Translations under genes and position numbers: made by a program | Notes under the pieces: generated by a model | Databases searched by the model: none | The model's input: only the letters and a program-made list of their open reading frames with translations | What the model was told of the DNA's origin: nothing | Assembly: GCF_000737325.1 (NCBI RefSeq) | Contig: NZ_CP011125.1 | Location: forward strand, 1,302,001 to 1,366,000 | DNA length: 64,000 nucleotides | Origin: Sandaracinus amylolyticus | GTDB taxonomy: Bacteria; Myxococcota_A; Polyangia; Polyangiales; Sandaracinaceae | Direction of reading: 5' to 3' | In this document: piece by piece, positions 1 to 64,000 of the stretch | How positions within the stretch are numbered: the first letter of the stretch is position 1 | Layout of the letters: the number at the start of each line of letters is the position of its first letter

Positions 1-204
1 GGGCGCTACGCGCTCTCGCTGATGCACGACGAGGACGGCGACGGCGAGCTCGATCGAGACTTCTTCGGGGTTCCCACCGAGGGATTCGCCTTCTCGAACG
101 ACGCACCCGTGGGCCTCGGCGGCCCGCCGAGCTTCGAGCGTGCGTGCTTCGCGCATCGCGAGGAGGACGAGATCGTGCGCGTCGCCGCGCGGTACGGCCT
201 CTGA
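1..204 (+). CDS. DUF2141 family protein, C-terminal part
   Basis: The window opens inside this gene; 67 codons remain before the TGA. The remnant carries the hallmarks of DUF2141: a His-Asp-Glu-Asp acidic loop (residues 9-14 of the fragment), the FFGVPTEGFAFSND stretch, and GPPSF near the end. Members are small exported beta-sandwich proteins of unknown function, often next to outer-membrane or carotenoid-related genes. Nothing about its start or signal peptide can be seen. The family call rests on motif recognition only. Confidence 0.8.
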   Translation, partial: GRYALSLMHDEDGDGELDRDFFGVPTEGFAFSNDAPVGLGGPPSFERACFAHREEDEIVRVAARYGL

Positions 205-425
205 TCGCCGCGACGACCTGTCGGTCGACGCGGCGTGCACCGACTTGTATTGCAATAGAGTGAGATTCGATATTGCCGCGGGCGCGTGTTCCAACCCTTC
301 CGACAGCAGGACCCGAAGATCACGCGAGAGCCGGCTGTGGATCGCGACGACGCGTCCGAGCTGCTCACTCGACGCGCTCCGACGCCGCCACTTGCGTCAA
401 CGCGTGGAGGGCGCATGTCGAGCAG

Positions 426-1535
426 ATGTCGGCACTGGCGCGCGAGATCCACGACAACGTCGACGAGATCGTGCAGCGCTGGCACGACGCGTGGCGCGAC
501 GATCGACAGCCCCACCACGACCTCAGCGATGCCGCGCTGAAGGACTCGCTGCCGGACCAGCTCCGCGTCATCGCGGACCAGCTTGCCAGCGGCAATCAGG
601 CCGAGCGCCCCGCGATGATGTGGCGAGACTCTCCGCACCGGCTCGATCCGGAGAACCGCATCACCCAGGAAGTCGCGATCGAAGAGGTCGTGCAGGAGTT
701 CGAGCTCGCGGTGCGCATCGTGCGCGACTGGATCGACGAGCGCGGCATCCACGTGACGTTCGCGGAGTATTCGTACTTCTACCAGGCGATGTTCGAGCTC
801 GCCGCGGAGTCGGTGCGTCGCTACGCGAAGCGCGAGGCCGATCTCGTGAGCAACGCGCGCGCCGAGTACCTCGCTGGCGTGATGCACCAGCTCCGTACGC
901 CGCTGAACGCGCTCTCGATGACGGTCGAGCTCGTCGCGTCCCAGCCGGAGCGCGCCCCGAGGATCGCAGACGTCGAGCGACTTCGGCGCAACGTCGGTCG
1001 CCTCAAGACACTCGTGGAGGGCGTGCTCCGCGTCGAGCGCTACGAGCCGGCGGACCTCCCGGTGCATCCGGTGGACGTCGAGCCGGCGCGGCTTCTCGAC
1101 GACATGATGAGCGACCACGAGCGCGAAGCGAGCCGCAAGGGACTGCGGTTCGAAGCGCACGTCGACCGCTCGCTGCGCATGCGCACCGATCCCGACCTGC
1201 TGGCCGATGCGGTCGGCAACCTCGTGCACAACGCGGTGAAGTACACCGCGCGCGGCCACGTGCTGATCGACGTCGAGGAACGCGGCGACGTCGTCGTGTT
1301 CCGCATCAGCGACACCGGGCCGGGCATCGACGCGCCGACGCGCGACACGCTGTTCGATCAGATTCAGCCCGGGAGAGGGGGCGGCGCAGGGCTCGGTCTG
1401 CGGATCGCGCGTCACGCCGCGCAGGCGCTCGGCGGGGGCATAGAGCTCGACACCGCGCCCGGACGCGGGAGCACGTTCTGCGTCACGGTGCAGCGCGAGG
1501 TCGAGCCGCGCGAAGGCGGCGCGCAGACGAGGTGA
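426..1535 (+). CDS. Sensor histidine kinase with RsbRD-type N-terminal domain
   Basis: A 369-residue soluble histidine kinase. Residues 1-135 are helical and resemble the RsbRD N-terminal sensor domain (non-haem globin-like fold of stressosome co-antagonists). The phosphoacceptor H-box is HQLRTPLNAL with His154. The C-terminal ATPase domain shows the N-box (NLVHNAVKY), DTGPG and GLGLRIARHAAQALGG. There is no transmembrane segment and no attached receiver, so an unlinked response regulator is expected. ATG 426 begins the recognisable domain; reading further upstream adds a low-quality Arg-rich stretch. The ribosome site is weak: GGAGG at 406-410 is 15 bases from 426 and fits an out-of-frame ATG at 415 better. 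Confidence 0.85.
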   Translation: MSALAREIHDNVDEIVQRWHDAWRDDRQPHHDLSDAALKDSLPDQLRVIADQLASGNQAERPAMMWRDSPHRLDPENRITQEVAIEEVVQEFELAVRIVRDWIDERGIHVTFAEYSYFYQAMFELAAESVRRYAKREADLVSNARAEYLAGVMHQLRTPLNALSMTVELVASQPERAPRIADVERLRRNVGRLKTLVEGVLRVERYEPADLPVHPVDVEPARLLDDMMSDHEREASRKGLRFEAHVDRSLRMRTDPDLLADAVGNLVHNAVKYTARGHVLIDVEERGDVVVFRISDTGPGIDAPTRDTLFDQIQPGRGGGAGLGLRIARHAAQALGGGIELDTAPGRGSTFCVTVQREVEPREGGAQTR

Positions 1536-1901
1536 CCCCGTGCAGCGGTCACGCGTGCCCGACGCGCCGGGTACGACGTGAACGCGAGCAGCGTGCGCTC
1601 GCGGAGCGCCTCGGTCGTCGCGCCGACGAGCATGCGCGTCGAGTCGGCTTCGGAGTCGCGCGGCGGGCCGTCGGGGCTCCCGCACGCGATCGCGACCCAC
1701 CGCATACGCGCACGGAAGAGCAGCTCGGTCTCGCGACCGAGCTTCGTCGAGCTCGTGGCCGGAACGTGCCTCGAGCTCGCGCCGGCGCGGAGCTCGGCGA
1801 TGTGGATCGAGGCGCCGGCAGTCGAAACCGGACCTCGCATCGCAACTCGGCGACTCTCGACGATCCCGAACGTGTGAGAGTCTCTTGAGCACGGAGCCCT
1901 C
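1536..1901. other. Gap without a convincing gene
   Basis: No gene can be called with confidence here. The minus strand is open from 1972 down to 1412 and has high third-position GC between about 1550 and 1800, which looks protein-like. However, it runs into the antisense of the kinase gene, has no clear start, and matches no family I recognise. It may be a decayed gene. The plus-strand frame 1578-1877 is Ser/Arg-rich and is probably its shadow. Confidence 0.4.
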
Positions 1902-2574
1902 ATCAGTCGTCTTTGCCGCCGCCACGCGCGTTGGCTGTCGAGTCCGCTCCCGTTGCTGCTGGTTGCATGCACGGCGTCACACCGGCGCGATTCACTCGAC
2001 GGCGGGCGTGACGGCGCGGTAGCGCCGCGTGACGCGGGCGCGGCCGAGCACGATGGACGCTCGGCGCCTGACGACGGCGCGGCCTCGCGCCACTCGACGC
2101 GGGGAGGGACGCTGGGTCGCTCGATCCCTACGACTGCTCGGGGGGAACCGGCAACGCGTACGTCTTCTCGGGTGACCCTGGCGACTTCATCACGCTCGGA
2201 GGCTCGTTTCAGGGCGACGCTTCGGATGGCTGGGCCGTGACGCCCATCTCACCCTCGTGGATCCAGTGGACGCGAGGGAACAGCCTGAGGGGAGTTGGTG
2301 GTGGACGTTCGAGTTCCGATCTCGGGATGACGACGTTCCGCTCGGGCCGGGAACGTATCTCGACGCGCAGAGAGCGCCTTTCCGTGAGCCGGGCCACCCC
2401 GGGATGTCGATCGGAGGAACCGGCCGCGGCTGCAACACGCTGGGCGGCAGCTTCACGATCCTCGACATCGAGCTGGACGGTGCCGTGCTGCGCCGGCTGC
2501 GTGCCCGCTACGAACAGTATTGCGACCGTGGCGAGCCGCGCCTCGTCGGCTGCATTCGTTACGAACCTCGCTAG
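1902..2574 (+). pseudogene. Lipoprotein gene interrupted by frameshifts
   Basis: Three reading frames in succession make one sensible protein. A signal peptide with lipobox LVAC and an Asp/Gly/Ala-rich linker is in one frame (about 1902-2090). DPYDCSGGTGNAYVFSG follows in the next frame (about 2125-2220). HLTLVDPVDAREQPEGSWWW and a Cys-containing C-terminus ending CIRYEPR lie in the third (about 2250-2574). The middle and last segments resemble one type of myxobacterial secreted protein. No ATG, GTG or good ribosome site precedes the signal peptide; TTG 1953 is too close to the lipobox. The gene is either a genuine pseudogene with about two indels or carries sequencing errors. Confidence 0.6.
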
Positions 2575-2669
2575 TGGTGCGGTGGCCGTCGACGACCGAT
2601 TCTCCTGTGGTGCACGGAGTGTCGCGTCGGAGACGGATACGGTGCGACGCACCTCTCCCGGCGCCGCTC

Positions 2670-2987
2670 TCAAGCGTGTGGCGGCAGGCATACCTCCGAG
2701 AAGCGCGGCCTGCGCAGGTCGCCTCGGGACTCCAGCTCGCCCGCCCCGACCAGACCGGCCAGCGCACGCACGTGCGCGTGCACCACGGAGGCGTCCCAGA
2801 CGTCGTAGTCGCTGGCGTCGATCGCGTCCCATACGACGCGAGCCGCCTTCAGCCAATGGCGCTGTGCGGCAGACAGGATTCTGGATTCGACCGCTCTCCG
2901 CTCGTCGGCGTCGAGACTGTCGACAAACGCTCGCTCCAGGTCGGATGCCGCGTCTGGGAGGATGTCGTCGTCGTCGCGGAGGAGCAT
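2670..2987 (-). CDS. Small DUF3658-like protein
   Basis: A 105-residue soluble acidic protein. Its second half (AARVVWDAIDAS, RALAGLVGAGELESRGDL, then SEV near the end) resembles the C-terminal half of DUF3658, a small family of unknown function. The start at 2987 is supported by AAAGGG seven bases upstream; longer reading upstream is Arg-rich and overlaps the divergent gene. It lies beside two immunity-type genes, so a role as an immunity or antidote protein is possible but inferred only from position. Confidence 0.6.
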   Translation of the reverse strand: MLLRDDDDILPDAASDLERAFVDSLDADERRAVESRILSAAQRHWLKAARVVWDAIDASDYDVWDASVVHAHVRALAGLVGAGELESRGDLRRPRFSEVCLPPHA

Positions 2988-3091
2988 GAGATGCCCTTTC
3001 TGCTCGACGCGTCGGTCGATCGCAACACTGCGGTGCGGCCGGCATTCGCGGCCAGCGACGCGCGGGGTCGATGCTGATGCGGAGAGGCGGC

Positions 3092-3844
3092 GTGAACGAC
3101 GGACGCTTCGTTCATCGCTATGCTGCCGATGTGAGTGAGTGCTACGCGGTCGAGCCCGCATCCGACGACCTTCCGCTGCCCACGGGGTGGTGGACGATCG
3201 CGGGCATTGATTGTCCGCGATGCGGGAAGTGGGGCCGGACCGGTCTATGGTATCCGTCGATCGACCCGCGTGAGCTGGACGGCCTCGCCACAGCTTCCGG
3301 TACCGAGCATCTCCCGCCGGCGGACTTCGCCCAGCACATCGCAGCGCTTCGCAAGCGCGTCGGCGATGCGCTCGTTCTCGGTCCGACGACTTCGGTGGGA
3401 TCCCGTGCGGCGGTCGTCGACAGGCGGCCGCGCGATCTCTATCTGCCTTGCGGCTTTGAGTTGTTGGCGCGACTCGCCGTATGGGAGGAGCTCAGCCGCC
3501 AAGGGGTTCGCCTCGGGAGCGCGCCCGTTCCGTGTGAATTCACGCTGAAGCGTACGGGCGAGGATCTGCAGCTCAGCGCGGTCGATATTCCGCCGCGAGC
3601 ACGGCTCGTGTCGAGCCTGCGTGCTGAGGCAGAGGCGAACCGGTGCTCGATCTGCGGGCGGTTGCCAATCACGCTGCCAGACCGCGACCAGCTTCGCTTC
3701 GAGCGTGAGTCGATTCCCACTGACCTCGATTTGTTCCGCGGTGCGGAGGCGACCACGGTCGTGCTCGCGACTCAGCGCTTCGTCGACGTGGTGAGCGCGC
3801 GCGCATGGAAGGGTGCGCGCTTCCTCCCTGTCGGATTGGAGTAG
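3092..3844 (+). CDS. Double-CXXCG motif protein (SitI6-type immunity family)
   Basis: A protein of about 250 residues with two zinc-knuckle motifs, CPRCG near residue 42 and CSICG near residue 188. This spacing is typical of the double-CXXCG family (TIGR02264) first noted as a Myxococcus xanthus paralogous group. Members include SitI-type immunity proteins that protect siblings from contact-delivered Sit toxins. GTG 3092 is chosen because GGAGAG lies five bases upstream; ATG 3071 and 3077 are alternatives. No Sit-like lipoprotein toxin is in the window, so this may be an orphan immunity gene. Confidence 0.8.
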   Translation: MNDGRFVHRYAADVSECYAVEPASDDLPLPTGWWTIAGIDCPRCGKWGRTGLWYPSIDPRELDGLATASGTEHLPPADFAQHIAALRKRVGDALVLGPTTSVGSRAAVVDRRPRDLYLPCGFELLARLAVWEELSRQGVRLGSAPVPCEFTLKRTGEDLQLSAVDIPPRARLVSSLRAEAEANRCSICGRLPITLPDRDQLRFERESIPTDLDLFRGAEATTVVLATQRFVDVVSARAWKGARFLPVGLE

Positions 3845-3968
3845 CGCCGCGGTCGGCAGACAGAGGCGCTCTCGATCGAACGACCACATCCGCCTTGCCC
3901 CGCCGTGGAGTCGACCGCGACGCGGCACCACCGCCTGCAGGTTCCCCGCACGGATGAACGACGCGGGC

Positions 3969-4406
3969 TCACTGCGCGTAGTCTGCGCGCCAGACCTCCA
4001 GGATGTCCCTGCCGGCGACCTCGTACTCGGCCCCGAGGTGGTGGTGGTAGCGGATGATCCGGTCTCCACGCGACCAGTCGATCGCCCAGACGTCGTCGCC
4101 TCCGGAGAAGCCGAAGAACACGAACGGGCGGAAGTCGAGTTCCGGGAAGAAGCCCGGCCACTCCTCCCAGTAGAACCGCGTCGTCGCGACGAGCGAGCCG
4201 ACGCTGTCGGGCTCCGCCAGCGAGAGGAGGTACTTCGCGTTGCCGCGGTCCTCTCGGAAGCCATCGCACTCGAGGTAGAAGCGTCGCAGCTGCGCCGGGA
4301 ACCGAACCCCCAGCGTGGCTTCGGCGGCGGCGATCGCTTGCTCCGTTGCGGGCGGGGCGAGGCGGGCTCGGGGAAAGAGCGCCTGGATCGACACATCGCT
4401 CGGCAT
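3969..4406 (-). CDS. SMI1/KNR4 (SUKH) family protein
   Basis: A 145-residue protein with the SUKH-fold signature: an N-terminal helix (ATEQAIAAAEATLGVRFP), then LRRFYLECDGF, then FPELDFRPFVFFGFSGGDD. SUKH proteins commonly neutralise polymorphic toxins in contact-dependent competition. It is convergent with the double-CXXCG gene and transcribed toward it. No cognate toxin or secretion gene is seen nearby. The family call is good; the immunity role is inferred. Confidence 0.85.
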   Translation of the reverse strand: MPSDVSIQALFPRARLAPPATEQAIAAAEATLGVRFPAQLRRFYLECDGFREDRGNAKYLLSLAEPDSVGSLVATTRFYWEEWPGFFPELDFRPFVFFGFSGGDDVWAIDWSRGDRIIRYHHHLGAEYEVAGRDILEVWRADYAQ

Positions 4407-4472
4407 GGCCGCCGACTATACAGCGCGGCGTCGGCGCGCTGCATGACGGCCGGCGATCCCAGTTCGGCCGCC

Positions 4473-4680
4473 CCGTACGCGAAATCCGGTCCGGACGACT
4501 TCAGTTGTCGCGCGTGGATTTCAAGTCGAGTCCGAACAACTCGAGTTGCCCTCCTCTGGATTTCAAATCCAGTTCGGACAACTTCACTTGCCCTTCTCCG
4601 TACTTGAAATCCAGCTCGGACGACTCGAGTTGTCCTCCTCTGGATTTCGAATCCAGTCCGGGCAACTCCACTCGTCCCGC
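4473..4680. repeat. 42-bp tandem repeat with internal palindromes
   Basis: About four and a half copies, with units beginning at 4492, 4533, 4575, 4617 and a decaying copy at 4659; spacing is 41, 42, 42 and 42 bases. Each good unit contains two dyads. One is CAACTCGAGTTG (perfect at 4537-4548). The other is CTGGATTT-C-AAATCCAG (perfect 8-base arms at 4556-4572). Base composition is visibly less GC-rich than the flanks. It fills the 469-base gap 4407-4875 ahead of the gene at 4876. Because 42 is a multiple of three, both strands stay open through it, but no gene is credible there. Confidence 0.85.
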
Positions 4681-4875
4681 GGCGTCCTGAAACCGTCCCG
4701 CGACGATCGCGATCGTCCTCGCGCGATGTTCCCGCGTTCCACGACGATCCGACTCGTCCCGGCGCGCCTCCAGACCCGGCGCGCACATTTTCTCTTCGCG
4801 CCCACGCAACGCCTGGCGACCGCGCGCGATGAGCCTGGCACGTCGGCGATCTGCCGAACGCCAAGGAGGCTCGCC

Positions 4876-5808
4876 GTGCCCGATCCGATTCTCAATCCCA
4901 CTCCCACTTCGCCGCCCGAGCCCAGCCCGCTCGCGCTGCGCGCGGCGCTCGATCAGCGACGCGAATTCCTCGTGCTCCTGCCCACCGAGAAGGTGAAGCG
5001 CGACCTGCGCCTCGACGTGAAGGTCACGGGCGCGATCGTCTCCGGCGCGATCCCGCTGATCATGCAGCACCGCGACGCCATCGCGGCGCAGTTCGGCGAG
5101 GAGGGCGTCGCGTCCCTCGACGAGCTCCAGGGGCTCGTCTACGCGTGCATCCAGGCCGAGATCGAGGTCACCAACGCCGAGAGCGGGACCGAGGTGGCGG
5201 AGCTCGCCGCGCGCGTCTCCCAGTCGCACCGCTACCTCGTCAACGAGCTCGAGAGCCTCGCGTTCCGCAAGCTGCTCGACGCCTCGCGCATCGATCCCGG
5301 CCGGCCCATCCAGGGCTATCGGCCGCTCGTCACGAGCACGCTCACGCTGATCGACCTCGCGCGCACGATCCTGCCGGAGGTCGGCGGAAAGACCTCGCTC
5401 ACGATCGAGACGCTCGTCGACATCGAGCGCGTCGCGACCGAGATGTTCGACACGCTCAACGCGCGTGACCGCGGCGTGCCGCGCATCGCCGGCGCGCCGC
5501 GCATCTCGGCGGCCGAGCTGCGCACCCGCGCGCTCAGCCACCTGGTGTCGGTCTACGACCAGGTCCGGCGCATGCTCACGTACGTGCGCTGGGCCGAGGG
5601 CGACGCCGACGCGATCGCGCCCTCGCTCTACGCCGCGCGCCGCGGCTTCCACCGCACCAGCTCCGGCTCGACCGACGCGGGCTCGGGTCAGCCCAATCCC
5701 GCGCAGCCGACGCAGCCCACGCCGACCGAGCCCGCCGTCACGCCCACCCCCGCGCCGGCGCCGATCGATCCCGTCCCGGGCAGCGGCCCCGCGCCCTTCA
5801 CCTCTTGA
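4876..5808 (+). CDS. Conserved-looking protein of unknown function
   Basis: A 310-residue protein I do not recognise. Residues 1-20 are Pro-rich. Residues 20-255 are predominantly helical, without a signal peptide or transmembrane segment. The last 50 residues are a Pro/Thr/Ala-rich disordered tail. The GTG start at 4876 is supported by AAGGAGG at 4863-4869. It precedes the HerA-like ATPase by 105 bases on the same strand, so the two may be co-transcribed and the protein may be a partner or substrate adaptor of that ATPase. No nuclease motif is visible. Confidence 0.75.
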   Translation: MPDPILNPTPTSPPEPSPLALRAALDQRREFLVLLPTEKVKRDLRLDVKVTGAIVSGAIPLIMQHRDAIAAQFGEEGVASLDELQGLVYACIQAEIEVTNAESGTEVAELAARVSQSHRYLVNELESLAFRKLLDASRIDPGRPIQGYRPLVTSTLTLIDLARTILPEVGGKTSLTIETLVDIERVATEMFDTLNARDRGVPRIAGAPRISAAELRTRALSHLVSVYDQVRRMLTYVRWAEGDADAIAPSLYAARRGFHRTSSGSTDAGSGQPNPAQPTQPTPTEPAVTPTPAPAPIDPVPGSGPAPFTS

Positions 5809-5913
5809 TTCACCTCGCCACTCGCTGAGCCACGTCACCCCCATGGCGCGCGCCGCGGACGATCGCACCCCCGCGCTCTTCCGCGGCGCGCGCCCCCTCC
5901 GTCGAGGCACGCC

Positions 5914-7311
5914 ATGTCCAGCCACCACCCGGCGCTCCGGCTCGGTCAGCGTCGCACCGTCGATGGTCGCACCGACCTCGGTCCGTTCGAGCTGCCCACC
6001 CACGACCTCCTCACGCACGCGGTCATCGTCGGCTCGACCGGCAGCGGCAAGACGGGCCTCGTCACCGTGATGATCGAGGAGGCGCTCGGCGCCGGCGTCC
6101 CGGTGCTCGTCGTCGACGTGAAGGGCGATCTCCCGAACCTCGCGCTCGCGTTCCCGTCGCTCGATCCCGCGCTCGTCACGCCGTGGATCGAGCCCGCCCG
6201 CGGCGACGTCGACGGCATCGCCGATCCGCCGGTCGTCGACGAGGCGATCGCGCGACACGTCCGCGAGCTCGCAGCGTGGTCGCTCGGCGAGGCCGAGCTC
6301 GCCTCGTACGTCGCGCGCAGCTTCGTCCGGATCGTCACGCCGGGCACACGCGCGGGCGAGGAGCTGCATCTGCTATCCGCGCTCGAGCGCCCCTCTCCGC
6401 GCTGGCAGAGCGATCCCGACTCTGCGCGCGCTGCGCTCGCAGGTGCGATCTCGCTCGTGCTGCGGCTCGCGGGGCGCGAGGGCGATCCGGCGCGCAGCCG
6501 CGAGCACGCGTTCCTCTCGGTGCTCGCCGAGCGTCGCGTCGCGCGCGGCGATGCGGCACCGCTCGAGGCGCTGGTCCTCGAGATCCTCGATCCGCCGATC
6601 GCGTCGGTGGGCGCGCTCGAGGTCGATCAGTTCCTCGGCGCGCGGCAGCGCGCGGAGCTCGCGGCGGATCTCAACACGCTGATCGCGTCGCCCACGCTCG
6701 CGTCGTGGCGCCGCGGCGGCGACCTCGACGTCGCGCGCTGGATGGAGCCCGTCGATGGCCGCACGCCCGCGACGATCGTCAGCGTCGCGCACCTCGACGA
6801 GAGCGAGCGCGCGCTCGCGCTCGGCGTGATCCTCGAGGAGGTGCTGAGCTGGGTGCGCACGCTGCCCGGCACGTCGCGACTGCGCGCGCTCGTCGTGATG
6901 GACGAGGTCTACGGGCTCGTGCCGCCGCACCCGAGCTCGCCGCCGACGAAGCGCCCGATCGTGTCGCTCTTCAAGCAGGCGCGCGCGTACGGCGTGGGCT
7001 GCGTGCTCGCGACGCAGAACCCGATGGACCTCGACTACCGCGCGCTCTCGAACGCGGGGACGTGGATGCTCGGGCGACTGCCCACCGACGCCGATCGCCA
7101 GCGCGTGATGGACGCGCTCGGCGAGGACAAGAAGAAGAGCACGCTCTCGAACATCGTGAAGAAGCTCGGGCCGCGCTGGTTCGTGGCGCGCGACGCGAAG
7201 GGCTCCGACGTCGCGCTGCTGCACCCGCGCTGGGCGATGTCGCTCCTGCGCGGTCCGATGACGCCGCGCGAGATCCGCCTCGCATGCGAGCTCGGAGCGC
7301 AAGGCGGGTAG
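5914..7311 (+). CDS. HerA/VirB4-like ATP-binding protein
   Basis: A 465-residue P-loop ATPase of the HerA/FtsK-TraG type. Walker A is GSTGSGKT at residues 40-47. Walker B is LVVMDE, ending D330-E331, followed by KQARAYGVGCVLATQNPMDL, the sensor region typical of HerA-like DNA-translocating ATPases. No transmembrane segments are seen, so it is cytosolic. HerA-like ATPases form hexamers that move DNA and often work with a nuclease encoded next door, as in HerA-NurA or HerA-DUF4297 defence systems. Here the upstream partner is unknown and no nuclease is recognised. Confidence 0.8.
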   Translation: MSSHHPALRLGQRRTVDGRTDLGPFELPTHDLLTHAVIVGSTGSGKTGLVTVMIEEALGAGVPVLVVDVKGDLPNLALAFPSLDPALVTPWIEPARGDVDGIADPPVVDEAIARHVRELAAWSLGEAELASYVARSFVRIVTPGTRAGEELHLLSALERPSPRWQSDPDSARAALAGAISLVLRLAGREGDPARSREHAFLSVLAERRVARGDAAPLEALVLEILDPPIASVGALEVDQFLGARQRAELAADLNTLIASPTLASWRRGGDLDVARWMEPVDGRTPATIVSVAHLDESERALALGVILEEVLSWVRTLPGTSRLRALVVMDEVYGLVPPHPSSPPTKRPIVSLFKQARAYGVGCVLATQNPMDLDYRALSNAGTWMLGRLPTDADRQRVMDALGEDKKKSTLSNIVKKLGPRWFVARDAKGSDVALLHPRWAMSLLRGPMTPREIRLACELGAQGG

Positions 7312-7335
7312 CGTGTGAGCTCGACGCGGGGCTCG

Positions 7336-8547
7336 TCACGCGACGAGCGCGATGCCGCGCGCCTCGCACGCATCGAAGAGCGCGTCGCGCGCATCGTCGC
7401 CGAGCTCGTTGAGCTCGATGCGCAGCTTCTTCAGCTGGTCGATCACGCTGCTCGCGAGGAGCGCGGCGACCCCACGCGATCCGAGCTGGTTGTCTGCGAC
7501 GTCGAGCTCGCGCAGCCCACCGAGGTTCGGCGACGTGCAGAGCGCGTCCATGCCTTCGTCGCCGATCGCGTTGCCCGCGAGCTCGAGGCGCTCGACCGTC
7601 CGCAGCCAGCGCGCGGCGGCGAGCGCGCGCACCCCGTCTGTGCCCACCATCGAGTCGGGGTCGAGCAGTCGGTTCGAGTCCTGGTTGTAGCTGAGCGAGA
7701 GCTCGGCGAGCCGCTCGAGGCTGCAGTGCTCCGCGAGCGCGCGCACCCCCGGCCCGCCGAGCCGGTTCTCGGAGAGATGGAGCGACCGGAGCGACGTGAG
7801 CGCGCTCGACGCGACGAGCGCTCTCGCGCCCTCGTGGCCGACGTGGTTCAGCCCGAGGTCGAGGTGCTCGAGGCGCGACGGCCTCGTGCTCGCGAGCGCC
7901 TCCGCGCCTGCCCGCCCCACCTGCGCGTACGAGATGCGGAGCGTGCCGAGGCGCGCCATCCGCTCCGACGCGGCCAGCGCGACGACGCCTTCGTCGTCGA
8001 CCTGGACGTCGTGGTACTGCAGGTGATCGAGCGCCGGGAGCCCGGTCCCCGCGGCGATGGCGCGCACGCTGCGGTTCGTCGTGGCGCCCTCGAACGTGAG
8101 GACGCGGATCGGCAGCGCCGAGGCCGCGAGGATCTCGGACGCGTCGTCCGCGATGGCGTCGCCCGCGAGCTGGAGCTCGCGCAGCGCGGCCGGCGCCGCG
8201 TCGGCGAGCACGCGGATCGCGTCGAGCTGGGTCTCCATGCTGAAGAGCGCGAGCGAGGAGACGCGCGCGGTGTGCTCGCTCCCGAGCACCGCGCGCACGA
8301 GCGCGGCGTCCACCACGCCCTGCTCGAGCTCGAGGCGGCGCACCAGCGCGTGCGCGGGCTGCGGACCGTCCTCCAGCGACGCCGCGTGCGCCACGCGCGA
8401 GCCGTCGGGCCAGTGCGCGAGCGCGCGGTCGAGCTCCGCGAGCTCGGTCGGCGAGAGCTCCGGCGCGCGCTCCCAGATGGCCCTCCATCGCGGCGCGCTC
8501 GGTGCGAGCGCCGCGTTGGTGAGCGCCCATTCGAGCAGCCCGTTCAT
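7336..8547 (-). CDS. Leucine-rich repeat protein
   Basis: A 403-residue soluble protein. Residues 1-90 form a helical cap. From about residue 100 to the end there are RNI-type leucine-rich repeats of roughly 24-28 residues (LRELQLAGDAIADD, LEHLDLGLNHVGHEGARAL, LRSLHLSENRLGGPGVRAL, VERLELAGNAIGDEGMDAL). Such horseshoe proteins bind other proteins; in myxobacteria their targets are mostly unknown. Start 8547 has GAGGGG five bases upstream. It converges on the HerA-like ATPase gene. No signal peptide is seen. Confidence 0.85.
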   Translation of the reverse strand: MNGLLEWALTNAALAPSAPRWRAIWERAPELSPTELAELDRALAHWPDGSRVAHAASLEDGPQPAHALVRRLELEQGVVDAALVRAVLGSEHTARVSSLALFSMETQLDAIRVLADAAPAALRELQLAGDAIADDASEILAASALPIRVLTFEGATTNRSVRAIAAGTGLPALDHLQYHDVQVDDEGVVALAASERMARLGTLRISYAQVGRAGAEALASTRPSRLEHLDLGLNHVGHEGARALVASSALTSLRSLHLSENRLGGPGVRALAEHCSLERLAELSLSYNQDSNRLLDPDSMVGTDGVRALAAARWLRTVERLELAGNAIGDEGMDALCTSPNLGGLRELDVADNQLGSRGVAALLASSVIDQLKKLRIELNELGDDARDALFDACEARGIALVA

Positions 8548-8653
8548 GTCGTCCCCTCGGCTCCGTCCGATGATCGCGGTGCTCGATCTCGAGGTCCGCG
8601 CGCGCCGCCGGAGCGGCTCGAATCCGTGTCGATGATACGATCGAGTCACGACG

Positions 8654-9355
8654 ATGAACGCGCGCGATGTCATCGTGCTCTGCGCCGTGGTCGCGGGCTG
8701 CGCCGATCCGAGCTCAGGCAGACCACCGACTCGGTCGTTCGTCACGATGGCGGGCCCCGACGGCGCGACTGCGACCGGGTCGGTCTCGGCGCTGCGAATC
8801 GAGGGCGGCGACCCTGGTGCGTTCCAGCTCTCTGTCGTGAGCTGGCCGGATCGCGCCCCGGTCGCCCACACGATCGCGAGCCACGTGGCAAGCGACGTCG
8901 CAGAGCACACCGTGACGCTGGACGGTGCCGTATCGCCCGGCTGGTATGCCGTGGTCGCGACGCCGATGGAGGCCGGCCTGGACGTGCGACCGTCGGGCGT
9001 CATCGCGCTCGAGGATGGAAGCTGGGCCGCGCGCTTTCGCACCGACTCCGCACCTCGCATTCGCATGCTCGGATCGACGCGGGCGAGCGCGAGCGAGGTG
9101 TGGGTGGACATCGAGTTCTCGGAAGGCGTCGCCGCGGCCGGCGCCGAGGCGATCGAGATCGCGCTCGGCGGAAGCCCGTGTGAGCGGTTCGAGAATCCCG
9201 GTGACGTGATGCTCGCTCTGTCGTGGCGATGCACCGGCGCGGCGTCGGAGCTCGTCGTCGTGATCGGTGAGGACATCGCCGCACCTGCGGGAGGCGTGCT
9301 CTCCGCGCGTGAGCTGCACGTCGGCGTCGGCGACGTGCATCGTGATCCCATCTAG
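8654..9355 (+). CDS. Putative lipoprotein of unknown function
   Basis: A 233-residue protein with a short signal peptide and lipobox VAGC (Cys16). The mature part is beta-rich with no recognised domain; residues 135-175 (TRASASEVWVDIEFSEGVAA) read like an Ig- or cadherin-like strand pattern. Two Cys residues near 177 and 195 could form a disulfide. It is monocistronic, divergent from the LRR gene. The outer-membrane location is inferred from the lipobox. Confidence 0.75.
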   Translation: MNARDVIVLCAVVAGCADPSSGRPPTRSFVTMAGPDGATATGSVSALRIEGGDPGAFQLSVVSWPDRAPVAHTIASHVASDVAEHTVTLDGAVSPGWYAVVATPMEAGLDVRPSGVIALEDGSWAARFRTDSAPRIRMLGSTRASASEVWVDIEFSEGVAAAGAEAIEIALGGSPCERFENPGDVMLALSWRCTGAASELVVVIGEDIAAPAGGVLSARELHVGVGDVHRDPI

Positions 9356-9494
9356 GGCTCGAGCCTCCGCGCTCACCGTTGCGATCTCGGCGCGTCCCGC
9401 GGGCCACGCCGCCCGCGAGCTCCGAGTCGAACGCGACGCGACCAGCGCTCGACCGACGTCGCGGAGCGCGCTCGCGAACGCGGGTCACCGCCGC

Positions 9495-9522
9495 TTGACG
9501 ATTCGCATTGCGAATGCGAATC
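9495..9522 (+). promoter_or_regulatory. Fur-like inverted repeat over a possible -35 element
   Basis: A perfect 10-base inverted repeat, GATTCGCATT / AATGCGAATC, is separated by GCG (9500-9522). It overlaps TTGACG (9495-9500), a good match to a -35 hexamer. It lies about 45 bases ahead of the ATG at 9568. The AT-rich GAATGC/GCATTC half-sites resemble Fur-type operators of other bacteria. Repressor identity is inference; the dyad itself is plain. Confidence 0.55.
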
Positions 9523-9567
9523 ACTTCCATCTGATCCCGGGCGATGTTCCCGGGCGGAGGCTTCTCG

Positions 9568-10800
9568 ATGAGCTTCGTGTCGGCGGCCAGCGCTCTCCGG
9601 TCGCGCCTCTTCGTCGTCGCTGTCGCGGTCGGTGCCTCGGTGAGCGCGTGCTCCTCCGGCCCCGACTCCTCGGATCCCGACGGGGGTGGCGGCGGCACGC
9701 TCGGGCCAGCGGTCGTCGTGGTCGGCCAGGCGTACACGCCGGAAGACTATCTGACGTACGTGCGCGTGTTTCCGGAGGTCCCCGAAGGCGACATCGACTT
9801 CGGCGAGTTCCGCGAGTTCGGCAACGCGAACGTGAGCGTTCACGACGGCCGGATCTTCGTCGAGCAGGACGGGGTGGTGCAGCGGTTCTCGGTGAGCGCG
9901 GACCTCGAGCTGATCGAAGGACCGCGCTTCAGCTGGGCGGACTTCGGCATCCCCAGCGCGAACGCGACCTCGACGGTGTTCATCTCCTCGACGCGGGCCT
10001 ACACGCTGGCGCCACAGCTCGGACTGATCGTCGTGTGGAACCCGGACGAGATGATCCGGACCGGCACCATCGAGCTCGACTACCCGGAGCGGCCCGACTC
10101 CATGGAGACGTTTGCGTACGACGCGCACGTCATCGACGGACGCGTCATCTGGAACATGTTCTCCGGTGACTGGGCGACCCCCACGTCGCATCCCGGCGTC
10201 GTGCTCGCGATCGCGAACGCGGAGGACGACAGTCCGCCGCGCTTCGTGGAGGACACGCGCTGCCTGCCCGGCGGGCCGTCCTTCCTCGACGAGCGAGGCG
10301 ACCTGTACGTGCACGGCGGCGGCTACTTCGGGTACTTCCACGCGTACGGCGGGATCGAGGGCAGCCGCACGTGCGCCCTGAGGGTGAGCGCGGGCGAGGT
10401 CGAGCTCGACCCGACGTACGTGCTCGACTACGAGGCGACCACCGGGAGCTACGTGAACACGCCTTGGATCTGGGTCTCGGGCGACCAGTACGTCACGCGC
10501 GTCTGGAGCTCCGAGGTGCCCTTGCCGGCGTCCCCCGACGACTTCTGGACCACGGACGCGCGCGAGCCGGTGCTCGTCGATCTGAGCGACGGCACCGCCG
10601 TTCCGTATCCCGACCTCGAGGGCTACGAGGACGTCGACGGCGCGACGCGTGTCGTGGACGGCGTGAGCTACTACCAGGTCAGCGAGACGGGCTACGTCGC
10701 AGGCGGCAACACGGCCGTCGTCGAGCTGCATCCCGACGGCACCGCCGAGAAGTTCCGGCTGACCGGAGGCTTCCTGCTCGGGATCGAGCGCGTGCGCTGA
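9568..10800 (+). CDS. Surface lipoprotein, possibly beta-propeller (MxcI/DUF4374-like)
   Basis: A 410-residue protein with a signal peptide and lipobox VSAC, then an Asp/Gly linker. The mature domain has repeated beta strands with short turns and Trp/Tyr-rich segments, compatible with a seven-bladed propeller. ATG 9568 is chosen because GGAGG (9556-9560) lies seven bases upstream; ATG 9544 lacks one. The overall look recalls MxcI, a protein of myxochelin siderophore loci, and DUF4374 lipoproteins that bind siderophores. The Fur-like dyad upstream fits an iron role. I am unsure of this family match. No TonB receptor is adjacent. Confidence 0.65.
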   Translation: MSFVSAASALRSRLFVVAVAVGASVSACSSGPDSSDPDGGGGGTLGPAVVVVGQAYTPEDYLTYVRVFPEVPEGDIDFGEFREFGNANVSVHDGRIFVEQDGVVQRFSVSADLELIEGPRFSWADFGIPSANATSTVFISSTRAYTLAPQLGLIVVWNPDEMIRTGTIELDYPERPDSMETFAYDAHVIDGRVIWNMFSGDWATPTSHPGVVLAIANAEDDSPPRFVEDTRCLPGGPSFLDERGDLYVHGGGYFGYFHAYGGIEGSRTCALRVSAGEVELDPTYVLDYEATTGSYVNTPWIWVSGDQYVTRVWSSEVPLPASPDDFWTTDAREPVLVDLSDGTAVPYPDLEGYEDVDGATRVVDGVSYYQVSETGYVAGGNTAVVELHPDGTAEKFRLTGGFLLGIERVR

Positions 10801-10886
10801 GATCAGTCCAGACCGTGTTGCCGGGGAGACGGCGACGATGAGCGCGCGCTCGATCGGTTGCCCGGACACGAGGCGAAGCGTGCTCG

Positions 10887-10900
10887 CTCGCGATCGCGAG
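10887..10900 (+). terminator. Possible terminator hairpin
   Basis: The palindrome CTCGCGATCGCGAG lies 86 bases after the lipoprotein stop and can fold as a short stem. There is no T-run. The rest of the gap 10801-10973 shows nothing else. Confidence 0.25.
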
Positions 10901-10973
10901 TGATCGCGCGGCGTCCGGAGCGCTAGAAATCTTCGTGGCGCCTCGTGCGTATGTACGGGCCAGGAGGAGTGGG

Positions 10974-11378
10974 ATGACGACGCAGCGGAGCTCGCACGGG
11001 GTGCTGGTGGGGTACGCGCTCTGGCTCTTCGGGTTCCTCGGCGCGCACCGCTTCTATTACGGGCGTCGCATCAGCGGCACGGTCTACCTGTGCACGCTCG
11101 GCCTGCTCGGCGTCGGGTGGATCCTCGACCTCTTCCTGATGCCGCTGCTCGCGCGCGACGCGGCCGAGCGCTACCACGAGGGGCCGTATCGCTACGACGT
11201 CGCGTGGCTGCTGCTGACGTACGGCGGCGTCTTCGGGCTGCACCGCTTCTACGTCGGGAAGATCTGGAGCGGCCTGCTCTACCTGTGCACCGCCGGCCTG
11301 CTCGGCGCGGGCATCGTCTACGACTTCTGGACCATGAACGAGCAGGTCAGCGTCGCGAACCGCGAGTGGAAGAGCTGA
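10974..11378 (+). CDS. TM2 domain-containing membrane protein
   Basis: A 134-residue protein with two TM2 units. Each consists of a helix pair with an FGFLGAHRFYYGR or VFGLHRFYVGK signature, near residues 20-35 and 85-97, each followed by a second hydrophobic helix ending in a (I/V)(L/Y)D motif. TM2 proteins are small inner-membrane proteins of uncertain function. ATG 10974 has AGGAGG nine bases upstream. It stands alone, convergent with the spermidine-synthase-like gene. Confidence 0.9.
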   Translation: MTTQRSSHGVLVGYALWLFGFLGAHRFYYGRRISGTVYLCTLGLLGVGWILDLFLMPLLARDAAERYHEGPYRYDVAWLLLTYGGVFGLHRFYVGKIWSGLLYLCTAGLLGAGIVYDFWTMNEQVSVANREWKS

Positions 11379-11384
11379 CGGCGC

Positions 11385-13439
11385 TCAGTCGGGCATGAGC
11401 GCGAGCAGCGTGCTCGCGTGATCGTCGGTCCACACCATCGCGGGCTCGGGCCACGTCGCGGTGACCGGAGTGAAGCCGCGCTCGACGAACGGCGCGAGCT
11501 CGCCTTCGGTCTCGGTCATCACGAAGTAGACGCTCGGGTCCGCGGCCTGGCGATCGGGCGGGCTCAGGAACTGCTTCGTCGCGGCGTGCATCCCGAGGTC
11601 GCGCGCGATCGCCGCGAGCACCGGGCGCAGGTCGTAGTAGCGGTTCGAGATGTGGAAGAGCAGCACGCCGTGCTCGGCCACCGCGCCGCGATAGAGCTCG
11701 ACCGCCTCGCGCGTCACGAGGTGCGTGGGGATCGCGTCGCCGGCGAACGCGTCGACGAGCAGGAGATCATAGTCGGTGCGCACGTCGGCGCGCGCGAGCG
11801 TGAGGCGCGCGTCGCCGACCAGCGTCTGCTCGTCGCCGCGGCAGTCCTCGAGGTAGTGGAAGTGCGTGCGCGCGAGATCGTCGACGGCCTGATCGATCTC
11901 GTAGAAGTCGATCGACTGATCGGGCTCGACGTACGCCGCGGCCGCGCCGACGCCGAGGCCGATCACGCCGAGGCGCGTCGCGCGCGTCGGACGTGACGCG
12001 AGGATCGCCATCGCATCGCCGAGCGGACCGCTGCGGTGGTAGTAGCTGAGCGGCTCGCTGCGGTGCTCGGGCGCGAGGAACTGCCGTCCGTGGCGCGTGG
12101 TGCCGCTGACGAGATCGCGCTCGGTGCCCCGCGCGCTGTGTTGGCTGGGCGCCGGGCGCTCGAGCACGTAGTAGAGACCGTAGAAGCTGCGACGGACCTC
12201 GAGGGTGCGCGTCGCGCTCGCCTGCGCGCTGCTGCTCGCGCTCGCGATGCGCCACGCCATCGCGCCGATCAGCACGATCGTGATCGCGACCGCGCCGCGC
12301 CCCGGGCCCTTCATCCACGCGAAGAGCTCGGCGCGTCGCGCGATCACCATCGTGAGCGCGAGCCCGGCGAGCGCGAGCGGGTACTCCCAGAGCCCCGTGA
12401 AGAACGCGGGCGCGCCCAGCGCGACGAACGCGCCGCCGAGCCATCCGCCGAGCGAGATCACGAGGTAGTAGAGCGTCAGGTGCTTCGCGCTCGGGCGCGA
12501 CGCGTGCAGCTCGCCGTGCGCGGCGAGGCACACCGCGAACATCACGCCGAGGTGCAGCACGACCTGCAGCCACGTGCCGCCGGTCTCCGCGCCCGCGAAG
12601 AAGAAGAGCCCCACCGCCGCGAAGTGCGGCCACAGGCGACGCACCGCGGCGGGCACGCGCGACGGCTCGCCGAACGCGAGGATGAACGTGCCGAGGTAGA
12701 GCGCGAGCGGCACGACCCACACGAGCGGCACGTTGCCGGCGTCGAGCGCGATGAGGTTCGTGACCGCCATCAAGAACACGCTCGGGAACGCGCTCAGCAG
12801 CAGCCAGTACACGATGCGACCGGGCGCTACGGTTTCCGTAGCGGGCGCTACGGCTTCCGTCGCCATGACCGGCGCGGGGCCGCCCGCGTGCGTCGCGCGG
12901 TATGCGAAGAACGCGGACACGAGATAGAGCACGAACCCGATGGCCCACGCCCAGCGCTGCACGCTCAGGCCGACGAACGGCTCGATCAGCAGCGCGTACG
13001 CGAGCAGCGCGACGAGCGATCCCGCGTTCGACGTCGCGTAGAGGAAGAACGGGCTCGCGCGACCGGGCAGCGTCGAGCGCGCGAGCCATCCCTGCGCGAC
13101 GACGCCGGTCGTCGCGAGCGCGATGAACGGCAGACCGAAGTCGACCGCCATCGTCGCGAGCAGCGTCCCGATACCGCCGCCCTCGCCCGCGATGCGCACC
13201 GTCGGCGGCAGGAGCACGATCGGCATCGCGATCAGCGCGAGGTGCCAGCGGCCGGCGCGCTCCGAGACGAGGTGCGCGTAGAGGTAGCCGAGGAAGAGCG
13301 CGCCCTGGAAGAACATCAGCGACGTCGTCCACACGTGGAACGCACCACCGAAGCCGGGCAGCAGCAGCCGCCCGACCATCGGCTCCATCGCGAAGAGCAG
13401 GAACGCGCCGAGGAAGACGAAGACGCGGAGAGCCGTCAT
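11385..13439 (-). CDS. Spermidine synthase-like membrane fusion protein
   Basis: A 684-residue protein. The N-terminal 420 residues contain about 11-12 transmembrane helices (begins ALRVFVFLGAFLLFAMEPMV). The C-terminal 250 residues are a class I methyltransferase fold of the spermidine-synthase type: LGVIGLGVGAAAAYVEP for the cofactor loop, FYEID after strand 2, and DLLLVDAFAGDAIP. Such fusions are common in bacteria and annotated as fused MFS/spermidine synthase; their substrate is not established. The start overlaps the stop of the upstream TerB-like gene by four bases, so the two are translationally coupled. Confidence 0.85.
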   Translation of the reverse strand: MTALRVFVFLGAFLLFAMEPMVGRLLLPGFGGAFHVWTTSLMFFQGALFLGYLYAHLVSERAGRWHLALIAMPIVLLPPTVRIAGEGGGIGTLLATMAVDFGLPFIALATTGVVAQGWLARSTLPGRASPFFLYATSNAGSLVALLAYALLIEPFVGLSVQRWAWAIGFVLYLVSAFFAYRATHAGGPAPVMATEAVAPATETVAPGRIVYWLLLSAFPSVFLMAVTNLIALDAGNVPLVWVVPLALYLGTFILAFGEPSRVPAAVRRLWPHFAAVGLFFFAGAETGGTWLQVVLHLGVMFAVCLAAHGELHASRPSAKHLTLYYLVISLGGWLGGAFVALGAPAFFTGLWEYPLALAGLALTMVIARRAELFAWMKGPGRGAVAITIVLIGAMAWRIASASSSAQASATRTLEVRRSFYGLYYVLERPAPSQHSARGTERDLVSGTTRHGRQFLAPEHRSEPLSYYHRSGPLGDAMAILASRPTRATRLGVIGLGVGAAAAYVEPDQSIDFYEIDQAVDDLARTHFHYLEDCRGDEQTLVGDARLTLARADVRTDYDLLLVDAFAGDAIPTHLVTREAVELYRGAVAEHGVLLFHISNRYYDLRPVLAAIARDLGMHAATKQFLSPPDRQAADPSVYFVMTETEGELAPFVERGFTPVTATWPEPAMVWTDDHASTLLALMPD

Positions 13440-13732
13440 GCGAGCGCTGCGCGCACGCGCTCGAGGATCGCGGTCTCGTCGCCGCCGTCGACGGCGCGCG
13501 CGAGCTCGCCGCGCAGCCGGTCGCGCGCGCTCGCGCCGAGGCCCGCGACGCGCTCTTCGATCGGGCTGTCGACCGAGATCCCGGCGAACGCCGCTCTGCG
13601 CTCGTCGGCGCTCATCTGGAGCGCGTCCATCACGCCGTCGAGGTACGTGCGCTCGGCGTCGGAGAGCGCGCCGTCGGCGATCAGCACTTGGCCGAGGATC
13701 TGGACGTAGAGCTTGCGTTCGTTCGGCTGCAT
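13436..13732 (-). CDS. TerB-like domain protein
   Basis: A 98-residue all-helical protein. LGQVLIADGALSDAERTYL near residues 13-32 is the acidic EF-hand-like helix pair typical of the TerB/DjlA family, which may bind metal. Its 3' end overlaps the following membrane-fusion gene by ATGA, so the two form an operon. The role is unknown; association with membrane stress is inferred from the TerB family. Confidence 0.75.
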   Translation of the reverse strand: MQPNERKLYVQILGQVLIADGALSDAERTYLDGVMDALQMSADERRAAFAGISVDSPIEERVAGLGASARDRLRGELARAVDGGDETAILERVRAALA

Positions 13733-13777
13733 GACGACGCGCGCATTCTCGCCGAGCGAGCGCGCGCTGTCATGCGG

Positions 13778-14434
<657 letters not shown>

Positions 14435-14575
14435 GGCCGAGATCTTCGGGCCTGGGTGCGCACACCGCAACCGGGCCTCCCCGCGGCCGGTTCGGCCAAT
14501 GCGCATGCTCACCGGAGATCGGTTTACACGTGGGACCACGTGCGACGACCCTGATCGACGCACTGGAGGGGTCCC

Positions 14576-15775
14576 ATGCTGCACGTGCGCTCGCTCTACT
14601 TCGTGTGCCTCGCGGCGCTCGCTCTGACCGCATGCATCGACGACGGCGAAGGTGACGGAGGACGCCGCAACCGCGACTCGGGCACGGGCACACCAGGCGG
14701 CGAGACCGGCGCGCAGTGCAGCGACGGGATCGACAACGACAACGACGGAGTGCGCGACTGCGACGAGGCGACGTGCGGCGCTGCGCCGAACTGCCTCGTG
14801 GACGCGGGGCCGCGCGGCGACGGCGGGTTCGACACGTGCGACGAGCTGCCCTTCGAGGCGGAGACGCGCTTCGCGCCGATCGACATCGTCTGGATCATCG
14901 ACAACTCGGGCTCGATGGACGGCGAGGCCGCGATCATCCAGGACAACATGAACGCGTTCGTGAGCGCGATCGAAGCGTCGGGCATCACCGACTACCACGT
15001 GATCGTGATCACCGCGTCGGGCTTCGTGAACGTGCCCCCGCCGCTCGGCACCGACACCGCGCGCTTCCGCTTCGTGTCGTACGACGTGCAGTCGCAGGAC
15101 GCGATGTCGGATCTGATCGCGTCGTACTCGATGTGGAGCGACTTCCTGCGTCGCGACGCGGTCACGCACATCGTGCACGTGACCGACGACGAGAGCTCGA
15201 TGAGCGCGGCGGACTTCCAGACGATGTTCAACGGGCTGCTCGGGCACGCGTGGACGTCGCACGCGATCGCGTCGCCGCCGGGCTCGACGAACTGCGGTCC
15301 GTTCGGGTGCGGCGGGCCGTTCCCGTTCCCGATCGACGGCTGCAGCGGGCCCAACGGCGAGGCCGCGGACAACGGCGATCACTACTGGGACATCGCGACG
15401 CGCACCGGCGGACAGCGCATCTCGATCTGCACCGCGGACTGGAGCGCGGCGTTCTCGACGCTGCTCGCGTCGATCGCGGTGCCGACGGCGATCCCGTGCG
15501 AGTTCGACATCCCCGAGCCGCCCGACGGGATGGAGTTCGACAGCCGCCGCGTGAACGTCGTGTACACGCCGGGCGGCGGCGCGGAGCAGCGCTTCCCGTA
15601 CGTCGGGACCGACGACGGCGCGAACTGCCCGTCGAGCGGCGCGGACGGCTGGTACTACGACGACCCGGAGAACCCGACGCAGATCCGGCTGTGCCCGAGC
15701 ACGTGCTCGCGCGTCGAGGCGGACACGAGCGGGCGCGTCGACATCGCGCTGGGGTGCGAGCGGCTGATCATCTGA
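14576..15775 (+). CDS. VWA-domain lipoprotein
   Basis: A 399-residue lipoprotein with lipobox LTAC (Cys20) and an Asp/Gly-rich linker. The segment [20 protein letters not shown] (residues 48-67) is the Ca-binding, Cys-paired motif frequent in myxobacterial surface proteins. A von Willebrand A domain follows with MIDAS DNSGS near residue 110. Many Cys residues in the last 150 positions suggest disulfides and an envelope location. ATG 14576 has GGAGGGG immediately upstream. Adhesion or complex assembly is the usual VWA role; the partner is unknown. Confidence 0.9.
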
Positions 15776-15796
15776 AGTGGCGAGGCGTCGGCGTGC

Positions 15797-15981
15797 GGCG
15801 CGGGGTGGAGGGACCGCCGGGCCGGTACTCGCGATTGCCCTACGAGAGGGCGCGAGCGTCGGGACGCGGAGGGTCGTTCGCGGGGCGCGCTTCGCGCTCT
15901 CCCGCGAAGCGACCACGTCAGTCTCGACGAGGTGTCTGCGAGCGTCGCTGCGTGGGCCCGTCGGTCCCTCCACCCCGCGCC
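15797..15981. repeat. 27-base inverted repeat pair, MITE-like
   Basis: Arms at 15797-15823 and 15955-15981 match in 26 of 27 positions as reverse complements (GGCGCGGGGTGGAGGGACCG then N then CGGGCC), with 131 bases between them. The whole 185-base unit has no open gene. It begins 21 bases after the VWA gene stop. It could be a small non-autonomous element or a long hairpin RNA. No clear target-site duplication is seen. Confidence 0.7.
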
Positions 15982-16066
15982 CGGTACCGCGGTTCTGCCG
16001 TCTCGCTGGGGTAGGGTGAGGAGAGCGCGCGACCGGTCCGCGCTTCGCCGCGGCCCGGACGCGCGC

Positions 16067-16277
16067 GGGTAGCACCGCGCGACTTCGTCGCGCGTGTGCG
16101 CGCTGTCGCGCGGGATTTGGGCGGTAGCACCGCGCGACTTCGTCGCGCGTGTGCGCGTTGTCGCGCGGGATTGGGCGGGTAGCACCGCGCGACTTCGTCG
16201 CGCGTGTGCGCGTTGTCGCGCGGGATTGGGCGGGTAGCACCGCGCGACTTCGTCGCGCGTGTGCGCGTTGCGTGCTG
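16067..16277. repeat. 55-bp tandem repeat, about four copies
   Basis: Units start at about 16067, 16122, 16177 and 16232 (spacing 55). Three are full length and nearly identical, the last is cut short. Each holds the hairpin CGCGCGAC-TTC-GTCGCGCG, which a transcript could form on either strand. Together with the inverted repeat it occupies most of the 583-base gap 15776-16358. Confidence 0.9.
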
Positions 16278-16358
16278 GATTGGATCGTCCGGATCGATTG
16301 ACGATCCTGTCACTCGGCGCGCGGCTCCGTGGAGGTCGCGCGTGGCAGAGTGCGTCGC

Positions 16359-16961
16359 ATGGCTTCGCTGCGGCGCGGGTCGATCGTCGTCGTCGTCGTG
16401 CTCTCGCTCGTCGCATCGACCGCTCGCGCGTGGGCGCCAGGCACGCGGCACGGCGACGGAGACGCGCTCACGTTGACGGTCGGCGCCGGGCACGAGTGGC
16501 GGTCGGCGCCGCAGGCGTCGGAGTGGATCCCGAGCGTCGGGGTCGGCTACGGCGCGTGGGGGACGCTCTTCGCGGTCGCGCTCTACTACGGCGCCGCGCT
16601 CGTCGTGGAGCCGGTGCGCGGCGAGCTCTCGTTGCTCGGCGAGGTCGGGCTCTCGTTGATCGCGATCGAGATGATCGTGGGCCTCGGGTGGTCCGCCGGA
16701 CCGCTGTGGGCGCCGGACGTCGAGCCAGATGCGGGCGGGTTGGGATGGCACGTCACGCTCGCGGTGCCGATTCCGTCGGAGATCTCGACGTCGACCTACG
16801 CCGAGCTGGCGCCGGCGACCGAGCTCGTTCGCTTCGTGGCGTTCGTGCGCGCACGAGGAGCGGTGCCCGTGTCGGGCGGCCACGACGTCGCGCTCGAGCT
16901 CGGGATCGGCGTCCTGTGGGGTCACAGCGGGCCCCGCAACGTCTCCGTCGAGCCCCGGTGA
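16359..16961 (+). CDS. Exported protein, probably outer-membrane beta-barrel
   Basis: A 200-residue protein with a clear Sec signal peptide (cleavage after ARA or RAWA near residues 24-26). The mature part alternates hydrophobic and polar residues with many Gly, Tyr and Trp, as small beta-barrels do (WIPSVGVGYGAWGTLFAVAL). The start is taken at ATG 16359; ATG 16329 would add ten Arg-rich residues. The function is unknown. The 55-bp repeats end about 80 bases upstream. Confidence 0.65.
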   Translation: MASLRRGSIVVVVVLSLVASTARAWAPGTRHGDGDALTLTVGAGHEWRSAPQASEWIPSVGVGYGAWGTLFAVALYYGAALVVEPVRGELSLLGEVGLSLIAIEMIVGLGWSAGPLWAPDVEPDAGGLGWHVTLAVPIPSEISTSTYAELAPATELVRFVAFVRARGAVPVSGGHDVALELGIGVLWGHSGPRNVSVEPR

Positions 16962-17012
16962 GGGGGCGCCAGCAGGTGACACCGCGTTCGGGCGTGCCTA
17001 TGCACGGCCTCC

Positions 17013-17957
17013 GTGGTGCCGCGAGCGGAATTGTTCCGGGTGTTCGTGTGTGGGGTGCTCGCGATCGGGTGTGGGCGCGTCGGGTACGACCCACGCTCCG
17101 ACGCGGTCGATGCGTCGCTCGTCACGTTCGACGCGGCGCCGATCGATGCGCGGGTGGAGCCGAGCGATGCCGCGCTCGACGCGCCGAGCGTGGTCGAGGA
17201 CGACGCGGGCGGGCCGCTCGCGCGCGTCACGTTCGCGACGCCGGTGCGCATCGACGCGCTCAGCTCCGAGACGCCCGACGTCGATCCCTGCCTCACGCCC
17301 GACGAGCTCGCGATCTACTTCGCGTCGGATCGTGCGGGGAGCCGCGACCTCTACGTGTCGCGGCGCGAGTCGCTCGACGCGCCGTGGTCCGCGCCCGCGC
17401 CGATCGCCGAGCTCAACACGACGGCCGCGAACGAGACCGATCCGTGGATCTCGCCCGACGAGCGCACGCTCTACTTCACGACGAACGCGAGCGGCACGAA
17501 CGCGATCTGGGTCGCGCGGCGCGCCAGCGCGGACGTGCCGTTCGAGGCGCCGACGATGGTCGCGCTCGACGTCGCGAACGCGTGCTGCGCGACGCTGTCG
17601 AGCGACGAGCTCACGATGATGTTCTCGGCGGTCGGGCCGCTCGATCTCTACGTGGTCACGCGCGCGAGCGTCGATGCGCCGTGGAGCGCGTCCGTGGCGA
17701 TGACGAGCCTGAACACGATCGACGACGAGTCGAACCCGTCGCTCTCCGAGCTCGTCGTGTTCGACCGCGGCGCGGCGGACGTGCGTGATCTGTGGATCGC
17801 GGACCTCGCGACGTCCGAGACGCGCGTCGTCGGCGGCACCGACGTGAACACGGCGTCGGACGAGCGCGACCCGTGGCTCGCGGACGGACCGGGGCGGCTC
17901 TACTTCGCGTCGAGCCGCCTCGGACAGCACGACTTGTACGTGGCCGAGCGGAACTGA
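17013..17957 (+). CDS. Lipoprotein with WD40-like (PD40) repeats
   Basis: A 314-residue lipoprotein starting at GTG 17013, or GTG 17016. The lipobox is AIGC followed by GRVGYDP, a motif seen after the Cys in many myxobacterial lipoproteins. From residue 75 there are TolB/PD40-type propeller repeats: DELAIYFASDRAGSRDLYVS, DERTLYFTTNASGTNAIWVA, and again at the end GRLYFASSRLGQHDLYV. Propellers of this type bind protein or glycan partners at the outer membrane. Confidence 0.8.
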   Translation: MVPRAELFRVFVCGVLAIGCGRVGYDPRSDAVDASLVTFDAAPIDARVEPSDAALDAPSVVEDDAGGPLARVTFATPVRIDALSSETPDVDPCLTPDELAIYFASDRAGSRDLYVSRRESLDAPWSAPAPIAELNTTAANETDPWISPDERTLYFTTNASGTNAIWVARRASADVPFEAPTMVALDVANACCATLSSDELTMMFSAVGPLDLYVVTRASVDAPWSASVAMTSLNTIDDESNPSLSELVVFDRGAADVRDLWIADLATSETRVVGGTDVNTASDERDPWLADGPGRLYFASSRLGQHDLYVAERN

Positions 17958-17974
17958 GCCGGGCTCAATTCCGC
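17948..17974. terminator. Bidirectional hairpin spanning two convergent stop codons
   Basis: GCGGAA-C-TGAGCC is followed by G and then by GGCTCA-A-TTCCGC, a nearly perfect dyad with one mismatch pair. It includes the stop of the PD40 lipoprotein (17955-17957) and that of pntB (17965-17967). There is no T-run. Confidence 0.6.
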
Positions 17975-19440
17975 AGCGCGCTCACCAGCGCTTCCATGCT
18001 CTTGCGCGCGTCGCCGAAGAGCATGCGCGTGTTGCCGAGGAAGAAGAGCGGGTTCTCGACGCCCGCGTAGCCCGCGGCCATGCCGCGCTTGAGCACGACG
18101 ACGGTCTTCGCCTTCCACACCTCGAGCACCGGCATCCCGTAGATGGGGCTCGACGGATCGTCGAGCGCGCCGGGGTTCACGATGTCGTTCGCGCCGATCA
18201 CGAGGACCACGTCGGTGCTCGGGAAGTCGTGGTTGATCTCCTCCATCTCGAGCACGACGTCGTAGGGCACGCCCGCCTCCGCGAGCAGCACGTTCATGTG
18301 CCCGGGCAGGCGCCCCGCGACCGGATGGATCGCGAAGCGCACGTCGACGCCGCGCTCGCGCAGCGCGCGCATGAAGTCGTGCACCGCGTTCTGCGCGCGC
18401 GCGACCGCCATGCCGTAGCCGGGCACGATCACGACGCGCTTGCTCTCGCGGAGCTGCGCGGCGAGCGCGTCGGTCTTGATCTCGACGACCTCGCCCTGCG
18501 CGGCCGCGGGGCTCGCGGCCGCCGCTCCGTCCGCGGTGCCGAACCCGCCGAACACCACGTTGAGGATCGAGCGGTTCATCGCGCGGCACATGATGATCGA
18601 CAGGATCGTGCCGCTCGCGCCGACGAGCGCGCCGGTGACGATCAGCAGATCGTTCGCGAGCACGAAGCCCGCGGCCGCCGCGGCCCAGCCCGAGTAGCTG
18701 TTGAGCAGCGAGACGACGACCGGCATGTCCGCGCCGCCGATCGCCATCACGAGGTGCACGCCGAGCGCGCTCGCGAGGAGCGTCTGGACGACGAGGAACA
18801 CGAGCCCGTCGTCCGGCGATGCGGCGCGCGCGAAGGGCACCGCGAGCGCGACGATCGCGATCGCGATCGCCGCGTTGATCAGATGACGCCCGGGGAGCAG
18901 CAGCGGCTTGCCGCTGATCGAGCCGCGCAGCTTGCCCCACGCGATCACCGAGCCCGTGAACGTCAGCGCGCCGACCGCGACGCCGATCCAGATCTCGACC
19001 ACGTGCACGATGCGCGCGGCCGCGGCCTCGCTCTCCGCCGCGACGAAGCCCGCTGCGTCCTCGCCGGGCACCAGCGCGCCGGTGGGATCGGCGTGCGGCG
19101 AGAGGTACGACGAGATCCCGACGAGCACCGCCGCGAGGCCTACGAAGCTGTGCAGCACCGCGACGAGCTCGGGCATCCCGGTCATCTCGACGCGACGCGC
19201 GAGCACCGCGCCGATCGCGCCGCCGATCGTGATCGACACCGCGAGGAGCGCGAAGCCGAGCCCGCGCACCGAGCCGTCCTCGCCGACCCAGATCGCCGCG
19301 GTCACGCCGACCGCGAGCATCATGCCCGCCATGCCGTAGACGTTGCCGAGCCCCGCGGTCTCCTGCTTGCTGAGCCCGCCGAGACTGCGGATGAAGAGCA
19401 CGCCCGCGACGAGGTACGCGATGGTGCTGACGCCGCTCAT
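17965..19440 (-). CDS. pntB: NAD(P) transhydrogenase subunit beta
   Basis: A 491-residue inner-membrane subunit of the proton-translocating transhydrogenase, which moves hydride from NADH to NADP and uses the proton gradient. The N-terminal 260 residues hold about eight or nine transmembrane helices, starting [21 protein letters not shown]. The C-terminal NADP-binding domain III has [33 protein letters not shown] and [16 protein letters not shown], all conserved. Its start overlaps the pntA stop by four bases (ATGA), giving translational coupling. Length matches the family. Confidence 0.95.
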
Positions 19441-21125
19441 CGTCCGTGCCCTCCCTTCTTCGGCGCGCTGCTGCTCGCGCTCTCGTCCTTGCGGAACATG
19501 CGCAGCATGCGGTGCGTGACGAGGAAGCCACCGCTCACGTTGATCGCGGCGACGAGCACCGCGATCGCGCCGAGCACCGACGCGAGATCGACGTGCTCGC
19601 CGATCTGCAGCATGCCGCCGACGACGATGATCCCGCTGATCGCGTTGGTGACGCTCATCAGCGGCGTGTGGAGCGCGGGCGTGACGCTCCAGATCACCTG
19701 CCATCCGACGAAGCACGCGAGGATGAACACGGTGAAGTGCTGGAGGAAGTCGCCGGGCGCGAAGCGACCGAGCGCGAACAGCGCGCCGATGATCGCCATG
19801 CCCGCGAGCGTCGTGCCCCACGCGCGGCGCGCGGGGTTGAGGATCTCGGTCTGACGCGGCTTCGATCCTTCGGGCGGGGGAGGGCGCGTGCTCTTCGAGG
19901 GCTCGCGCTCCGTCTTCGCGACCGGTGCGGGCGTCGCGGGCGAGGGCTCTTTGCGCGGCGGAGGCGGCAGCACCTCGCCGCCGTGGGTGAGCATCGCGGG
20001 CCGGATGACGTCGTTCTCGAGATCGACGCGCAGCACGCCGGGCGCGATCGGATCGCGCATCTCCGCGACGAGGTGCACGAGGTTCATCGCGAAGAACTTG
20101 CTCGCCGCGCGCGCCATGCGGCTCGCGAGATCGGTGAAGCCGAGGATCTTCACGCCGCCGTGATCGACGACCTGATCGGGCACGCAGAGCTCGCAGTTCC
20201 CGCCTTGCTCCGCGGCCATGTCGACGACGATCGAGCCGGGCTCGAGCGCCTCGACCACGTCGCGCGGGACGAGCAGCGGCGCTTTGGCGCCGGGCACCAG
20301 CGCGGTCGTGACGATCACGTTCACCTCGGCCGCTTGCGCGCGGAAGAGCCGCATCTCGGCCTCGATGAACTCCTCGCTCATCACCTTCGCGTAGCCGCCC
20401 GCGCCCTCGCCGCTCTCCTTCAGCTCGACTTCGAGGAACTTCGCGCCGAGGCTCTCGACCTGCTCGCGCGCCGCGGCCCGCGTGTCGAACGCGCGGACCT
20501 CCGCGCCGAGCGCGCGCGCCGCGCCGATCGCGGCGAGGCCCGCGACGCCCGCGCCGATCACCAGCACGCGCGCCGGTCGCGTCGTGCCCGCGGCCGTGAC
20601 CTGCGGACCGAAGAAGCCCTGGTAGTGCGCGGCCGCTTCGACCACCGCGCGATAGCCCGCGAGGTTCGCCTGCGACGAGAGCACGTCCATCTTCTGCGCG
20701 CGCGTGACCCGCGGGACGCGCTCGAGCGCGAGCGCGCTCACCTTGCGCGCCGCGAGCGTCGCGACGAGATCGGGATGTCGCTCCGGCTGCACGAGCGAGA
20801 TCAGCACCGCGCCCTCGCGCAACGCGCGTGCTTCCTCGTCGGTCGGTGGACGCACCTTGAGCACGACGTCGCTCTCGCCGAGAGCCTCGCGTGTGTCCCC
20901 GAGCGTCGCGCCCGCAGCGACGTACGCCTCGTCGTCGTGTCCGGCCTCGCGCCCTGCGCCGCGCTCGACGAGCACGTCGAAGCCGAGCTCGCGCAGCTTG
21001 ACGACCGACTCCGGTGTCGCGGCGATGCGGCGCTCGCGATCGCGCGTCTCTCTCGGAATGCCGATCCGGATGGCACACCCCCTTCCGCGGCTCGATCGAT
21101 GCGACGAAGAACCGACGGCCAGCAT
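19437..21125 (-). CDS. pntA: NAD(P) transhydrogenase subunit alpha
   Basis: Subunit alpha with the NAD-binding domain I (alanine-dehydrogenase-like) and a C-terminal membrane part with about four helices, fused as in E. coli Pnt[11 protein letters not shown] opens the family core; [18 protein letters not shown] is the Rossmann loop. A long Pro/Lys-rich linker (residues about 385-425 of the core) separates the two parts. Start choice is difficult. ATG 21125 is the nearest standard codon but has no ribosome site and adds 18 unusual residues. Alignment with known PntA places the first residue at codon ATC 21071-21069, preceded by GGAAGGGGG six bases upstream. Confidence 0.93.
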
Positions 21126-21209
21126 CACCGAGCCGCAGCCCGCGGCGCAACGGCGTTGCAGACGCAATTGGGAAGAATCCGGTCGCCGCTCGCCGCCCTC
21201 CGGGACGAG

Positions 21210-21241
21210 CACTCGGGCAATTGGGATCCCGGGCACGAGTG
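21210..21241 (+). promoter_or_regulatory. Hairpin ahead of nhaA
   Basis: CACTCG (21210-21215) pairs with CGAGTG (21236-21241) and encloses GGGATCCC. It ends 20 bases before the NhaA start, within the divergent pntA-nhaA region. A transcript could fold here and affect translation. I cannot match it to a known Na or Li riboswitch by eye. Confidence 0.3.
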
Positions 21242-21261
21242 ACCCATGTCGATCGCAGGCG

Positions 21262-22704
21262 ATGACGCACCGCGACGAGCACCTCGAGGGCGAGCACGCG
21301 GTGGAGCGTGTCGCGCTCCCGACCCCGCCGGGCGCTTGGGATCCCGTGCGGAACGCGGTGCGCGGCGCACTGCGCCCCATCGAGCATTTCCTCCATGTCG
21401 AGGCATCCGGCGGGATCCTGCTCATGGGCGCAGCATCGATCGCGCTCGTGTGGGCCAGCTCACCGTGGAGCGACGACTACGAGCACCTGCTCGAGACGCC
21501 GGTCGTGCTGCGCGTCGGAGGCGTCGGCATCGAGGCCGACCTGCGCTTCGTCGTGAACGAGCTGCTGATGACGCTCTTCTTCTTCGTCGTCGGGCTCGAG
21601 ATCAAGCGCGAGATCGTGCACGGCGAGCTCAGCCATCCACGCCGCGCAGCGCTCCCGATCGCCGCCGCGATCGGCGGCATGACCGTGCCGGCGCTGATCT
21701 ACGTAGCCCTCAATCCGCACGTCCCGGCGCGGAGCGGTTGGGGCGTGCCGATGGCGACCGACATCGCGTTCGCGGTCGGCGTGCTGACGCTGCTCGGACG
21801 ACGCGTGCCGCCCGCGCTCCGCGTGCTGCTGCTGACGCTCGCGATCGCCGACGACGTCGGCGCGGTGATCGTGATCGCGCTCTTCTACTCGAACGGGATC
21901 GCGCTCGGCGGGCTGCTGCTCGTGGTGCTCGCGGTGCTGCTGACGCTCGTGCTGCAGAAGGCCGGCGTGCGGCGCGCGTGGCTCTACGTGCTGCCGGGCA
22001 TCCTCGCGTGGGAGGGCATGCACTCGGCCGGCGTCCATCCGACGCTCGCGGGCGTGATGCTCGGGCTGATGACGCCGACGAGCGCGTGGCTCGGTCCGCA
22101 CGGCGCGATCCACCTGACGCGCCACGCGGTGACGCGGCTGTCGAGCGTCGTGGGCACCGGAGAGGCGCATCCCACGCAGCTCCTCGGTCCGCTGCGCGAT
22201 CTCGAGCTCGCGCGTCGCGAAGCGATCTCGCCGGTCGAGCGCCTCGCGGCGAAGCTGCACCCGTGGGTCGCGTGGGGGATCATGCCGCTCTTCGCGCTCG
22301 CCAACGCGGGCGTGCCGCTCGACCCGTCTTCGTTCGACGCCGAGTACGCGCCGGTGATGCTCGGCGTCGTCGCCGGTCTCGTGATCGGGAAGCCGCTCGG
22401 TGTGCTCGCGGGCGCGGGGCTCGTCGTCGGGCTGCGCATCGCGCCGCTGCCGCGCGGAGTGACGTGGGCGGGCGTGGGCGTCGTCGGTCTCTGCGCGGGC
22501 ATCGGGTTCACGATGGCGATCTTCGTCGGCGACCTCGCGTTCGACGGTCCGGCGCTCGTCGCGACGAAGCTCGCGATCCTCGCGGCGTCGATGATCGCGG
22601 GCGTGCTCGCGATGGTCGTCGGATCGGTGGTGCTGCGCGACGCGCGCGCGGTGCCGGGCGCGGCGCGCACCGAGAGCGAGGCCGAGGCTTCGACGGTCGC
22701 ATGA
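21262..22704 (+). CDS. nhaA: Na+/H+ antiporter NhaA
   Basis: A 480-residue inner-membrane antiporter that expels Na+ or Li+ in exchange for protons. It shows the family signatures: [19 protein letters not shown] at the first helix, [39 protein letters not shown], and [19 protein letters not shown] with the adjacent Asp pair that binds the ions. It is longer than the roughly 390-residue E. coli protein, with a 30-residue N-terminal extension and an extra loop near 290. ATG 21262 is used; the upstream region has only a weak AGG. Confidence 0.95.
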
Positions 22705-22729
22705 CTGGACGCCCTCCCGCCGCGACCCC

Positions 22730-24235
22730 ATGGCCAACGCGTCGATGCGCTCTCCGGACCCTTGGATCCACGGCCGCTCCGAAGCGCTCGCAGGTGCGCC
22801 GAGCGATCCCTTCGAGGTGATCGCGCGCGCCTACGCGCCGGTGCAGGACGAGGTCGACGTCGAGGTGCCGATCACCTTCGGCGCGATCCCGCGCGATCTC
22901 TCGGGCACGTACTTCCGCAACGGACCGGGGCGCGTCTCGATCGGCGGCGATCGATACGGCCATCCGTTCGACGGGGACGGCATGGTGGTGCGGTTCGCGT
23001 TCGACGAAGGACGCGTGCGCTACCGCAACCGCTACGTGCGCACGCGCGGCTTCGTCGACGAGCAGCGCGCGGGGCGCATGTTGTATCGCGGCTTCGGATC
23101 GCAGCGCCCGGGCGGCCTGCTCGCGAACCTCGGACGCACGCGCTTCAAGAACGCGGCGAACACGAGCGTGCTCTGGCACGGCGGCGTGCTGCGCGCGCTC
23201 TGGGAGGGCGGCGCGCCGCATCGCATCGATCCCCGCACGCTCGAGACGATCGGCGTCGACGATCTCGGAGGTCTCTTGCGCCCGGAGCGCGCGATCGAGC
23301 GCGCGCTCGCCCCCGAGCACGCGTTCACCGCGCATCCCGCGATCGATCCGCGCAGCGGCGAGCTGTGGGGGTTCGGCGTGATCGGCGGGCCGAGGGCGCG
23401 CCTCGCGATCTATCGGCTCGATGCCGAGGGCGCGCCGATCGAGCGACGCTTCGTCGCGCTGCCGCGGCTCGCGTTCGTGCACGACTTCGTGCTCACCGAG
23501 CGCTTCCTCGTGTTCCTGCTCGCGCCGATCGCGTTCGATCTCGCGCGCGCGATCGTCGGTCTCGCGAGCCCGGTGGACGCGCTGCGCCGCGATCCGTCGC
23601 TCGGCACGACGGTGCTGGTGGTGCCGCGCGACGGCGGTGCGCTGCGCACGATCGAGGCGCGCGCCGGCTTCGTGTTCCACCACGTCGCGGGCTGGGACGA
23701 GGGCACGCGCGAGATCGTGATCGACACGCTGCGCATGGACGACTTCGAGGGCGGCACGATCGACGTGCTCGACCCTGCCGCGCTGCGCCGGGTGCGCGTG
23801 CCGCGCGCGGTGCCGACCCGCATGATCGTCGACCTCGCGACGCGCCGCGTGCGCGAGGAGGTGCACATCGACGCGGACGTCGAGCTGCCCACGATCGATC
23901 CGCGCCGTCGCACCCGCCCCGCGCGCATCGCGTACGCCGTCGCGCGCCCGAGCGGATGGAGCGCCATCTCGCACCCCGCGATCGCGCGGCTCGATCTCGC
24001 GTCGCGCGAGGTGCACATGCGCGATCTCGCGCCGGATCTCCCGGGCGAGCCGCTCTACGTCCCGCGTCCCTACGCGCCCGAGGGCGAAGGCTACGTGCTC
24101 ACGATCGTCTATCGCGCCGAGACGCACCGCAGCGAGCTCTGGGTGCTCGACGCGCGCGATCTGTCGACGGTTGCGCGCGCAACCCTGCCGCACCACGTCC
24201 CCCTCGGGTTCCACGGGACGTTCGTGCCGAGCTGA
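22730..24235 (+). CDS. Carotenoid oxygenase (RPE65/CCD family)
   Basis: A 501-residue non-haem iron dioxygenase of the type that cleaves carotenoids or related polyenes and stilbenes. SGTYFRNGPGR and GHPFDGDGMV are the N-terminal family motifs. The four iron-binding His residues are visible in FTAHPAID, FVHDFVLT, FHHVAGW and LGFHGTFVPS at the very end. No signal peptide is seen. It follows nhaA by 25 bases and could be co-transcribed. Its stop abuts the convergent ABC exporter gene with no gap (TGATCA). Confidence 0.93.
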   Translation: MANASMRSPDPWIHGRSEALAGAPSDPFEVIARAYAPVQDEVDVEVPITFGAIPRDLSGTYFRNGPGRVSIGGDRYGHPFDGDGMVVRFAFDEGRVRYRNRYVRTRGFVDEQRAGRMLYRGFGSQRPGGLLANLGRTRFKNAANTSVLWHGGVLRALWEGGAPHRIDPRTLETIGVDDLGGLLRPERAIERALAPEHAFTAHPAIDPRSGELWGFGVIGGPRARLAIYRLDAEGAPIERRFVALPRLAFVHDFVLTERFLVFLLAPIAFDLARAIVGLASPVDALRRDPSLGTTVLVVPRDGGALRTIEARAGFVFHHVAGWDEGTREIVIDTLRMDDFEGGTIDVLDPAALRRVRVPRAVPTRMIVDLATRRVREEVHIDADVELPTIDPRRRTRPARIAYAVARPSGWSAISHPAIARLDLASREVHMRDLAPDLPGEPLYVPRPYAPEGEGYVLTIVYRAETHRSELWVLDARDLSTVARATLPHHVPLGFHGTFVPS

Positions 24236-26008
24236 TCACGCGGCGACGGTGAGCTGTCGCTCGACGAGCCGGCGATAGAGGCCCTCTTGGGCCATCAGCG
24301 CCGCGTGATCGCCTGCCTGCACGATCTTCCCGCCGTCGATCACGAGCACACGATCGGCGTCGCGCACCGTCGACAGCCGATGCGCGATCACCAGCGTCGT
24401 CCGCCCCTTCATCAGGCGATCGAGCGCCTCCTTCACGAGGTGCTCGCTCTCCGCGTCGAGCGCGCTGGTCGCCTCGTCGAGCACCAGGATGCGCGGATCC
24501 TTCAGCACCGCGCGCGCGATCGCGATGCGCTGCTTCTGTCCGCCCGAGAGCTGCACGCCCCGCTCACCGACGCTCGTCGCGTAGCCCTCGGGGAAGCGCG
24601 ACACGAACTCGTGCGCGTTCGCCACGCGCGCCGCGGCCTCGACCTCGGCGTCGCTCGCGTCGGGGCGCGCATAGCGGATGTTGTCGGCGATCGACGTCGA
24701 GAAGAGGATCGGCTCCTGCGCGACGGTGCCCACCTGACGGCGCAGCCACTCGGGATCGAGCTCGCGCAGATCGTGCCCGTCGAGCCGCACCCGGCCCTCG
24801 CTCGGGTCGTACAGCCGCGCGACGAGCGACGCGATCGTCGACTTGCCCGCGCCGCTCGGACCGACGAGCGCGACGATCTCGCCGGGCGCGACCACGAGCT
24901 CCATCCCCTCGAGCACCGGCGCGTCGGGCCGCGCGGGATACGCGAAGCGCACCGACTCGAAGCGCAGCTCGCCCCGTGCCTCGCGCGGCGCGAGCCCGCC
25001 CTTGGGCGCCATCGCGGGCGTGCGATCGAGCAGCTCGAACACGCGCTCCGCGGCGCCGCTCGCCTTCGTGAGGTCCGCGTAGAGATCGGTGAGCGCGCCG
25101 AGCGAGACCGCGACGAGCAGCGTGTACACGAGGAACGACGTGAGCCCACCGACGCTCATCGCGCCGTCGATCACGAGGTGCCCGCCGTACCACAGCACCA
25201 GCGTCACCACCGCGAACCCCGCGGCGCTCACCGCGGCCATGAACGCCGACGCGACACGGATGCGCGTTGCCTGGAGCGCGTATGCGCGCTCGATCGCGAC
25301 GCCGTAGCGCGCGGCCTCGGCGGCTTCCGCGACGAACGAGCGCACCGTGCGGATCCCCGCGAGGCTCTCCTCGGCGACGGCGCTCGCCGCGGCGAGCGCG
25401 TCCTGCGCGTCGCGCGCGAGCCTTCGCAACCGACGACCCCAGTACACCGCGCCGAGCGCGATCGGCGGCACGACCGAGAGCATGATCGCGGCGAGCAGCG
25501 GCGACGTGTACAGCAGCATCGCGACGCCGCCCGCGATGGTCGCCGCGTTCCGCAGCGCCATCGAGATGTTCACGCTCACCGCGTTCTGCAGGACGGTCGT
25601 GTCCGACGCGAGGCGCGATTGCAGCTCGCCGGTGCGGCGCTCGTCGAAGAACGCGATCTCCTGCTCGAGCAGCCGCGCGTACAGATCGCGCCGCAGCTTG
25701 GTCACGACGCGCTCGCCCGCGGTGGTGAAGAGCACGTACCGGATCCCGGTCGCGACGGCCTGCACCGCGAGCACGACGCCCATCAGGAGCGCGATGCGAT
25801 CGATGCGCGCGGCGCTCGCCGTCGCGTCGGCGCCGAGCGCGTCGTCGAGCAGCGAGCGGATCGCCTGTGGGTAGACGAGGCTCGCGCCGCTGCCGATCGC
25901 GAGGAAGAGCGTGCCGATCGCCAGCCGCTTCCACTCGCTCTTGGCGAGCTGCAGCAAGCGTCCGATCGAGACGCGCGGACGCTCCGTGCCCGGGCCAGCC
26001 ACTCGCAC
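24236..26008 (-). CDS. ABC exporter, fused permease and ATPase
   Basis: A 590-residue half-transporter. Residues 1-320 form the six-helix membrane domain, with the typical ERVVTKLRRDLYARLLEQEI coupling region. The C-terminal nucleotide-binding domain has Walker A GPSGAGKST, signature LSGGQKQR, Walker B ILVLDEATSALD and the H-loop IAHRLSTVRDADRV. Sequence style is that of the MsbA/TAP-like group (DHA2-type lipid or drug exporters), which act as homodimers. The substrate cannot be told. It stands alone, divergent from the PolX-like gene. Confidence 0.93.
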   Translation of the reverse strand: MRVAGPGTERPRVSIGRLLQLAKSEWKRLAIGTLFLAIGSGASLVYPQAIRSLLDDALGADATASAARIDRIALLMGVVLAVQAVATGIRYVLFTTAGERVVTKLRRDLYARLLEQEIAFFDERRTGELQSRLASDTTVLQNAVSVNISMALRNAATIAGGVAMLLYTSPLLAAIMLSVVPPIALGAVYWGRRLRRLARDAQDALAAASAVAEESLAGIRTVRSFVAEAAEAARYGVAIERAYALQATRIRVASAFMAAVSAAGFAVVTLVLWYGGHLVIDGAMSVGGLTSFLVYTLLVAVSLGALTDLYADLTKASGAAERVFELLDRTPAMAPKGGLAPREARGELRFESVRFAYPARPDAPVLEGMELVVAPGEIVALVGPSGAGKSTIASLVARLYDPSEGRVRLDGHDLRELDPEWLRRQVGTVAQEPILFSTSIADNIRYARPDASDAEVEAAARVANAHEFVSRFPEGYATSVGERGVQLSGGQKQRIAIARAVLKDPRILVLDEATSALDAESEHLVKEALDRLMKGRTTLVIAHRLSTVRDADRVLVIDGGKIVQAGDHAALMAQEGLYRRLVERQLTVAA

Positions 26009-26102
26009 CCGTTATATGTCGAGCCGTCGCGCGGCGCCCCACCCGATCGGACGGCTCTTCCCGTCCTCCATCGCGGGCGCTACACACTCGCTCTCGGAAC
26101 GC

Positions 26103-27788
26103 ATGGATCACCGCACCGCCGCCGACGTCCTCACGCGCCTCGCCTTCGCCACCGAAGTCCTCGAAGGATCGACGCACGAGTCGAAGGCGTGGGCGAACGC
26201 CGCGCGTGTCATCCGCCAGCTCCCCGGCGATCTGCGCGCGATGATGGAGAGCGGTCAGCTCGCCGAGGTGCGCGGCATCGGCAGCTCGAGCCTGCGCGTG
26301 ATCCGCGAGGTGCTCGAGGGACGCGAGCCCGAGGAGCTGCGCGCGCTCGAGGCGCGAGTGCCCGACGGGCTCTTCGCGATCAACCGGATCAAAGGCCTCG
26401 GCCCCGCGAAGATCCGCAAGCTCTGGCAGGGCCTCGGCGTGACGACGATCGGCGAGCTCGAGCACGCGTGCCGCGAGAACCGCCTGGTGCTGCTCGACGG
26501 GTTCGGCAAGAAGACGCAGGCGAACGTGCTCGAGCAGATCGAGCAGATGCATCGCGCCGATCGCGTGCTGTTGCGCAGTCGCGCGAGCGCGCTGGTGCTG
26601 CCGCTGCTCGCGAGCCTGCGCATGCGCGGCGTGCGCGCCGAGGCGCTCGGGGACTTCCGGCGCGGCATGGAGCTCGTCGACGGGCTCGCGATCGTGGTCG
26701 CGGGAGACGACGCGGTGATCGACGAGACGCTCGGCGCGCACGGCGTCGAGGACGGGCACATCGACGGGACGACGATCGACGTGAAGCGCACCGACGCGGC
26801 GCGCTTCGGCGCGATCGCGGTGCTCGGCACGACGAGCCCCGAGCACCTCGAGCTGCTGCGTGCGCGCGCGAGCGAGCGTGGCCTCGAGCTGCGCGACGAC
26901 GGGCTCTACTCGAAGGGCGCGCTCGTCGCGTGCGAGGACGAGGACGCGCTCTATCGCGCGCTCGAGCTCGTGACGACGGATCCCGAGCGACGCGATCCCG
27001 GCGTGCCGCTCGTCGGCATCGGCAAGGCTCGGCCGCGGCTCGTCGAGCTGCGCGATCTGCGCGGCGCGCTGCACAACCACACGACCGAGAGCGACGGCGC
27101 GGGCACGCTCGAGGAGATGCGCGCGGCCGCGTCGACGATGGGCCTCGAGTACCTCGGCATCAGCGATCACAGCCAGAGCGCGGACTACGCGCGCGGCCTC
27201 ACGCCCGATCGACTGCGCGCGCAGATCGCGACGATCGAGCGGGCGCGCCGCGAGCCGGGATGCGCGCTGCTGAGCGGCGTCGAGAGCGACATCCTCGCGG
27301 ACGGCAAGCTCGACTACGAGGACGCGATCCTCGCGTCGATCGACGTGGTGATCGCGTCGGTGCACCGCCGCTTCGGGCTCGATCGCGACGCGACGACGCA
27401 GCGCATGGTCGCGGCCGCGAAGAACCCGTTCACCGACGTCATCGGACATCCGACGGGGCGTCTCTTGCTCGGCCGCCCCGCGAACGATCTCGACATGGGC
27501 GCGATGCTCGACGCCGCCGCGGAGAGCGGCTGCGCGGTCGAGCTCAACGCGAGCCCCCATCGCCTCGACCTCCACGATCGTCACTGCGCGATGGCGAAGG
27601 AGCGCGGTGTGCCCGTCTCGATCGCGGCAGACGCGCACGCACCGGGCGAGCTCCTGCAGCTGGAGCACGGCATCGCGATCGCGCGCCGCGGAGGGCTGAC
27701 CCCCGACGACGTGCTCAACTGCCGCCCGCTCGACGCGCTCCGCGACTGGCTCCGCGCGCGCCGTCAGCGCGCGGGGCTCGCGAGCTGA
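26103..27788 (+). CDS. PolX-like protein: HhH, degenerate polymerase and PHP domains
   Basis: A 561-residue protein with the order of bacterial PolX. Helix-hairpin-helix motifs are near 54-63 and 95-108, a polymerase-beta-like region spans 155-300, and a C-terminal PHP domain spans 318-555. The PHP metal sites look intact: HNHTTESDG, ISDHS, GVESDIL, ASVHRRF, GHPTGR, ADAHAP. In the polymerase region the catalytic DxD is replaced by D193-G-L-A; only the third Asp (D226) remains in place. The protein is therefore probably a DNA-repair nuclease or phosphatase (PHP) without DNA synthesis. ATG 26103 fits the family start. Confidence 0.9.
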   Translation: MDHRTAADVLTRLAFATEVLEGSTHESKAWANAARVIRQLPGDLRAMMESGQLAEVRGIGSSSLRVIREVLEGREPEELRALEARVPDGLFAINRIKGLGPAKIRKLWQGLGVTTIGELEHACRENRLVLLDGFGKKTQANVLEQIEQMHRADRVLLRSRASALVLPLLASLRMRGVRAEALGDFRRGMELVDGLAIVVAGDDAVIDETLGAHGVEDGHIDGTTIDVKRTDAARFGAIAVLGTTSPEHLELLRARASERGLELRDDGLYSKGALVACEDEDALYRALELVTTDPERRDPGVPLVGIGKARPRLVELRDLRGALHNHTTESDGAGTLEEMRAAASTMGLEYLGISDHSQSADYARGLTPDRLRAQIATIERARREPGCALLSGVESDILADGKLDYEDAILASIDVVIASVHRRFGLDRDATTQRMVAAAKNPFTDVIGHPTGRLLLGRPANDLDMGAMLDAAAESGCAVELNASPHRLDLHDRHCAMAKERGVPVSIAADAHAPGELLQLEHGIAIARRGGLTPDDVLNCRPLDALRDWLRARRQRAGLAS

Positions 27789-27813
27789 GGAACTTCTTTG
27801 GAGGCGGGAGAAC

Positions 27814-27891
27814 AGCCGTTTCGCCTGCGTGATCGCGCGCTGGTAGCCGAAACGGCTGCGGACGCCGCTCCTGGCGAGAGGTTCGGCTACC
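27814..27891. promoter_or_regulatory. Two mutually exclusive 10-base hairpins
   Basis: AGCCGTTTCG (27814-27823) pairs with CGAAACGGCT (27848-27857). GGTAGCCGAA (27842-27851) pairs with TTCGGCTACC (27882-27891). The second and third arms share four bases, so only one stem can form at a time. The block lies between the convergent polX-like and DUF1152 genes and may serve as terminator for either. Confidence 0.6.
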
Positions 27892-27900
27892 GCGCGGGCG

Positions 27901-28854
27901 TCACAGCGGCATCGGCCGGCGCGGCCGGATCGGCGCGGCGCGCCGGAACGCTTCGATTCGAGCGCTCACCTCGAAGATGGTCTCGGTGCCTTCGAGCATC
28001 TTCAGATAGAGCGAGCGCCGTGCGAGCGCCTCGAGCTCGAACGTCCAGTAGAGACACATCAGCGGGTTCACGAAGAGCTCGCTGCGCTCGGTGCGCGCGA
28101 GCCGTTTCACATCGCCGAACTCGCCGGCGAGCGCCGACGCGATCGAGCCGTTCACGATGCTGCCACGCGGAAAGCGTCGCTCCGCGTGCTCCACCGCGTC
28201 GAGGAACACGCGCGCTTCGGGCATCGATGGAAGCAGCGAGAACGCGCCGAGGAACGCGTGCTCGCGCTGGAGGGCGGCGACGGCCTCGAGCACCGACACG
28301 TGCGAGACGCCGTGGAAGTGATCGATGCCGAACCCGAGACACGTCACGAGGCGATGCGCGATCGACGCGAGCCCCGCGACGGCGGCGAGGCTCGTCGCGT
28401 CCTCCTCGGGCGTGCCGAGCCCCGGCTCGTCGCCGCGCATCAGGATGTCGGTCCCGCCGTCGACCAGGACGATCGCGTCGAGATCGAGCGTTGCTGCGAG
28501 CTCGGCGTACGCCTCTCGCAAGGGCGCCACTCCGACCTTCTCGAAGCAGTGGATCGGCGCGTCGATCCCGCGCGCCGAGAGGAGCTCGCAGAGCGCTTGC
28601 TCGGGGAAGTAGCGCTCCGCGCCACGCGTGCGCGCATCGACGCGCGCGATCACGGGATGCGTGCGAACCGCGTCGGTATCGCCGAGGTAGGTGAACGAGA
28701 GATTCGCGAGGTGGACGTCCTTGCCCTGCGCGCGCAACGCGAGGAACAACGGCACTCCACAATAGACGTCGTACCCGCCTCCCGCGCCCGCGATCAGGAT
28801 CCGCCGCGCTGCGCCGAGACGCGTCACGAGTGGCGAATGCGCGAGCGACGTCAC
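27901..28854 (-). CDS. DUF1152 family protein
   Basis: A 317-residue protein matching DUF1152. It begins with a Rossmann-like glycine-rich loop RILIAGAGGGYDVYCGVPL and has DAIVLVDGGTDILMRGDE in the middle and CLGFGIDHFHGVSH further on. The His/Asp pattern suggests an enzyme, but the family has no established reaction. It is the last of a minus-strand group after the DJ-1/PfpI gene, 52 bases downstream of it. Confidence 0.85.
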   Translation of the reverse strand: MTSLAHSPLVTRLGAARRILIAGAGGGYDVYCGVPLFLALRAQGKDVHLANLSFTYLGDTDAVRTHPVIARVDARTRGAERYFPEQALCELLSARGIDAPIHCFEKVGVAPLREAYAELAATLDLDAIVLVDGGTDILMRGDEPGLGTPEEDATSLAAVAGLASIAHRLVTCLGFGIDHFHGVSHVSVLEAVAALQREHAFLGAFSLLPSMPEARVFLDAVEHAERRFPRGSIVNGSIASALAGEFGDVKRLARTERSELFVNPLMCLYWTFELEALARRSLYLKMLEGTETIFEVSARIEAFRRAAPIRPRRPMPL

Positions 28855-28906
28855 GTGGCGATCCTCCTGCTTTCCTAACTTCCTGCTCTCCTCGAAAGCT
28901 CTCTCC

Positions 28907-29506
28907 TCATCTCCGCGTCCAGATGGACGCAGTCCGCGGATGCTCCGCGCGCGTCGATGCGCGCTGTGCCGCCTCCTCGCCGCACAGGCGTGCGATCAGA
29001 TGCAGCGCGAGGTCGATCCCGCTCGTCACGCCGCCCGCGGTGATCACGTCGCCGTCGTCGACCACGCGTGCGTCGACGAGCACGCCGCCGTTCTTCTCGA
29101 GCGCGTCGCGCGCGACCTGGTGCGTCGTGCACGGACGACCGCGCAGGAAGCCCGCGGCCGAGAGCAGCATCGCGCCCGTGCACACCGAGGCCACGCTCGC
29201 GCCGGTCGCGCGCAGCCGCTGCAGCTCGCGCGCGAGCTTCGTCTGCGCGATCTGCGCGCGCACGCCTTGATCGCCGCGCGTCCATCCGCCGCCCGGCACG
29301 ATCACCCAGTCGCACGTGCTCGGGATCGCGTCGCGCACCTCGATGCGCAGCCCGTGCGCGCCCTCGATCACGCTCGGTGCATCGAGCGCGCACAGCACGA
29401 CCTCGAGCCCCGGTGGCTCGCTCGCCGCGCTGCGGAGGATCTCGTAGGGAGCGATCGCGTCGAGCTCGTCGACGCCTTGGAACACCGGGATCGCGATGCG
29501 CATCAC
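28907..29506 (-). CDS. DJ-1/PfpI family protein
   Basis: A 199-residue member of the class I glutamine-amidotransferase-like DJ-1/PfpI superfamily. The nucleophilic elbow is SVCTGAMLLSAAG (Cys near 109). ITAGGVTSGIDLALHL is the conserved C-terminal part and VIVPGGGWTRG the oxyanion region. Its pattern resembles the InhA isonitrile hydratase and ThiJ-like subgroup. The substrate is unknown. It sits 35 bases downstream of the SDR gene and may be part of the same transcript. Confidence 0.88.
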   Translation of the reverse strand: MMRIAIPVFQGVDELDAIAPYEILRSAASEPPGLEVVLCALDAPSVIEGAHGLRIEVRDAIPSTCDWVIVPGGGWTRGDQGVRAQIAQTKLARELQRLRATGASVASVCTGAMLLSAAGFLRGRPCTTHQVARDALEKNGGVLVDARVVDDGDVITAGGVTSGIDLALHLIARLCGEEAAQRASTRAEHPRTASIWTRR

Positions 29507-29541
29507 CGTTGTTTATCACCGACGCGCGCCGGCGCGATCGC

Positions 29542-30321
29542 TCACGCCGTGGGCACCGTTCCGCCGTCGATGACGATCTCGGTCCCGGTGATCGAGCCCG
29601 CCCGCGGGGACGCGACGAACGTGATCAGATCCGCGACCTCGCGCGGCGTCGCGGGCCGCCCCAGCGGGATCCCGCCGAGCGAGCCCATGATGATCTTCTT
29701 GCCGCCTTCGTAGTCGGTGCCCGCCTGCGCAGCGAGGCGCTCCGCGAGACGCGTCGCCGCTTCGGTCTCGATCCAGCCGGGGGACACGCGCACGACGCGC
29801 ACGCCCTTCGGGCTCACTTCCTTCGAGAGCGCCTTGCTGTAGGTCGACAGCGCCGCCTTCGCGGCCGCGTACGCGGTGGTCGACTCGGGCAGCGGGAGCT
29901 GGTGCTGGATCGAGGTGACGTGCACGACGACGCCGGAGCCCTGCGCCAGCATCGCGGGCACGAGGGCGCGGTCGAGGCGCACGGCAGGCATCAGGTTGAG
30001 GCCCAGCTCGCGAGTCCACTGCTCGTCGTCGAGCGCGGCGAAGCCACCCGCAGGCGCGCTCGATCCTCCGAGCAGGTTCACCAGGATGTCGATGCCGCCG
30101 AGGTGCGCGAGCGTCTCCTGCACGACGAGCGCGCAGCCGTCGGCCGTGGTGACGTCCGCCGCGACGTAGTGGACGCCGTCGGCGTCGTCCGGCGCCGACC
30201 GCGCGGTCGCGACGACGCGGACGCCTGCTTCTCGGAGCGCGCGTACGACCGCGGCCCCGACGCCCTTCGTTCCGCCGGTCACGAGCGCGCGGCGGCCGCT
30301 CAGCTCGAGGTCGAAGCTCAC
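29542..30321 (-). CDS. Short-chain dehydrogenase/reductase
   Basis: A 259-residue SDR oxidoreductase. The cofactor loop is [14 protein letters not shown] (TGxxxGxG), the structural motif NLLGG stands in the place of NNAG, and the catalytic Ser-Tyr-Lys is [27 protein letters not shown] follows. The GTG start at 30321 overlaps the stop of the SnoaL-like gene (GTGA), so the two are coupled. The operon is divergent from an HxlR regulator, a common arrangement for redox or aldehyde detoxification cassettes. Confidence 0.9.
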
Positions 30322-30662
30322 GGCGTGATCTCGAGTCGGGTGATGAGCTCGCCGCGCACGGCGAAGCGATATCGCAGCTGGATGGGGCTGCCCGGGAAGC
30401 TGCCGCGCACCAGCGCGGTGACCGTGGTTCGCTCCGCTGCGGTCTCGGAGCCGAGCGGCTCGGTCGTGAACCGATAATTCGCGACGCTGTCCGCGCTCCA
30501 CGCCGCGATGGCGGCGCGACCGCGGTGCTGGCGCCCCTCGTCCAGCACGACGGCGTCCTCGGTGAAGCACCGAGCGACGGCCTCCGGATCGGTCGTCTGG
30601 TGTGCGAAGAAGCGCGCGACGGGCCCGAGCAGCTCGGGACGGGACGACGTGTTCGTGTGCAT
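30318..30662 (-). CDS. SnoaL-like (NTF2 fold) protein
   Basis: A 114-residue protein of the SnoaL/NTF2-like fold: [32 protein letters not shown] is the opening (shown in part), then [10 protein letters not shown] and a C-terminal strand pair. Such proteins are small cyclases, isomerases or scaffold partners of oxidoreductases. The start at ATG 30662 removes an N-terminal stretch that would run through the regulator promoter. It is the first gene of the operon with the SDR. Confidence 0.82.
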
Positions 30663-30712
30663 GGCGATGCTTCTAAGAAGCGGGTATCCATCACGCAAGA
30701 ACACACGAAAAA
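30663..30712. promoter_or_regulatory. Divergent promoter region with palindrome
   Basis: The 50-base space between the SnoaL/SDR operon and the HxlR gene contains GCTTCT-A-AGAAGC (30669-30681), a perfect 6-base dyad. It is the likely operator site for the HxlR-type regulator encoded beside it. The composition is noticeably less GC-rich than the surroundings. Confidence 0.5.
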
Positions 30713-31093
30713 GTGGGGTACGCACCTTTGGGTAAGCATGACCATCACACGCCCGCGACGGCGGCCAGCGGCATCGAGGATGCGATCCACATGCTCGAGG
30801 GGCGCTGGAAGCTGGTCATCCTCTTCCACCTCTTCGGAGGGAAGACGCTGCGCTTCTCGGACCTCGAGCGCGCGATCCCGGGCATCTCGCAGAAGATGCT
30901 CATCCAGCAGCTCCGGCAGCTCGAGCACGACGGCATCGTCGCGCGCACCGTCTACGCGCAGGTGCCGCCGAAGGTCGAGTACCACCTGACGGAGTGGGGG
31001 CAGTCGCTGTGCCCCGCGCTCGACGAGCTGCTCACCTGGGCCGAGAAACGCCCGACGCCGAAGCGCCCGCGCCGCGCGCCCAGGTCGTCGTGA
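30713..31093 (+). CDS. HxlR family transcriptional regulator
   Basis: A 126-residue winged-helix regulator. The core is MLEGRWKLVILFHLFGGKTLRF (in part), then ISQKMLIQQLRQLEHDGIVART and VEYHLTEWGQSLCPALDEL, all standard HxlR signatures. The start is uncertain: GTG 30713 or TTG 30728. No Cys sits in the sensor position near the N-terminus. It probably controls the divergent SnoaL-SDR operon and itself through the palindrome between them. Confidence 0.9.
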   Translation: MGYAPLGKHDHHTPATAASGIEDAIHMLEGRWKLVILFHLFGGKTLRFSDLERAIPGISQKMLIQQLRQLEHDGIVARTVYAQVPPKVEYHLTEWGQSLCPALDELLTWAEKRPTPKRPRRAPRSS

Positions 31094-31105
31094 CGACTCG
31101 CGACG

Positions 31106-31726
31106 TCACATCACGCGCTTCGCGAGGACGACGGCGTCCACGCCCGTCCCCGCGATCGCGCGCGGTCGCTCCTCCGCGACGACGAGCTCCCACGCGCTGC
31201 GATCGAGCGCGGCGACGGCGCTCTCGACCGAGACCTGCACCTGGCCCGAGGCGGCCGTGGGCTTCCCCGTCGCGGGATCGATCGGACGGTGGCCGACCAT
31301 GAGCAACGCGCCGCCGGGCGCGACGCCGCTCGCCATGCGCCGCACCGTCTCGTCCACCGATCCCGCGACGTGCACGTAGAGGCACACCACGAGGTCGAAC
31401 TGCGCGCGGGGCGGCGTCCACGCGCCGAGGTCCGCCTCGACCCACGTGATGCGCGCGGCGATCTCCGGTCCCAGAGCTTCGGCCGTCGATCGCGCATGCG
31501 CGAGCGCGCTCGCCGAGAAGTCGACCGCGGTGACCGTCCATCCGTGCGCGGCGAGCCAGAGCGTCTCCGCGCCGTGACCGCACCCCGCGTCGAGCACGCG
31601 CCCCGGTCGAAGGCTCGCGATCTCGGTGATCAGGTGCGCGTTCGGCGGACGGCGCGCGACCTTGTCGGGGTGCTCGCGCAGTGTCTTCGCCCAGAGCCCT
31701 TCCCAGTACGCGCGGTCGTACGTCAT
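31106..31726 (-). CDS. Class I SAM-dependent methyltransferase
   Basis: A 206-residue methyltransferase. It starts MTYDRAYWEGLWAK, has the SAM loop VLDAGCGHGAETLWLA (motif I) and acidic VDFSASAL (motif II), then DLVVCLYVHVAGS. The arrangement resembles TehB- and thiopurine-type methyltransferases that act on small molecules. It converges on the HxlR gene with a 12-base gap and is divergent from the dehalogenase-like gene. Confidence 0.88.
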   Translation of the reverse strand: MTYDRAYWEGLWAKTLREHPDKVARRPPNAHLITEIASLRPGRVLDAGCGHGAETLWLAAHGWTVTAVDFSASALAHARSTAEALGPEIAARITWVEADLGAWTPPRAQFDLVVCLYVHVAGSVDETVRRMASGVAPGGALLMVGHRPIDPATGKPTAASGQVQVSVESAVAALDRSAWELVVAEERPRAIAGTGVDAVVLAKRVM

Positions 31727-31839
31727 GGCCGACACGTGAGGCTGTCGCGCTGCCGTGTCGAGTCGGCCGCCAGCCCCGGAGGTTGCGTCGTGCAGCGATG
31801 TGGACGACCGTCGATCCACAGCCGAGACGAGGACCCACG

Positions 31840-32754
31840 ATGAGCGCGATCTTCGAGGATGCGCCGGCGCTCCCGCGCTGGCTCGAGAACGAGCTCCCGT
31901 TCCGACGCCGCGTCGCGCGGATCGACGGTCGCCGCATCCACTTCATCGACGAGGGCGCGGGAACACCCGTCGTGCTGATGCACGGCAACCCGACGTGGTG
32001 CTTCCTGTGGCGCAAGGTGATCACGCGCCTGCGTGATCGAGGCGGGCTGCGCCTGATCGCGCCCGACCTGCTCGGCCTCGGGCTCTCCGACAAGCTGCGC
32101 GCGCCGAGTGATCATCGCCTCGACGTGCACGCGCAGGCGATCGCGAGCCTGCTCGACGCGCTCGAGCTCGAGGGCGCGGTGATCGCCGCGCAGGACTGGG
32201 GCGGGCCGATCGGCGTCGGCGCGGCGATGCTGCGCGCGTCGTCGCGACCCGACTTCGTGCGCGGGCTCGTGCTCGCGAACACCGCGGTGCTCGAGCCGAA
32301 GCGACCGTTCCGCACCACCGCGTTCCATCGCTTCTCGCACATGCCGATCGCGAGCGACGTCGCGTTCCGCGGCGCGCTGTTCCCGGTGCCGATCCTGCAT
32401 CGCGTGCAGGGCGATCCGCGCTCGATCGGCTCGCGCGAGAAAGCCGCGTACGCGTGGCCGCTGCGGCGATGGAGCGATCGCGCGGCACCGCTCGGGCTCG
32501 CGCGCATGGTGCCGGACCGCGAGGAGCATCCGTCGGTGCCGTTCCTCGATCGACTCGGCGCGTTCGTGCGCGCGTATCGAGGGCCCGCCGCGCTGGTGTG
32601 GGGCGAGCGCGATCCGATCCTCGGGCGCGCGCTCGCGCGACATCGCGAAGCGCTGCCGCACGCGAGCATCGAGGTCACGAGCGCCGGACACTTCCTCCAG
32701 GAAGAAGTGCCCGACGAGCTCGCGCACGCGATCCGCTCCGTCGCGGGCGTCTAA
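31840..32754 (+). CDS. Haloalkane dehalogenase-like alpha/beta hydrolase
   Basis: A 304-residue alpha/beta hydrolase with the residues of haloalkane dehalogenases. HGNPTW (49-53) carries the halide-binding Asn, and QDWGGPIG holds nucleophile Asp119 followed by Trp120. WGERDPI carries the acid and GHFLQEE the catalytic His. These enzymes hydrolyse carbon-halogen bonds; related hydrolases use the same nucleophile on other substrates. GAGGA lies six bases ahead of ATG 31840. It is divergent from the methyltransferase. Confidence 0.85.
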   Translation: MSAIFEDAPALPRWLENELPFRRRVARIDGRRIHFIDEGAGTPVVLMHGNPTWCFLWRKVITRLRDRGGLRLIAPDLLGLGLSDKLRAPSDHRLDVHAQAIASLLDALELEGAVIAAQDWGGPIGVGAAMLRASSRPDFVRGLVLANTAVLEPKRPFRTTAFHRFSHMPIASDVAFRGALFPVPILHRVQGDPRSIGSREKAAYAWPLRRWSDRAAPLGLARMVPDREEHPSVPFLDRLGAFVRAYRGPAALVWGERDPILGRALARHREALPHASIEVTSAGHFLQEEVPDELAHAIRSVAGV

Positions 32755-32870
32755 CGAGGTGAACCTCAGCTCGGGCACCGCGTTGGCCTCTTCCTTTCCG
32801 GAGCGCGCGTGCGGCGCGCCCTCCCTCGTCGGGCAAAGCCCGCCGAGCCTCCCTCCCGCCCGAAACCCGA

Positions 32871-32903
32871 GACCACTCGCGGCGAGGCTCGACGCGAGTG
32901 GTC
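32871..32903. terminator. Bidirectional terminator
   Basis: GACCACTCGCG and CGCGAGTGGTC form an 11-base stem with an 11-base loop, between the convergent dehalogenase-like (+) and thioesterase (-) genes. The outer A-T pair extends it. The rest of the gap 32755-32910 is empty. Confidence 0.75.
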
Positions 32904-32910
32904 TTCGGGG

Positions 32911-33357
32911 TCAGCCGTTCTTGCGCAGGAACCAGCGCGCGCTCATCTCCGCGACCGCGCGCCCCGCGCCGTCCTCGATCACCACACGCACCGGGACCTC
33001 GGCGCCCTTGGGGCTCGACGCGAGCGCGTCGAGCACGGCCTCGCGCGTCGTCGCGAGCTCGGCGCGCGCGACGGCGGCGCCCATCGCGAGCTTGCGGTAG
33101 TCGACGCTCGCGCCAGCGAGCAGCGGGAGCACCTCGCCGAGGCGATCGGCGAACGCGGAGAACACGACCGCGCCCGATGCGGCCTCCGCGGCGGCGTACA
33201 TCGCGGCGGCGTGAGGCCCCCCGACGTGGTTCTTGAGCGAGGGCACGTCGGGCAGCTTCACCGCCGCGCGACCGGGCTCTGCCTCGATCACCTCGAGCCC
33301 GAGGAACGCGTTGAACGGAACGCCCGCGATCGCCTGCTGGACTGCCTGCACGCTCAT
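32911..33357 (-). CDS. Hot-dog fold thioesterase (DUF4442/PaaI-like)
   Basis: A 148-residue single-hot-dog protein. The central helix segment is LKNHVGGPHAAAMYAAAEAASG, with His-Gly and the following acidic Glu as in PaaI-like acyl-CoA thioesterases, and the usual strands follow. The substrate is probably an acyl- or aryl-CoA. A perfect dyad lies 13 bases upstream of its start and a TetR gene lies 570 bases away, suggesting repression in response to an acyl compound. Confidence 0.8.
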   Translation of the reverse strand: MSVQAVQQAIAGVPFNAFLGLEVIEAEPGRAAVKLPDVPSLKNHVGGPHAAAMYAAAEAASGAVVFSAFADRLGEVLPLLAGASVDYRKLAMGAAVARAELATTREAVLDALASSPKGAEVPVRVVIEDGAGRAVAEMSARWFLRKNG

Positions 33358-33369
33358 GCTCGCCTCCTC

Positions 33370-33388
33370 ATGTCACCAGTGGTGACAT
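33370..33388 (-). promoter_or_regulatory. Operator dyad upstream of the thioesterase gene
   Basis: ATGTCACCA-G-TGGTGACAT is a perfect 9-base inverted repeat around one base. It lies directly upstream of the thioesterase start (33357). Its length and AT-rich ends fit a TetR-family operator; the TetR gene at 33923-34600 is the obvious candidate regulator. Confidence 0.6.
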
Positions 33389-33417
33389 TGGGCCGGGCGC
33401 GCACGAGCGTCAAGCGA

Positions 33418-33879
33418 TCAGAAGCGCACGTCCGAGATCGCGACGCCGTCGAACCCCGCGGATGCGATGGCGTCCATCGTCTCGATCACCGTCGCGTACG
33501 CGATGCCGTCGTCGGCGCTCACCACCACGTCGTCCCCGCTCGATGCGCGCCGCAGCGCGAGGTGCGCGCGCAGCGCGTCGGGATCCGAGCCGCCGCTCGC
33601 GAACGGCAGCTCGACGCGATCCCCGGCTGCGCTCGCGACGACGTAGCGATCGGCGCGCAGCAGCACCGTCAACGCGGGCGTGTCGGGCGGGGCGATGGTC
33701 TCCGCCTCGTCGCTCGGCGTGAGCGTGCTCGCCTGCATCGCGGCGAGTCGGTTCCACACCGCGGTGACGAGCAGGAACATCACGCAGCAGAGCAGCAGGT
33801 CGATGAACGGGACGAGCGGGACGTCGTGATCGAGCGCGCGCTTGCCGCCGTGCGAGGAGCCGGTCGAGATCGATGCCAT
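33418..33879 (-). CDS. ExbD/TolR family protein
   Basis: A 153-residue inner-membrane protein with a single N-terminal transmembrane helix (VPLVPFIDLLLCCVMFLLVTA). The conserved Asp in the helix is the proton-channel residue of ExbD/TolR. The periplasmic domain of about 100 residues follows, ending GFDGVAISDVRF. ExbD works with ExbB to energise TonB or gliding machinery. No ExbB or TonB gene is adjacent, so it is an orphan here; a second such gene is at 43618-44151. Confidence 0.9.
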   Translation of the reverse strand: MASISTGSSHGGKRALDHDVPLVPFIDLLLCCVMFLLVTAVWNRLAAMQASTLTPSDEAETIAPPDTPALTVLLRADRYVVASAAGDRVELPFASGGSDPDALRAHLALRRASSGDDVVVSADDGIAYATVIETMDAIASAGFDGVAISDVRF

Positions 33880-33922
33880 GCGCGCTACGACCGCGCGGCG
33901 TGCCCTGCGGTTCCCGAGAAGA

Positions 33923-34600
33923 TCAGCGCGGCGTGGCCAGCGGTCGATCGCGACGCTCGAGGCCGCGCACCACGGGCCCGACGATCTCGCCCATGTACGC
34001 CTTCACGCGCTCGCGCCGGATCGGGATGCGCTTGCCGAGCAGCAGCACCGCGAAGCCGTGCGCCGAGGACCACACCGCGCCCGCTGCGCCGAGCACCGGC
34101 ACGTCCTCGAGCGCGCCGCGCGCGATGCCGTCGGCGATCAGCGACTTGAGCACGCCGAACGCGTCGCCGACCGCGGCCTCGAGCGTGGGGAAGCGCTCGT
34201 CCTCGTTCAAGCGCGGACCGAGCATCACGCGGAAGTGCGCGGGGCGATCGAGCGCGAACTGCACGTACGCATCGGCGAGCGCCATCAAGCGGGCGGGCGG
34301 ATCGTCCTCGGGCACCGCGGCGACGGCCTCGCGGATCTTCGCAATGAGATCGCGGAACCCACGCTCCGCGATCGCCGCGAGCAGCGCGCGCTTGTCCTCG
34401 AAGTGCCGGTACGCCGCGCTGTGATCCACGCCGACACGACGCGCGACGCCGCGCAGCGAGAGCGCGTCCTCGCCCTCCTCGGCGATCAGCGCGAGCGCGG
34501 CCTCGATCATCGCGCTCGGGAGATCTCCGTGGTGGTAGGCGCGCTCGGGCGGCTTGCTCGGAGCGGCCTTGCGCGAGGTGCGCTTCATCGCGCGCAGCAT
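33923..34600 (-). CDS. TetR family transcriptional regulator
   Basis: A 225-residue repressor. The helix-turn-helix is LSLRGVARRVGVDHSAAYRHF near residues 47-67. The C-terminal ligand domain resembles the WHG/TetR_C_33 type (PAHFRVMLGPRLNED). The start may be ATG 34600 or 34588. The likely target is the ATGTCACCA dyad upstream of the thioesterase gene, in the same direction beyond the ExbD gene. Confidence 0.9.
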   Translation of the reverse strand: MLRAMKRTSRKAAPSKPPERAYHHGDLPSAMIEAALALIAEEGEDALSLRGVARRVGVDHSAAYRHFEDKRALLAAIAERGFRDLIAKIREAVAAVPEDDPPARLMALADAYVQFALDRPAHFRVMLGPRLNEDERFPTLEAAVGDAFGVLKSLIADGIARGALEDVPVLGAAGAVWSSAHGFAVLLLGKRIPIRRERVKAYMGEIVGPVVRGLERRDRPLATPR

Positions 34601-34616
34601 AGTGGATGAACGACGA

Positions 34617-34649
34617 AGAGCCCGGAGCGCATGACGCGCCCCGGGCTCT
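34617..34649. terminator. Terminator-like hairpin
   Basis: AGAGCCCGG and CCGGGCTCT form a 9-base stem, with GCGC/GCGC inside, in the gap after the rhodanese gene (minus strand). In that direction it is followed by TCGTCGTTC rather than a strong T-run. Confidence 0.6.
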
Positions 34650-34669
34650 CTCCGATCACGTCGCGTCGA

Positions 34670-35134
34670 TCACTCGGCCGCCGGCGCGCCTGCACCCTCG
34701 ACCGGCTTGCCCGCGGCGATCCAGCCCTGGATGCCCGCGCCCATCACCGCGACGTTCGTGTAGCCGAGGCCCGACGCCGTCTCCGCCGCGACGTGGCTCG
34801 CCGAGCACTGCTCGTTCGCGCAATAGAACACGAGCTGCGTGCTGCGATCGGCGGGCAGCTGCTCCGCGGTGACCGCGTCGTAGTCGACCCACGTCGCGCC
34901 GGGCACGTGGTTCTGGTCGTAGGTCTCGCGCGAGTTCGCGTCGAACACCGCGACACGACCATCGGCCGCGGAGATCGCGGTCGCGACCTCGTCGACGGTG
35001 ATCTGCGCGAAGCTCGGCTGCGCCTCGCTGCCGCTCGAGGTGGTCTCCGCGGTCTCGGTGGTGGTCGTCGACGACGACGAGCCGCCGCATCCGACGAGCG
35101 CAGCGAGGACGAGGGCAATGCTGGCGTTCCGCAT
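34670..35134 (-). CDS. Rhodanese-domain lipoprotein
   Basis: A 154-residue lipoprotein: signal peptide with lipobox LVGC (Cys16), Ser/Thr-rich linker, then a rhodanese domain. FDANSRETYDQNHVPGATWV is the typical first part. The active-site loop is FYCANEQCSASH, which keeps the catalytic Cys but departs from the usual CRxGxR, and it ends with GIQGWIAAGKPV. It should act in the periplasm or at the outer membrane in sulfur transfer or thiol redox. It precedes the terminator hairpin at 34617-34649. Confidence 0.9.
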   Translation of the reverse strand: MRNASIALVLAALVGCGGSSSSTTTTETAETTSSGSEAQPSFAQITVDEVATAISAADGRVAVFDANSRETYDQNHVPGATWVDYDAVTAEQLPADRSTQLVFYCANEQCSASHVAAETASGLGYTNVAVMGAGIQGWIAAGKPVEGAGAPAAE

Positions 35135-35174
35135 CGAGGAAGTTCCTTTGTTCCGGGTAGGTACGAGGCCCCGA

Positions 35175-36035
35175 TCAGCTCTCGTCGTCATCACGATCGC
35201 GATCGCCGGCCACTGCGGCGGGGAGCGGGAACATCGCGAGCGCGGGGTCGCGATCGCGGCGGATGAAGCGACGCGAGGGGTCGCGCACCCAGCCGCGCTG
35301 GCGCCACTCGAAGTGCAGGTGCGGCGCGTTCGCGAAGCCGGTCTCGCCGACCTCGCCGATCACCTCGCCGCGCTCGACGTACTGGCCCGCGAACACGTGC
35401 GTCGCGCGGCAGTGCGCGTAGAGCGTGGAGGCGCCGTCCTGGTGCAGCAGGATCACGACGTTGCCCATGCCCGTGAGGCCGTCGTCGCTGTAGACGACGA
35501 GCCCGTCGCGCGCGGCGACGACGGGGTCCCCCTCGGGCGCGCCGATGTCGACGCCGTCGTGTCGACGATGCGCGAGGCCTGCGTCGCGCGTGAAGCCGAA
35601 GCGGCGACCGAGGTAGCCCGACGGCACCGGGAACGTGAGGTGCTCGTCGGCGTCGAGGTCGCGCACCGCGGCGAGCCACTCGTCGAACGGACGCGCGTGC
35701 ATGACGTGCATCGCGGTCGCGCGCAGGCCGAGCCCGAGGTGCTCCGCGAGCGCCGCCGCGGCGCCGTACGGCGTGGGCACGCGACGCTCGCCCTGGCAGA
35801 AGCGTCGATAGCCGCCGCGCGTGCGGCACTGTCGCGGCATCCGGCGGCGCTGTCGCGCAGGCTGCAACGGGAACGCGTCCGACGCGTCCGAGAGCCACGC
35901 CTCTGGAACGCGATCCGCGAGCACGACGCGCCCGAGGCGATCGAGCTGCTGCGCGCTCGTGGTGGCTGGATCGACGACGAAGAGAGCGGAGAGCGCGAGG
36001 GCGATCGTGAGGCACCGACACGCGTCGTTTCTCAT
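35175..36035 (-). CDS. M23 family metallopeptidase
   Basis: A 286-residue exported peptidase with a Sec signal peptide (cleaved near SAQQ, residue 29). The LytM/M23 domain occupies residues 135-265: HRRHDGVDIGAPEG supplies the first His-Asp pair and PHLHFEW the final HxH, with YAHC between. These are zinc endopeptidases of peptidoglycan cross-bridges. The N-terminal 100 residues are Arg-rich with Cys pairs and no known domain. The gene is 40 bases upstream of the rhodanese gene on the same strand. Confidence 0.9.
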   Translation of the reverse strand: MRNDACRCLTIALALSALFVVDPATTSAQQLDRLGRVVLADRVPEAWLSDASDAFPLQPARQRRRMPRQCRTRGGYRRFCQGERRVPTPYGAAAALAEHLGLGLRATAMHVMHARPFDEWLAAVRDLDADEHLTFPVPSGYLGRRFGFTRDAGLAHRRHDGVDIGAPEGDPVVAARDGLVVYSDDGLTGMGNVVILLHQDGASTLYAHCRATHVFAGQYVERGEVIGEVGETGFANAPHLHFEWRQRGWVRDPSRRFIRRDRDPALAMFPLPAAVAGDRDRDDDES

Positions 36036-36106
36036 GCGCGATCGACGCTACACGAGCCTCGTCGCGCGACGGAATGGGGATCGAGAAAGTTTGTGCTCAA
36101 ATGAAG

Positions 36107-37330
36107 TCACCACGCGTACACCGTGTTTTCGCCGTGATCTGCGACGAGCGCGTCGACGTGATCGAGGAGCGCGCGGCGTCGCTCGGCGAGGTGCGCGAGC
36201 TGTCGCTCGTCGAGGATGGGCGCGAGCGGATCGCGCGCGAGCGTCGCGGCGTACGCGTCGAGATCGAGCGCGCGGATCGCGTCGACGGTGCGGCGTCGGA
36301 CGCGCTGCGTCGCGGCGAGGCGCTCGTCGAGCAGGGTGAGGCGCGCGCGTCGCGGCGAGAAGCCCGCCGCTTGATCGAGGAAGACGAGCGGGCCGTGCTC
36401 GCCGCGCGTGCGCACGTTCGTGGAGTTGCTGCTCCAGCGATCGACGTTGTGGACGAGGAAGTCGAAGAGCACGAGGTCGCTGAGCTCCGCGGGTCGCGAC
36501 GGCACGTCGGGCTCGAGCGCGACGGGCGGTGCCGTGGACGCGTCGGGCACGTCGGGCAACGGCTCGTCGCGCGCGTCGAGCGCGTCGGGGTCGGGCGTCG
36601 TGGCGCGCGCGCGACGCCACGCGCGCGCTTGCTGGAATGGTGTGATCGCGGGTGGCTCGTCGATGGTGATCCAGCGTTCCCAGCCGAGCGGCGCGCGGAG
36701 CGGCACGAGGCGGTCCTCGATCCACGCGACCATCGCGCCGCGCACGGTGCCGTCCTCCGCGACGACGATCTCGGAGACGCGGGCATCGCCCTCGGCGGCA
36801 GGCGCGAGCAGTGACCACGCGATGCGACGACCGACGACGAGCGGAGTGCGATCGAGGCCGAGCGCGCGATCGAGATGATGCGCGGCGATCTCGGCGTACC
36901 AGTGGGTGCCCGAGAACGTCTGCTCGGGCTTGAAGTACGCGCGGGATCCGTCGTCGAGCGTGACGCGGAACGCGAGGCTGCGTCCGCCGTGGCCGCGCTC
37001 GACGAGGACGATCGGCGCGGTCGCGAGGCGATCGCGGAGGGCGCGATCCGCGGCGGCGGGTGCGGGTGCGACGGCGGGTGCGACGGCGACGGCGGGTGCG
37101 ACGGCGACGGCGGGTGCGGGTGCGACGGCGACGGCGGGTGCGGGGGAAGCAGCGCGAGCGTCGGGCTCGGCGCTCGTGCCGGTGTTGCAGGCCGTCGCGA
37201 GCAGCGTCGTCGCGAGGAGCGTCGTCGCGAGCAGCGCGTCGGCGATCGCGGGCGCGCGTCCGCGTGGCCGTGTCCATCGAGACGCGCGCGATGCGCGCGC
37301 TGCGTGAGGATCGCTGCAGAACGTCGGCAC
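36107..37330 (-). CDS. Fam20-like secreted kinase, lipoprotein
   Basis: About 407 residues. After a hydrophobic stretch with lipobox LLATAC comes a Pro/Ala/Val-rich linker, then a kinase-like domain. The motif AYFKPEQ carries the ATP-binding Lys. A Glu-containing helix (WYAEIAAHHLDRALGLDRTP) follows, then DFLVHNVDRWSSNSTNV as catalytic-loop equivalent and LVFLDQAAGF as metal-binding Asp. This order matches Fam20C/four-jointed-type secretory kinases. The start is unsure: GTG 37330 leaves a divergent promoter, whereas ATG 37393 would overlap the neighbouring gene start. The substrate is probably an envelope protein or glycan. Confidence 0.7.
   Translation of the reverse strand: MPTFCSDPHAARASRASRWTRPRGRAPAIADALLATTLLATTLLATACNTGTSAEPDARAASPAPAVAVAPAPAVAVAPAVAVAPAVAPAPAAADRALRDRLATAPIVLVERGHGGRSLAFRVTLDDGSRAYFKPEQTFSGTHWYAEIAAHHLDRALGLDRTPLVVGRRIAWSLLAPAAEGDARVSEIVVAEDGTVRGAMVAWIEDRLVPLRAPLGWERWITIDEPPAITPFQQARAWRRARATTPDPDALDARDEPLPDVPDASTAPPVALEPDVPSRPAELSDLVLFDFLVHNVDRWSSNSTNVRTRGEHGPLVFLDQAAGFSPRRARLTLLDERLAATQRVRRRTVDAIRALDLDAYAATLARDPLAPILDERQLAHLAERRRALLDHVDALVADHGENTVYAW
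37059..37142. repeat. 18-bp tandem repeat coding for a Pro/Ala/Val linker
   Basis: Units of GCGACGGCGACGGCGGGT and shortened forms repeat about four times inside the Fam20-like gene. They encode the APAVAV-type linker behind the lipobox. Copy number is likely to vary between strains. Confidence 0.7.
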
Positions 37331-37391
37331 GAGCGCGGGCTCGGTGCAGCGGGCGCGCCACGCACGTGCGTTGCACTGCGCTCCTCGCGAC

Positions 37392-38534
37392 ATGCGTGCG
37401 TCGTGCGTCGCGCTGATCGCGTTCCTCTCGCTCGCGCTGCCCGCGCGCGCGCAGGAGGTGCCACGTCGCGCGGCGGAGGCGCGCGACGTGTGGTCCGAGC
37501 CGAACCCCGGCGTCCGCTACCTCTTCCGCATCACCACGACGCCGACCGAGCTGCACGCGCTCGTCGTCTCGCTCGCGCATCCCGGTGTTCGCATCGTCGC
37601 GACGCGCTACGACGATCGCTGGACGACCGTCGGCGACCATGCGCGCGCTCACGCGCTCGCGGGCGCGATCAACGGTGGCTTCTGGGGCGCGCTGCAGCGG
37701 CCGCGTGGGCTCGCGATCGGCGGTGGCGAGGCGTGGCCGACCTCCGCGGCCGATCCCGAGATGGGCTTCTTCGCGATCGATGCGCGCGGTCGCGCGCTGG
37801 TGCGAGCGCCCGGCGAAGCAGTCGCGGACGCCGAGCTCGCGACGCTCGTCGACGCAGTTTCGGGCCGGCCGATCCTCGTGCGCGCCGGGGCGATCGATCA
37901 GGCCGCGCTCGACGCGTTCGAGACCGCGAACCAACGCCAGCCGCGCACCGCCGTCGGCCTCTCGGAGGATCGTCGCACCGCGATCCTCGTCGTCGTCGAC
38001 GGCCGCCGTCCGACCAGCCGCGGGATGACGCTCTACGAGCTCGCGCGATCGATGATCGAGCTCGGCGCGCACGACGCGATCAACCTCGACGGAGGCGGCT
38101 CGAGCGAGATGTACGTCGCGCGCTCGGGCGGCGTCGTGAACGTGCCGAGCCGCGGCCGCTGGGAGCTCGCGCTCGGCGCGCGGACCGAAGACGTCCGCCG
38201 CGACGCGAGCGGGCGCGAAGAGCGGTACGTGCGCGGCGTGGAGCGCGAGGTCCTCAACCACCTCGGCGTGATCGCGCCCGAGTGGCCCGCGCTCGCGCCC
38301 ACTGCGTTCGAGAGCGCGCTCGGCGGCGCGCCCGAGATCGATGCTCCGAGCACACATCGCCTCGCGCCCGAGCCGCCTCCGCTCCGGCTCGGCGCGCTGC
38401 GCGAGCTCGTCGCGCCCGTGGTCGCGCTCGCGATGCTCGTGCTGCTCGGCGCGATCGTGATCGCGCGACGACGGCGTGGCGCTGCGCCCCTCGTCCGATC
38501 GCGTGGCGTGCCGATTGCCAACTCCGAACGGTGA
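37392..38534 (+). CDS. Phosphodiester glycosidase (NAGPA domain) membrane protein
   Basis: A 380-residue protein with a signal peptide (cleaved after ARA, residue 20). It has a NAGPA domain (residues 40-285) with AINGGFWG near 90 and INLDGGGSSEMYV near 235, the signatures of the phosphodiester glycosidase family. A C-terminal transmembrane helix (VVALAMLVLLGAIVIA) is followed by an Arg-rich tail. The domain removes sugar from phosphodiester-linked glycans; in bacteria the substrates are exopolysaccharide or wall polymers. It is divergent from the Fam20-like kinase. Confidence 0.88.
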   Translation: MRASCVALIAFLSLALPARAQEVPRRAAEARDVWSEPNPGVRYLFRITTTPTELHALVVSLAHPGVRIVATRYDDRWTTVGDHARAHALAGAINGGFWGALQRPRGLAIGGGEAWPTSAADPEMGFFAIDARGRALVRAPGEAVADAELATLVDAVSGRPILVRAGAIDQAALDAFETANQRQPRTAVGLSEDRRTAILVVVDGRRPTSRGMTLYELARSMIELGAHDAINLDGGGSSEMYVARSGGVVNVPSRGRWELALGARTEDVRRDASGREERYVRGVEREVLNHLGVIAPEWPALAPTAFESALGGAPEIDAPSTHRLAPEPPPLRLGALRELVAPVVALAMLVLLGAIVIARRRRGAAPLVRSRGVPIANSER

Positions 38535-38597
38535 CCTCGAGATGCGCTCCGCGATGTGGCGCAGCGTCTCGAGCATCGACGTCGGAGGAGGCGCAGC

Positions 38598-39593
38598 GTG
38601 GCGAACACGACTCACGGATCCCACGACCTGGGCGCAGCGCACGAGCGAGATCGCGGTCGCGAAGCGGAACGTCCCACCCAGATCCCGCCGAAGGGCTGGA
38701 AGGACGTGCTGCTCCGCGTGAAGAAGGAGATGAAGGAGGACCGCATCTCGGTCGTCGCGGCGAGCGTCGCGTTCTGGACGATCCTCGCGATCTTCCCGGC
38801 GCTGATCGCGCTGGTGCTCCTCTACGGACTGATCTCCGATCCCGCCGAGGTCGAGCGACAGGTCTCGAGCATGTCGAGCGCGCTGCCCGGCGACGCGCGC
38901 ACGCTGCTCTCGGATCAGATGCGCGGAATCGTGAGCACGCCGCGGCAGGGCCTCGGCATCGGTCTCGTCGTGTCGCTGCTCGGCGCGCTCTGGGCGGCGT
39001 CGGGCGGCATGCGTGCGCTGATCGACGCCCTCAACATCGCGTACGACCAGCAAGAGACGCGCAACTTCTTCAAGCTGCGCGCGCTCTCGATCGCGCTCAC
39101 CGTCGGCGCGATCCTCTTCATCGCGCTCGCGGTGTTCTCGGTCGGCGTGCTGCCGGTGATCTTCGAGTACGTCGGGCTGGGCCGGGTCGTCGAGCGCGTG
39201 CTCGAGTTCGGGCGCTGGCCGCTGCTCGCGCTGCTCGCGACGATCGGGCTCTCCGCGCTCTACCGCTTCGCGCCGTGCCGCACGCACGCGAAGTGGCGCT
39301 GGGTGACGCCCGGTGGCGTGGTCGCGACGGCGTTCTGGCTCGGCGCGACCGCGCTCTTCTCGTTCTACGTGTCCAACTTCGGCAGCTACAACGAGACCTA
39401 CGGCGCGCTCGGCGGCGTGATCGTGCTGCTGCTCTGGCTCTATCTCAGCTCCTACGCGGTCCTGCTCGGCGCGGAGATCAACGCCGAGATGGAGCACCAG
39501 ACCGCGAAGGACAGCACCGTCGGCGAGCCGGCCCCGATGGGCGAGCGCGGCGCGACGATGGCCGACACGCTCGGTCCCTCGTACGCGCGATAG
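38598..39593 (+). CDS. YihY/BrkB family membrane protein
   Basis: A 331-residue inner-membrane protein. It has six predicted helices: VVAASVAFWTILAIFPALIALVL (first, in part), LVVSLLGALWAASGGMRAL, then IALTVGAILFIALAVFSVGV and the C-terminal pair containing GGVIVLLLWLYLSSYAVLLGAEINAE. These are the family motifs. The function is debated (once called RNase BN). GTG 38598 has GGAGGAGG upstream. It lies 63 bases downstream of the NAGPA gene. Confidence 0.92.
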   Translation: MANTTHGSHDLGAAHERDRGREAERPTQIPPKGWKDVLLRVKKEMKEDRISVVAASVAFWTILAIFPALIALVLLYGLISDPAEVERQVSSMSSALPGDARTLLSDQMRGIVSTPRQGLGIGLVVSLLGALWAASGGMRALIDALNIAYDQQETRNFFKLRALSIALTVGAILFIALAVFSVGVLPVIFEYVGLGRVVERVLEFGRWPLLALLATIGLSALYRFAPCRTHAKWRWVTPGGVVATAFWLGATALFSFYVSNFGSYNETYGALGGVIVLLLWLYLSSYAVLLGAEINAEMEHQTAKDSTVGEPAPMGERGATMADTLGPSYAR

Positions 39594-39753
39594 TCCCTAC
39601 CGGAGTGCTCGTCCCGCGGGTCGCGGACGAGAGCGCGCGAAGCGCGCGGCGGTGGGGACCCGGGGGCGAGCCGATTCGAGAGTGCTCGTCTTCGAGCACG
39701 CGCGCGGCGCGACGAGTGATCGTCACGCCGCGCGCGGGTCGCTCACGACGGGC

Positions 39754-41043
39754 TCACGGATCGACGCACGCGACCTGACCGTCGTCGCCGGTACCGCACG
39801 TCTGGCCGAGCAGGTTGCAGCGCGTGCGGGTCACGCGCCGCGGGCCTTCACCGGCGCCCGTGCAGCGCACCGCGACGTCACCGCGGCACTCGCCGAGCAC
39901 CGTCGCGTCGCCGCACGGGTCGCGCCAGCGGCGCGCCTGGTTCGCCGCGTCGAGCGACTCCTGGCCGAACACCGCGTACATGCCGCCGTAGTTGCAGTAC
40001 ATCTCGCGCGAGTGGATGCCCCACGACGCGACGCCGAACACGCGCAGCTGGCCGTTGACGACGCGCGTGAGCGGACCGCCCGAGTCGCCGTGGCAGATCT
40101 GCGCGTCACCCTCGGTGTTGCCGACCCACGCTTCGTACTCGGGGATCAGATACGTCGTCTCGTAGTACTGGCGATAGAGCTGCTCGTAGTAGTCGTCGGG
40201 ACCTGCATCGCCGTCGTCGGGCGGGCCACCGTCGCCGGGCACGCCGGCATCGCCCTCGTCGGGCGGCGGGCCCGCATCGCCCTCGTCGGGCGGGCCGCCG
40301 TCCTCGTCTTCCGCGGGGAAGGTGATGCCGAGCTCGCGCTCGAGCGCCGCGCGATCGAGGATGACGCCGAAGTGTCCCTGGCCGACGAGCCACTCGCGGA
40401 ACGCTTCGTAGCTGCCGAAGATCATCTCGAAGATGCGGCCCTCCCGCGCGCGCAGCTCGACCGTGCCGGCGCGGCGGATGCCGTACTCGCCCGCGTTGTT
40501 GCGCATGCCGTAGCCGATGACCGCGAACTCCTTCCCGATGTCGCGATCGGTCAGCGCCACCATGCGCGCCGGTGTGATGTCGGTGATCGGCGTGTCGAGG
40601 TGGAGCGCGGCGATGTCGCGCCAATAGCCGACGAAGCTCTGTTGCTCACCGCGCGGCAGCTCGGTCGACGCGACGACCTCGACGGTGCGACGCGGCGCGT
40701 ATCCGTCGGGCCCCATCGCGAACACGATGCGATAGCCGTAGCCGGTGTACATGCCCGAGTCGAAGAGCTCGGAGCAGTGGCGCGCCGTCAGCACGGTCTC
40801 CTGTCCGACGAGCGTGGCAGTGCAGAACGGCTCGATGCTGCCGTACGGGCTCATCAGGCCGAGGCTGCCGATCGCGTCGAGGCTCGGAGAATTCGCGGCG
40901 ACGCCGCCGATGATCTCCTCTTCCGCGACCTCTGGTGCGCGCTCGGACGCGCAGCCCAGCGCGCCGGTGCCGAGCCCCAGCACGGCGCCCGCCGCGGTGG
41001 CCATGCGTGCCAGTCGAAGGCCGAACGAACGATGTTGTCTCAT
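39754..41043 (-). CDS. Trypsin-like serine protease, lipoprotein
   Basis: A 429-residue secreted S1 protease. A signal peptide with lipobox ALGC precedes EEIIGGVAANSPS, a canonical activation site. The triad is TARHC (His), RDIAALHLD (Asp) and GDSGGPL (Ser). An acidic, Pro/Gly-rich insertion of about 35 residues (GPPPDEGDAG repeats) sits between the Asp and Ser regions, and a Cys-rich tail follows the domain. ATG 41043 has GAGGGAGAG upstream. It is likely exposed on the cell surface or released; myxobacteria use such proteases in predation, but that is inference. Confidence 0.92.
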   Translation of the reverse strand: MRQHRSFGLRLARMATAAGAVLGLGTGALGCASERAPEVAEEEIIGGVAANSPSLDAIGSLGLMSPYGSIEPFCTATLVGQETVLTARHCSELFDSGMYTGYGYRIVFAMGPDGYAPRRTVEVVASTELPRGEQQSFVGYWRDIAALHLDTPITDITPARMVALTDRDIGKEFAVIGYGMRNNAGEYGIRRAGTVELRAREGRIFEMIFGSYEAFREWLVGQGHFGVILDRAALERELGITFPAEDEDGGPPDEGDAGPPPDEGDAGVPGDGGPPDDGDAGPDDYYEQLYRQYYETTYLIPEYEAWVGNTEGDAQICHGDSGGPLTRVVNGQLRVFGVASWGIHSREMYCNYGGMYAVFGQESLDAANQARRWRDPCGDATVLGECRGDVAVRCTGAGEGPRRVTRTRCNLLGQTCGTGDDGQVACVDP

Positions 41044-41322
41044 GGGACGCAACTCTCCCTCTCGACTGGCATGCTCGAAGGTCGAGCGTGGCAGTCACGA
41101 CATGCGAAATGGGTTTGCTCGGACGAAGACGGACTCCGGCGCTCACTCGCCCCCGTCGATGCTCTGTCGGGATTGCGTCGAACGACTTCCACCGACGCAC
41201 CGGACTTCGCCTTCGTCGTTGCGGGCCGGCGTAGAGCACCTCGAGTGCCAGCGACGTTTCGTGCATCGCAGACGAAATCGGACGTCATCGCGAGAGCGCG
41301 TGTCGTGTCGCGCTGAAAAACG

Positions 41323-41353
41323 CATGGGCCGCCCACGCGAGCACAGGCCCATG
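41323..41353 (-). terminator. Rho-independent terminator of the methyltransferase gene
   Basis: CATGGGCC and GGCCCATG form an 8-base stem with a 15-base loop. On the minus strand it is followed by CGTTTTTC, a proper T-run. It lies 64 bases after the methyltransferase stop. The remainder of the 373-base gap 41044-41416 should include the protease promoter, but I see no gene in it. Confidence 0.8.
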
Positions 41354-41416
41354 GGCGTGTGCACCGCGGGACACGGCGAGAACCGCGCGGCACAGCGCGG
41401 CCCGGCGAGCGCGCGC

Positions 41417-42055
41417 CTACGCCGAGCTTCGGGCCGCCAGGCGCGTGGTGCCGACGAGACCGGGGCGCACCGGGTACGGCAGCTCGAGCGCGACGTCGCG
41501 CAGCGTGCTCGTGTCCCAGCCGTTCTCGTCGAGCCGGGCGCGCGTGTCGCGCGCGGGATCGCAGCCGCCGAGCAGCGCGCTCCACGCGGGACGGATCGTC
41601 TTCTGCACCTGCCGGAGCGCACCGCGCGGCGCCGCGACGTGCTCCGCGAGGAAGAGCGGCGCGCCGGGCGCGAGCAGTCGCGCGACCTCGCCGAGCACCG
41701 CCTTCACGTCGTTCACCGAGCAGAGCACGAAGGTCACGACCGCCGCATCGAACGAGCGCGCGTCGAGCGGCAGCGGGCGCGATGCGGACGCGCTCACGAC
41801 GCGATGTGGACGGCCCCATGCCTCGAGCCGCGGGCGTGCGCGCTCGGCGAGACCGACGCTCGGCTCGACCGCGACGAGCTCGCTGACCGCGTCGGGATAG
41901 AACGGCAGGTTCGCGCCGGTGCCGAAGCCGATCTCGACGACGCGGCCGCGCACGTCGCGCAGCAGCTCGGCGCGCAGCGGATCGACGCCGGACATGCCGT
42001 GATCGAGCAGTCGTCCGACGACCTCGCGATCCCACACCTGCTTCAGCGGCGTCAT
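41417..42055 (-). CDS. Class I SAM-dependent methyltransferase (UbiE/phospholipid type)
   Basis: A 212-residue methyltransferase. VVEIGFGTGANLPFYP is the SAM loop, VAVEPSVGLAERAR follows with the acidic ribose-binding Glu, then FDAAVVTFVLCSVNDVKAVL and FLAEHVAAP. This is the pattern of small phosphatidylethanolamine/arsenite-type methyltransferases with a C-terminal extension. It is divergent from the amidohydrolase with 58 bases between. Confidence 0.9.
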   Translation of the reverse strand: MTPLKQVWDREVVGRLLDHGMSGVDPLRAELLRDVRGRVVEIGFGTGANLPFYPDAVSELVAVEPSVGLAERARPRLEAWGRPHRVVSASASRPLPLDARSFDAAVVTFVLCSVNDVKAVLGEVARLLAPGAPLFLAEHVAAPRGALRQVQKTIRPAWSALLGGCDPARDTRARLDENGWDTSTLRDVALELPYPVRPGLVGTTRLAARSSA

Positions 42056-42113
42056 CGATCGATCGCTATCGCACGAGCGCGCACGCGGCGCGACCCGGTG
42101 TACCGTCGCGCGC

Positions 42114-42929
42114 ATGGACGTCCGCGTGATCGATGCCTGGATCCAACATCCGACGCCGACCTTCCTCGCGCATCCGATGTTCGAGACGCTCCGGCGATGG
42201 ATGCGCATCGACGTCGTGCCGGACGCGATCCCGCTCGAGCTGACGCTCGGCGCGATGGACGCCGCAGGCGTCGAGCGCGCGCTGATCTCGGCGTGGTGGG
42301 GCCCCGGCGGCCCGCTGATCTCGAACGACGACGTCGCGCGGTGGGTGGACGCGAGCGGTGGACGGTTGATCGGTGTCGCGTCGGCCGATCTGCGGAGACC
42401 GATGGAGGCAGTCCGCGAGATCCGTCGCTGCGCGGCGCGCGGCTTCCGCGCGGTGCGCATGCTCCCGTGGCTCTGGGAGCTTCCGCCCGATCACCCGCGC
42501 TATTACCCGATCTACGCGGCGTGTGTGGATCTCGGACTGCCGTTCTGCACGCAGGTCGGGCACACCGGGCCGCTCATGCCCTCGGAGCCCGGGCGGCCGA
42601 TTCCCTATCTCGATCGTGTCGCGCTCGACTTCCCCGAGCTCGTGATCGTCGGTGGCCACGTCGGACACCCGTGGACCGACGAGATGATCTCGCTCGCGAC
42701 CAAATATCCGAACGTCCACATCGACACGTCGGCCTACAAGGCGAGCCGATATCCCGCGTCGCTCGTCGCGTTCATGCGCACGAACGGCCGCAAGAAGGTG
42801 CTCTTCGGATCGAACCACCCGATGATCACGCCGGGCGCGTGCCTCGAGGGCCTCGACGCGCTCGGCCTCGACGAAGAGACGCGCCGCCTCTTTTTGCGCG
42901 ACAACGCGGTGCGCATCTTCGGGCTCTGA
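42114..42929 (+). CDS. Amidohydrolase family 2 protein
   Basis: A 271-residue TIM-barrel hydrolase or decarboxylase of the amidohydrolase-2 (ACMSD-like) group. It begins VRVIDAWIQHP, lacking the usual HxH pair in exact form. It later has FCTQVGHTGP, VIVGGHVGHPWTDEM and VLFGSNHPM, where the conserved His and final Asp/Asn would be. The substrate is unknown. It precedes the dienelactone hydrolase by 19 bases, so the two are probably an operon for ring-cleavage-type intermediates. Confidence 0.85.
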   Translation: MDVRVIDAWIQHPTPTFLAHPMFETLRRWMRIDVVPDAIPLELTLGAMDAAGVERALISAWWGPGGPLISNDDVARWVDASGGRLIGVASADLRRPMEAVREIRRCAARGFRAVRMLPWLWELPPDHPRYYPIYAACVDLGLPFCTQVGHTGPLMPSEPGRPIPYLDRVALDFPELVIVGGHVGHPWTDEMISLATKYPNVHIDTSAYKASRYPASLVAFMRTNGRKKVLFGSNHPMITPGACLEGLDALGLDEETRRLFLRDNAVRIFGL

Positions 42930-42948
42930 TGGCCTCGGTGGGGGGACG

Positions 42949-43617
42949 ATGAGCGAGAAGATCCGGGTCGCGGATGGAGTCGACGGGGAGCTCGCGACAC
43001 CCGCGGGCGACGGCGAGGTGCCCGGCCTGATCGTCGTGCACGAGTGGTTCGGCATCACCGATCACGTGCGCGCCCTGTGCGATCGGCTCGCGGCGGAGGG
43101 ATATCTCGCACTCGCGCCCGACCTCTATCACGGGGAGCGCGCGACGAACGAAGAGGACGCCTCGCTGCTGATGCAGAAGCTCTCGACCGGCGCGGCGATG
43201 CAGGACGTGGCCGCGGCGGTCGCGCGGCTGGAGCAGGACCCGCGGTGCAACGGACGCATCGGCATCGTCGGGTTCTGCATGGGCGGCGCGATGGCGTTCG
43301 CGGCCGCGGCGAGCGTGGAGGGGCTCCGCGCGGCCGTGCCGTTCTACGGGATCCCGATCCCCGGGTACTTCGATGCGTCGAAGGTGAAGTGCCCGATCCA
43401 GGCGCACTTCGCGGCGCGCGACGAGTGGGCCACGCCGGCGCGCGCGCAGAAGTTCCAGAGCGAGGTGCAGGCGAACGGCGGCGAGATGGAGCTGCACGTG
43501 TACGACGCGGGCCACGCGTTCATGCGCGAGGGCGACGAGCGCGCGTACGACGCGAAGGCCGCGAACGAGGCGTGGTCGCGCGCCCTCGCGTACCTCGCCG
43601 CGAAGCTGAAGGGCTGA
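42949..43617 (+). CDS. Dienelactone hydrolase family protein
   Basis: A 222-residue alpha/beta hydrolase. The nucleophile elbow is GFCMGG (Cys), with HEWFG near the N-terminus, the acid in FAARDEW and His in AGHAFM: the Cys-Asp-His triad of dienelactone hydrolase. These act on cis-dienelactones or similar small esters. It starts 19 bases after the amidohydrolase stop and converges directly on the second ExbD gene. Confidence 0.92.
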   Translation: MSEKIRVADGVDGELATPAGDGEVPGLIVVHEWFGITDHVRALCDRLAAEGYLALAPDLYHGERATNEEDASLLMQKLSTGAAMQDVAAAVARLEQDPRCNGRIGIVGFCMGGAMAFAAAASVEGLRAAVPFYGIPIPGYFDASKVKCPIQAHFAARDEWATPARAQKFQSEVQANGGEMELHVYDAGHAFMREGDERAYDAKAANEAWSRALAYLAAKLKG

Positions 43618-44151
43618 TCAGCGCACGCCCGCGGAGAGCAGGATGTCCGAGAAGAGCGGGCGATCACCGTCGGCGCGCAGCGCGTCCATCGCGCGGACGA
43701 GCTCGTCGTAGGGCACGTTCGGATCGGCGCTCAGGATCACGCGATCGTCCTGCCCGAGCGACGCGTGGAGCCGCGCGGCGCACGCGGAGAGCGCGGCGGA
43801 GTCGATCGCCCCGTCGCGGCGCGGGACCGCGACCGCGTACGTGCGCGTCGTCGCGGTGCACTCGGCGGTCGCGAACCCACCGGGCCCGGCGATCACGACG
43901 CCGCGTGCGACGATCGTGACGCTCGGGGTCGCGACGACGTTCGTGGACGCGCCGCGCGGGCCGCGCGGGAGCTGCGCGTCGACCTGCGCGACCATCATCA
44001 CCGAGCCTGCGGTCGCGAGCAGGAAGAGCAGCAGGTTCGTGATGATGTCGAGGAACGGCACGATGTTCAGCTCGCCGTCGAGCGGCGCATCGGACCGGCG
44101 TCGTGCGAGCGCGCGTCGTACGTGGCGAGCGATGGAGAGCGGCGAGGCCAT
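43618..44151 (-). CDS. ExbD/TolR family protein, second copy
   Basis: A 177-residue inner-membrane protein with one N-terminal helix (LNIVPFLDIITNLLLFLLATA) holding the channel Asp, and a periplasmic domain that ends PLFSDILLSAGVR. Compared with the other copy it has a longer basic N-terminus and two Cys residues in the periplasmic part. No ExbB neighbour is seen. It is divergent from the DUF885 gene, 55 bases apart. Confidence 0.88.
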   Translation of the reverse strand: MASPLSIARHVRRALARRRSDAPLDGELNIVPFLDIITNLLLFLLATAGSVMMVAQVDAQLPRGPRGASTNVVATPSVTIVARGVVIAGPGGFATAECTATTRTYAVAVPRRDGAIDSAALSACAARLHASLGQDDRVILSADPNVPYDELVRAMDALRADGDRPLFSDILLSAGVR

Positions 44152-44206
44152 CGGCGCTTGGAGCGCGCGTGGTGGAGAAAGTTCCCGCTGACCCCAAGCT
44201 CGGTGC

Positions 44207-45769
44207 ATGACCGACTTCGCGGGCCTGCGCGCAGCGTTCTTCGACCGATGGCGTGACGCGCACCCCGACGAGGCGGGCACGCTCGGCATCGTCGATCCGG
44301 TGGGGCGCCTGTGCGACCCATCGCGCGAGGCGATCGAGGACGAAGCGCGCGCGCTCGGTGCGATGCTGCGCGCGCTCGAGCCGTGCCCGGTCGACGGAGA
44401 GGCGCGGCTCGATGCGTGGATGATCACGTCGTGGGCGCGGCACGAGGTACGGCGCGTCGCGCGCGGCGCGCACCTCGCGAACGTCGAGCTCGGGCTGCTG
44501 CCGTATCACCTGCTCCGGCATCACCTCGTGCACGCCGAGGACGAGACCGCGCGCGCGGTCGCGGCGTCGCGCATCCGTGCGATCCCCGCGTTCCTCGCGG
44601 CGCACGAGCGCACGCTCGCGGCGGGCATCGCGGAAGGCGTGCGGGCGCACGCGGGGACGGTGCAGTGGATCGCCGAGCGATCGCTCCCGGCGATCGCGCG
44701 CGCCCTCGACGACCTCGGCGCGCCCGATGCGGCGAGGGCGTACGAGGCGCACGCGCGATTCTTGAACGATCGTGTACGTCCGAGCGCGCGCACGTCGGGG
44801 GCGATCGGTGCCGAGGAGACGCGCGCGCGCCTCGGGGACATGGCGCTCTCGCTCGAGACGTCGCTCGCGGAGGCGCACGTCGAGCTCGAGCGCGCCCACG
44901 ACGGGCTGGTGCGCGCGGCCGCGCGGGTGCCCGAGCTCGACGGGGCGCGCGACGTGGCCGCCGTTCGCGCGGCGATGCAGCCGCTCTACGCGCGCTCGAT
45001 CGCGTCGCGCGACGACGACGTGATCCCGGCGTACGAGGCCCTCGTCACGCGGGCGAGCGCGTTCGCGCGCGCGCACGGTCTCGTGCCCTTCGACGATGCG
45101 CTCGCGGTGCGAGTGGGTGTGCTCCCGCCGGCGATCGCCGAGGCCGGTCACGCCCAGAATTGGGCGGCCCCGCTCGTCGCGCCGCAGCCGCGCGCCGACT
45201 TCCTCGTCGCGCGCGACGCGCGCGTGCATCCGGCGATGGCCGCGCCGCTGCTCGCGGTGCACGAGGCGGTGCCGGGGCACGCGCTGCAGAGCCTCGCGTT
45301 CGCGCGCGCGCACGGGCGCGATCCGCGGCCGGTTCGTTTCCTCGCGATCGCCGACGACGTCGCGATGGCGCGCTCGTACTTCGGCGCGATGCTGTCGATC
45401 GAGGGCTGGGCCACGTGGGTCGAGCACCGCATGCTCGAGCTCGGCTTCTACGAGGGCCTCGCCACGGTGTACGCGTGGAACGTGCGCGCGATCCGCGCGG
45501 CCCGCGTGATCGTCGATCTCGGGATCCACGGCGAAACGATGTCGATCGCGGAGGCGCGCTCGTTCTTGAACGATCGTGCACTGCTGCCCGACTCGATCGC
45601 GACGCGCGAGGTCGCGCGCTACCAGCGCATCCCGCTGCAGGCGCTCACGTACCTCACGGGCGCGCTCGCGATCGAGCGACACCTCGCGCCGCACCGCGCG
45701 CGTGGGGACGAGACGCGCGCGATCGCGGCGCTGCTCGCGGCGGGGCCGGTGCCGCCCGCGCTGCTGTGA
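44207..45769 (+). CDS. DUF885 family protein (metallopeptidase-like)
   Basis: A 520-residue protein of the DUF885 family. The zinc-site helix HEAVPGHALQSL (near 350-361) and EGWATWVEHRMLELG are the two family motifs, as in gluzincin-like peptidases. No signal peptide is seen, so it is probably cytosolic. The activity is not established for the family. The gene is followed directly by the convergent metallophosphoesterase gene with no gap. Confidence 0.9.
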   Translation: MTDFAGLRAAFFDRWRDAHPDEAGTLGIVDPVGRLCDPSREAIEDEARALGAMLRALEPCPVDGEARLDAWMITSWARHEVRRVARGAHLANVELGLLPYHLLRHHLVHAEDETARAVAASRIRAIPAFLAAHERTLAAGIAEGVRAHAGTVQWIAERSLPAIARALDDLGAPDAARAYEAHARFLNDRVRPSARTSGAIGAEETRARLGDMALSLETSLAEAHVELERAHDGLVRAAARVPELDGARDVAAVRAAMQPLYARSIASRDDDVIPAYEALVTRASAFARAHGLVPFDDALAVRVGVLPPAIAEAGHAQNWAAPLVAPQPRADFLVARDARVHPAMAAPLLAVHEAVPGHALQSLAFARAHGRDPRPVRFLAIADDVAMARSYFGAMLSIEGWATWVEHRMLELGFYEGLATVYAWNVRAIRAARVIVDLGIHGETMSIAEARSFLNDRALLPDSIATREVARYQRIPLQALTYLTGALAIERHLAPHRARGDETRAIAALLAAGPVPPALL

Positions 45770-46543
45770 TCACGCGGGGACGATCACGATCGCGCGCGTG
45801 TCGACGTTCAGCACCTGACCGCCGCGATGTCGCGCGAGCGGCTCGTCCCAGTGCACGTGGCCGCAGATCGTCAGCGGGACGCGATGTCGCTCGACGAGCG
45901 CGCGGATCGCATCGGCGCCGGGCTGCGCGCGATCCCCGCACGGCCCTTCGTGCAGCACGAGCACGTCGAGGCCGGTCTCCGCGAGCAGCTCGATGCGGGC
46001 GTGCTGCTCGCGCTCGTCGCGCCGCCCGAGCTTCGCCGGGTCGCCCGCGATCCGCCCGACGCCGCCGATGCGCAGCCCGTCGAGCACGACGTGATCGCCG
46101 TCGAGCGCGCCCTCGCGCACGCGCGTCACGTCGTCGTGGTTGCCCGCGACGCCGACGACCCACGCGAACGACGCGCCGAACGCGTCCCACACGCTCGCGA
46201 CGTCGCCGAACCCGCCGCGCCGGTTCGCCTCGGGCACGCTGTAGAGGTCGCCCGCGAGCACGACGCCCGTTCGCTCGGCGCGCGGGATCACGCCGTCGTC
46301 GGCGAGCGCGACGAGGTGCTCCGCGACCGCGACGCCGAGCAGCGTCGAGGCGCGCGTGTGAGGGTCGGGCACGACGCCCTGCAGGTCGCTCGTCGCGACG
46401 AGCGCGTCGAGGTCACGAGGCAGCCCGTGCGCGCGCGCGAGGTGCACCGGCAGCCGCGAGACCTCGCTGCGACCGCGCGGGCTCGCGTTCAGGTAGCGCA
46501 CCCACGAGCACGGCGTGGGCTCGACGTCGACGAGCTCGATCAT
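45770..46543 (-). CDS. Metallophosphoesterase
   Basis: A 257-residue calcineurin-like phosphoesterase. VATSDLQGV near 50 is a modified first motif (DxQ instead of DxH), VVLAGDLYS is the second, VVGVAGNHDD the third and TICGHVHWDEP the last. The metal-binding Asp, Asn and His residues are otherwise in place. The gene starts at ATG 46543; GTG 46549 is also possible. The substrate is unknown. It is on the minus strand, 79 bases downstream of the KAS III gene, and may share its transcript. Confidence 0.85.
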   Translation of the reverse strand: MIELVDVEPTPCSWVRYLNASPRGRSEVSRLPVHLARAHGLPRDLDALVATSDLQGVVPDPHTRASTLLGVAVAEHLVALADDGVIPRAERTGVVLAGDLYSVPEANRRGGFGDVASVWDAFGASFAWVVGVAGNHDDVTRVREGALDGDHVVLDGLRIGGVGRIAGDPAKLGRRDEREQHARIELLAETGLDVLVLHEGPCGDRAQPGADAIRALVERHRVPLTICGHVHWDEPLARHRGGQVLNVDTRAIVIVPA

Positions 46544-46622
46544 GCGCACCGACGGAACGCGCGAGGCCCGCGCTGCCGAGCGGCAGTCGCGGGCCTCTTC
46601 GCGGGATCGAGGACGGCTGCGA

Positions 46623-47666
46623 TCACCAATCCGCGATCGCCGCGCCCCACGTGAACCCCGAGCCGAAGGCGACCATCGCGACCTTCATGCCGGGCTTCAG
46701 GCGACCCGTCTCCTCGGCCTCGGCGAGGAGCAGCGGGATCGTCGCCGCCGTGGTGTTGCCGTACTTGTGGATGTTGTGGATCAGCTTGTCCTGCGGGATC
46801 CCGAGCGTGTCCGCGACATACGTGTTGATGCGCATGTTCGCCTGGTGGAACACGAAGAGATCGATGTCGTTCGCGGAGAGCGACTGATCGAAGCAGACCT
46901 GCATGAGCGACATGCACATCTTCTCCACCGCGTGGCGGAAGACCTGCTTGCCGTCCATCTGCGGCCAGAGCGTGCCGGGATCGATCTCGGCCTTGCCGTC
47001 GCGCCCGTGGGGCAGGTTGACGAAGGGCTTCTTGCGGATGTCCCACACGGGCATCCAGAGCGCCTCCGCGAAGCGGCCGTCCGCGCCGAGGTGCCACTTG
47101 CGCACGCCGCGCTTCGGGTCGTCGGTCGCGCTCACGACCACGGCGCCCGCGCCGTCGCCGAAGAGCGAAGTCACGGTGCGCCCGCGCGTCGTCATGTCGA
47201 GCGCCGCCGAGTGCGTCTCGCCACCGACGACGAGCACGTGCTTGAGCGCGCCCGACTGCACCATCGAGGAGGCCGTGCCGAGGCCGTAGAGGAACCCGCT
47301 GCACTGGTTGCGGATGTCCATCGCGGGCACGTACTTGGGCATGTCGCCCTCGAAGAGCTCCGCGAACTTTCGCTGCATGAACACGCCGCTGCCCGGGAAG
47401 TGATGCTCGGGCGAGAGCGTCGCGAAGAGGATCATGTCGATGTCGCGCGGCGTGAGCCCGGCGCGCTGGATCGCGATCTTCGCCGCCTCGAAGCCCATGT
47501 CCGCCGAGCCCACGCCGTCCTCGGCGTAGCGGCGCTCTTCGATCCCGGTGCGCTGGTGGATCCACTCGTGGGTGGTGTCGATCCCGTACTGCGTGCGGAG
47601 ATCGTCGTTCGTCACCACGCGCGGCGGCACGTAGCCACCGGTTCCCGAGATGTAGGCGTTCGGCAC
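46623..47666 (-). CDS. 3-oxoacyl-ACP synthase III (FabH-like)
   Basis: A 347-residue thiolase-fold enzyme. The catalytic Cys122 is in IRNQCSGFLYGL, His in FHQANMRI and Asn in HKYGNTTAATIP: the Cys-His-Asn triad of KAS III. KAS III condenses an acyl-CoA with malonyl-ACP. The sequence is longer than FabH (about 317) and typical of the group that also includes OleA-like and specialised initiation enzymes. GTG 47666 has GGAGG ten bases upstream. It is alone on the minus strand except for the downstream phosphoesterase. Confidence 0.92.
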   Translation of the reverse strand: MPNAYISGTGGYVPPRVVTNDDLRTQYGIDTTHEWIHQRTGIEERRYAEDGVGSADMGFEAAKIAIQRAGLTPRDIDMILFATLSPEHHFPGSGVFMQRKFAELFEGDMPKYVPAMDIRNQCSGFLYGLGTASSMVQSGALKHVLVVGGETHSAALDMTTRGRTVTSLFGDGAGAVVVSATDDPKRGVRKWHLGADGRFAEALWMPVWDIRKKPFVNLPHGRDGKAEIDPGTLWPQMDGKQVFRHAVEKMCMSLMQVCFDQSLSANDIDLFVFHQANMRINTYVADTLGIPQDKLIHNIHKYGNTTAATIPLLLAEAEETGRLKPGMKVAMVAFGSGFTWGAAIADW

Positions 47667-48005
47667 GGTTCTGAAACCTCCAGGGAGGCGCGTCGCGTAG
47701 CACGTCCGGGCGAGCCTGCACAAATGGACGATTGAGGGAGCCCTCGCGCGCTTCCCCGGGACGTTCGGACGTGGATGCGACCGCGCGTCGCGCACACGAA
47801 TGCCTCAGCGGGGCAGCCTGCTGCGCGTCTGCGGGCTCGGGTGATCGTCGCACGGCTCGACGTTTCGCGAGCGTTTCGCGGCGCGGTCTACGCGGTGTGA
47901 CGCGCGTGCGGCGTGAGACGAGACGCTGCAGTCGGGGCACGCGCCATGCAGCCGCGGGACGGCCTACCGGGGACGACCGAGCACGGCGAGCACCAGAGGA
48001 GACAC
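47667..48005. promoter_or_regulatory. Divergent intergenic region
   Basis: The 339-base space between the KAS III gene and the dodecin-domain gene holds no credible ORF. Promoters for both should be here. GTTTCGC occurs twice (near 47862 and 47873) as a direct repeat. GAGGAGA directly precedes the dodecin gene start. Confidence 0.4.
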
Positions 48006-48542
48006 ATGCGTCAGGACTGGGGAATGAACGGGTACGGCGGCGACTGGCGCTTCCAGCAGCACGGGCGCGAGGACGACCGCTCGATGGGCATGCGCGGCCG
48101 CGACATGGAGCGCGGCGGGCGCGGCGGTTGGGCGCGCGACGACGATCAGCGCGAGCGGAGCTTCGGCTCCGGGATGCGCGATCGCGACGAGTGGCGCTCC
48201 GGCAACGGACGCGGCGGCAGCGAGGGCTGGGGCTACGAGGGACGCGGCGAGCGCATGCGCGGCGACGACGACGTGCGCCTCGAGCGCGGCGAGGCGCCGA
48301 TCGTGAAGGTGATCGAGGTCGTCGCGCAGTCGCCGCACTCGTGGGAGGACGCGACGCGTCGCGCGGTCGCGGAGGCGAGCCGCACGATCGACGACATCAA
48401 GTCGATCTACGTGAAGGACATGCAGGCGATCGTCGCGAACGGGCGCATCGTCGAGTTCCGGCTCGTGGCGAAGATCTCGTTCGCGGTGCACGAGCACATG
48501 CGCTCTCGCCGCGCGCGCGAGGGTCGCCGCGAGTACGCCTGA
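48006..48542 (+). CDS. Dodecin-domain protein with disordered Arg/Gly N-terminus
   Basis: A 178-residue protein. Residues 1-95 are disordered and rich in Arg, Gly, Asp and Trp (WRF, EWRSG, GRGG). Residues 98-164 match dodecin: VKVIEVVAQSPHSWEDATRR, then IYVKDMQAIVANGRIVEFR. Dodecin is a small flavin-binding dodecamer; a normal one is about 70 residues, so the tail is added. ATG 48006 has GAGGAGA upstream. It is followed by a hairpin terminator and a second gene with a similar N-terminal region. Confidence 0.88.
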   Translation: MRQDWGMNGYGGDWRFQQHGREDDRSMGMRGRDMERGGRGGWARDDDQRERSFGSGMRDRDEWRSGNGRGGSEGWGYEGRGERMRGDDDVRLERGEAPIVKVIEVVAQSPHSWEDATRRAVAEASRTIDDIKSIYVKDMQAIVANGRIVEFRLVAKISFAVHEHMRSRRAREGRREYA

Positions 48543-48549
48543 TCCACGG

Positions 48550-48580
48550 CGACTGGCGCGCTCGTCGAGCGTGCCAGTCG
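48550..48580 (+). terminator. Terminator hairpin of the dodecin gene
   Basis: CGACTGGC-g-CGCTC and GAGCG-t-GCCAGTCG form a 13-base interrupted stem starting eight bases after the stop. There is no T-run. Confidence 0.6.
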
Positions 48581-48704
48581 CGAGCACGTCAGTCGCGCAC
48601 GACGGAGCGAGGGAGTCGGGCACGTCGTGTGTCCGACTCCTCGCGTCTGGGGCGCACGACGCGCACGAATGAACAAAAAAGCGAAGACGGACGGAGGCAA
48701 TCGA

Positions 48705-49871
48705 ATGGATCGCGATCGTCGGTACGGATGGGGCGAGGACCGTGAGCGCTGGGGCCGTGACCGCGACGAGCGTCGCGGCGGAGCCTCGCGCGAGCGCGAC
48801 GACGACCAGCGCGAGCGCGGCGGGTACTTCGGCCGCACGCGCGACGAGGACTGGCGCAGCGCGTCGAGCGACTGGGGTGGTCGGGAGGACGACTGGCGCG
48901 GTCGCGACTACGGCACCTACGAGCGCTCGATGACGCGGCGCGAGGAGGACTGGCGCGGTCGCGACTACGGGCGCGACGACGAGCACGGCTATGGCCGCAT
49001 GGGGCTCGGCGAGCGCGGCGGTTGGGGCAGCTCGCACGCGACCGGCGGATACGGCGCGGGCCAGCGCGAGAGCGGCACGACGGGCATGGGCCTCGGTGGT
49101 CGCACGAGCTCGTTCGGCACGTCGGGCGGCTATGGCGGCTCGAGCTACGGAATGGGCGGGACCGGCACGCCGGGAGGCTACGGCGGGTACACGCGCGGCG
49201 GCACCGGAGGCTACGGCGCGAGCACCGGGTACGGCGGCGGCTACGGCCACGGCGCGACCGGCATGGGCGGCTATGGCAGCTACGGCGGCGGTGGCAGCTA
49301 CGGCGCGGGCAGCAGCTACGGCGGGGGCGGCTACGGCACGAGCACCTACGGGCGCGGTGAGCAGCGCGAGCGCGGAGCGAGCGGCTGGGAGCGCGAGCGC
49401 GATCGGGAGCGCGGCGGCTGGGAGCGTGATCGCGACGAGCGCGAGGAGGGCGGCTTCTTCCAGCGCATGGGCGAGGGGATCCGCAACGCGTTCGGCCTCG
49501 GTGATCGCGAGCGCGGACCGTTCTTCGGCAAGGGCCCGAAGGGCTACAAGCGCAGCGACGAGCGCATCCGCGAGGAGGTCTCGGAGGTCATCGCGCGCCA
49601 GGGCTGGATCGACGCGAGCGAGGTCGAGGTGAAGGTGGCGAGCGGCGAGGTGACGCTCACCGGAACCGTCTCGGACCGCGAGCACAAGCGGCGCCTCGAG
49701 CAGATGATCGAGGACGTGCACGGCGTCGACGACGTGCGCAACGAGCTCCGTGTGAAGCGCACCGAGCTGCACACGCAGACGGGCACCGCCGGGACGTACT
49801 CGACGACCACGACGAGCGGCGGCGACGCGACCGAGGGCGGCACCCGCGGTCGGAACGCGCGCTCGTCCTGA
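48705..49871 (+). CDS. BON-domain protein with long disordered Arg/Gly-Tyr N-terminus
   Basis: A 388-residue protein. Residues 1-100 are Arg/Asp/Gly/Trp-rich and resemble the dodecin gene tail (DDDQRERGG, DEDWRS). Residues 100-245 are Gly/Tyr/Ser repeats such as GYGGS and GYGSYGGGG. After that come GPKGYKRSDERIREEVSEVI and a BON domain with VEVKVASGEVTLTGTV. The BON domain binds phospholipid or peptidoglycan; the SWFGD-type segment before it often goes with it. ATG 48705 is preferred because GGAGG is seven bases upstream; ATG 48669 lacks a site. Confidence 0.88.
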   Translation: MDRDRRYGWGEDRERWGRDRDERRGGASRERDDDQRERGGYFGRTRDEDWRSASSDWGGREDDWRGRDYGTYERSMTRREEDWRGRDYGRDDEHGYGRMGLGERGGWGSSHATGGYGAGQRESGTTGMGLGGRTSSFGTSGGYGGSSYGMGGTGTPGGYGGYTRGGTGGYGASTGYGGGYGHGATGMGGYGSYGGGGSYGAGSSYGGGGYGTSTYGRGEQRERGASGWERERDRERGGWERDRDEREEGGFFQRMGEGIRNAFGLGDRERGPFFGKGPKGYKRSDERIREEVSEVIARQGWIDASEVEVKVASGEVTLTGTVSDREHKRRLEQMIEDVHGVDDVRNELRVKRTELHTQTGTAGTYSTTTTSGGDATEGGTRGRNARSS

Positions 49872-49895
49872 GCCACGGCGCGAGCACGAGAGCAC

Positions 49896-49930
49896 GCGGG
49901 CGCGCGGGGCGGATGGCCCGGCGCGCCCGC
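49896..49930. terminator. Bidirectional terminator
   Basis: GCGGGCGCGC (49896-49905) pairs with GCGCGCCCGC (49921-49930) between the convergent BON-domain gene and a small minus-strand gene. Confidence 0.7.
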
Positions 49931-49947
49931 GTCGCGTTCCGTCGTCG

Positions 49948-50202
49948 TCACGCGTGATCGTCGGCGGTGCGAGGCAGCCCGTGATCGCGCTCGCGCGCAC
50001 CGTTCTCGCTGCGCGGGCGCGGGGCCGCGGCGCGCTCGGCGCGGTGTCGCTCGATGCGCACGGTGAGCTCGCTGCTGCGCTCGGCGAAGGTCGCGATCAT
50101 CTCGGTCACCATCTCGACCGCGATCGCGCCCCCGACGCGGCCCATCGTGCGCGCGAGGCGCTTCAAGCGCTTGCGCGTCTTCTTCTTCAGCTTGTGCCTC
50201 AT
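49948..50202 (-). CDS. Small basic protein of unknown function
   Basis: An 84-residue protein. The first 22 residues are highly basic (RHKLKKKTRKRLKRLARTMG). Residues 23-45 are a hydrophobic to amphipathic helix, followed by an Arg/Glu-rich charged tail. It might be a membrane- or nucleic-acid-associated protein. It is divergent from another small basic protein (50378-50620) whose N-terminus has the same Lys/Arg-rich look. No family is recognised. Confidence 0.5.
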   Translation of the reverse strand: MRHKLKKKTRKRLKRLARTMGRVGGAIAVEMVTEMIATFAERSSELTVRIERHRAERAAAPRPRSENGARERDHGLPRTADDHA

Positions 50203-50377
50203 CGCGACGCGTGCGGTGCAACCGAGGTGCCGCGGGGCGCGTCGCCTGCGCATGCGAGCGCCACAGGGCGAGGCGACATTGCGCATCTCGGTTCGCGGGA
50301 CGCCGGGAGAATTTCCCCACGAACGCGCCTGGGGCGCACGCCGGGGACGCGGTACGCGGGCTGCAAATCCTTCCTTC

Positions 50378-50620
50378 GTGGCGAAGAAGGCGAAGCGACT
50401 CCGCAAGCGCATCCGCAAGTCGGTGCGCCGCGCGATGCCGATCGCGGCACCGCTGCTCGGCGCCGCCGCGATCGCGGGCGCGGTCGGATCGGCGCTCGCG
50501 AGCGATTCGTTGCGCGAGCGGGTGCGCAGCGCGTTCGACGTGGCGATCGCGCGATGGCGGGATCGGCGCGAGGGCGAGCGCGAAGCGCGCCCCGCGCCTG
50601 CGGTCGCGGATGCCATCTGA
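50378..50620 (+). CDS. Small basic membrane-type protein
   Basis: An 80-residue protein starting at GTG. It has a basic N-terminus (AKKAKRLRKRIRKSVRRA) and a hydrophobic helix (PIAAPLLGAAAIAGAVGSALA), then a charged amphipathic tail. The layout is like that of the divergent neighbour at 49948-50202. No ribosome site is obvious. Function is unknown. Confidence 0.5.
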   Translation: MAKKAKRLRKRIRKSVRRAMPIAAPLLGAAAIAGAVGSALASDSLRERVRSAFDVAIARWRDRREGEREARPAPAVADAI

Positions 50621-50671
50621 GCCGCGAGGATGTCGAGGCACGGGACGCCGGGGCGGTGTCGAGGAGAAGCG

Positions 50672-51295
50672 ATGACGACGAGCCGAGTCGAGATGCAGCA
50701 GCACGACGTGGAGCGTGCGCGGGAGCTCAACCCGCACCGGGCGCTCCTCACGAGCCTCTTCCACGAGCTCTTCCAGACCGAGCGCTCCGCGGAGATCCAC
50801 CCGCCGCTCGAGGCCGCGCGTCTGGGGAACAGCGCGCCCGCGCGCGCGCTCCGCGCCGTGTCGTCGCATGCGGCGTCGGTTCGTCCCGAGCTGCCCGAGC
50901 TGGCGCGGCGGCGTGGGCTGCCGGTGTCGCGGACGGGCAAGCGCATCGGAGACAGCTTCTCGTGGGTGCGGCGCCACTTCACCGACGGCGTGATGGAGTC
51001 GGAGCGCTCGTATCGCGCGACGTTGCTCGGCATCCGCCACGGCGTCGATCTCGTGAAGCTGATCCGCAGCGCGGCAGAGGCGGCGGACGATCGTGATCTC
51101 GTCTCGTGGTGCACCGAGTGGCTCTCGGTGCGTGAGCCGCTCGTCGAGGAGGTCTGCGCGCAGCTCGCGTGGTTCGGGTGGCACCCGGAGAGCGCGATCC
51201 AGCACACCGGCAAGGTGCGCGGTCTGCTGGATCGTCTGCTCGGCCGCGCCGACCGCGACGGGTCGCGCTCGTCGCCGGCGCTCGGTCAGGTGTGA
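50672..51295 (+). CDS. Helical protein of unknown function
   Basis: A 207-residue, all-helical soluble protein. Residues 80-110 (VSRTGKRIGDSFSWVRRHFTD) and 110-175 form long helices with His/Glu and Trp residues, loosely resembling ferritin-like four-helix bundles, but I see no paired ExxH motif. ATG 50672 has AGGAG nine bases upstream. It follows the small basic protein by 51 bases and may be co-transcribed with it. Confidence 0.6.
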   Translation: MTTSRVEMQQHDVERARELNPHRALLTSLFHELFQTERSAEIHPPLEAARLGNSAPARALRAVSSHAASVRPELPELARRRGLPVSRTGKRIGDSFSWVRRHFTDGVMESERSYRATLLGIRHGVDLVKLIRSAAEAADDRDLVSWCTEWLSVREPLVEEVCAQLAWFGWHPESAIQHTGKVRGLLDRLLGRADRDGSRSSPALGQV

Positions 51296-51320
51296 GGGCG
51301 AGCGCGGGCTCGGCCGTCGA

Positions 51321-53561
51321 TCACGACGGATCCATGCCGAGCCCGCTCCCGAACCCCGGGATCGTCTCTTCCTCGCCGAGGAGCTTGGCGATCACGCCGA
51401 CGAGCTGCGCCGGCTCGACCGGCTTCGTGAGGTGCGCGTCGAACCCCGCGGCCTGCGCGCGCTCCGCGTCGGCAGCGCCCGCGTAGGCAGTGAGCGCGAC
51501 GATCGGCGTCAGCACCTCGCTCGCGCGGAGCCTGCGCACGAGCTCGTAGCCGTCGGCGCCCGGCATGCCGATGTCGCTGATGATCGCGTGCGGCCGCACC
51601 TGGCGGATCACCTCGAGCGCCTCCGCGACCGAGCCTGCGACGTCGACCTCCGCGCCCGCCTCGCACAGCGCGACGCTCGCGAGATCGCGCGCGTCGACCT
51701 CGTCGTCGACGACCACCACGCGATAGCTGCGCAGCACCGGCGTGCTCGCGCGCATCGGCTTCGGCGGGCGCACCGCGAGCGGCGTGCTGCGCGGCGGGCG
51801 GCGAGGCAGGACGATCGTGAAGGTCGCGCCGAGGCCCGAGCCTTCGCTCTCCGCGCGCACCGTGCCGCCGTGCAGCTCGACGATCTGACGCACGATCGAG
51901 AGGCCGAGCCCGAGCCCTCCGTGGCGTCGCGTCGTCGCCTGCTCGCCCTGCCGGAAGCGATCGAACACGTGCGGGAGCAGCTCGGCCGCGATGCCCGCGC
52001 CGGTGTCGCGGATCTCGATGCGCACCTCGTCGGCCTCGGGCTGCACCGCGATCGTCACGCGCCCCCCGCGCGGCGTGAATTTCAGCGCGTTCGAGAGCAG
52101 GTTCGACATCACCTGCCGCACCCGCCCGAGGTCCGCGACGACGCACGCGTCGCGCGCCGAGATCGCGTGCATGACCGTGATGCCCTTCGACACCGCGCTC
52201 GGCCGCGCGGCCTCGACCGCGTCGCGCGCGATCGTCGCGATGTCGATCGTCTGCACCTCGAGCGCGAGCTTGCCCGCGATGATGCGCGACGCGTCGAGCA
52301 GGTCGTCGATGATGCGCGCCTGCGCCTCCGCGTTCCGATCGATCACGTCGAGCGCCTTGCGCACCATCGGATCGAGCGGCACCGCCTGCTTCGCCAGCGC
52401 GCCGCCGTTCTTCGCGAGCGAGGCCCAGCCGCGGATCGCGTGCAGCGGCGTGCGCAGCTCGTGGCTCACGATCGCGAGGAACTCGTCCTTGAGCCGGTTC
52501 GCGACCTCGGCCTCTTCGCGCGCGTCGCGCTCGCGCACCAGCAGGGCCTCGCGCTCGCTCGCTGCGCCCTCGAGCTGCCGCGCGAGCTCCTCCGCGTGAC
52601 GTCGCGCCCGCGCGAGCTCGGTGATCTCGACCGTGTCGAGGCCGACGCCGAGGATCGCGCCGTCGGGCGAATAGACCGGGAACAGATTGCCCAGCCAGTC
52701 GCGGCGCGTGTCGTCGTCCTCGCTCCCGCGCGAGATCGGCTGCGAGAACGTCGCGCCCTCGGTGAGCACGCGGATCAGCAGCGGCTCGAGCAGCGGCGCG
52801 AGCTCGGGCGCGGTGTCGCGCAGCGTGCGCCCGACGTGCGCCTCGGGGTGACGTCCGGTCATCCGCGCGAGCGCGCGGTTCACGCGGATGTAGCGCAGGT
52901 CGCGGTCGAAGAACGCGACGCCGGAGGGCGAGTTGTCGAGCACTCCGTCGAGCAGCGCGAGCGTCGTCTGCGAGCTCTGCAGCGCGGCCTCGGCCTCGGC
53001 GCGCGCACGCCGCTCGCGCGCCAGCAGCGCGGTGCGCTCGCGCTCCGCCGCGTGCCGCTCGTCGACGAGCTGCGCGGTGAGCCCGAGCAGATCGCGACCG
53101 AGCCGCACCGCGTGCAGCTCGATGCGGCACCGCTCGCTGCCCGTCTCGAGCGTCACCGCGCGCGCCTCGGTCGTGCCCGACGCGAGCACGCGCGCGAAGC
53201 AGTCGAGCGTGCCGTCGCGCTCGGTGCTCTCGAGCACGTGCGTGAGGCGCGCCCCGAGCTCCGTGAACGCGCCGCCTCTCGCGCGCGCCGCCGTGTTCGC
53301 CCACACCAGCTCGAAGTCGACCACGCGCTCCGTCGCGTCGCGCAGCGCGCGCTCCACGAGGAAGGGCGTGCTCGCCGCTTCCTGCACCGCGCGGAAGCGA
53401 TCCTCGCTCCGCTGCAGCGCTTCCCGCTCCGCGTCCAGCGCGCGCACCAGCCGCTCGATCCGAGCGCGCGCGAGCGCGAGCTCGTCGCCATCGGCCGCCG
53501 AAGCGACGCGCGCGCCCTCGGCGGCCGAGCGACCCCCGTCGCCCACCGTCGTGTCCCCCAT
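51321..53561 (-). CDS. Hybrid sensor histidine kinase with receiver
   Basis: A 746-residue soluble hybrid kinase. An N-terminal coiled region and PAS-like domain (residues 40-180) precede a second PAS (residues 210-330, NSPSGVAFFDRDLRYIRVN). Next is HisKA with H-box SHELRTPLHAI, then HATPase with NLLSNALKF, DTGAGI and GLGLGLSIVRQIVELHGG. A C-terminal receiver shows VVVVDDEVDARD, phosphoacceptor Asp in IISDIGMPGADG, and KPVEP. The receiver being fused argues for a phosphorelay or self-regulation. A protein of the same plan is at 56667-58523. Confidence 0.93.
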   Translation of the reverse strand: MGDTTVGDGGRSAAEGARVASAADGDELALARARIERLVRALDAEREALQRSEDRFRAVQEAASTPFLVERALRDATERVVDFELVWANTAARARGGAFTELGARLTHVLESTERDGTLDCFARVLASGTTEARAVTLETGSERCRIELHAVRLGRDLLGLTAQLVDERHAAERERTALLARERRARAEAEAALQSSQTTLALLDGVLDNSPSGVAFFDRDLRYIRVNRALARMTGRHPEAHVGRTLRDTAPELAPLLEPLLIRVLTEGATFSQPISRGSEDDDTRRDWLGNLFPVYSPDGAILGVGLDTVEITELARARRHAEELARQLEGAASEREALLVRERDAREEAEVANRLKDEFLAIVSHELRTPLHAIRGWASLAKNGGALAKQAVPLDPMVRKALDVIDRNAEAQARIIDDLLDASRIIAGKLALEVQTIDIATIARDAVEAARPSAVSKGITVMHAISARDACVVADLGRVRQVMSNLLSNALKFTPRGGRVTIAVQPEADEVRIEIRDTGAGIAAELLPHVFDRFRQGEQATTRRHGGLGLGLSIVRQIVELHGGTVRAESEGSGLGATFTIVLPRRPPRSTPLAVRPPKPMRASTPVLRSYRVVVVDDEVDARDLASVALCEAGAEVDVAGSVAEALEVIRQVRPHAIISDIGMPGADGYELVRRLRASEVLTPIVALTAYAGAADAERAQAAGFDAHLTKPVEPAQLVGVIAKLLGEEETIPGFGSGLGMDPS

Positions 53562-53711
53562 CACGCGAGCGACTCTATCCCGCACGACGCGACGCGTCAG
53601 CGTCCCGGATCGCACGGTCCAGAACGGAAGTCACCGCACGCTCGACGCGTGATGGAGCGTCGTCCCTGCGACGACCCTGCGTCGTTCCGTCGCCTGCGCT
53701 AGGAGAGCCTG

Positions 53712-54071
53712 ATGACTCTCGTGGTGCAGTGTGAATTCAGAGCGCAGGCCGGCAGCGAGGCAGAGTTCCTACGGGTGGCGCGTGCGTTGGCGGCCGCCGC
53801 CGCGACCGAGCCAGGAACGTTGCGCTACCAGTGGTTCGTCACGCAGAAGCCCGGTCACTACTCGATCCTCGAGGAGTACGTCGACGCCGATGCGGCAGAG
53901 GCCCACAACCACCACGTGGGCTCGCTGCTCCGCGAGCTGTTCGCGGTGGCGGATCTGGTGTCGGCGACCCTCTACGGAGAGCTCAACCAGTACTTGCGAG
54001 ACTGGACCTCCGGCCGCGAGGGTGTTGCGGTCCACATGCCATTGACGCCGGCCCTCGAGGCACGCGCATGA
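53712..54071 (+). CDS. Antibiotic biosynthesis monooxygenase-type protein
   Basis: A 119-residue protein of the ABM/quinol-monooxygenase fold. LVVQCEFRAQAGSEAEFLRV opens it; EPGTLRYQWF, the His in KPGHYSILEEYVD and the HNHHVGSLL segment are family features. Such dimeric proteins oxidise quinol-like or aldehyde-type compounds without cofactor, or act in methylglyoxal handling. GGAGAG lies eight bases before ATG 53712. It faces the FAD/Rieske gene across 33 bases. Confidence 0.88.
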   Translation: MTLVVQCEFRAQAGSEAEFLRVARALAAAAATEPGTLRYQWFVTQKPGHYSILEEYVDADAAEAHNHHVGSLLRELFAVADLVSATLYGELNQYLRDWTSGREGVAVHMPLTPALEARA

Positions 54072-54104
54072 CGCACGAGGGCCGCCCGCTCGGCGGGTGA
54101 TGGA

Positions 54105-55712
54105 TCAGGTGCGCCGGAACGTCGGCTCCGTGAGGAAGTCGGGCGCCGAGCGCTCGTCTTCTTCGTCGACGCGCACCGGGATCGGCGTCATCGCTTCGTC
54201 GATCGGCTTGGTCGCGAGCGCGGTCGTCGCGGGCCCGTGCAGCACGCTGCCGTCGGTGTCGAAGCGCGAGCCGTGGCACGCGCAGTCCCAGCTGCGCTCG
54301 GCCTGGTTGAAGTGCACGAGGCAGCCGAGGTGGGTGCACACCGGCGAGACCGCGCTCAGCGTGCCGTGCGGGTCGCGGTAGACCGCGAGACGGCGCCCGT
54401 TCACGCGCACGATCTTGCCCTCGCCGCGCGCGACCTCGTCGACGCTCGCCGCCTCGGCCTGACCGAGCACCCAGTCCTTCGCGTAGTGGACCGGCACGTC
54501 GATCATCGTGTGCTTCACGAACTCCTGCGCCGACGCGAAGGGCTTGATGCGCCCCGCGGCGTAGAGATCGGCCCACGGCGAGACGCGGCCCATGATCGCG
54601 TCGGCGGTGATCATCGCGGCGATCGTGCCGAACGTCATGCCGTTGCCGCTGAAGCCGGTCGCGAAGTGCACGTGCTCGCCGGTCGGGCGCGTGCCGATGA
54701 ACGGCAGTCCGTCGACCGGCTCGTAGACCTGCGCCGACCATCGCAGCGCGGCGCCGCCGAAGCCGAAGCGCTCGAACACGTACTTCGCGAGCTCGTCGTA
54801 GTGGCGCTCGGTCTCGCTCTCGCCGCCGGTGCGGTGGTCGGAGCCGCCGATCACGACGAACGTCTTCCCGAGCACCGTCGCGTTGCGGATGTAGTGGTAC
54901 GGCTCGTAGGTGTCCCAGAAGAGGCCGGGCGCGCGCTCGATCGGGGCCTCGAACGCGAGCACGTACGAGCGGTACGGCGAGACCTTCGTCTGCAGGAAGT
55001 ACTTGTGGGGCGCGGCGTCGGTCGCGAAGAAGACCTTCTGCGCGCGGACCTCGTGGCCGCTCTCGAGGTGCAGCACGCACGGCTCGCCCTCGTCGACCGC
55101 GAGCACGCGCGTGTGCTCGAAGATCCGCGCACCGCGATCGCTCGCCGCGCGCGCCAGCCCGTCGAGGTACGCGCCCGCGTCGATCTGCGCCTGGTTCTCG
55201 TAGCGGATCGCGCGCGCGATGCGCTCGGCGTAAGGCAGCGGGATGCTCGGCTCCTCGGCGACGAGCAGGCCCGCGCGGCGCGACGCGGCGAGCTCCTTGC
55301 CGATCGTGTCGAGCCCCTTCGGATCGTCGTTCTCCGCGTAGAGCCAGCCCGGCACGCGCTCGAGCTCGCAGTCGATGCGATAGCTCGAGACGTTCAGCGC
55401 GATGCGCTCGATCGCGGCGCGGCTCGACTCCGCGACGAGGCGCGCGCCCTCCTTGCCGAAGCTCGACTCGAGCTTGTGGTAGCGAGTGTCGACGGCCTCG
55501 GTGAGGTGCGCCGTGGTTCCGCCCGTCACGCCCGAGCCGATCGTGCGCGCCTCGAGCACGCACACGCGCTTGCCCGCCTCGGCGAGCATCAGCGCGGCGG
55601 TGAGCCCGGTGATGCCGGCGCCGATGATCGCGACGTCGGTGTGGTGCTCGCCTTCGAGCATCGGAAAGCGAGGGTGCGGCGAGACGTTCCAGAGCGAGAC
55701 GGTCGACTTCAT
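54105..55712 (-). CDS. FAD-dependent oxidoreductase with C-terminal Rieske domain
   Basis: A 535-residue fusion. The N-terminal DAO-type FAD domain starts with DVAIIGAGITGLTAALMLAEAG, the dinucleotide-binding loop, and has VHFATGFSGNGMTFG late. The last 110 residues form a Rieske 2Fe-2S domain: CTHLGC and CACHGSRFD supply the two Cys-His pairs. The layout is that of amine or sugar oxidases in which the Rieske centre takes electrons from FAD. The substrate is unknown. Confidence 0.92.
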   Translation of the reverse strand: MKSTVSLWNVSPHPRFPMLEGEHHTDVAIIGAGITGLTAALMLAEAGKRVCVLEARTIGSGVTGGTTAHLTEAVDTRYHKLESSFGKEGARLVAESSRAAIERIALNVSSYRIDCELERVPGWLYAENDDPKGLDTIGKELAASRRAGLLVAEEPSIPLPYAERIARAIRYENQAQIDAGAYLDGLARAASDRGARIFEHTRVLAVDEGEPCVLHLESGHEVRAQKVFFATDAAPHKYFLQTKVSPYRSYVLAFEAPIERAPGLFWDTYEPYHYIRNATVLGKTFVVIGGSDHRTGGESETERHYDELAKYVFERFGFGGAALRWSAQVYEPVDGLPFIGTRPTGEHVHFATGFSGNGMTFGTIAAMITADAIMGRVSPWADLYAAGRIKPFASAQEFVKHTMIDVPVHYAKDWVLGQAEAASVDEVARGEGKIVRVNGRRLAVYRDPHGTLSAVSPVCTHLGCLVHFNQAERSWDCACHGSRFDTDGSVLHGPATTALATKPIDEAMTPIPVRVDEEDERSAPDFLTEPTFRRT

Positions 55713-55878
55713 CGAGGTTCCTCGGCGTGTGGAGCCGTCGCCGAGGCTGCGAGCTGCGTGCCACCGTCCTGGGCCGCGCGTGTGCTCGCGTCGCGCCGCG
55801 AAGCGTGGCGCGATGCGACCCTCCGGGGCGTTCCGCCCGCGCGATCACGGGGGAACGTCGGTTGCAGCGATCGCACGC

Positions 55879-56628
55879 GTGGCGAAGCGCGTACGCAGCA
55901 CCGAGAAGGGCGAGCCGGCGATCGAGCTCGTCGACTACGCGTCGCTCGAGGACGAGGTGCCGTGGAGCGCGGCGCCGTTCGTGCCGGAGAGCGCGTCGCT
56001 CGGCGTGCTGCGCGACGCGGTCGAGTCGTGCCGCGGCTGTCCGCTCTATGCGCGTGCGACGCACGGCGTGCTCGGTGTGGGCCCGGCGCGCGCCCGCGTG
56101 ATGCTCATCGGCGAGCAGCCGGGCGACCGCGAGGACGTCGAGGGCCTGCCCTTCGTCGGTCCCGCGGGGCGCGTGCTCGACGAGGCGCTCGAGGAGGCCG
56201 AGATCGATCGCGACGAGGTGTTCGTCACGAACGCCGTGAAGCACTTCAAGTGGGAGCCGCGCGGCAAGCGACGCATCCACCAGAAGCCGCGCGCGCGAGA
56301 GGTCGAGGCGTGTCGCCCGTGGCTCGAGGCCGAGCTCGCGCGGGTGCGTCCGCGCGCGCTCGTCGCGCTGGGCGCGACCGCGGCGCAAGCGCTGCTCGGT
56401 CGCGCGTTCCGCGTCACCAAGGATCGCGGCCGCGTGATCGCGAGCCCGCACGCGCCGATCGTGCTCGCGACACACCATCCGTCCGTCGTGCTGCGCGCCC
56501 CCGATGCGGCCTCGCGCGCCGCGCGACGCGCCGAGCTCGTCGCGGATCTCCGCGTGATCGCTGCACACCTGGGCGAGCCGTCGCGCAAGTCGCGCGAGGG
56601 GGATCGCATTCGCGCGCGCGAACCGTAG
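55879..56628 (+). CDS. udgX: UdgX-type uracil-DNA glycosylase
   Basis: A 249-residue family-4-like UDG superfamily protein. The uracil-binding motif is GEQPGDREDVEGLPFVGPAG (residues 78-97). The UdgX hallmark KRRIH occurs at 130-134; His134 corresponds to the His that in Mycobacterium smegmatis UdgX becomes covalently linked to the abasic site after uracil excision. Fe-S ligands C51, C54 and C145 are seen, with His122 where family 4 has Cys. ATG 55813 is an alternative start, adding 22 residues. It is divergent from the Rieske gene and sits ahead of a hybrid kinase. Confidence 0.92.
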   Translation: MAKRVRSTEKGEPAIELVDYASLEDEVPWSAAPFVPESASLGVLRDAVESCRGCPLYARATHGVLGVGPARARVMLIGEQPGDREDVEGLPFVGPAGRVLDEALEEAEIDRDEVFVTNAVKHFKWEPRGKRRIHQKPRAREVEACRPWLEAELARVRPRALVALGATAAQALLGRAFRVTKDRGRVIASPHAPIVLATHHPSVVLRAPDAASRAARRAELVADLRVIAAHLGEPSRKSREGDRIRAREP

Positions 56629-56666
56629 AATGGCGCGCCCCGCTCTCCGGGCGGAGCACCGCGCCG

Positions 56667-58523
56667 ATGCACGACGCCCTGCACATCCCGACGCTCGCCG
56701 CATGCTTCGGCGAGTCTGCCGAGGCGGTGTGGGTGATCCGGCGCGAGGGTCGTCCCTGGTTCGCCAACGCGGCTGCGGAGCGCAGCGCGAGCATCGGCGG
56801 CGCGGCGCTCGCTGCGAGCCTCGAGCGCGCGCGCGCGCTGGTGGTGGAGCGCGGCGAGAGCGCGCGCGTCGAGGTCGACACCGGCGTCGTGCGCGTGATG
56901 CGCGCGAGCCCGGTGCGCGACGCCGAGGGGCGCGTCGTCGCGGTCACGATCGTCGCGACGGTCCGCGACACGACGCGCGCGCCTTCGCCCGTCGAGCGCG
57001 AGCGCGCGCGGCTGCAGCGCATCATCGACCACGCGCCCGCGCTGGTCGCGATCCTGCGCGGGCCCGATCACGTCTACGAGCTCATCAACGAGCGCTTCAA
57101 GCAGACGATCCCCGAGGCGGGCTCGCTGATCGGCACGAGCGCGCGCGCACACCGCACCGATCTCGTCGCGCAGCAGTTCGTCGCGCGCCTCGATCACGTG
57201 CACAAGACCGGCGAGGCGTACGAGTCGGTCGAGGTGCCGCGCGTGGTCGAGCGCGAAGACGGCCCCGAGACGATCTACCTGACCTTCGTCTTCCAGCCGA
57301 TCCTGCGCGAGTCGGACCGCAGCATGGTCGACGGCGTCGTCACGTTCGCGTTCGACGTCACCGAGTCGGTGCTCGCGCGCAAGCAGGTCGAGGAGACGAG
57401 CCGCGCGAAGGACGAGTTCCTCAGCACGCTCAGCCACGAGCTGCGCACGCCGCTCAACGCGATCGTCGGGTGGTCGCACCTCCTGCGGACCGGCGCGCTG
57501 CAGGGCACGCAGATGCAGCGCGCGCTCGAGGCGATCGACCGCAACGCGAAGGTGCAGAAGCGGCTCATCGACGACCTGCTCGACTTCTCGCGGATGGTGA
57601 GCGGCAAGCTCGGCGTGAACGACGGAGTCGTCGATCTCGCGGAGCTCGTCACGACGGCGGTCGACTCGATCCGACCCGCCGCCGAAGCCAAGCGCCTGCA
57701 GCTCTCCACGCGCCTCGAGGCGCGCCCTCTGGTCTCGGGCGATCCCGATCGACTGCACCAGGTGATCGCGAACCTGCTCTCGAACGCGACGAAATTCACG
57801 GGGCCACGGGGACGCGTCGAGGTCGTGGTGCGCGCGACCGAGGATCGCGCGGAGCTCGAGGTGCGCGACGACGGAGTGGGCATCGACCCTTCGCTCCTGC
57901 CGCACGTGTTCGAGCGCTATCGACAGGCCGACGGATCGACGACGCGCCGTCACGGCGGGCTCGGCCTGGGGCTCGCGATCGCGCGCGCGATCGTCGAGAT
58001 GCACGGCGGCCGCATCGACGCGTGGAGCGAGGGCATCGGCCGCGGCACGATCATGCGGGTGTCGCTGCCGTGGTCGCTCGAGCCCGAGCGCGACGAGCCG
58101 GCGTCGGTCGGCGTGCGCCTGGCCGCCGGAGTGCCGCGCCTCGCGGGCGTGCGCGTCCTCGTGGTCGACGACGAGATCGACGCGTGCGTGCTCGCCGAGA
58201 CGGTCCTGCGGCGCGCGGGCGCGGAGGTGCGCTCGACCTCGACCGCCTCGCGCGCGCTCGACCTGCTGCACGAGGGCGAGGTCGACGTGCTGGTGTCGGA
58301 TCTCGGCATGCCCGAGCTCGATGGCTTCACGCTGATCCAGCGGGTGCGCGCGATGCCCTCGCCCGCGTGCCGCGTGCCCGCGGTCGCGCTCACCGGCTAC
58401 GCGCGCGCGGAGGATCGTGTCCGCGCAGTCGACGCGGGCTACGACGCGTTCCTGACCAAGCCGCTCGACGTGGACGCGCTCGCGCTCGCGGTCGCGCGCG
58501 CGGCCGGGCGCGTCGCCGAGTGA
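56667..58523 (+). CDS. Hybrid sensor histidine kinase with PAS and receiver
   Basis: A 618-residue soluble hybrid kinase. A short sensor region (1-105) and a PAS domain (115-240, AILRGPDHVYELINERFKQT) precede HisKA with SHELRTPLNAIVGW and an HATPase with NLLSNATKF, DDGVGID and GLGLGLAIARAIVEMHGG. The receiver has LVVDDEIDACV, VLVSDLGMPELDG and KPLDV. Its stop overlaps the next gene start by GTGA, so sensing is tied to the downstream operon. It is very similar in plan to 51321-53561. Confidence 0.93.
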   Translation: MHDALHIPTLAACFGESAEAVWVIRREGRPWFANAAAERSASIGGAALAASLERARALVVERGESARVEVDTGVVRVMRASPVRDAEGRVVAVTIVATVRDTTRAPSPVERERARLQRIIDHAPALVAILRGPDHVYELINERFKQTIPEAGSLIGTSARAHRTDLVAQQFVARLDHVHKTGEAYESVEVPRVVEREDGPETIYLTFVFQPILRESDRSMVDGVVTFAFDVTESVLARKQVEETSRAKDEFLSTLSHELRTPLNAIVGWSHLLRTGALQGTQMQRALEAIDRNAKVQKRLIDDLLDFSRMVSGKLGVNDGVVDLAELVTTAVDSIRPAAEAKRLQLSTRLEARPLVSGDPDRLHQVIANLLSNATKFTGPRGRVEVVVRATEDRAELEVRDDGVGIDPSLLPHVFERYRQADGSTTRRHGGLGLGLAIARAIVEMHGGRIDAWSEGIGRGTIMRVSLPWSLEPERDEPASVGVRLAAGVPRLAGVRVLVVDDEIDACVLAETVLRRAGAEVRSTSTASRALDLLHEGEVDVLVSDLGMPELDGFTLIQRVRAMPSPACRVPAVALTGYARAEDRVRAVDAGYDAFLTKPLDVDALALAVARAAGRVAE

Positions 58524-59794
58524 TCGCGCGGCACGTCGCGCCGGCGGTCGCGCTGTGTGCGCTCGCGGCGTCCAGCGCGCACGCCCACGGAGGGCGGCTG
58601 CAGACGCAGCACGTGATCGTCGAGGACGGGCGCGTCACGTCGATCGCGACGTTCGGCCTCCTCGCGCGCGACGCGCCCGATGCGCCGTTCCGCTGGACGT
58701 GCCAGGAGTCGATCCCCGACGCGGTCGCGGGCATCGCGACGCCGGGCGTCGTGATCGGCGAGCGCGTGCTGCTCGCGGGCAACTTCGGGATCGTGCGCGG
58801 CGAGCGGCGTGGGTGTGCGTGGTCGCGCGACGACGCGACGCGCGACCGCTTCGTGCCCGACGTGGTGCGTGCGCCCGACGGTGCGGTGCTCGCGGTGACG
58901 GGCGACGGCGGGCGCGAGAACCACGTGATGCGCAGCGACGACGGCGGCCTCTCGTTCGCGCCGGTCGGCGCGCCCCTGCCCGAGGGTCTGCTCGCCGATC
59001 GGCTGCGCGTCGCCGGCTCGCGCATCTACGTCGTCGGCACGACGCGCGAGGCAGGCTCGATCGCGCTGCGCGGCGCGATCGCTCGCAGCGACGACGCGGG
59101 CGCGACGTGGCGCGAGCTCGATCTCGGTGCGCTCGAGGACGACGAGCGCGTGGTGCGCGGCCTCGAGATCGAGCCCGGCGATCCCGACGTGCTCTTCGTG
59201 GTCGTGCAGGGCGCCGAGCACGACCGTCTCGTGCGCACGACCGACGGCGGCGAGACGTGGGCCGAGATCGTCACGCTGGCCGCGCTTCCCGGCCCGATCG
59301 AGCGTCCGTTCGCGCTCGCGCACGGCCTCGGCGGCGACGTGTTCTTCGGCAACACCGGCACGGGGCTCTCGGTGTTGCGCGCGAGCGGCGCGATCGATCC
59401 CGTCGACGAAGGCGTCTCGGTCGCGTGCCTCGCGCGCGACGGCGCGTCGATGTGGATGTGCGGCGACGGCCTGCTCGACGGGTTCGCGCTCGCGCGCTTC
59501 GCGCTCGACGCGCCCTACGCGCGCGAGCCGGCGCTGCGCTTCGACGAGATCGAGCGACGCGCGTGCGAGAGCGAGGTCGACTGCCTGTGCGACGCGTGGT
59601 GGAGCGACTTCCGCATCGAGGCGGAGCTCGATGGAGGGATCACTTCGTGCGACGCCGGCGCCGCGCCTCCACCGCGTGGCGGTGGATGTGCGTGCTCCGT
59701 CCCTGCGAGTGCGCGTGGCTCGTGGCCGCTCGCTCTCGGAGGAATGGTGAACATCGCGCTGCTCGCGTTGCGCCGGGCGAAGCGCGCGTGTTAA
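58520..59794 (+). CDS. Exported BNR/Ycf48-like repeat protein with MYXO-CTERM-like tail
   Basis: A 424-residue protein with a signal peptide (cleaved near AHAHG). The mature part has Asp-box/BNR repeats such as MRSDDGGLSFAPV, RSDDAGATWREL and RTTDGGETWAEI, which form a beta-propeller. The C-terminus is GGGCACSV, a hydrophobic helix (WPLALGGMVNIALLAL) and RRAKRAC: a MYXO-CTERM-type sorting signal with Cys-containing motif. It is the first gene after the hybrid kinase (overlap GTGA). Confidence 0.88.
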   Translation: MIARHVAPAVALCALAASSAHAHGGRLQTQHVIVEDGRVTSIATFGLLARDAPDAPFRWTCQESIPDAVAGIATPGVVIGERVLLAGNFGIVRGERRGCAWSRDDATRDRFVPDVVRAPDGAVLAVTGDGGRENHVMRSDDGGLSFAPVGAPLPEGLLADRLRVAGSRIYVVGTTREAGSIALRGAIARSDDAGATWRELDLGALEDDERVVRGLEIEPGDPDVLFVVVQGAEHDRLVRTTDGGETWAEIVTLAALPGPIERPFALAHGLGGDVFFGNTGTGLSVLRASGAIDPVDEGVSVACLARDGASMWMCGDGLLDGFALARFALDAPYAREPALRFDEIERRACESEVDCLCDAWWSDFRIEAELDGGITSCDAGAAPPPRGGGCACSVPASARGSWPLALGGMVNIALLALRRAKRAC

Positions 59795-59805
59795 GTCGGG
59801 CGCTC

Positions 59806-59880
59806 ATGCGACTCGCCGCATCGCTCGACGGTGGCGCGCACGACGATCACGACGGCGCACACGACGATCACGGCTCGTGA
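59806..59880 (+). CDS. Possible His/Asp-rich leader peptide
   Basis: A 24-codon ORF (MRLAASLDGG then AHDDHDGAHDDHGS) whose stop overlaps the next start by GTGA. It contains a 21-base direct repeat encoding AHDDHDG/AHDDHGS. Such a His-Asp stretch could chelate copper or zinc. Whether it is translated is unknown; it may be a coupling leader for the copper-protein operon. Confidence 0.35.
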   Translation: MRLAASLDGGAHDDHDGAHDDHGS

Positions 59881-60284
59881 CGGGCTCGCGCGCGATGCCG
59901 TCGATCGCGGTGCTCCTCCTCCTCGCGTGCGGCGGTGACGGAGATTCGCCGCGCTGCGACGACGCGGGCCTGCCGAGCGCGTGCGAGGACGTGCCGGTGC
60001 CCACGTACGAGGCGCTCCATCGCGACGTGCTGCGACCGAGCTGCGGGCGCGACGGTCCGAGCTGTCACGGCGAAGGCAGCCGCATGCCGCTCTCGTTCGT
60101 CGACGTCGAGGCCTCGCGCGACGCGCTCCTCGAGCACTACGTCGTGCCCGGCTCGCTCGCGTGCAGCGAGCTGTTCCGACGAGTAACCTCGGACGAACCG
60201 TTCGTCCGGATGCCCCCTGCCGAACCGCTCCCGGAGGCCGCTCGATGTGCGATCGCACGCTGGATCGAGGCCAGCGCTCCCTGA
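59877..60284 (+). CDS. Lipoprotein with cytochrome-like Cys motif
   Basis: A 135-residue lipoprotein with lipobox LLLLAC. The segment DVLRPSCGRDGPSCHGEG keeps a Cys-His pair but with seven residues between the two Cys residues, as in Planctomycete-type cytochrome c-like domains rather than a standard CxxCH. VRMPPAEPL near the end is typical of the same domains. It starts at GTG 59877 overlapping the leader peptide stop and its own stop overlaps mbnP (TGATG). Confidence 0.75.
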   Translation: MTGSRAMPSIAVLLLLACGGDGDSPRCDDAGLPSACEDVPVPTYEALHRDVLRPSCGRDGPSCHGEGSRMPLSFVDVEASRDALLEHYVVPGSLACSELFRRVTSDEPFVRMPPAEPLPEAARCAIARWIEASAP

Positions 60285-61123
60285 TGCTGCGTCTCTTCGC
60301 TTCGCTGATCCTCACGCTCTCGCTCGCGTCGTGCGACGGTGAGGAGGCACGACGCCCGGTGACGATCGATCTCGAAGGTCGCGTCGGCGATCGCGCGTTC
60401 GAGTGCGGTGGCGCGTACGAAGGGATCGGCACCACGTCGAGCACCTTCACCGCGCTCGACTTCCGCTTCTACGTGCACGACGTGCGCGTCGTGCTCGAGG
60501 GCGGCGAAGAGGTCCCGGTGCAGCTCGAGGACGACGGCGTCTGGCAGACCGTGTCCTCCGAAGGCGGCGGCATCGCGCTGATCGACTTCGAGGACGGCGA
60601 CGGCTGCGAGGGCGGCAACGCGCCGACGAACACGCAGCTCGTCGGCACGATCCCGGATCGCGACGGCGCGATCACCGGCGTGCGCTTCCGACTCGGCGTG
60701 CCCGAGGCGCGCAACCACCTCGACTCCGCGACCGCGCCGTCGCCGATGAACCTCAGCTCGATGTACTGGGGCTGGCAGGGCGGCTACAAGTACGTGCGCA
60801 TCGAGGGCGCGAGCACCGGGCAGAGCTCGTGGCTGCTCCACCTCGGCGCGACCGGCTGCAGCGGCGACGCGCGCATGGGCACCCGCACCTGCACCGCGCG
60901 CAACGAGGGCTCGATCGCGCTCGACGCGTTCGATCCCGCGCGCGACGTGATCGTCGCGGACCTCGCGTCGATGCTCGCGACGAGCGACGTCGACGCCGAC
61001 GCCGGCGGCGCGCCGGGCTGCATGTCGGACGCCGACGACCCCGAGTGCGCCGTGCTCTTCGACGCGCTGGGCGTGACGGGCGACGCGCAGTCGCTCTTCC
61101 GCGTCGAGGCGCGCAACGAGTGA
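60284..61123 (+). CDS. mbnP: MbnP family copper-binding lipoprotein
   Basis: A 279-residue lipoprotein (lipobox LASC, Cys17) of the MbnP or metallo-mystery-pair four-Cys family. [12 protein letters not shown] (100-111) with [10 protein letters not shown] and [16 protein letters not shown] (160-175) are the family motifs. Cys residues at 41, 108, 192 and 203 and further ones near 260 are seen. In Methylosinus, MbnP binds copper and one conserved Trp is oxidised to kynurenine by MbnH; W162 or W164 are the likely equivalents. The start overlaps the upstream gene and the stop overlaps mbnH, both as TGATG. Confidence 0.92.
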
Positions 61124-62253
61124 TGCGACGGGCGAGCATCGCGCTCGTCGCGCTGGTGATCGGGCTCGGCTGCGAGGAGCGCAGCGGCTGGCAGTGGGAT
61201 CTGCCCGCGGGCTTCCCCACGCCCCGCGTGCCCGAGGACAACCCGATGAGCGCCGAGAAGGTCGAGCTCGGGCGCTTCCTCTTCTACGACGTGCGCCTCT
61301 CGGGCAACGAGACGCAGTCGTGCGCGAGCTGTCATCGACAGGATCTCGCGTTCACCGACGGCGTCGCGGTCTCGACCGGCTCGACCGGCGATCTCACGCC
61401 GCGCGGATCGATGTCGCTCGTCAACGTCGCTTACGTGCCGACGCTGACGTGGGCCAACCCCGCGCTCGTCTCGCTCGAGGACCAGGCGCTCGTTCCGATG
61501 TTCGGCGAGCACCCGGTGGAGCTCGGCCTCTCGGGCCGCGAGGACGAGCTGCTCGCGCGCCTGCGCGACGCCACGCTGCCGACCGGCGCGACGTATGGCG
61601 AGCTCTTCGCCGCTGCGTTCCCGGGCGAGGGCGATCCGATCACCGTCGCGAACGTCGTGCGCGCGCTCGCGAGCTTCGAGCGCTCGATCGTCAGCGCCCG
61701 CGCTCCGTACGATCGCTGGGCGCACCAGGGCGACGAGAGCGCGATGAGCGAGTCCGCGCTGCGCGGGATGGATCTCTTCTTCTCGGAGCGCCTCGAGTGC
61801 TTCCACTGCCACGGTGGGTTCAACTTCACCGACTCGGTGGCGCACGACGGGCAGCCGCTCCCCGAGAACGGGTTCCACAACACCGGGCTCTACAACGTCG
61901 ACGGGCGCGGCGGCTATCCGGAGACCAACCGCGGTCTCTACGACCACACCCGCGATGCGCGCGACATGGGCCGCTTCCGCGCGCCGAGCCTTCGCAACGT
62001 CGAGCTGACCGCGCCGTACATGCACGACGGCTCGATCGCGACGCTCGACGAGGTGCTCGATCACTACGCCGCGGGCGGACGCACCGTCGACGGCGGGCCG
62101 AACGCCGGCGTCGGCGCGGAGAGCCCGCTCAAGAGCATCTTCCTGCACGGGTTCGAGCTGACGACGCAGGAGCGCGAGGACGTGCTCGCGTTCTTGCGCA
62201 GCCTGACCGATCGCGAGGTGCTCACCGATCCGCGCTTCGCGGATCCGTTCTGA
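61123..62253 (+). CDS. mbnH: MbnH family di-haem enzyme
   Basis: A 376-residue di-haem protein related to MauG and cytochrome c peroxidase, predicted periplasmic lipoprotein (LGLGC, Cys17). Two CxxCH sites, at 67-71 (CASCH) and 226-230 (CFHCH), bind the haems. [19 protein letters not shown] is the conserved distal region. MbnH oxidises a Trp of MbnP to kynurenine through a bis-Fe(IV) state. Start at 61123 overlaps the mbnP stop, so both are coupled. Confidence 0.94.
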
Positions 62254-62258
62254 GTCAT

Positions 62259-62304
62259 TTCTGCGCGACGCCTACTTCTGCGCGATGCCTACTTCTGCGC
62301 GACG
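62259..62304. repeat. 17-bp tandem repeat at a gene 3' end
   Basis: TTCTGCGCGACGCCTAC-type units start at 62259, 62276 and 62293. The third covers the last codons and stop of the minus-strand receiver gene; the other two repeat them beyond the stop. The repeat fills the 35-base gap between mbnH and that gene. Confidence 0.8.
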
Positions 62305-62693
62305 ATGTCGCGCAGGGTGCGCGCGAGGTCGAACGGATCGACCGGCTTGATCAGCACGCAGTCCCAGAGACGCTCTTCGTTCTCGCGCGCGCTCGTGTGC
62401 CCGGTCATCGCGACCAGCGCGACGTGATCCGCGGTGCCCGTCGAGCGCAGCTTCCGCGCGAGGTCCTCGCCGCTCATCGCGCCGAGCGTCAGATCGATGA
62501 TCGCAGCGCGCGGCGGCTCCGACTCCATCGCGTCGAGCGCGTCCTCGGCGCGCGCGAAGTCGCGGACGGCGAACCCCTGCAGCCGCAGCACCTCCGCAGC
62601 GACCTCGCGCGTGTCGTCGTGGTCGTCGACGATGACGACGTCCATCGGAGCGCCGTCTTCGTTCTCCGTTCCGCCTGCCAAAGTATTCACCAT
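62289..62693 (-). CDS. Stand-alone response regulator receiver
   Basis: A 134-residue single receiver domain. VVIVDDHDDTREV carries the acidic pocket, AAIIDLTLGAMSGEDLA the phosphoacceptor Asp, VAMTGHTS the switch Thr and LIKPVDPFDL the Lys. No output domain is attached, so it would pass phosphate to another protein. It is followed after 43 bases upstream by a second receiver gene. Confidence 0.9.
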   Translation of the reverse strand: MVNTLAGGTENEDGAPMDVVIVDDHDDTREVAAEVLRLQGFAVRDFARAEDALDAMESEPPRAAIIDLTLGAMSGEDLARKLRSTGTADHVALVAMTGHTSARENEERLWDCVLIKPVDPFDLARTLRDIVAQK

Positions 62694-62736
62694 CTGGTCC
62701 CGTCCTTTACCATCACAAGGGCACCGCGCCGCGCGC

Positions 62737-63171
62737 TCAGGTGCGGAACTCCTCCGCGTCGATGCTGATCGTCGCGTTGCGATCCTTCTTCCGCCGCGCC
62801 ATCCGCAGCAGGCTCCGGATGCCGCGCTCGCTCACCGGCTTCGCCACGTGTCGATCGAAGCCCGCGCGCCGCGCCTCCTCGACGTCCTCCGGCTGCGCGT
62901 AGCCGGACACCGCGATCAGCACCGGCGACTCCGCGCCGCGCGCCGCGCGCAGCTGGCGCGCGAGCTCGAACCCGTCGAGCTCCGGGAGCCCGAGGTCCAG
63001 CAGCGCGAGATCGAACGCCCCCGCGAGGCCCGCCGCGAGCCCGCTCCGTCCGTCGCGTCGGAGCGTGACCTCGTGGCCCCAGCGCTCGAGGAGCAGTGCG
63101 AGCATGTCGGCGATGTCCTCGTTGTCCTCGACGACCAGGACGCGGAGCGGCGAACGCGCGGTGCGAAGCAT
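62737..63171 (-). CDS. Stand-alone response regulator receiver
   Basis: A 144-residue receiver with LVVEDNEDIADM, LALLDLGLPELDGFEL (phosphoacceptor Asp), IAVSGYAQPED and AKPVSERGIRSLL, plus a basic C-terminal tail. The start at 63171 avoids an Arg-rich upstream stretch. It is divergent from the histidine kinase gene at 63331 and is its likely partner. Confidence 0.88.
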   Translation of the reverse strand: MLRTARSPLRVLVVEDNEDIADMLALLLERWGHEVTLRRDGRSGLAAGLAGAFDLALLDLGLPELDGFELARQLRAARGAESPVLIAVSGYAQPEDVEEARRAGFDRHVAKPVSERGIRSLLRMARRKKDRNATISIDAEEFRT

Positions 63172-63330
63172 GACGGCGGCCGACCTAGGTCCGGAGCACG
63201 TCGCGGCAACCCCGTGATCTCGCGGGAGATCTTTCCGCTCGCGCCGTCGCCTGACAATCCGAGCGCTTGGAGATTGTGGCGACTCGCGACGCGACGAGAT
63301 GGGCGGTCGCGTAACGCCCCTCACCCCCCC

Positions 63331-64000
63331 ATGCGACCCCGACTGCAATCATCGCCACGTCGTGAGCGCATCGAGTCCGGAGTCCATCCCGCCGCGCGTC
63401 GTACAGCGGCGGCGCGTGCGCGCCTCGAGCTCGCGCTCGGGTTGCTCGCGGAGGAGGACGGGATCGAGAGCGCCGAACAGGAGATCACGCTCGCGATCGA
63501 TCTCCTCTCGCGCGACCTCGGCACGATCGACGAGCTGCGCGCGCAGCTCGACGCGCGCGAGCGCGAGATCGACGAGGCGCGCCGCGAGGCCTCGCGCGCG
63601 AAGGCGCAGCTCCTCGCGATGGTCTCCCACGAGCTCCGCACACCGCTGAACGCGATGCTCGGCTACGCGTCGATGCTCTCTCACGGCGTCGGCGGCGCGC
63701 TCTCGCCGGAGCAGCAGCACAAGGCCGAGCGCATCGAGGCGAACGGGCGCGAGCTGCTCGGCGTCATCGAGCAGATGCTCGAGCTCGCCGCGCTCGACGC
63801 GGGCGCGATGACGGTGGAGCTGCAGGACCTCGATCTCGGGGCCACCGTGCGCGACGCGATCCGCAGCCTCGAGCCCTCGTCGTCGCGTCCCGATCTGCGC
63901 GTCGAGCTCGTGATCGACGCCACCGTGCCGCGCCTGCGTACCGATCCCGCGAAGCTCGCGAAGGTCGTGCGCTGTCTCGTGGGCAACGCGCTGAAGTTCA
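63331..64000 (+). CDS. Sensor histidine kinase, 5' part (runs off the window)
   Basis: The first 223 residues of a kinase. Residues 1-90 form a helical, coiled-coil-like region (LDARERREIDEARREAS-like). The H-box is VSHELRTPLNAMLGYAS near residues 98-114, with HATPase beginning and reaching the N-box (VGNALKF) at the window edge. No transmembrane helix is visible in this part. The ATG 63331 start is the first in frame after the promoter space of 159 bases. Its divergence from the receiver gene at 63171 suggests they act together. Confidence 0.85.
   Translation, partial: MRPRLQSSPRRERIESGVHPAARRTAAARARLELALGLLAEEDGIESAEQEITLAIDLLSRDLGTIDELRAQLDAREREIDEARREASRAKAQLLAMVSHELRTPLNAMLGYASMLSHGVGGALSPEQQHKAERIEANGRELLGVIEQMLELAALDAGAMTVELQDLDLGATVRDAIRSLEPSSSRPDLRVELVIDATVPRLRTDPAKLAKVVRCLVGNALKF

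Follow-up and report, generated by a model that had tools for sequence, protein, structure and literature searches.

Dodecins (Pfam PF07311) are 12-mers with both termini at the surface, and the flavins bound in dodecin sit between symmetry-related tryptophans, according to one account of the family (PMC7414021). For BON-domain proteins (PF04972), which include OsmY, Kbp and DolP, disordered termini have been described generally in one source (PMC11747388). In yeast, condensates form when disordered regions are carried by 24-mer or 60-mer cores, as set out in a further report (PMC11230906). The open-access literature searched yielded no paper in which "dodecin" and "BON domain" occur together.

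In Sandaracinus amylolyticus, a soil myxobacterium, a dodecin gene and a BON gene lie side by side in the window analysed here, a stretch of 64,000 nucleotides taken from one contig of 10,327,335 bases (positions 1302001-1366000). The window dodecin has the same strand-helix-strand-strand fold as the PF07311 family and its member Rv0379 (PDB: 3onr), and differs from PF07311 dodecins by a 98-residue N-terminal arm that is absent from the other dodecins examined. The second protein has one BON domain, as in the family of OsmY, Kbp and DolP, and differs from these three by the lack of a leader, by a 275-residue Arg/Gly/aromatic arm and by its adjacency to a dodecin. A preliminary description of the locus had proposed two neighbouring genes whose unrelated domains are preceded by disordered Arg-rich regions, and this is borne out by the Pfam matches, pLDDT values and composition reported below.

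The two genes and their folded domains

The dodecin gene lies on the + strand at 48006-48542, from an ATG at 48006 to a stop codon ending at 48542, and encodes 178 residues; its ribosome site, AGAGGAGACAC, stands immediately 5' of the ATG and is identical in the sister species (G002). The BON gene follows on the same strand at 48705-49871 (ATG at 48705, stop codon ending at 49871; 388 residues). Upstream of the dodecin gene, the opposite strand carries a frame judged by eye to encode a FabH-type enzyme. The next gene after the pair (50672-51292) encodes a 207-residue protein without a Pfam match, which has 88.9% identity in G002 and a dN/dS of 0.181. Minimum free energy and comparison with G002 place two long hairpins in the 162-base gap between the genes (48543-48704, + strand). 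The gap folds with a minimum free energy of -85.3 kcal/mol (z -4.49) and is retained in G002, where it measures 166 bases at 0.827 identity. It is not a dispersed repeat, its genome matches being itself and two partial ones. The hairpins have no T-run; a terminator, an attenuator and an mRNA stabiliser are candidate roles. A promoter and terminator scan of 47600-50700 found none, and with the hairpins between them the dodecin and BON genes may or may not be co-transcribed.

The dodecin domain (residues 99-161; 48300-48488, + strand) matches PF07311 with an E-value of 6.9e-22 and a score of 78 bits (cut-off 22.5), and the best Foldseek matches of the predicted structure are dodecins (target TM 0.78-0.88). 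Flavin dodecins and 3onr rank equally in this search, so the fold alone is not decisive on flavin. When the Thermus thermophilus dodecin chain (residues 4-68) is aligned to residues 99-163, Trp38, which is named in the title of PDB entry 2vyx (a W38F entry), falls on Ser133, and Gln57, also a flavin-site residue, falls on Arg152. Both replacements are invariant across all nine aligned rows of the subfamily. The closest PDB sequence is Rv0379 (3onr; chain SecE2, E = 1.7e-06), in which the flavin Trp and Gln are likewise missing from their positions; the entry is titled calcium dodecin, and the likeness of the window protein to it is one of sequence proximity only. The NCBIfam dodecin equivalogs were missed, with 39.3 bits against a cut-off of 75 (NF043052) and 27 against 100 (NF041389). 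With both of these residues replaced, this protein is unlikely to store flavin, and the tie to flavin storage proposed in the preliminary description is not supported. A 12-meric state is assumed from the solved relatives. The C-terminal extension, with the stop codon (48489-48542, + strand), is predicted as a helix with low confidence.

The BON domain (residues 284-351; 49554-49757, + strand) matches PF04972 with an E-value of 2.3e-16 and a score of 60.3 bits (cut-off 27), and has pLDDT values of 77-89 by block. The nearest solved relatives found for it are OsmY and Kbp, and the NCBIfam cut-offs of the OsmY- and DolP-type equivalogs were not reached. On reading the sequence, the protein carries neither the export leader nor the lipobox of periplasmic BON proteins, and its arm has no leader or hydrophobic segment (Ile, Leu and Val make up 1.5% of the first 275 residues). 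The suggested link to envelope binding thus finds no support. One open frame elsewhere in the genome (bases 7239926-7241251) has five weak tandem BON-like matches.

Composition and evolution of the arms

What had been called tails are N-terminal arms that precede the folded domains. The dodecin arm (48006-48299, + strand; 98 residues) is predicted to be disordered and contains 20 Arg, 5 Trp and no Lys. The BON arm (48705-49529, + strand; 275 residues) has Arg/Asp/Trp, Gly/Tyr and Arg/Glu parts with 44 Arg and no Lys, and the Gly-Tyr low-complexity stretch noted earlier is found at about residues 100-218. The pLDDT is 40-46 over the first nine ten-residue blocks of the dodecin, compared with 87-95 in its domain, and below 50 over residues 1-281 of the BON protein, values that are low partly because the structure-model alignments were shallow (8 and 3 rows, respectively). 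Ile, Leu and Val account for about 2% of each window arm, so disorder can be argued independently of pLDDT.

Nine arms from three genera, 1807 residues in all, contain 250 Arg, no Lys and no Cys. Their aromatic content is 7.5-18%, Gly 6-30%, GRAVY -0.54 to -1.92, and net charge per residue lies between -0.02 and +0.04 in all nine. RGG triplets occur in the Sandaracinus arms (three in the dodecin, five in the BON protein); the dodecin arms from Labilithrix and Polyangiaceae Bin8.16 have none. The Labilithrix BON arm differs in make-up, with 13% charged residues, 16% Asn/Gln and abundant Phe. One Labilithrix BON partner (L080 3318-5594, 759 residues) has a 654-residue arm with FG/PFERN and PWQQQ repeats and 78 Phe; the second Labilithrix BON gene (L086 3208-5593) has an apparent frame break in its contig. 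Gene calling by third-position GC gave 30 genes that make up 55% of the window; a Lys-free arm-like stretch was seen in only two, and these are the two neighbours. Lys accounts for 0.113 of Arg+Lys in the 30 genes and for 0.073 in 58 control segments low in Ile/Leu/Val. If each genus is represented by a single pair (169 Arg), zero Lys has a probability of 1.6e-9 against the 30 genes and of about 3e-6 against the control segments, figures that treat residues as independent and so overstate the evidence.

The DDDQRER motif reported for both proteins, followed by DE(D)WRS-type motifs, is present, with DEWRS at dodecin residue 61 and DEDWRS at BON residue 47. The longest substring common to both arms is RDDDQRER, and none of 2000 dodecin-arm shuffles reaches its eight residues. 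Local alignment of the dodecin arm with the first 100 BON residues gives a score of 106. Shuffling by composition or in 15-residue windows attains it 4-15 times in 1000, and dipeptide-preserving shuffling 96-100 times in 1000. Since the latter reaches the score so often, the whole-arm similarity is mostly one of composition. In G002, the dodecin retains DDDQRER, and the BON protein has HDEEHRER instead; the longest common substring of that pair is a 5-mer at chance level (788 of 2000 shuffles). The G002 dodecin and the window BON protein have RDDDQRERGG in common. The earlier observation of similar arms is confirmed in this species, where the exact 8-mer exceeds chance; the BON protein of the sister species no longer has the motif.

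In the other two genera, Labilithrix and Polyangiaceae Bin8.16, no motif shared by dodecin and BON arms was found above chance. Within-genus arm alignments outside Sandaracinus are no better than chance, and the arm sequences are unalignable across genera. The idea that arms are matched more within than between genera was rejected, as no clear diagonal appeared. Tails varying without pattern had been named beforehand as a sign against a common role; the sequence does vary freely between genera, but the composition is constant. A look for the same tail in other genes had also been suggested: the dodecin arm matched only itself in its own genome (next E-value 0.17), in a search insensitive to low-complexity arms that missed the BON arm at an E-value of 10. 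With the whole BON protein, matches beyond itself were confined to the BON-end region.

The selection estimates come from small counts in one species pair, the window genome and G002. For the dodecin, dN/dS is 0.148 in the arm (17 synonymous, 11 non-synonymous), 0 in the domain (10 and 0) and 0.798 in the C-terminal extension (2 and 5), and the arm is, as judged from these counts, under purifying selection. The three blocks of the BON arm give 0.455, 0.476 and 0.108, and the BON domain 0.156; the second block has 40 gap codons relative to G002. By its first two blocks, the BON arm is apparently fast-evolving.

Distribution of the subfamily and its pairing

The dodecin subfamily was found in 5 of 317 Polyangia genomes (62-100% identity), the five belonging to three genera, with other dodecins occurring at 33-44% identity in ten of the 317. 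All five genomes have both the dodecin arm and an adjacent tailed BON gene. The arms measure 98, 102, 53, 67 and 67 residues, each after a ribosome-site-like stretch. In both Sandaracinus genomes and in Polyangiaceae Bin8.16 (L079), dodecin and BON genes share a strand, the BON gene lying downstream. In Labilithrix, the order is swapped, with the BON gene first, then a short lipoprotein-like frame and then the dodecin. Antisense shadows apart, dodecin and BON are the only genes common to the compared neighbourhoods of different genera among the matches listed. The five paired genomes have two to five BON matches each, and such numbers do not in themselves make a BON gene a neighbour of the dodecin.

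A pattern scan of an 84,980-species collection returned ten loci, namely Polyangiaceae Bin8.16, the Labilithrix MAGs L080 and L086, and contigs of Trueperaceae, seven in number; in the DNA examined around the arm-less subfamily relatives on these seven, no BON neighbour was seen. About 2.2 kb from one Trueperaceae dodecin, a minus-strand frame (L084 8373-8699) resembles, by eye, CsbD/YjbJ-like stress proteins. When 56 genomes, the window genome included, were searched with the dodecin, ten matched; the arm is common only to the same-genus G002 (93% identical overall), and the eight others have short dodecins, with no BON gene in the surrounding stretches examined. A phylum-wide search of 377 evenly drawn genomes with the dodecin domain of Polyangiaceae Bin8.16 found, at an E-value of 1e-13, only the window genome, G002 and a tail-less protein in G003. 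In G001, of the same genus, neither gene was found at the thresholds used; this fits joint loss, but the assembly, of 6.0 Mb, is broken into 820 contigs.

The start codons of dodecin genes were compared across 54 loci (L011-L019, L049-L078 and L089-L103; one larger set of matches is represented by 30 loci), six of which represent the five tailed genomes, one counted twice. In all 48 others, some of which duplicate a genome, the start codon (45 ATG, 3 GTG) lies 0-12 codons before the domain; this test is not decisive alone, as an ATG that lacks a ribosome site likewise stands 12 codons ahead of the domain in the tailed L091. When 24 BON domains were placed in a tree, those paired with a dodecin in the window genome, G002 and both Labilithrix MAGs clustered apart from other BONs (support 94/88); the L079 partner is unplaced and most forks are weak.

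In G004, from the same family, three unpaired BON proteins each have 27-40 Arg and a single Lys in the arm, the Lys lying at the domain junction. The three genes (L105, L106), two of which lie about 9 kb apart, encode Gln/Gly/Tyr-rich, Lys-poor arms. Because unpaired BONs carry similar arms, the BON arm apparently does not need the dodecin. For the same reason, this kind of arm seems to have arisen earlier in the BON proteins, and we infer that the dodecin later gained a matching arm. A scan of 16 stretches near unpaired BONs matched the pairs, further BONs and a number of open frames that may not be coding (L107, L108, L111, L022); being set to 60 residues, it missed the dodecin arms of Labilithrix and Polyangiaceae Bin8.16, whose length is smaller or whose Ile/Leu/Val content is higher.

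Possible roles of the pair

The reading that we tentatively favour is that the dodecin-BON pair encodes a cytosolic co-assembly, either a multivalent scaffold or a condensate. The dodecin would assemble as a 12-mer, like its relatives, and the arms on its outer face would make it a hub of twelve sticky chains; the longer BON arm would mingle with these through Arg-aromatic and Arg-acid contacts; and the resulting body would concentrate the ligand of the BON domain, plausibly under osmotic or general stress. Arg favours such condensate contacts more than Lys. Attraction between the arms, and the BON protein as the partner, are suggested by the gene pairing and the shared chemistry. The scaffold or condensate put forward in the preliminary description has become more plausible with the pairing in three genera, the single arm chemistry and the surface termini of 12-mers, but the co-assembly itself is conjectural. 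Against it, three genera only offer few pairings, which may go back to one shared origin. The similar arms of the unpaired G004 BONs, the deviating make-up of the Labilithrix BON arm, the chance-level arm alignments outside Sandaracinus, the rapid change of the BON arm and the hairpins between the genes also weigh against it. The further proposal that the dodecin fold has been reused here as a scaffold core and not a flavin store, making a natural condensate hub with twelve Lys-free arms tied to a cytosolic BON protein in three Polyangia genera, is possible and rather doubtful.

Other explanations draw on the same observations. Hydrophilin- or LEA-like arms could shield cell contents independently in drying or osmotic stress, the genes adjoining simply as stress genes; the Gly-rich, hydrophilic composition and the kinship of the BON domain to OsmY and Kbp agree with this. 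LEA proteins, however, are Lys-rich, and the aromatic content and zero Lys of the arms are unlike them, while the constant BON adjacency of one dodecin subfamily is left unexplained, and we consider this account somewhat unlikely. It is unlikely, too, that the arms are loosely constrained low-complexity linkers without a shared role, alike only through high-GC codon bias. Their unalignability across genera, the many indels in the BON arm and a whole-arm similarity near the dipeptide-shuffle level would all be expected of such linkers, but the low dN/dS of the dodecin arm, the absence of Lys against either background, the restriction of such stretches to two adjoining genes of the 30 called and the near-domain starts of all 48 other dodecin loci speak against them.

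The RGG triplets of both Sandaracinus arms, together with the Arg/Gly/Tyr composition, could also mark nucleic-acid binders that draw both proteins to RNA or DNA. The near-zero net charge of all nine arms and the RGG-free dodecin arms of the other two genera make this improbable. Least credible by far is the original version, a scaffold joining flavin storage to the envelope. The dodecin fold is compatible with it, and BON domains are often membrane-acting according to one source (PMC11747388), but the invariant Ser133 and Arg152 and the missing hydrophobic leader both contradict it.

If the co-assembly reading is true, the locus would provide a condensate in bacteria whose core is defined, symmetrical and encoded in the genome and for which a single partner is evident, which makes an easy two-component test system; it would also extend the role of dodecins beyond flavin storage and give a cytosolic BON protein a partner. 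By analogy, the layout of the window pair is alike in kind to systems that place disordered regions on a core. Corelets and IDR-ferritin fusions, as presented in one report (PMC11230906), likewise have disordered chains on a symmetrical multimeric core. The window system differs from them in being natural, in its probable 12-mer instead of a 24- or 60-mer, in its genome-linked partner and in being known here from sequence alone, and would thus be a natural counterpart to these engineered IDR-core tools.
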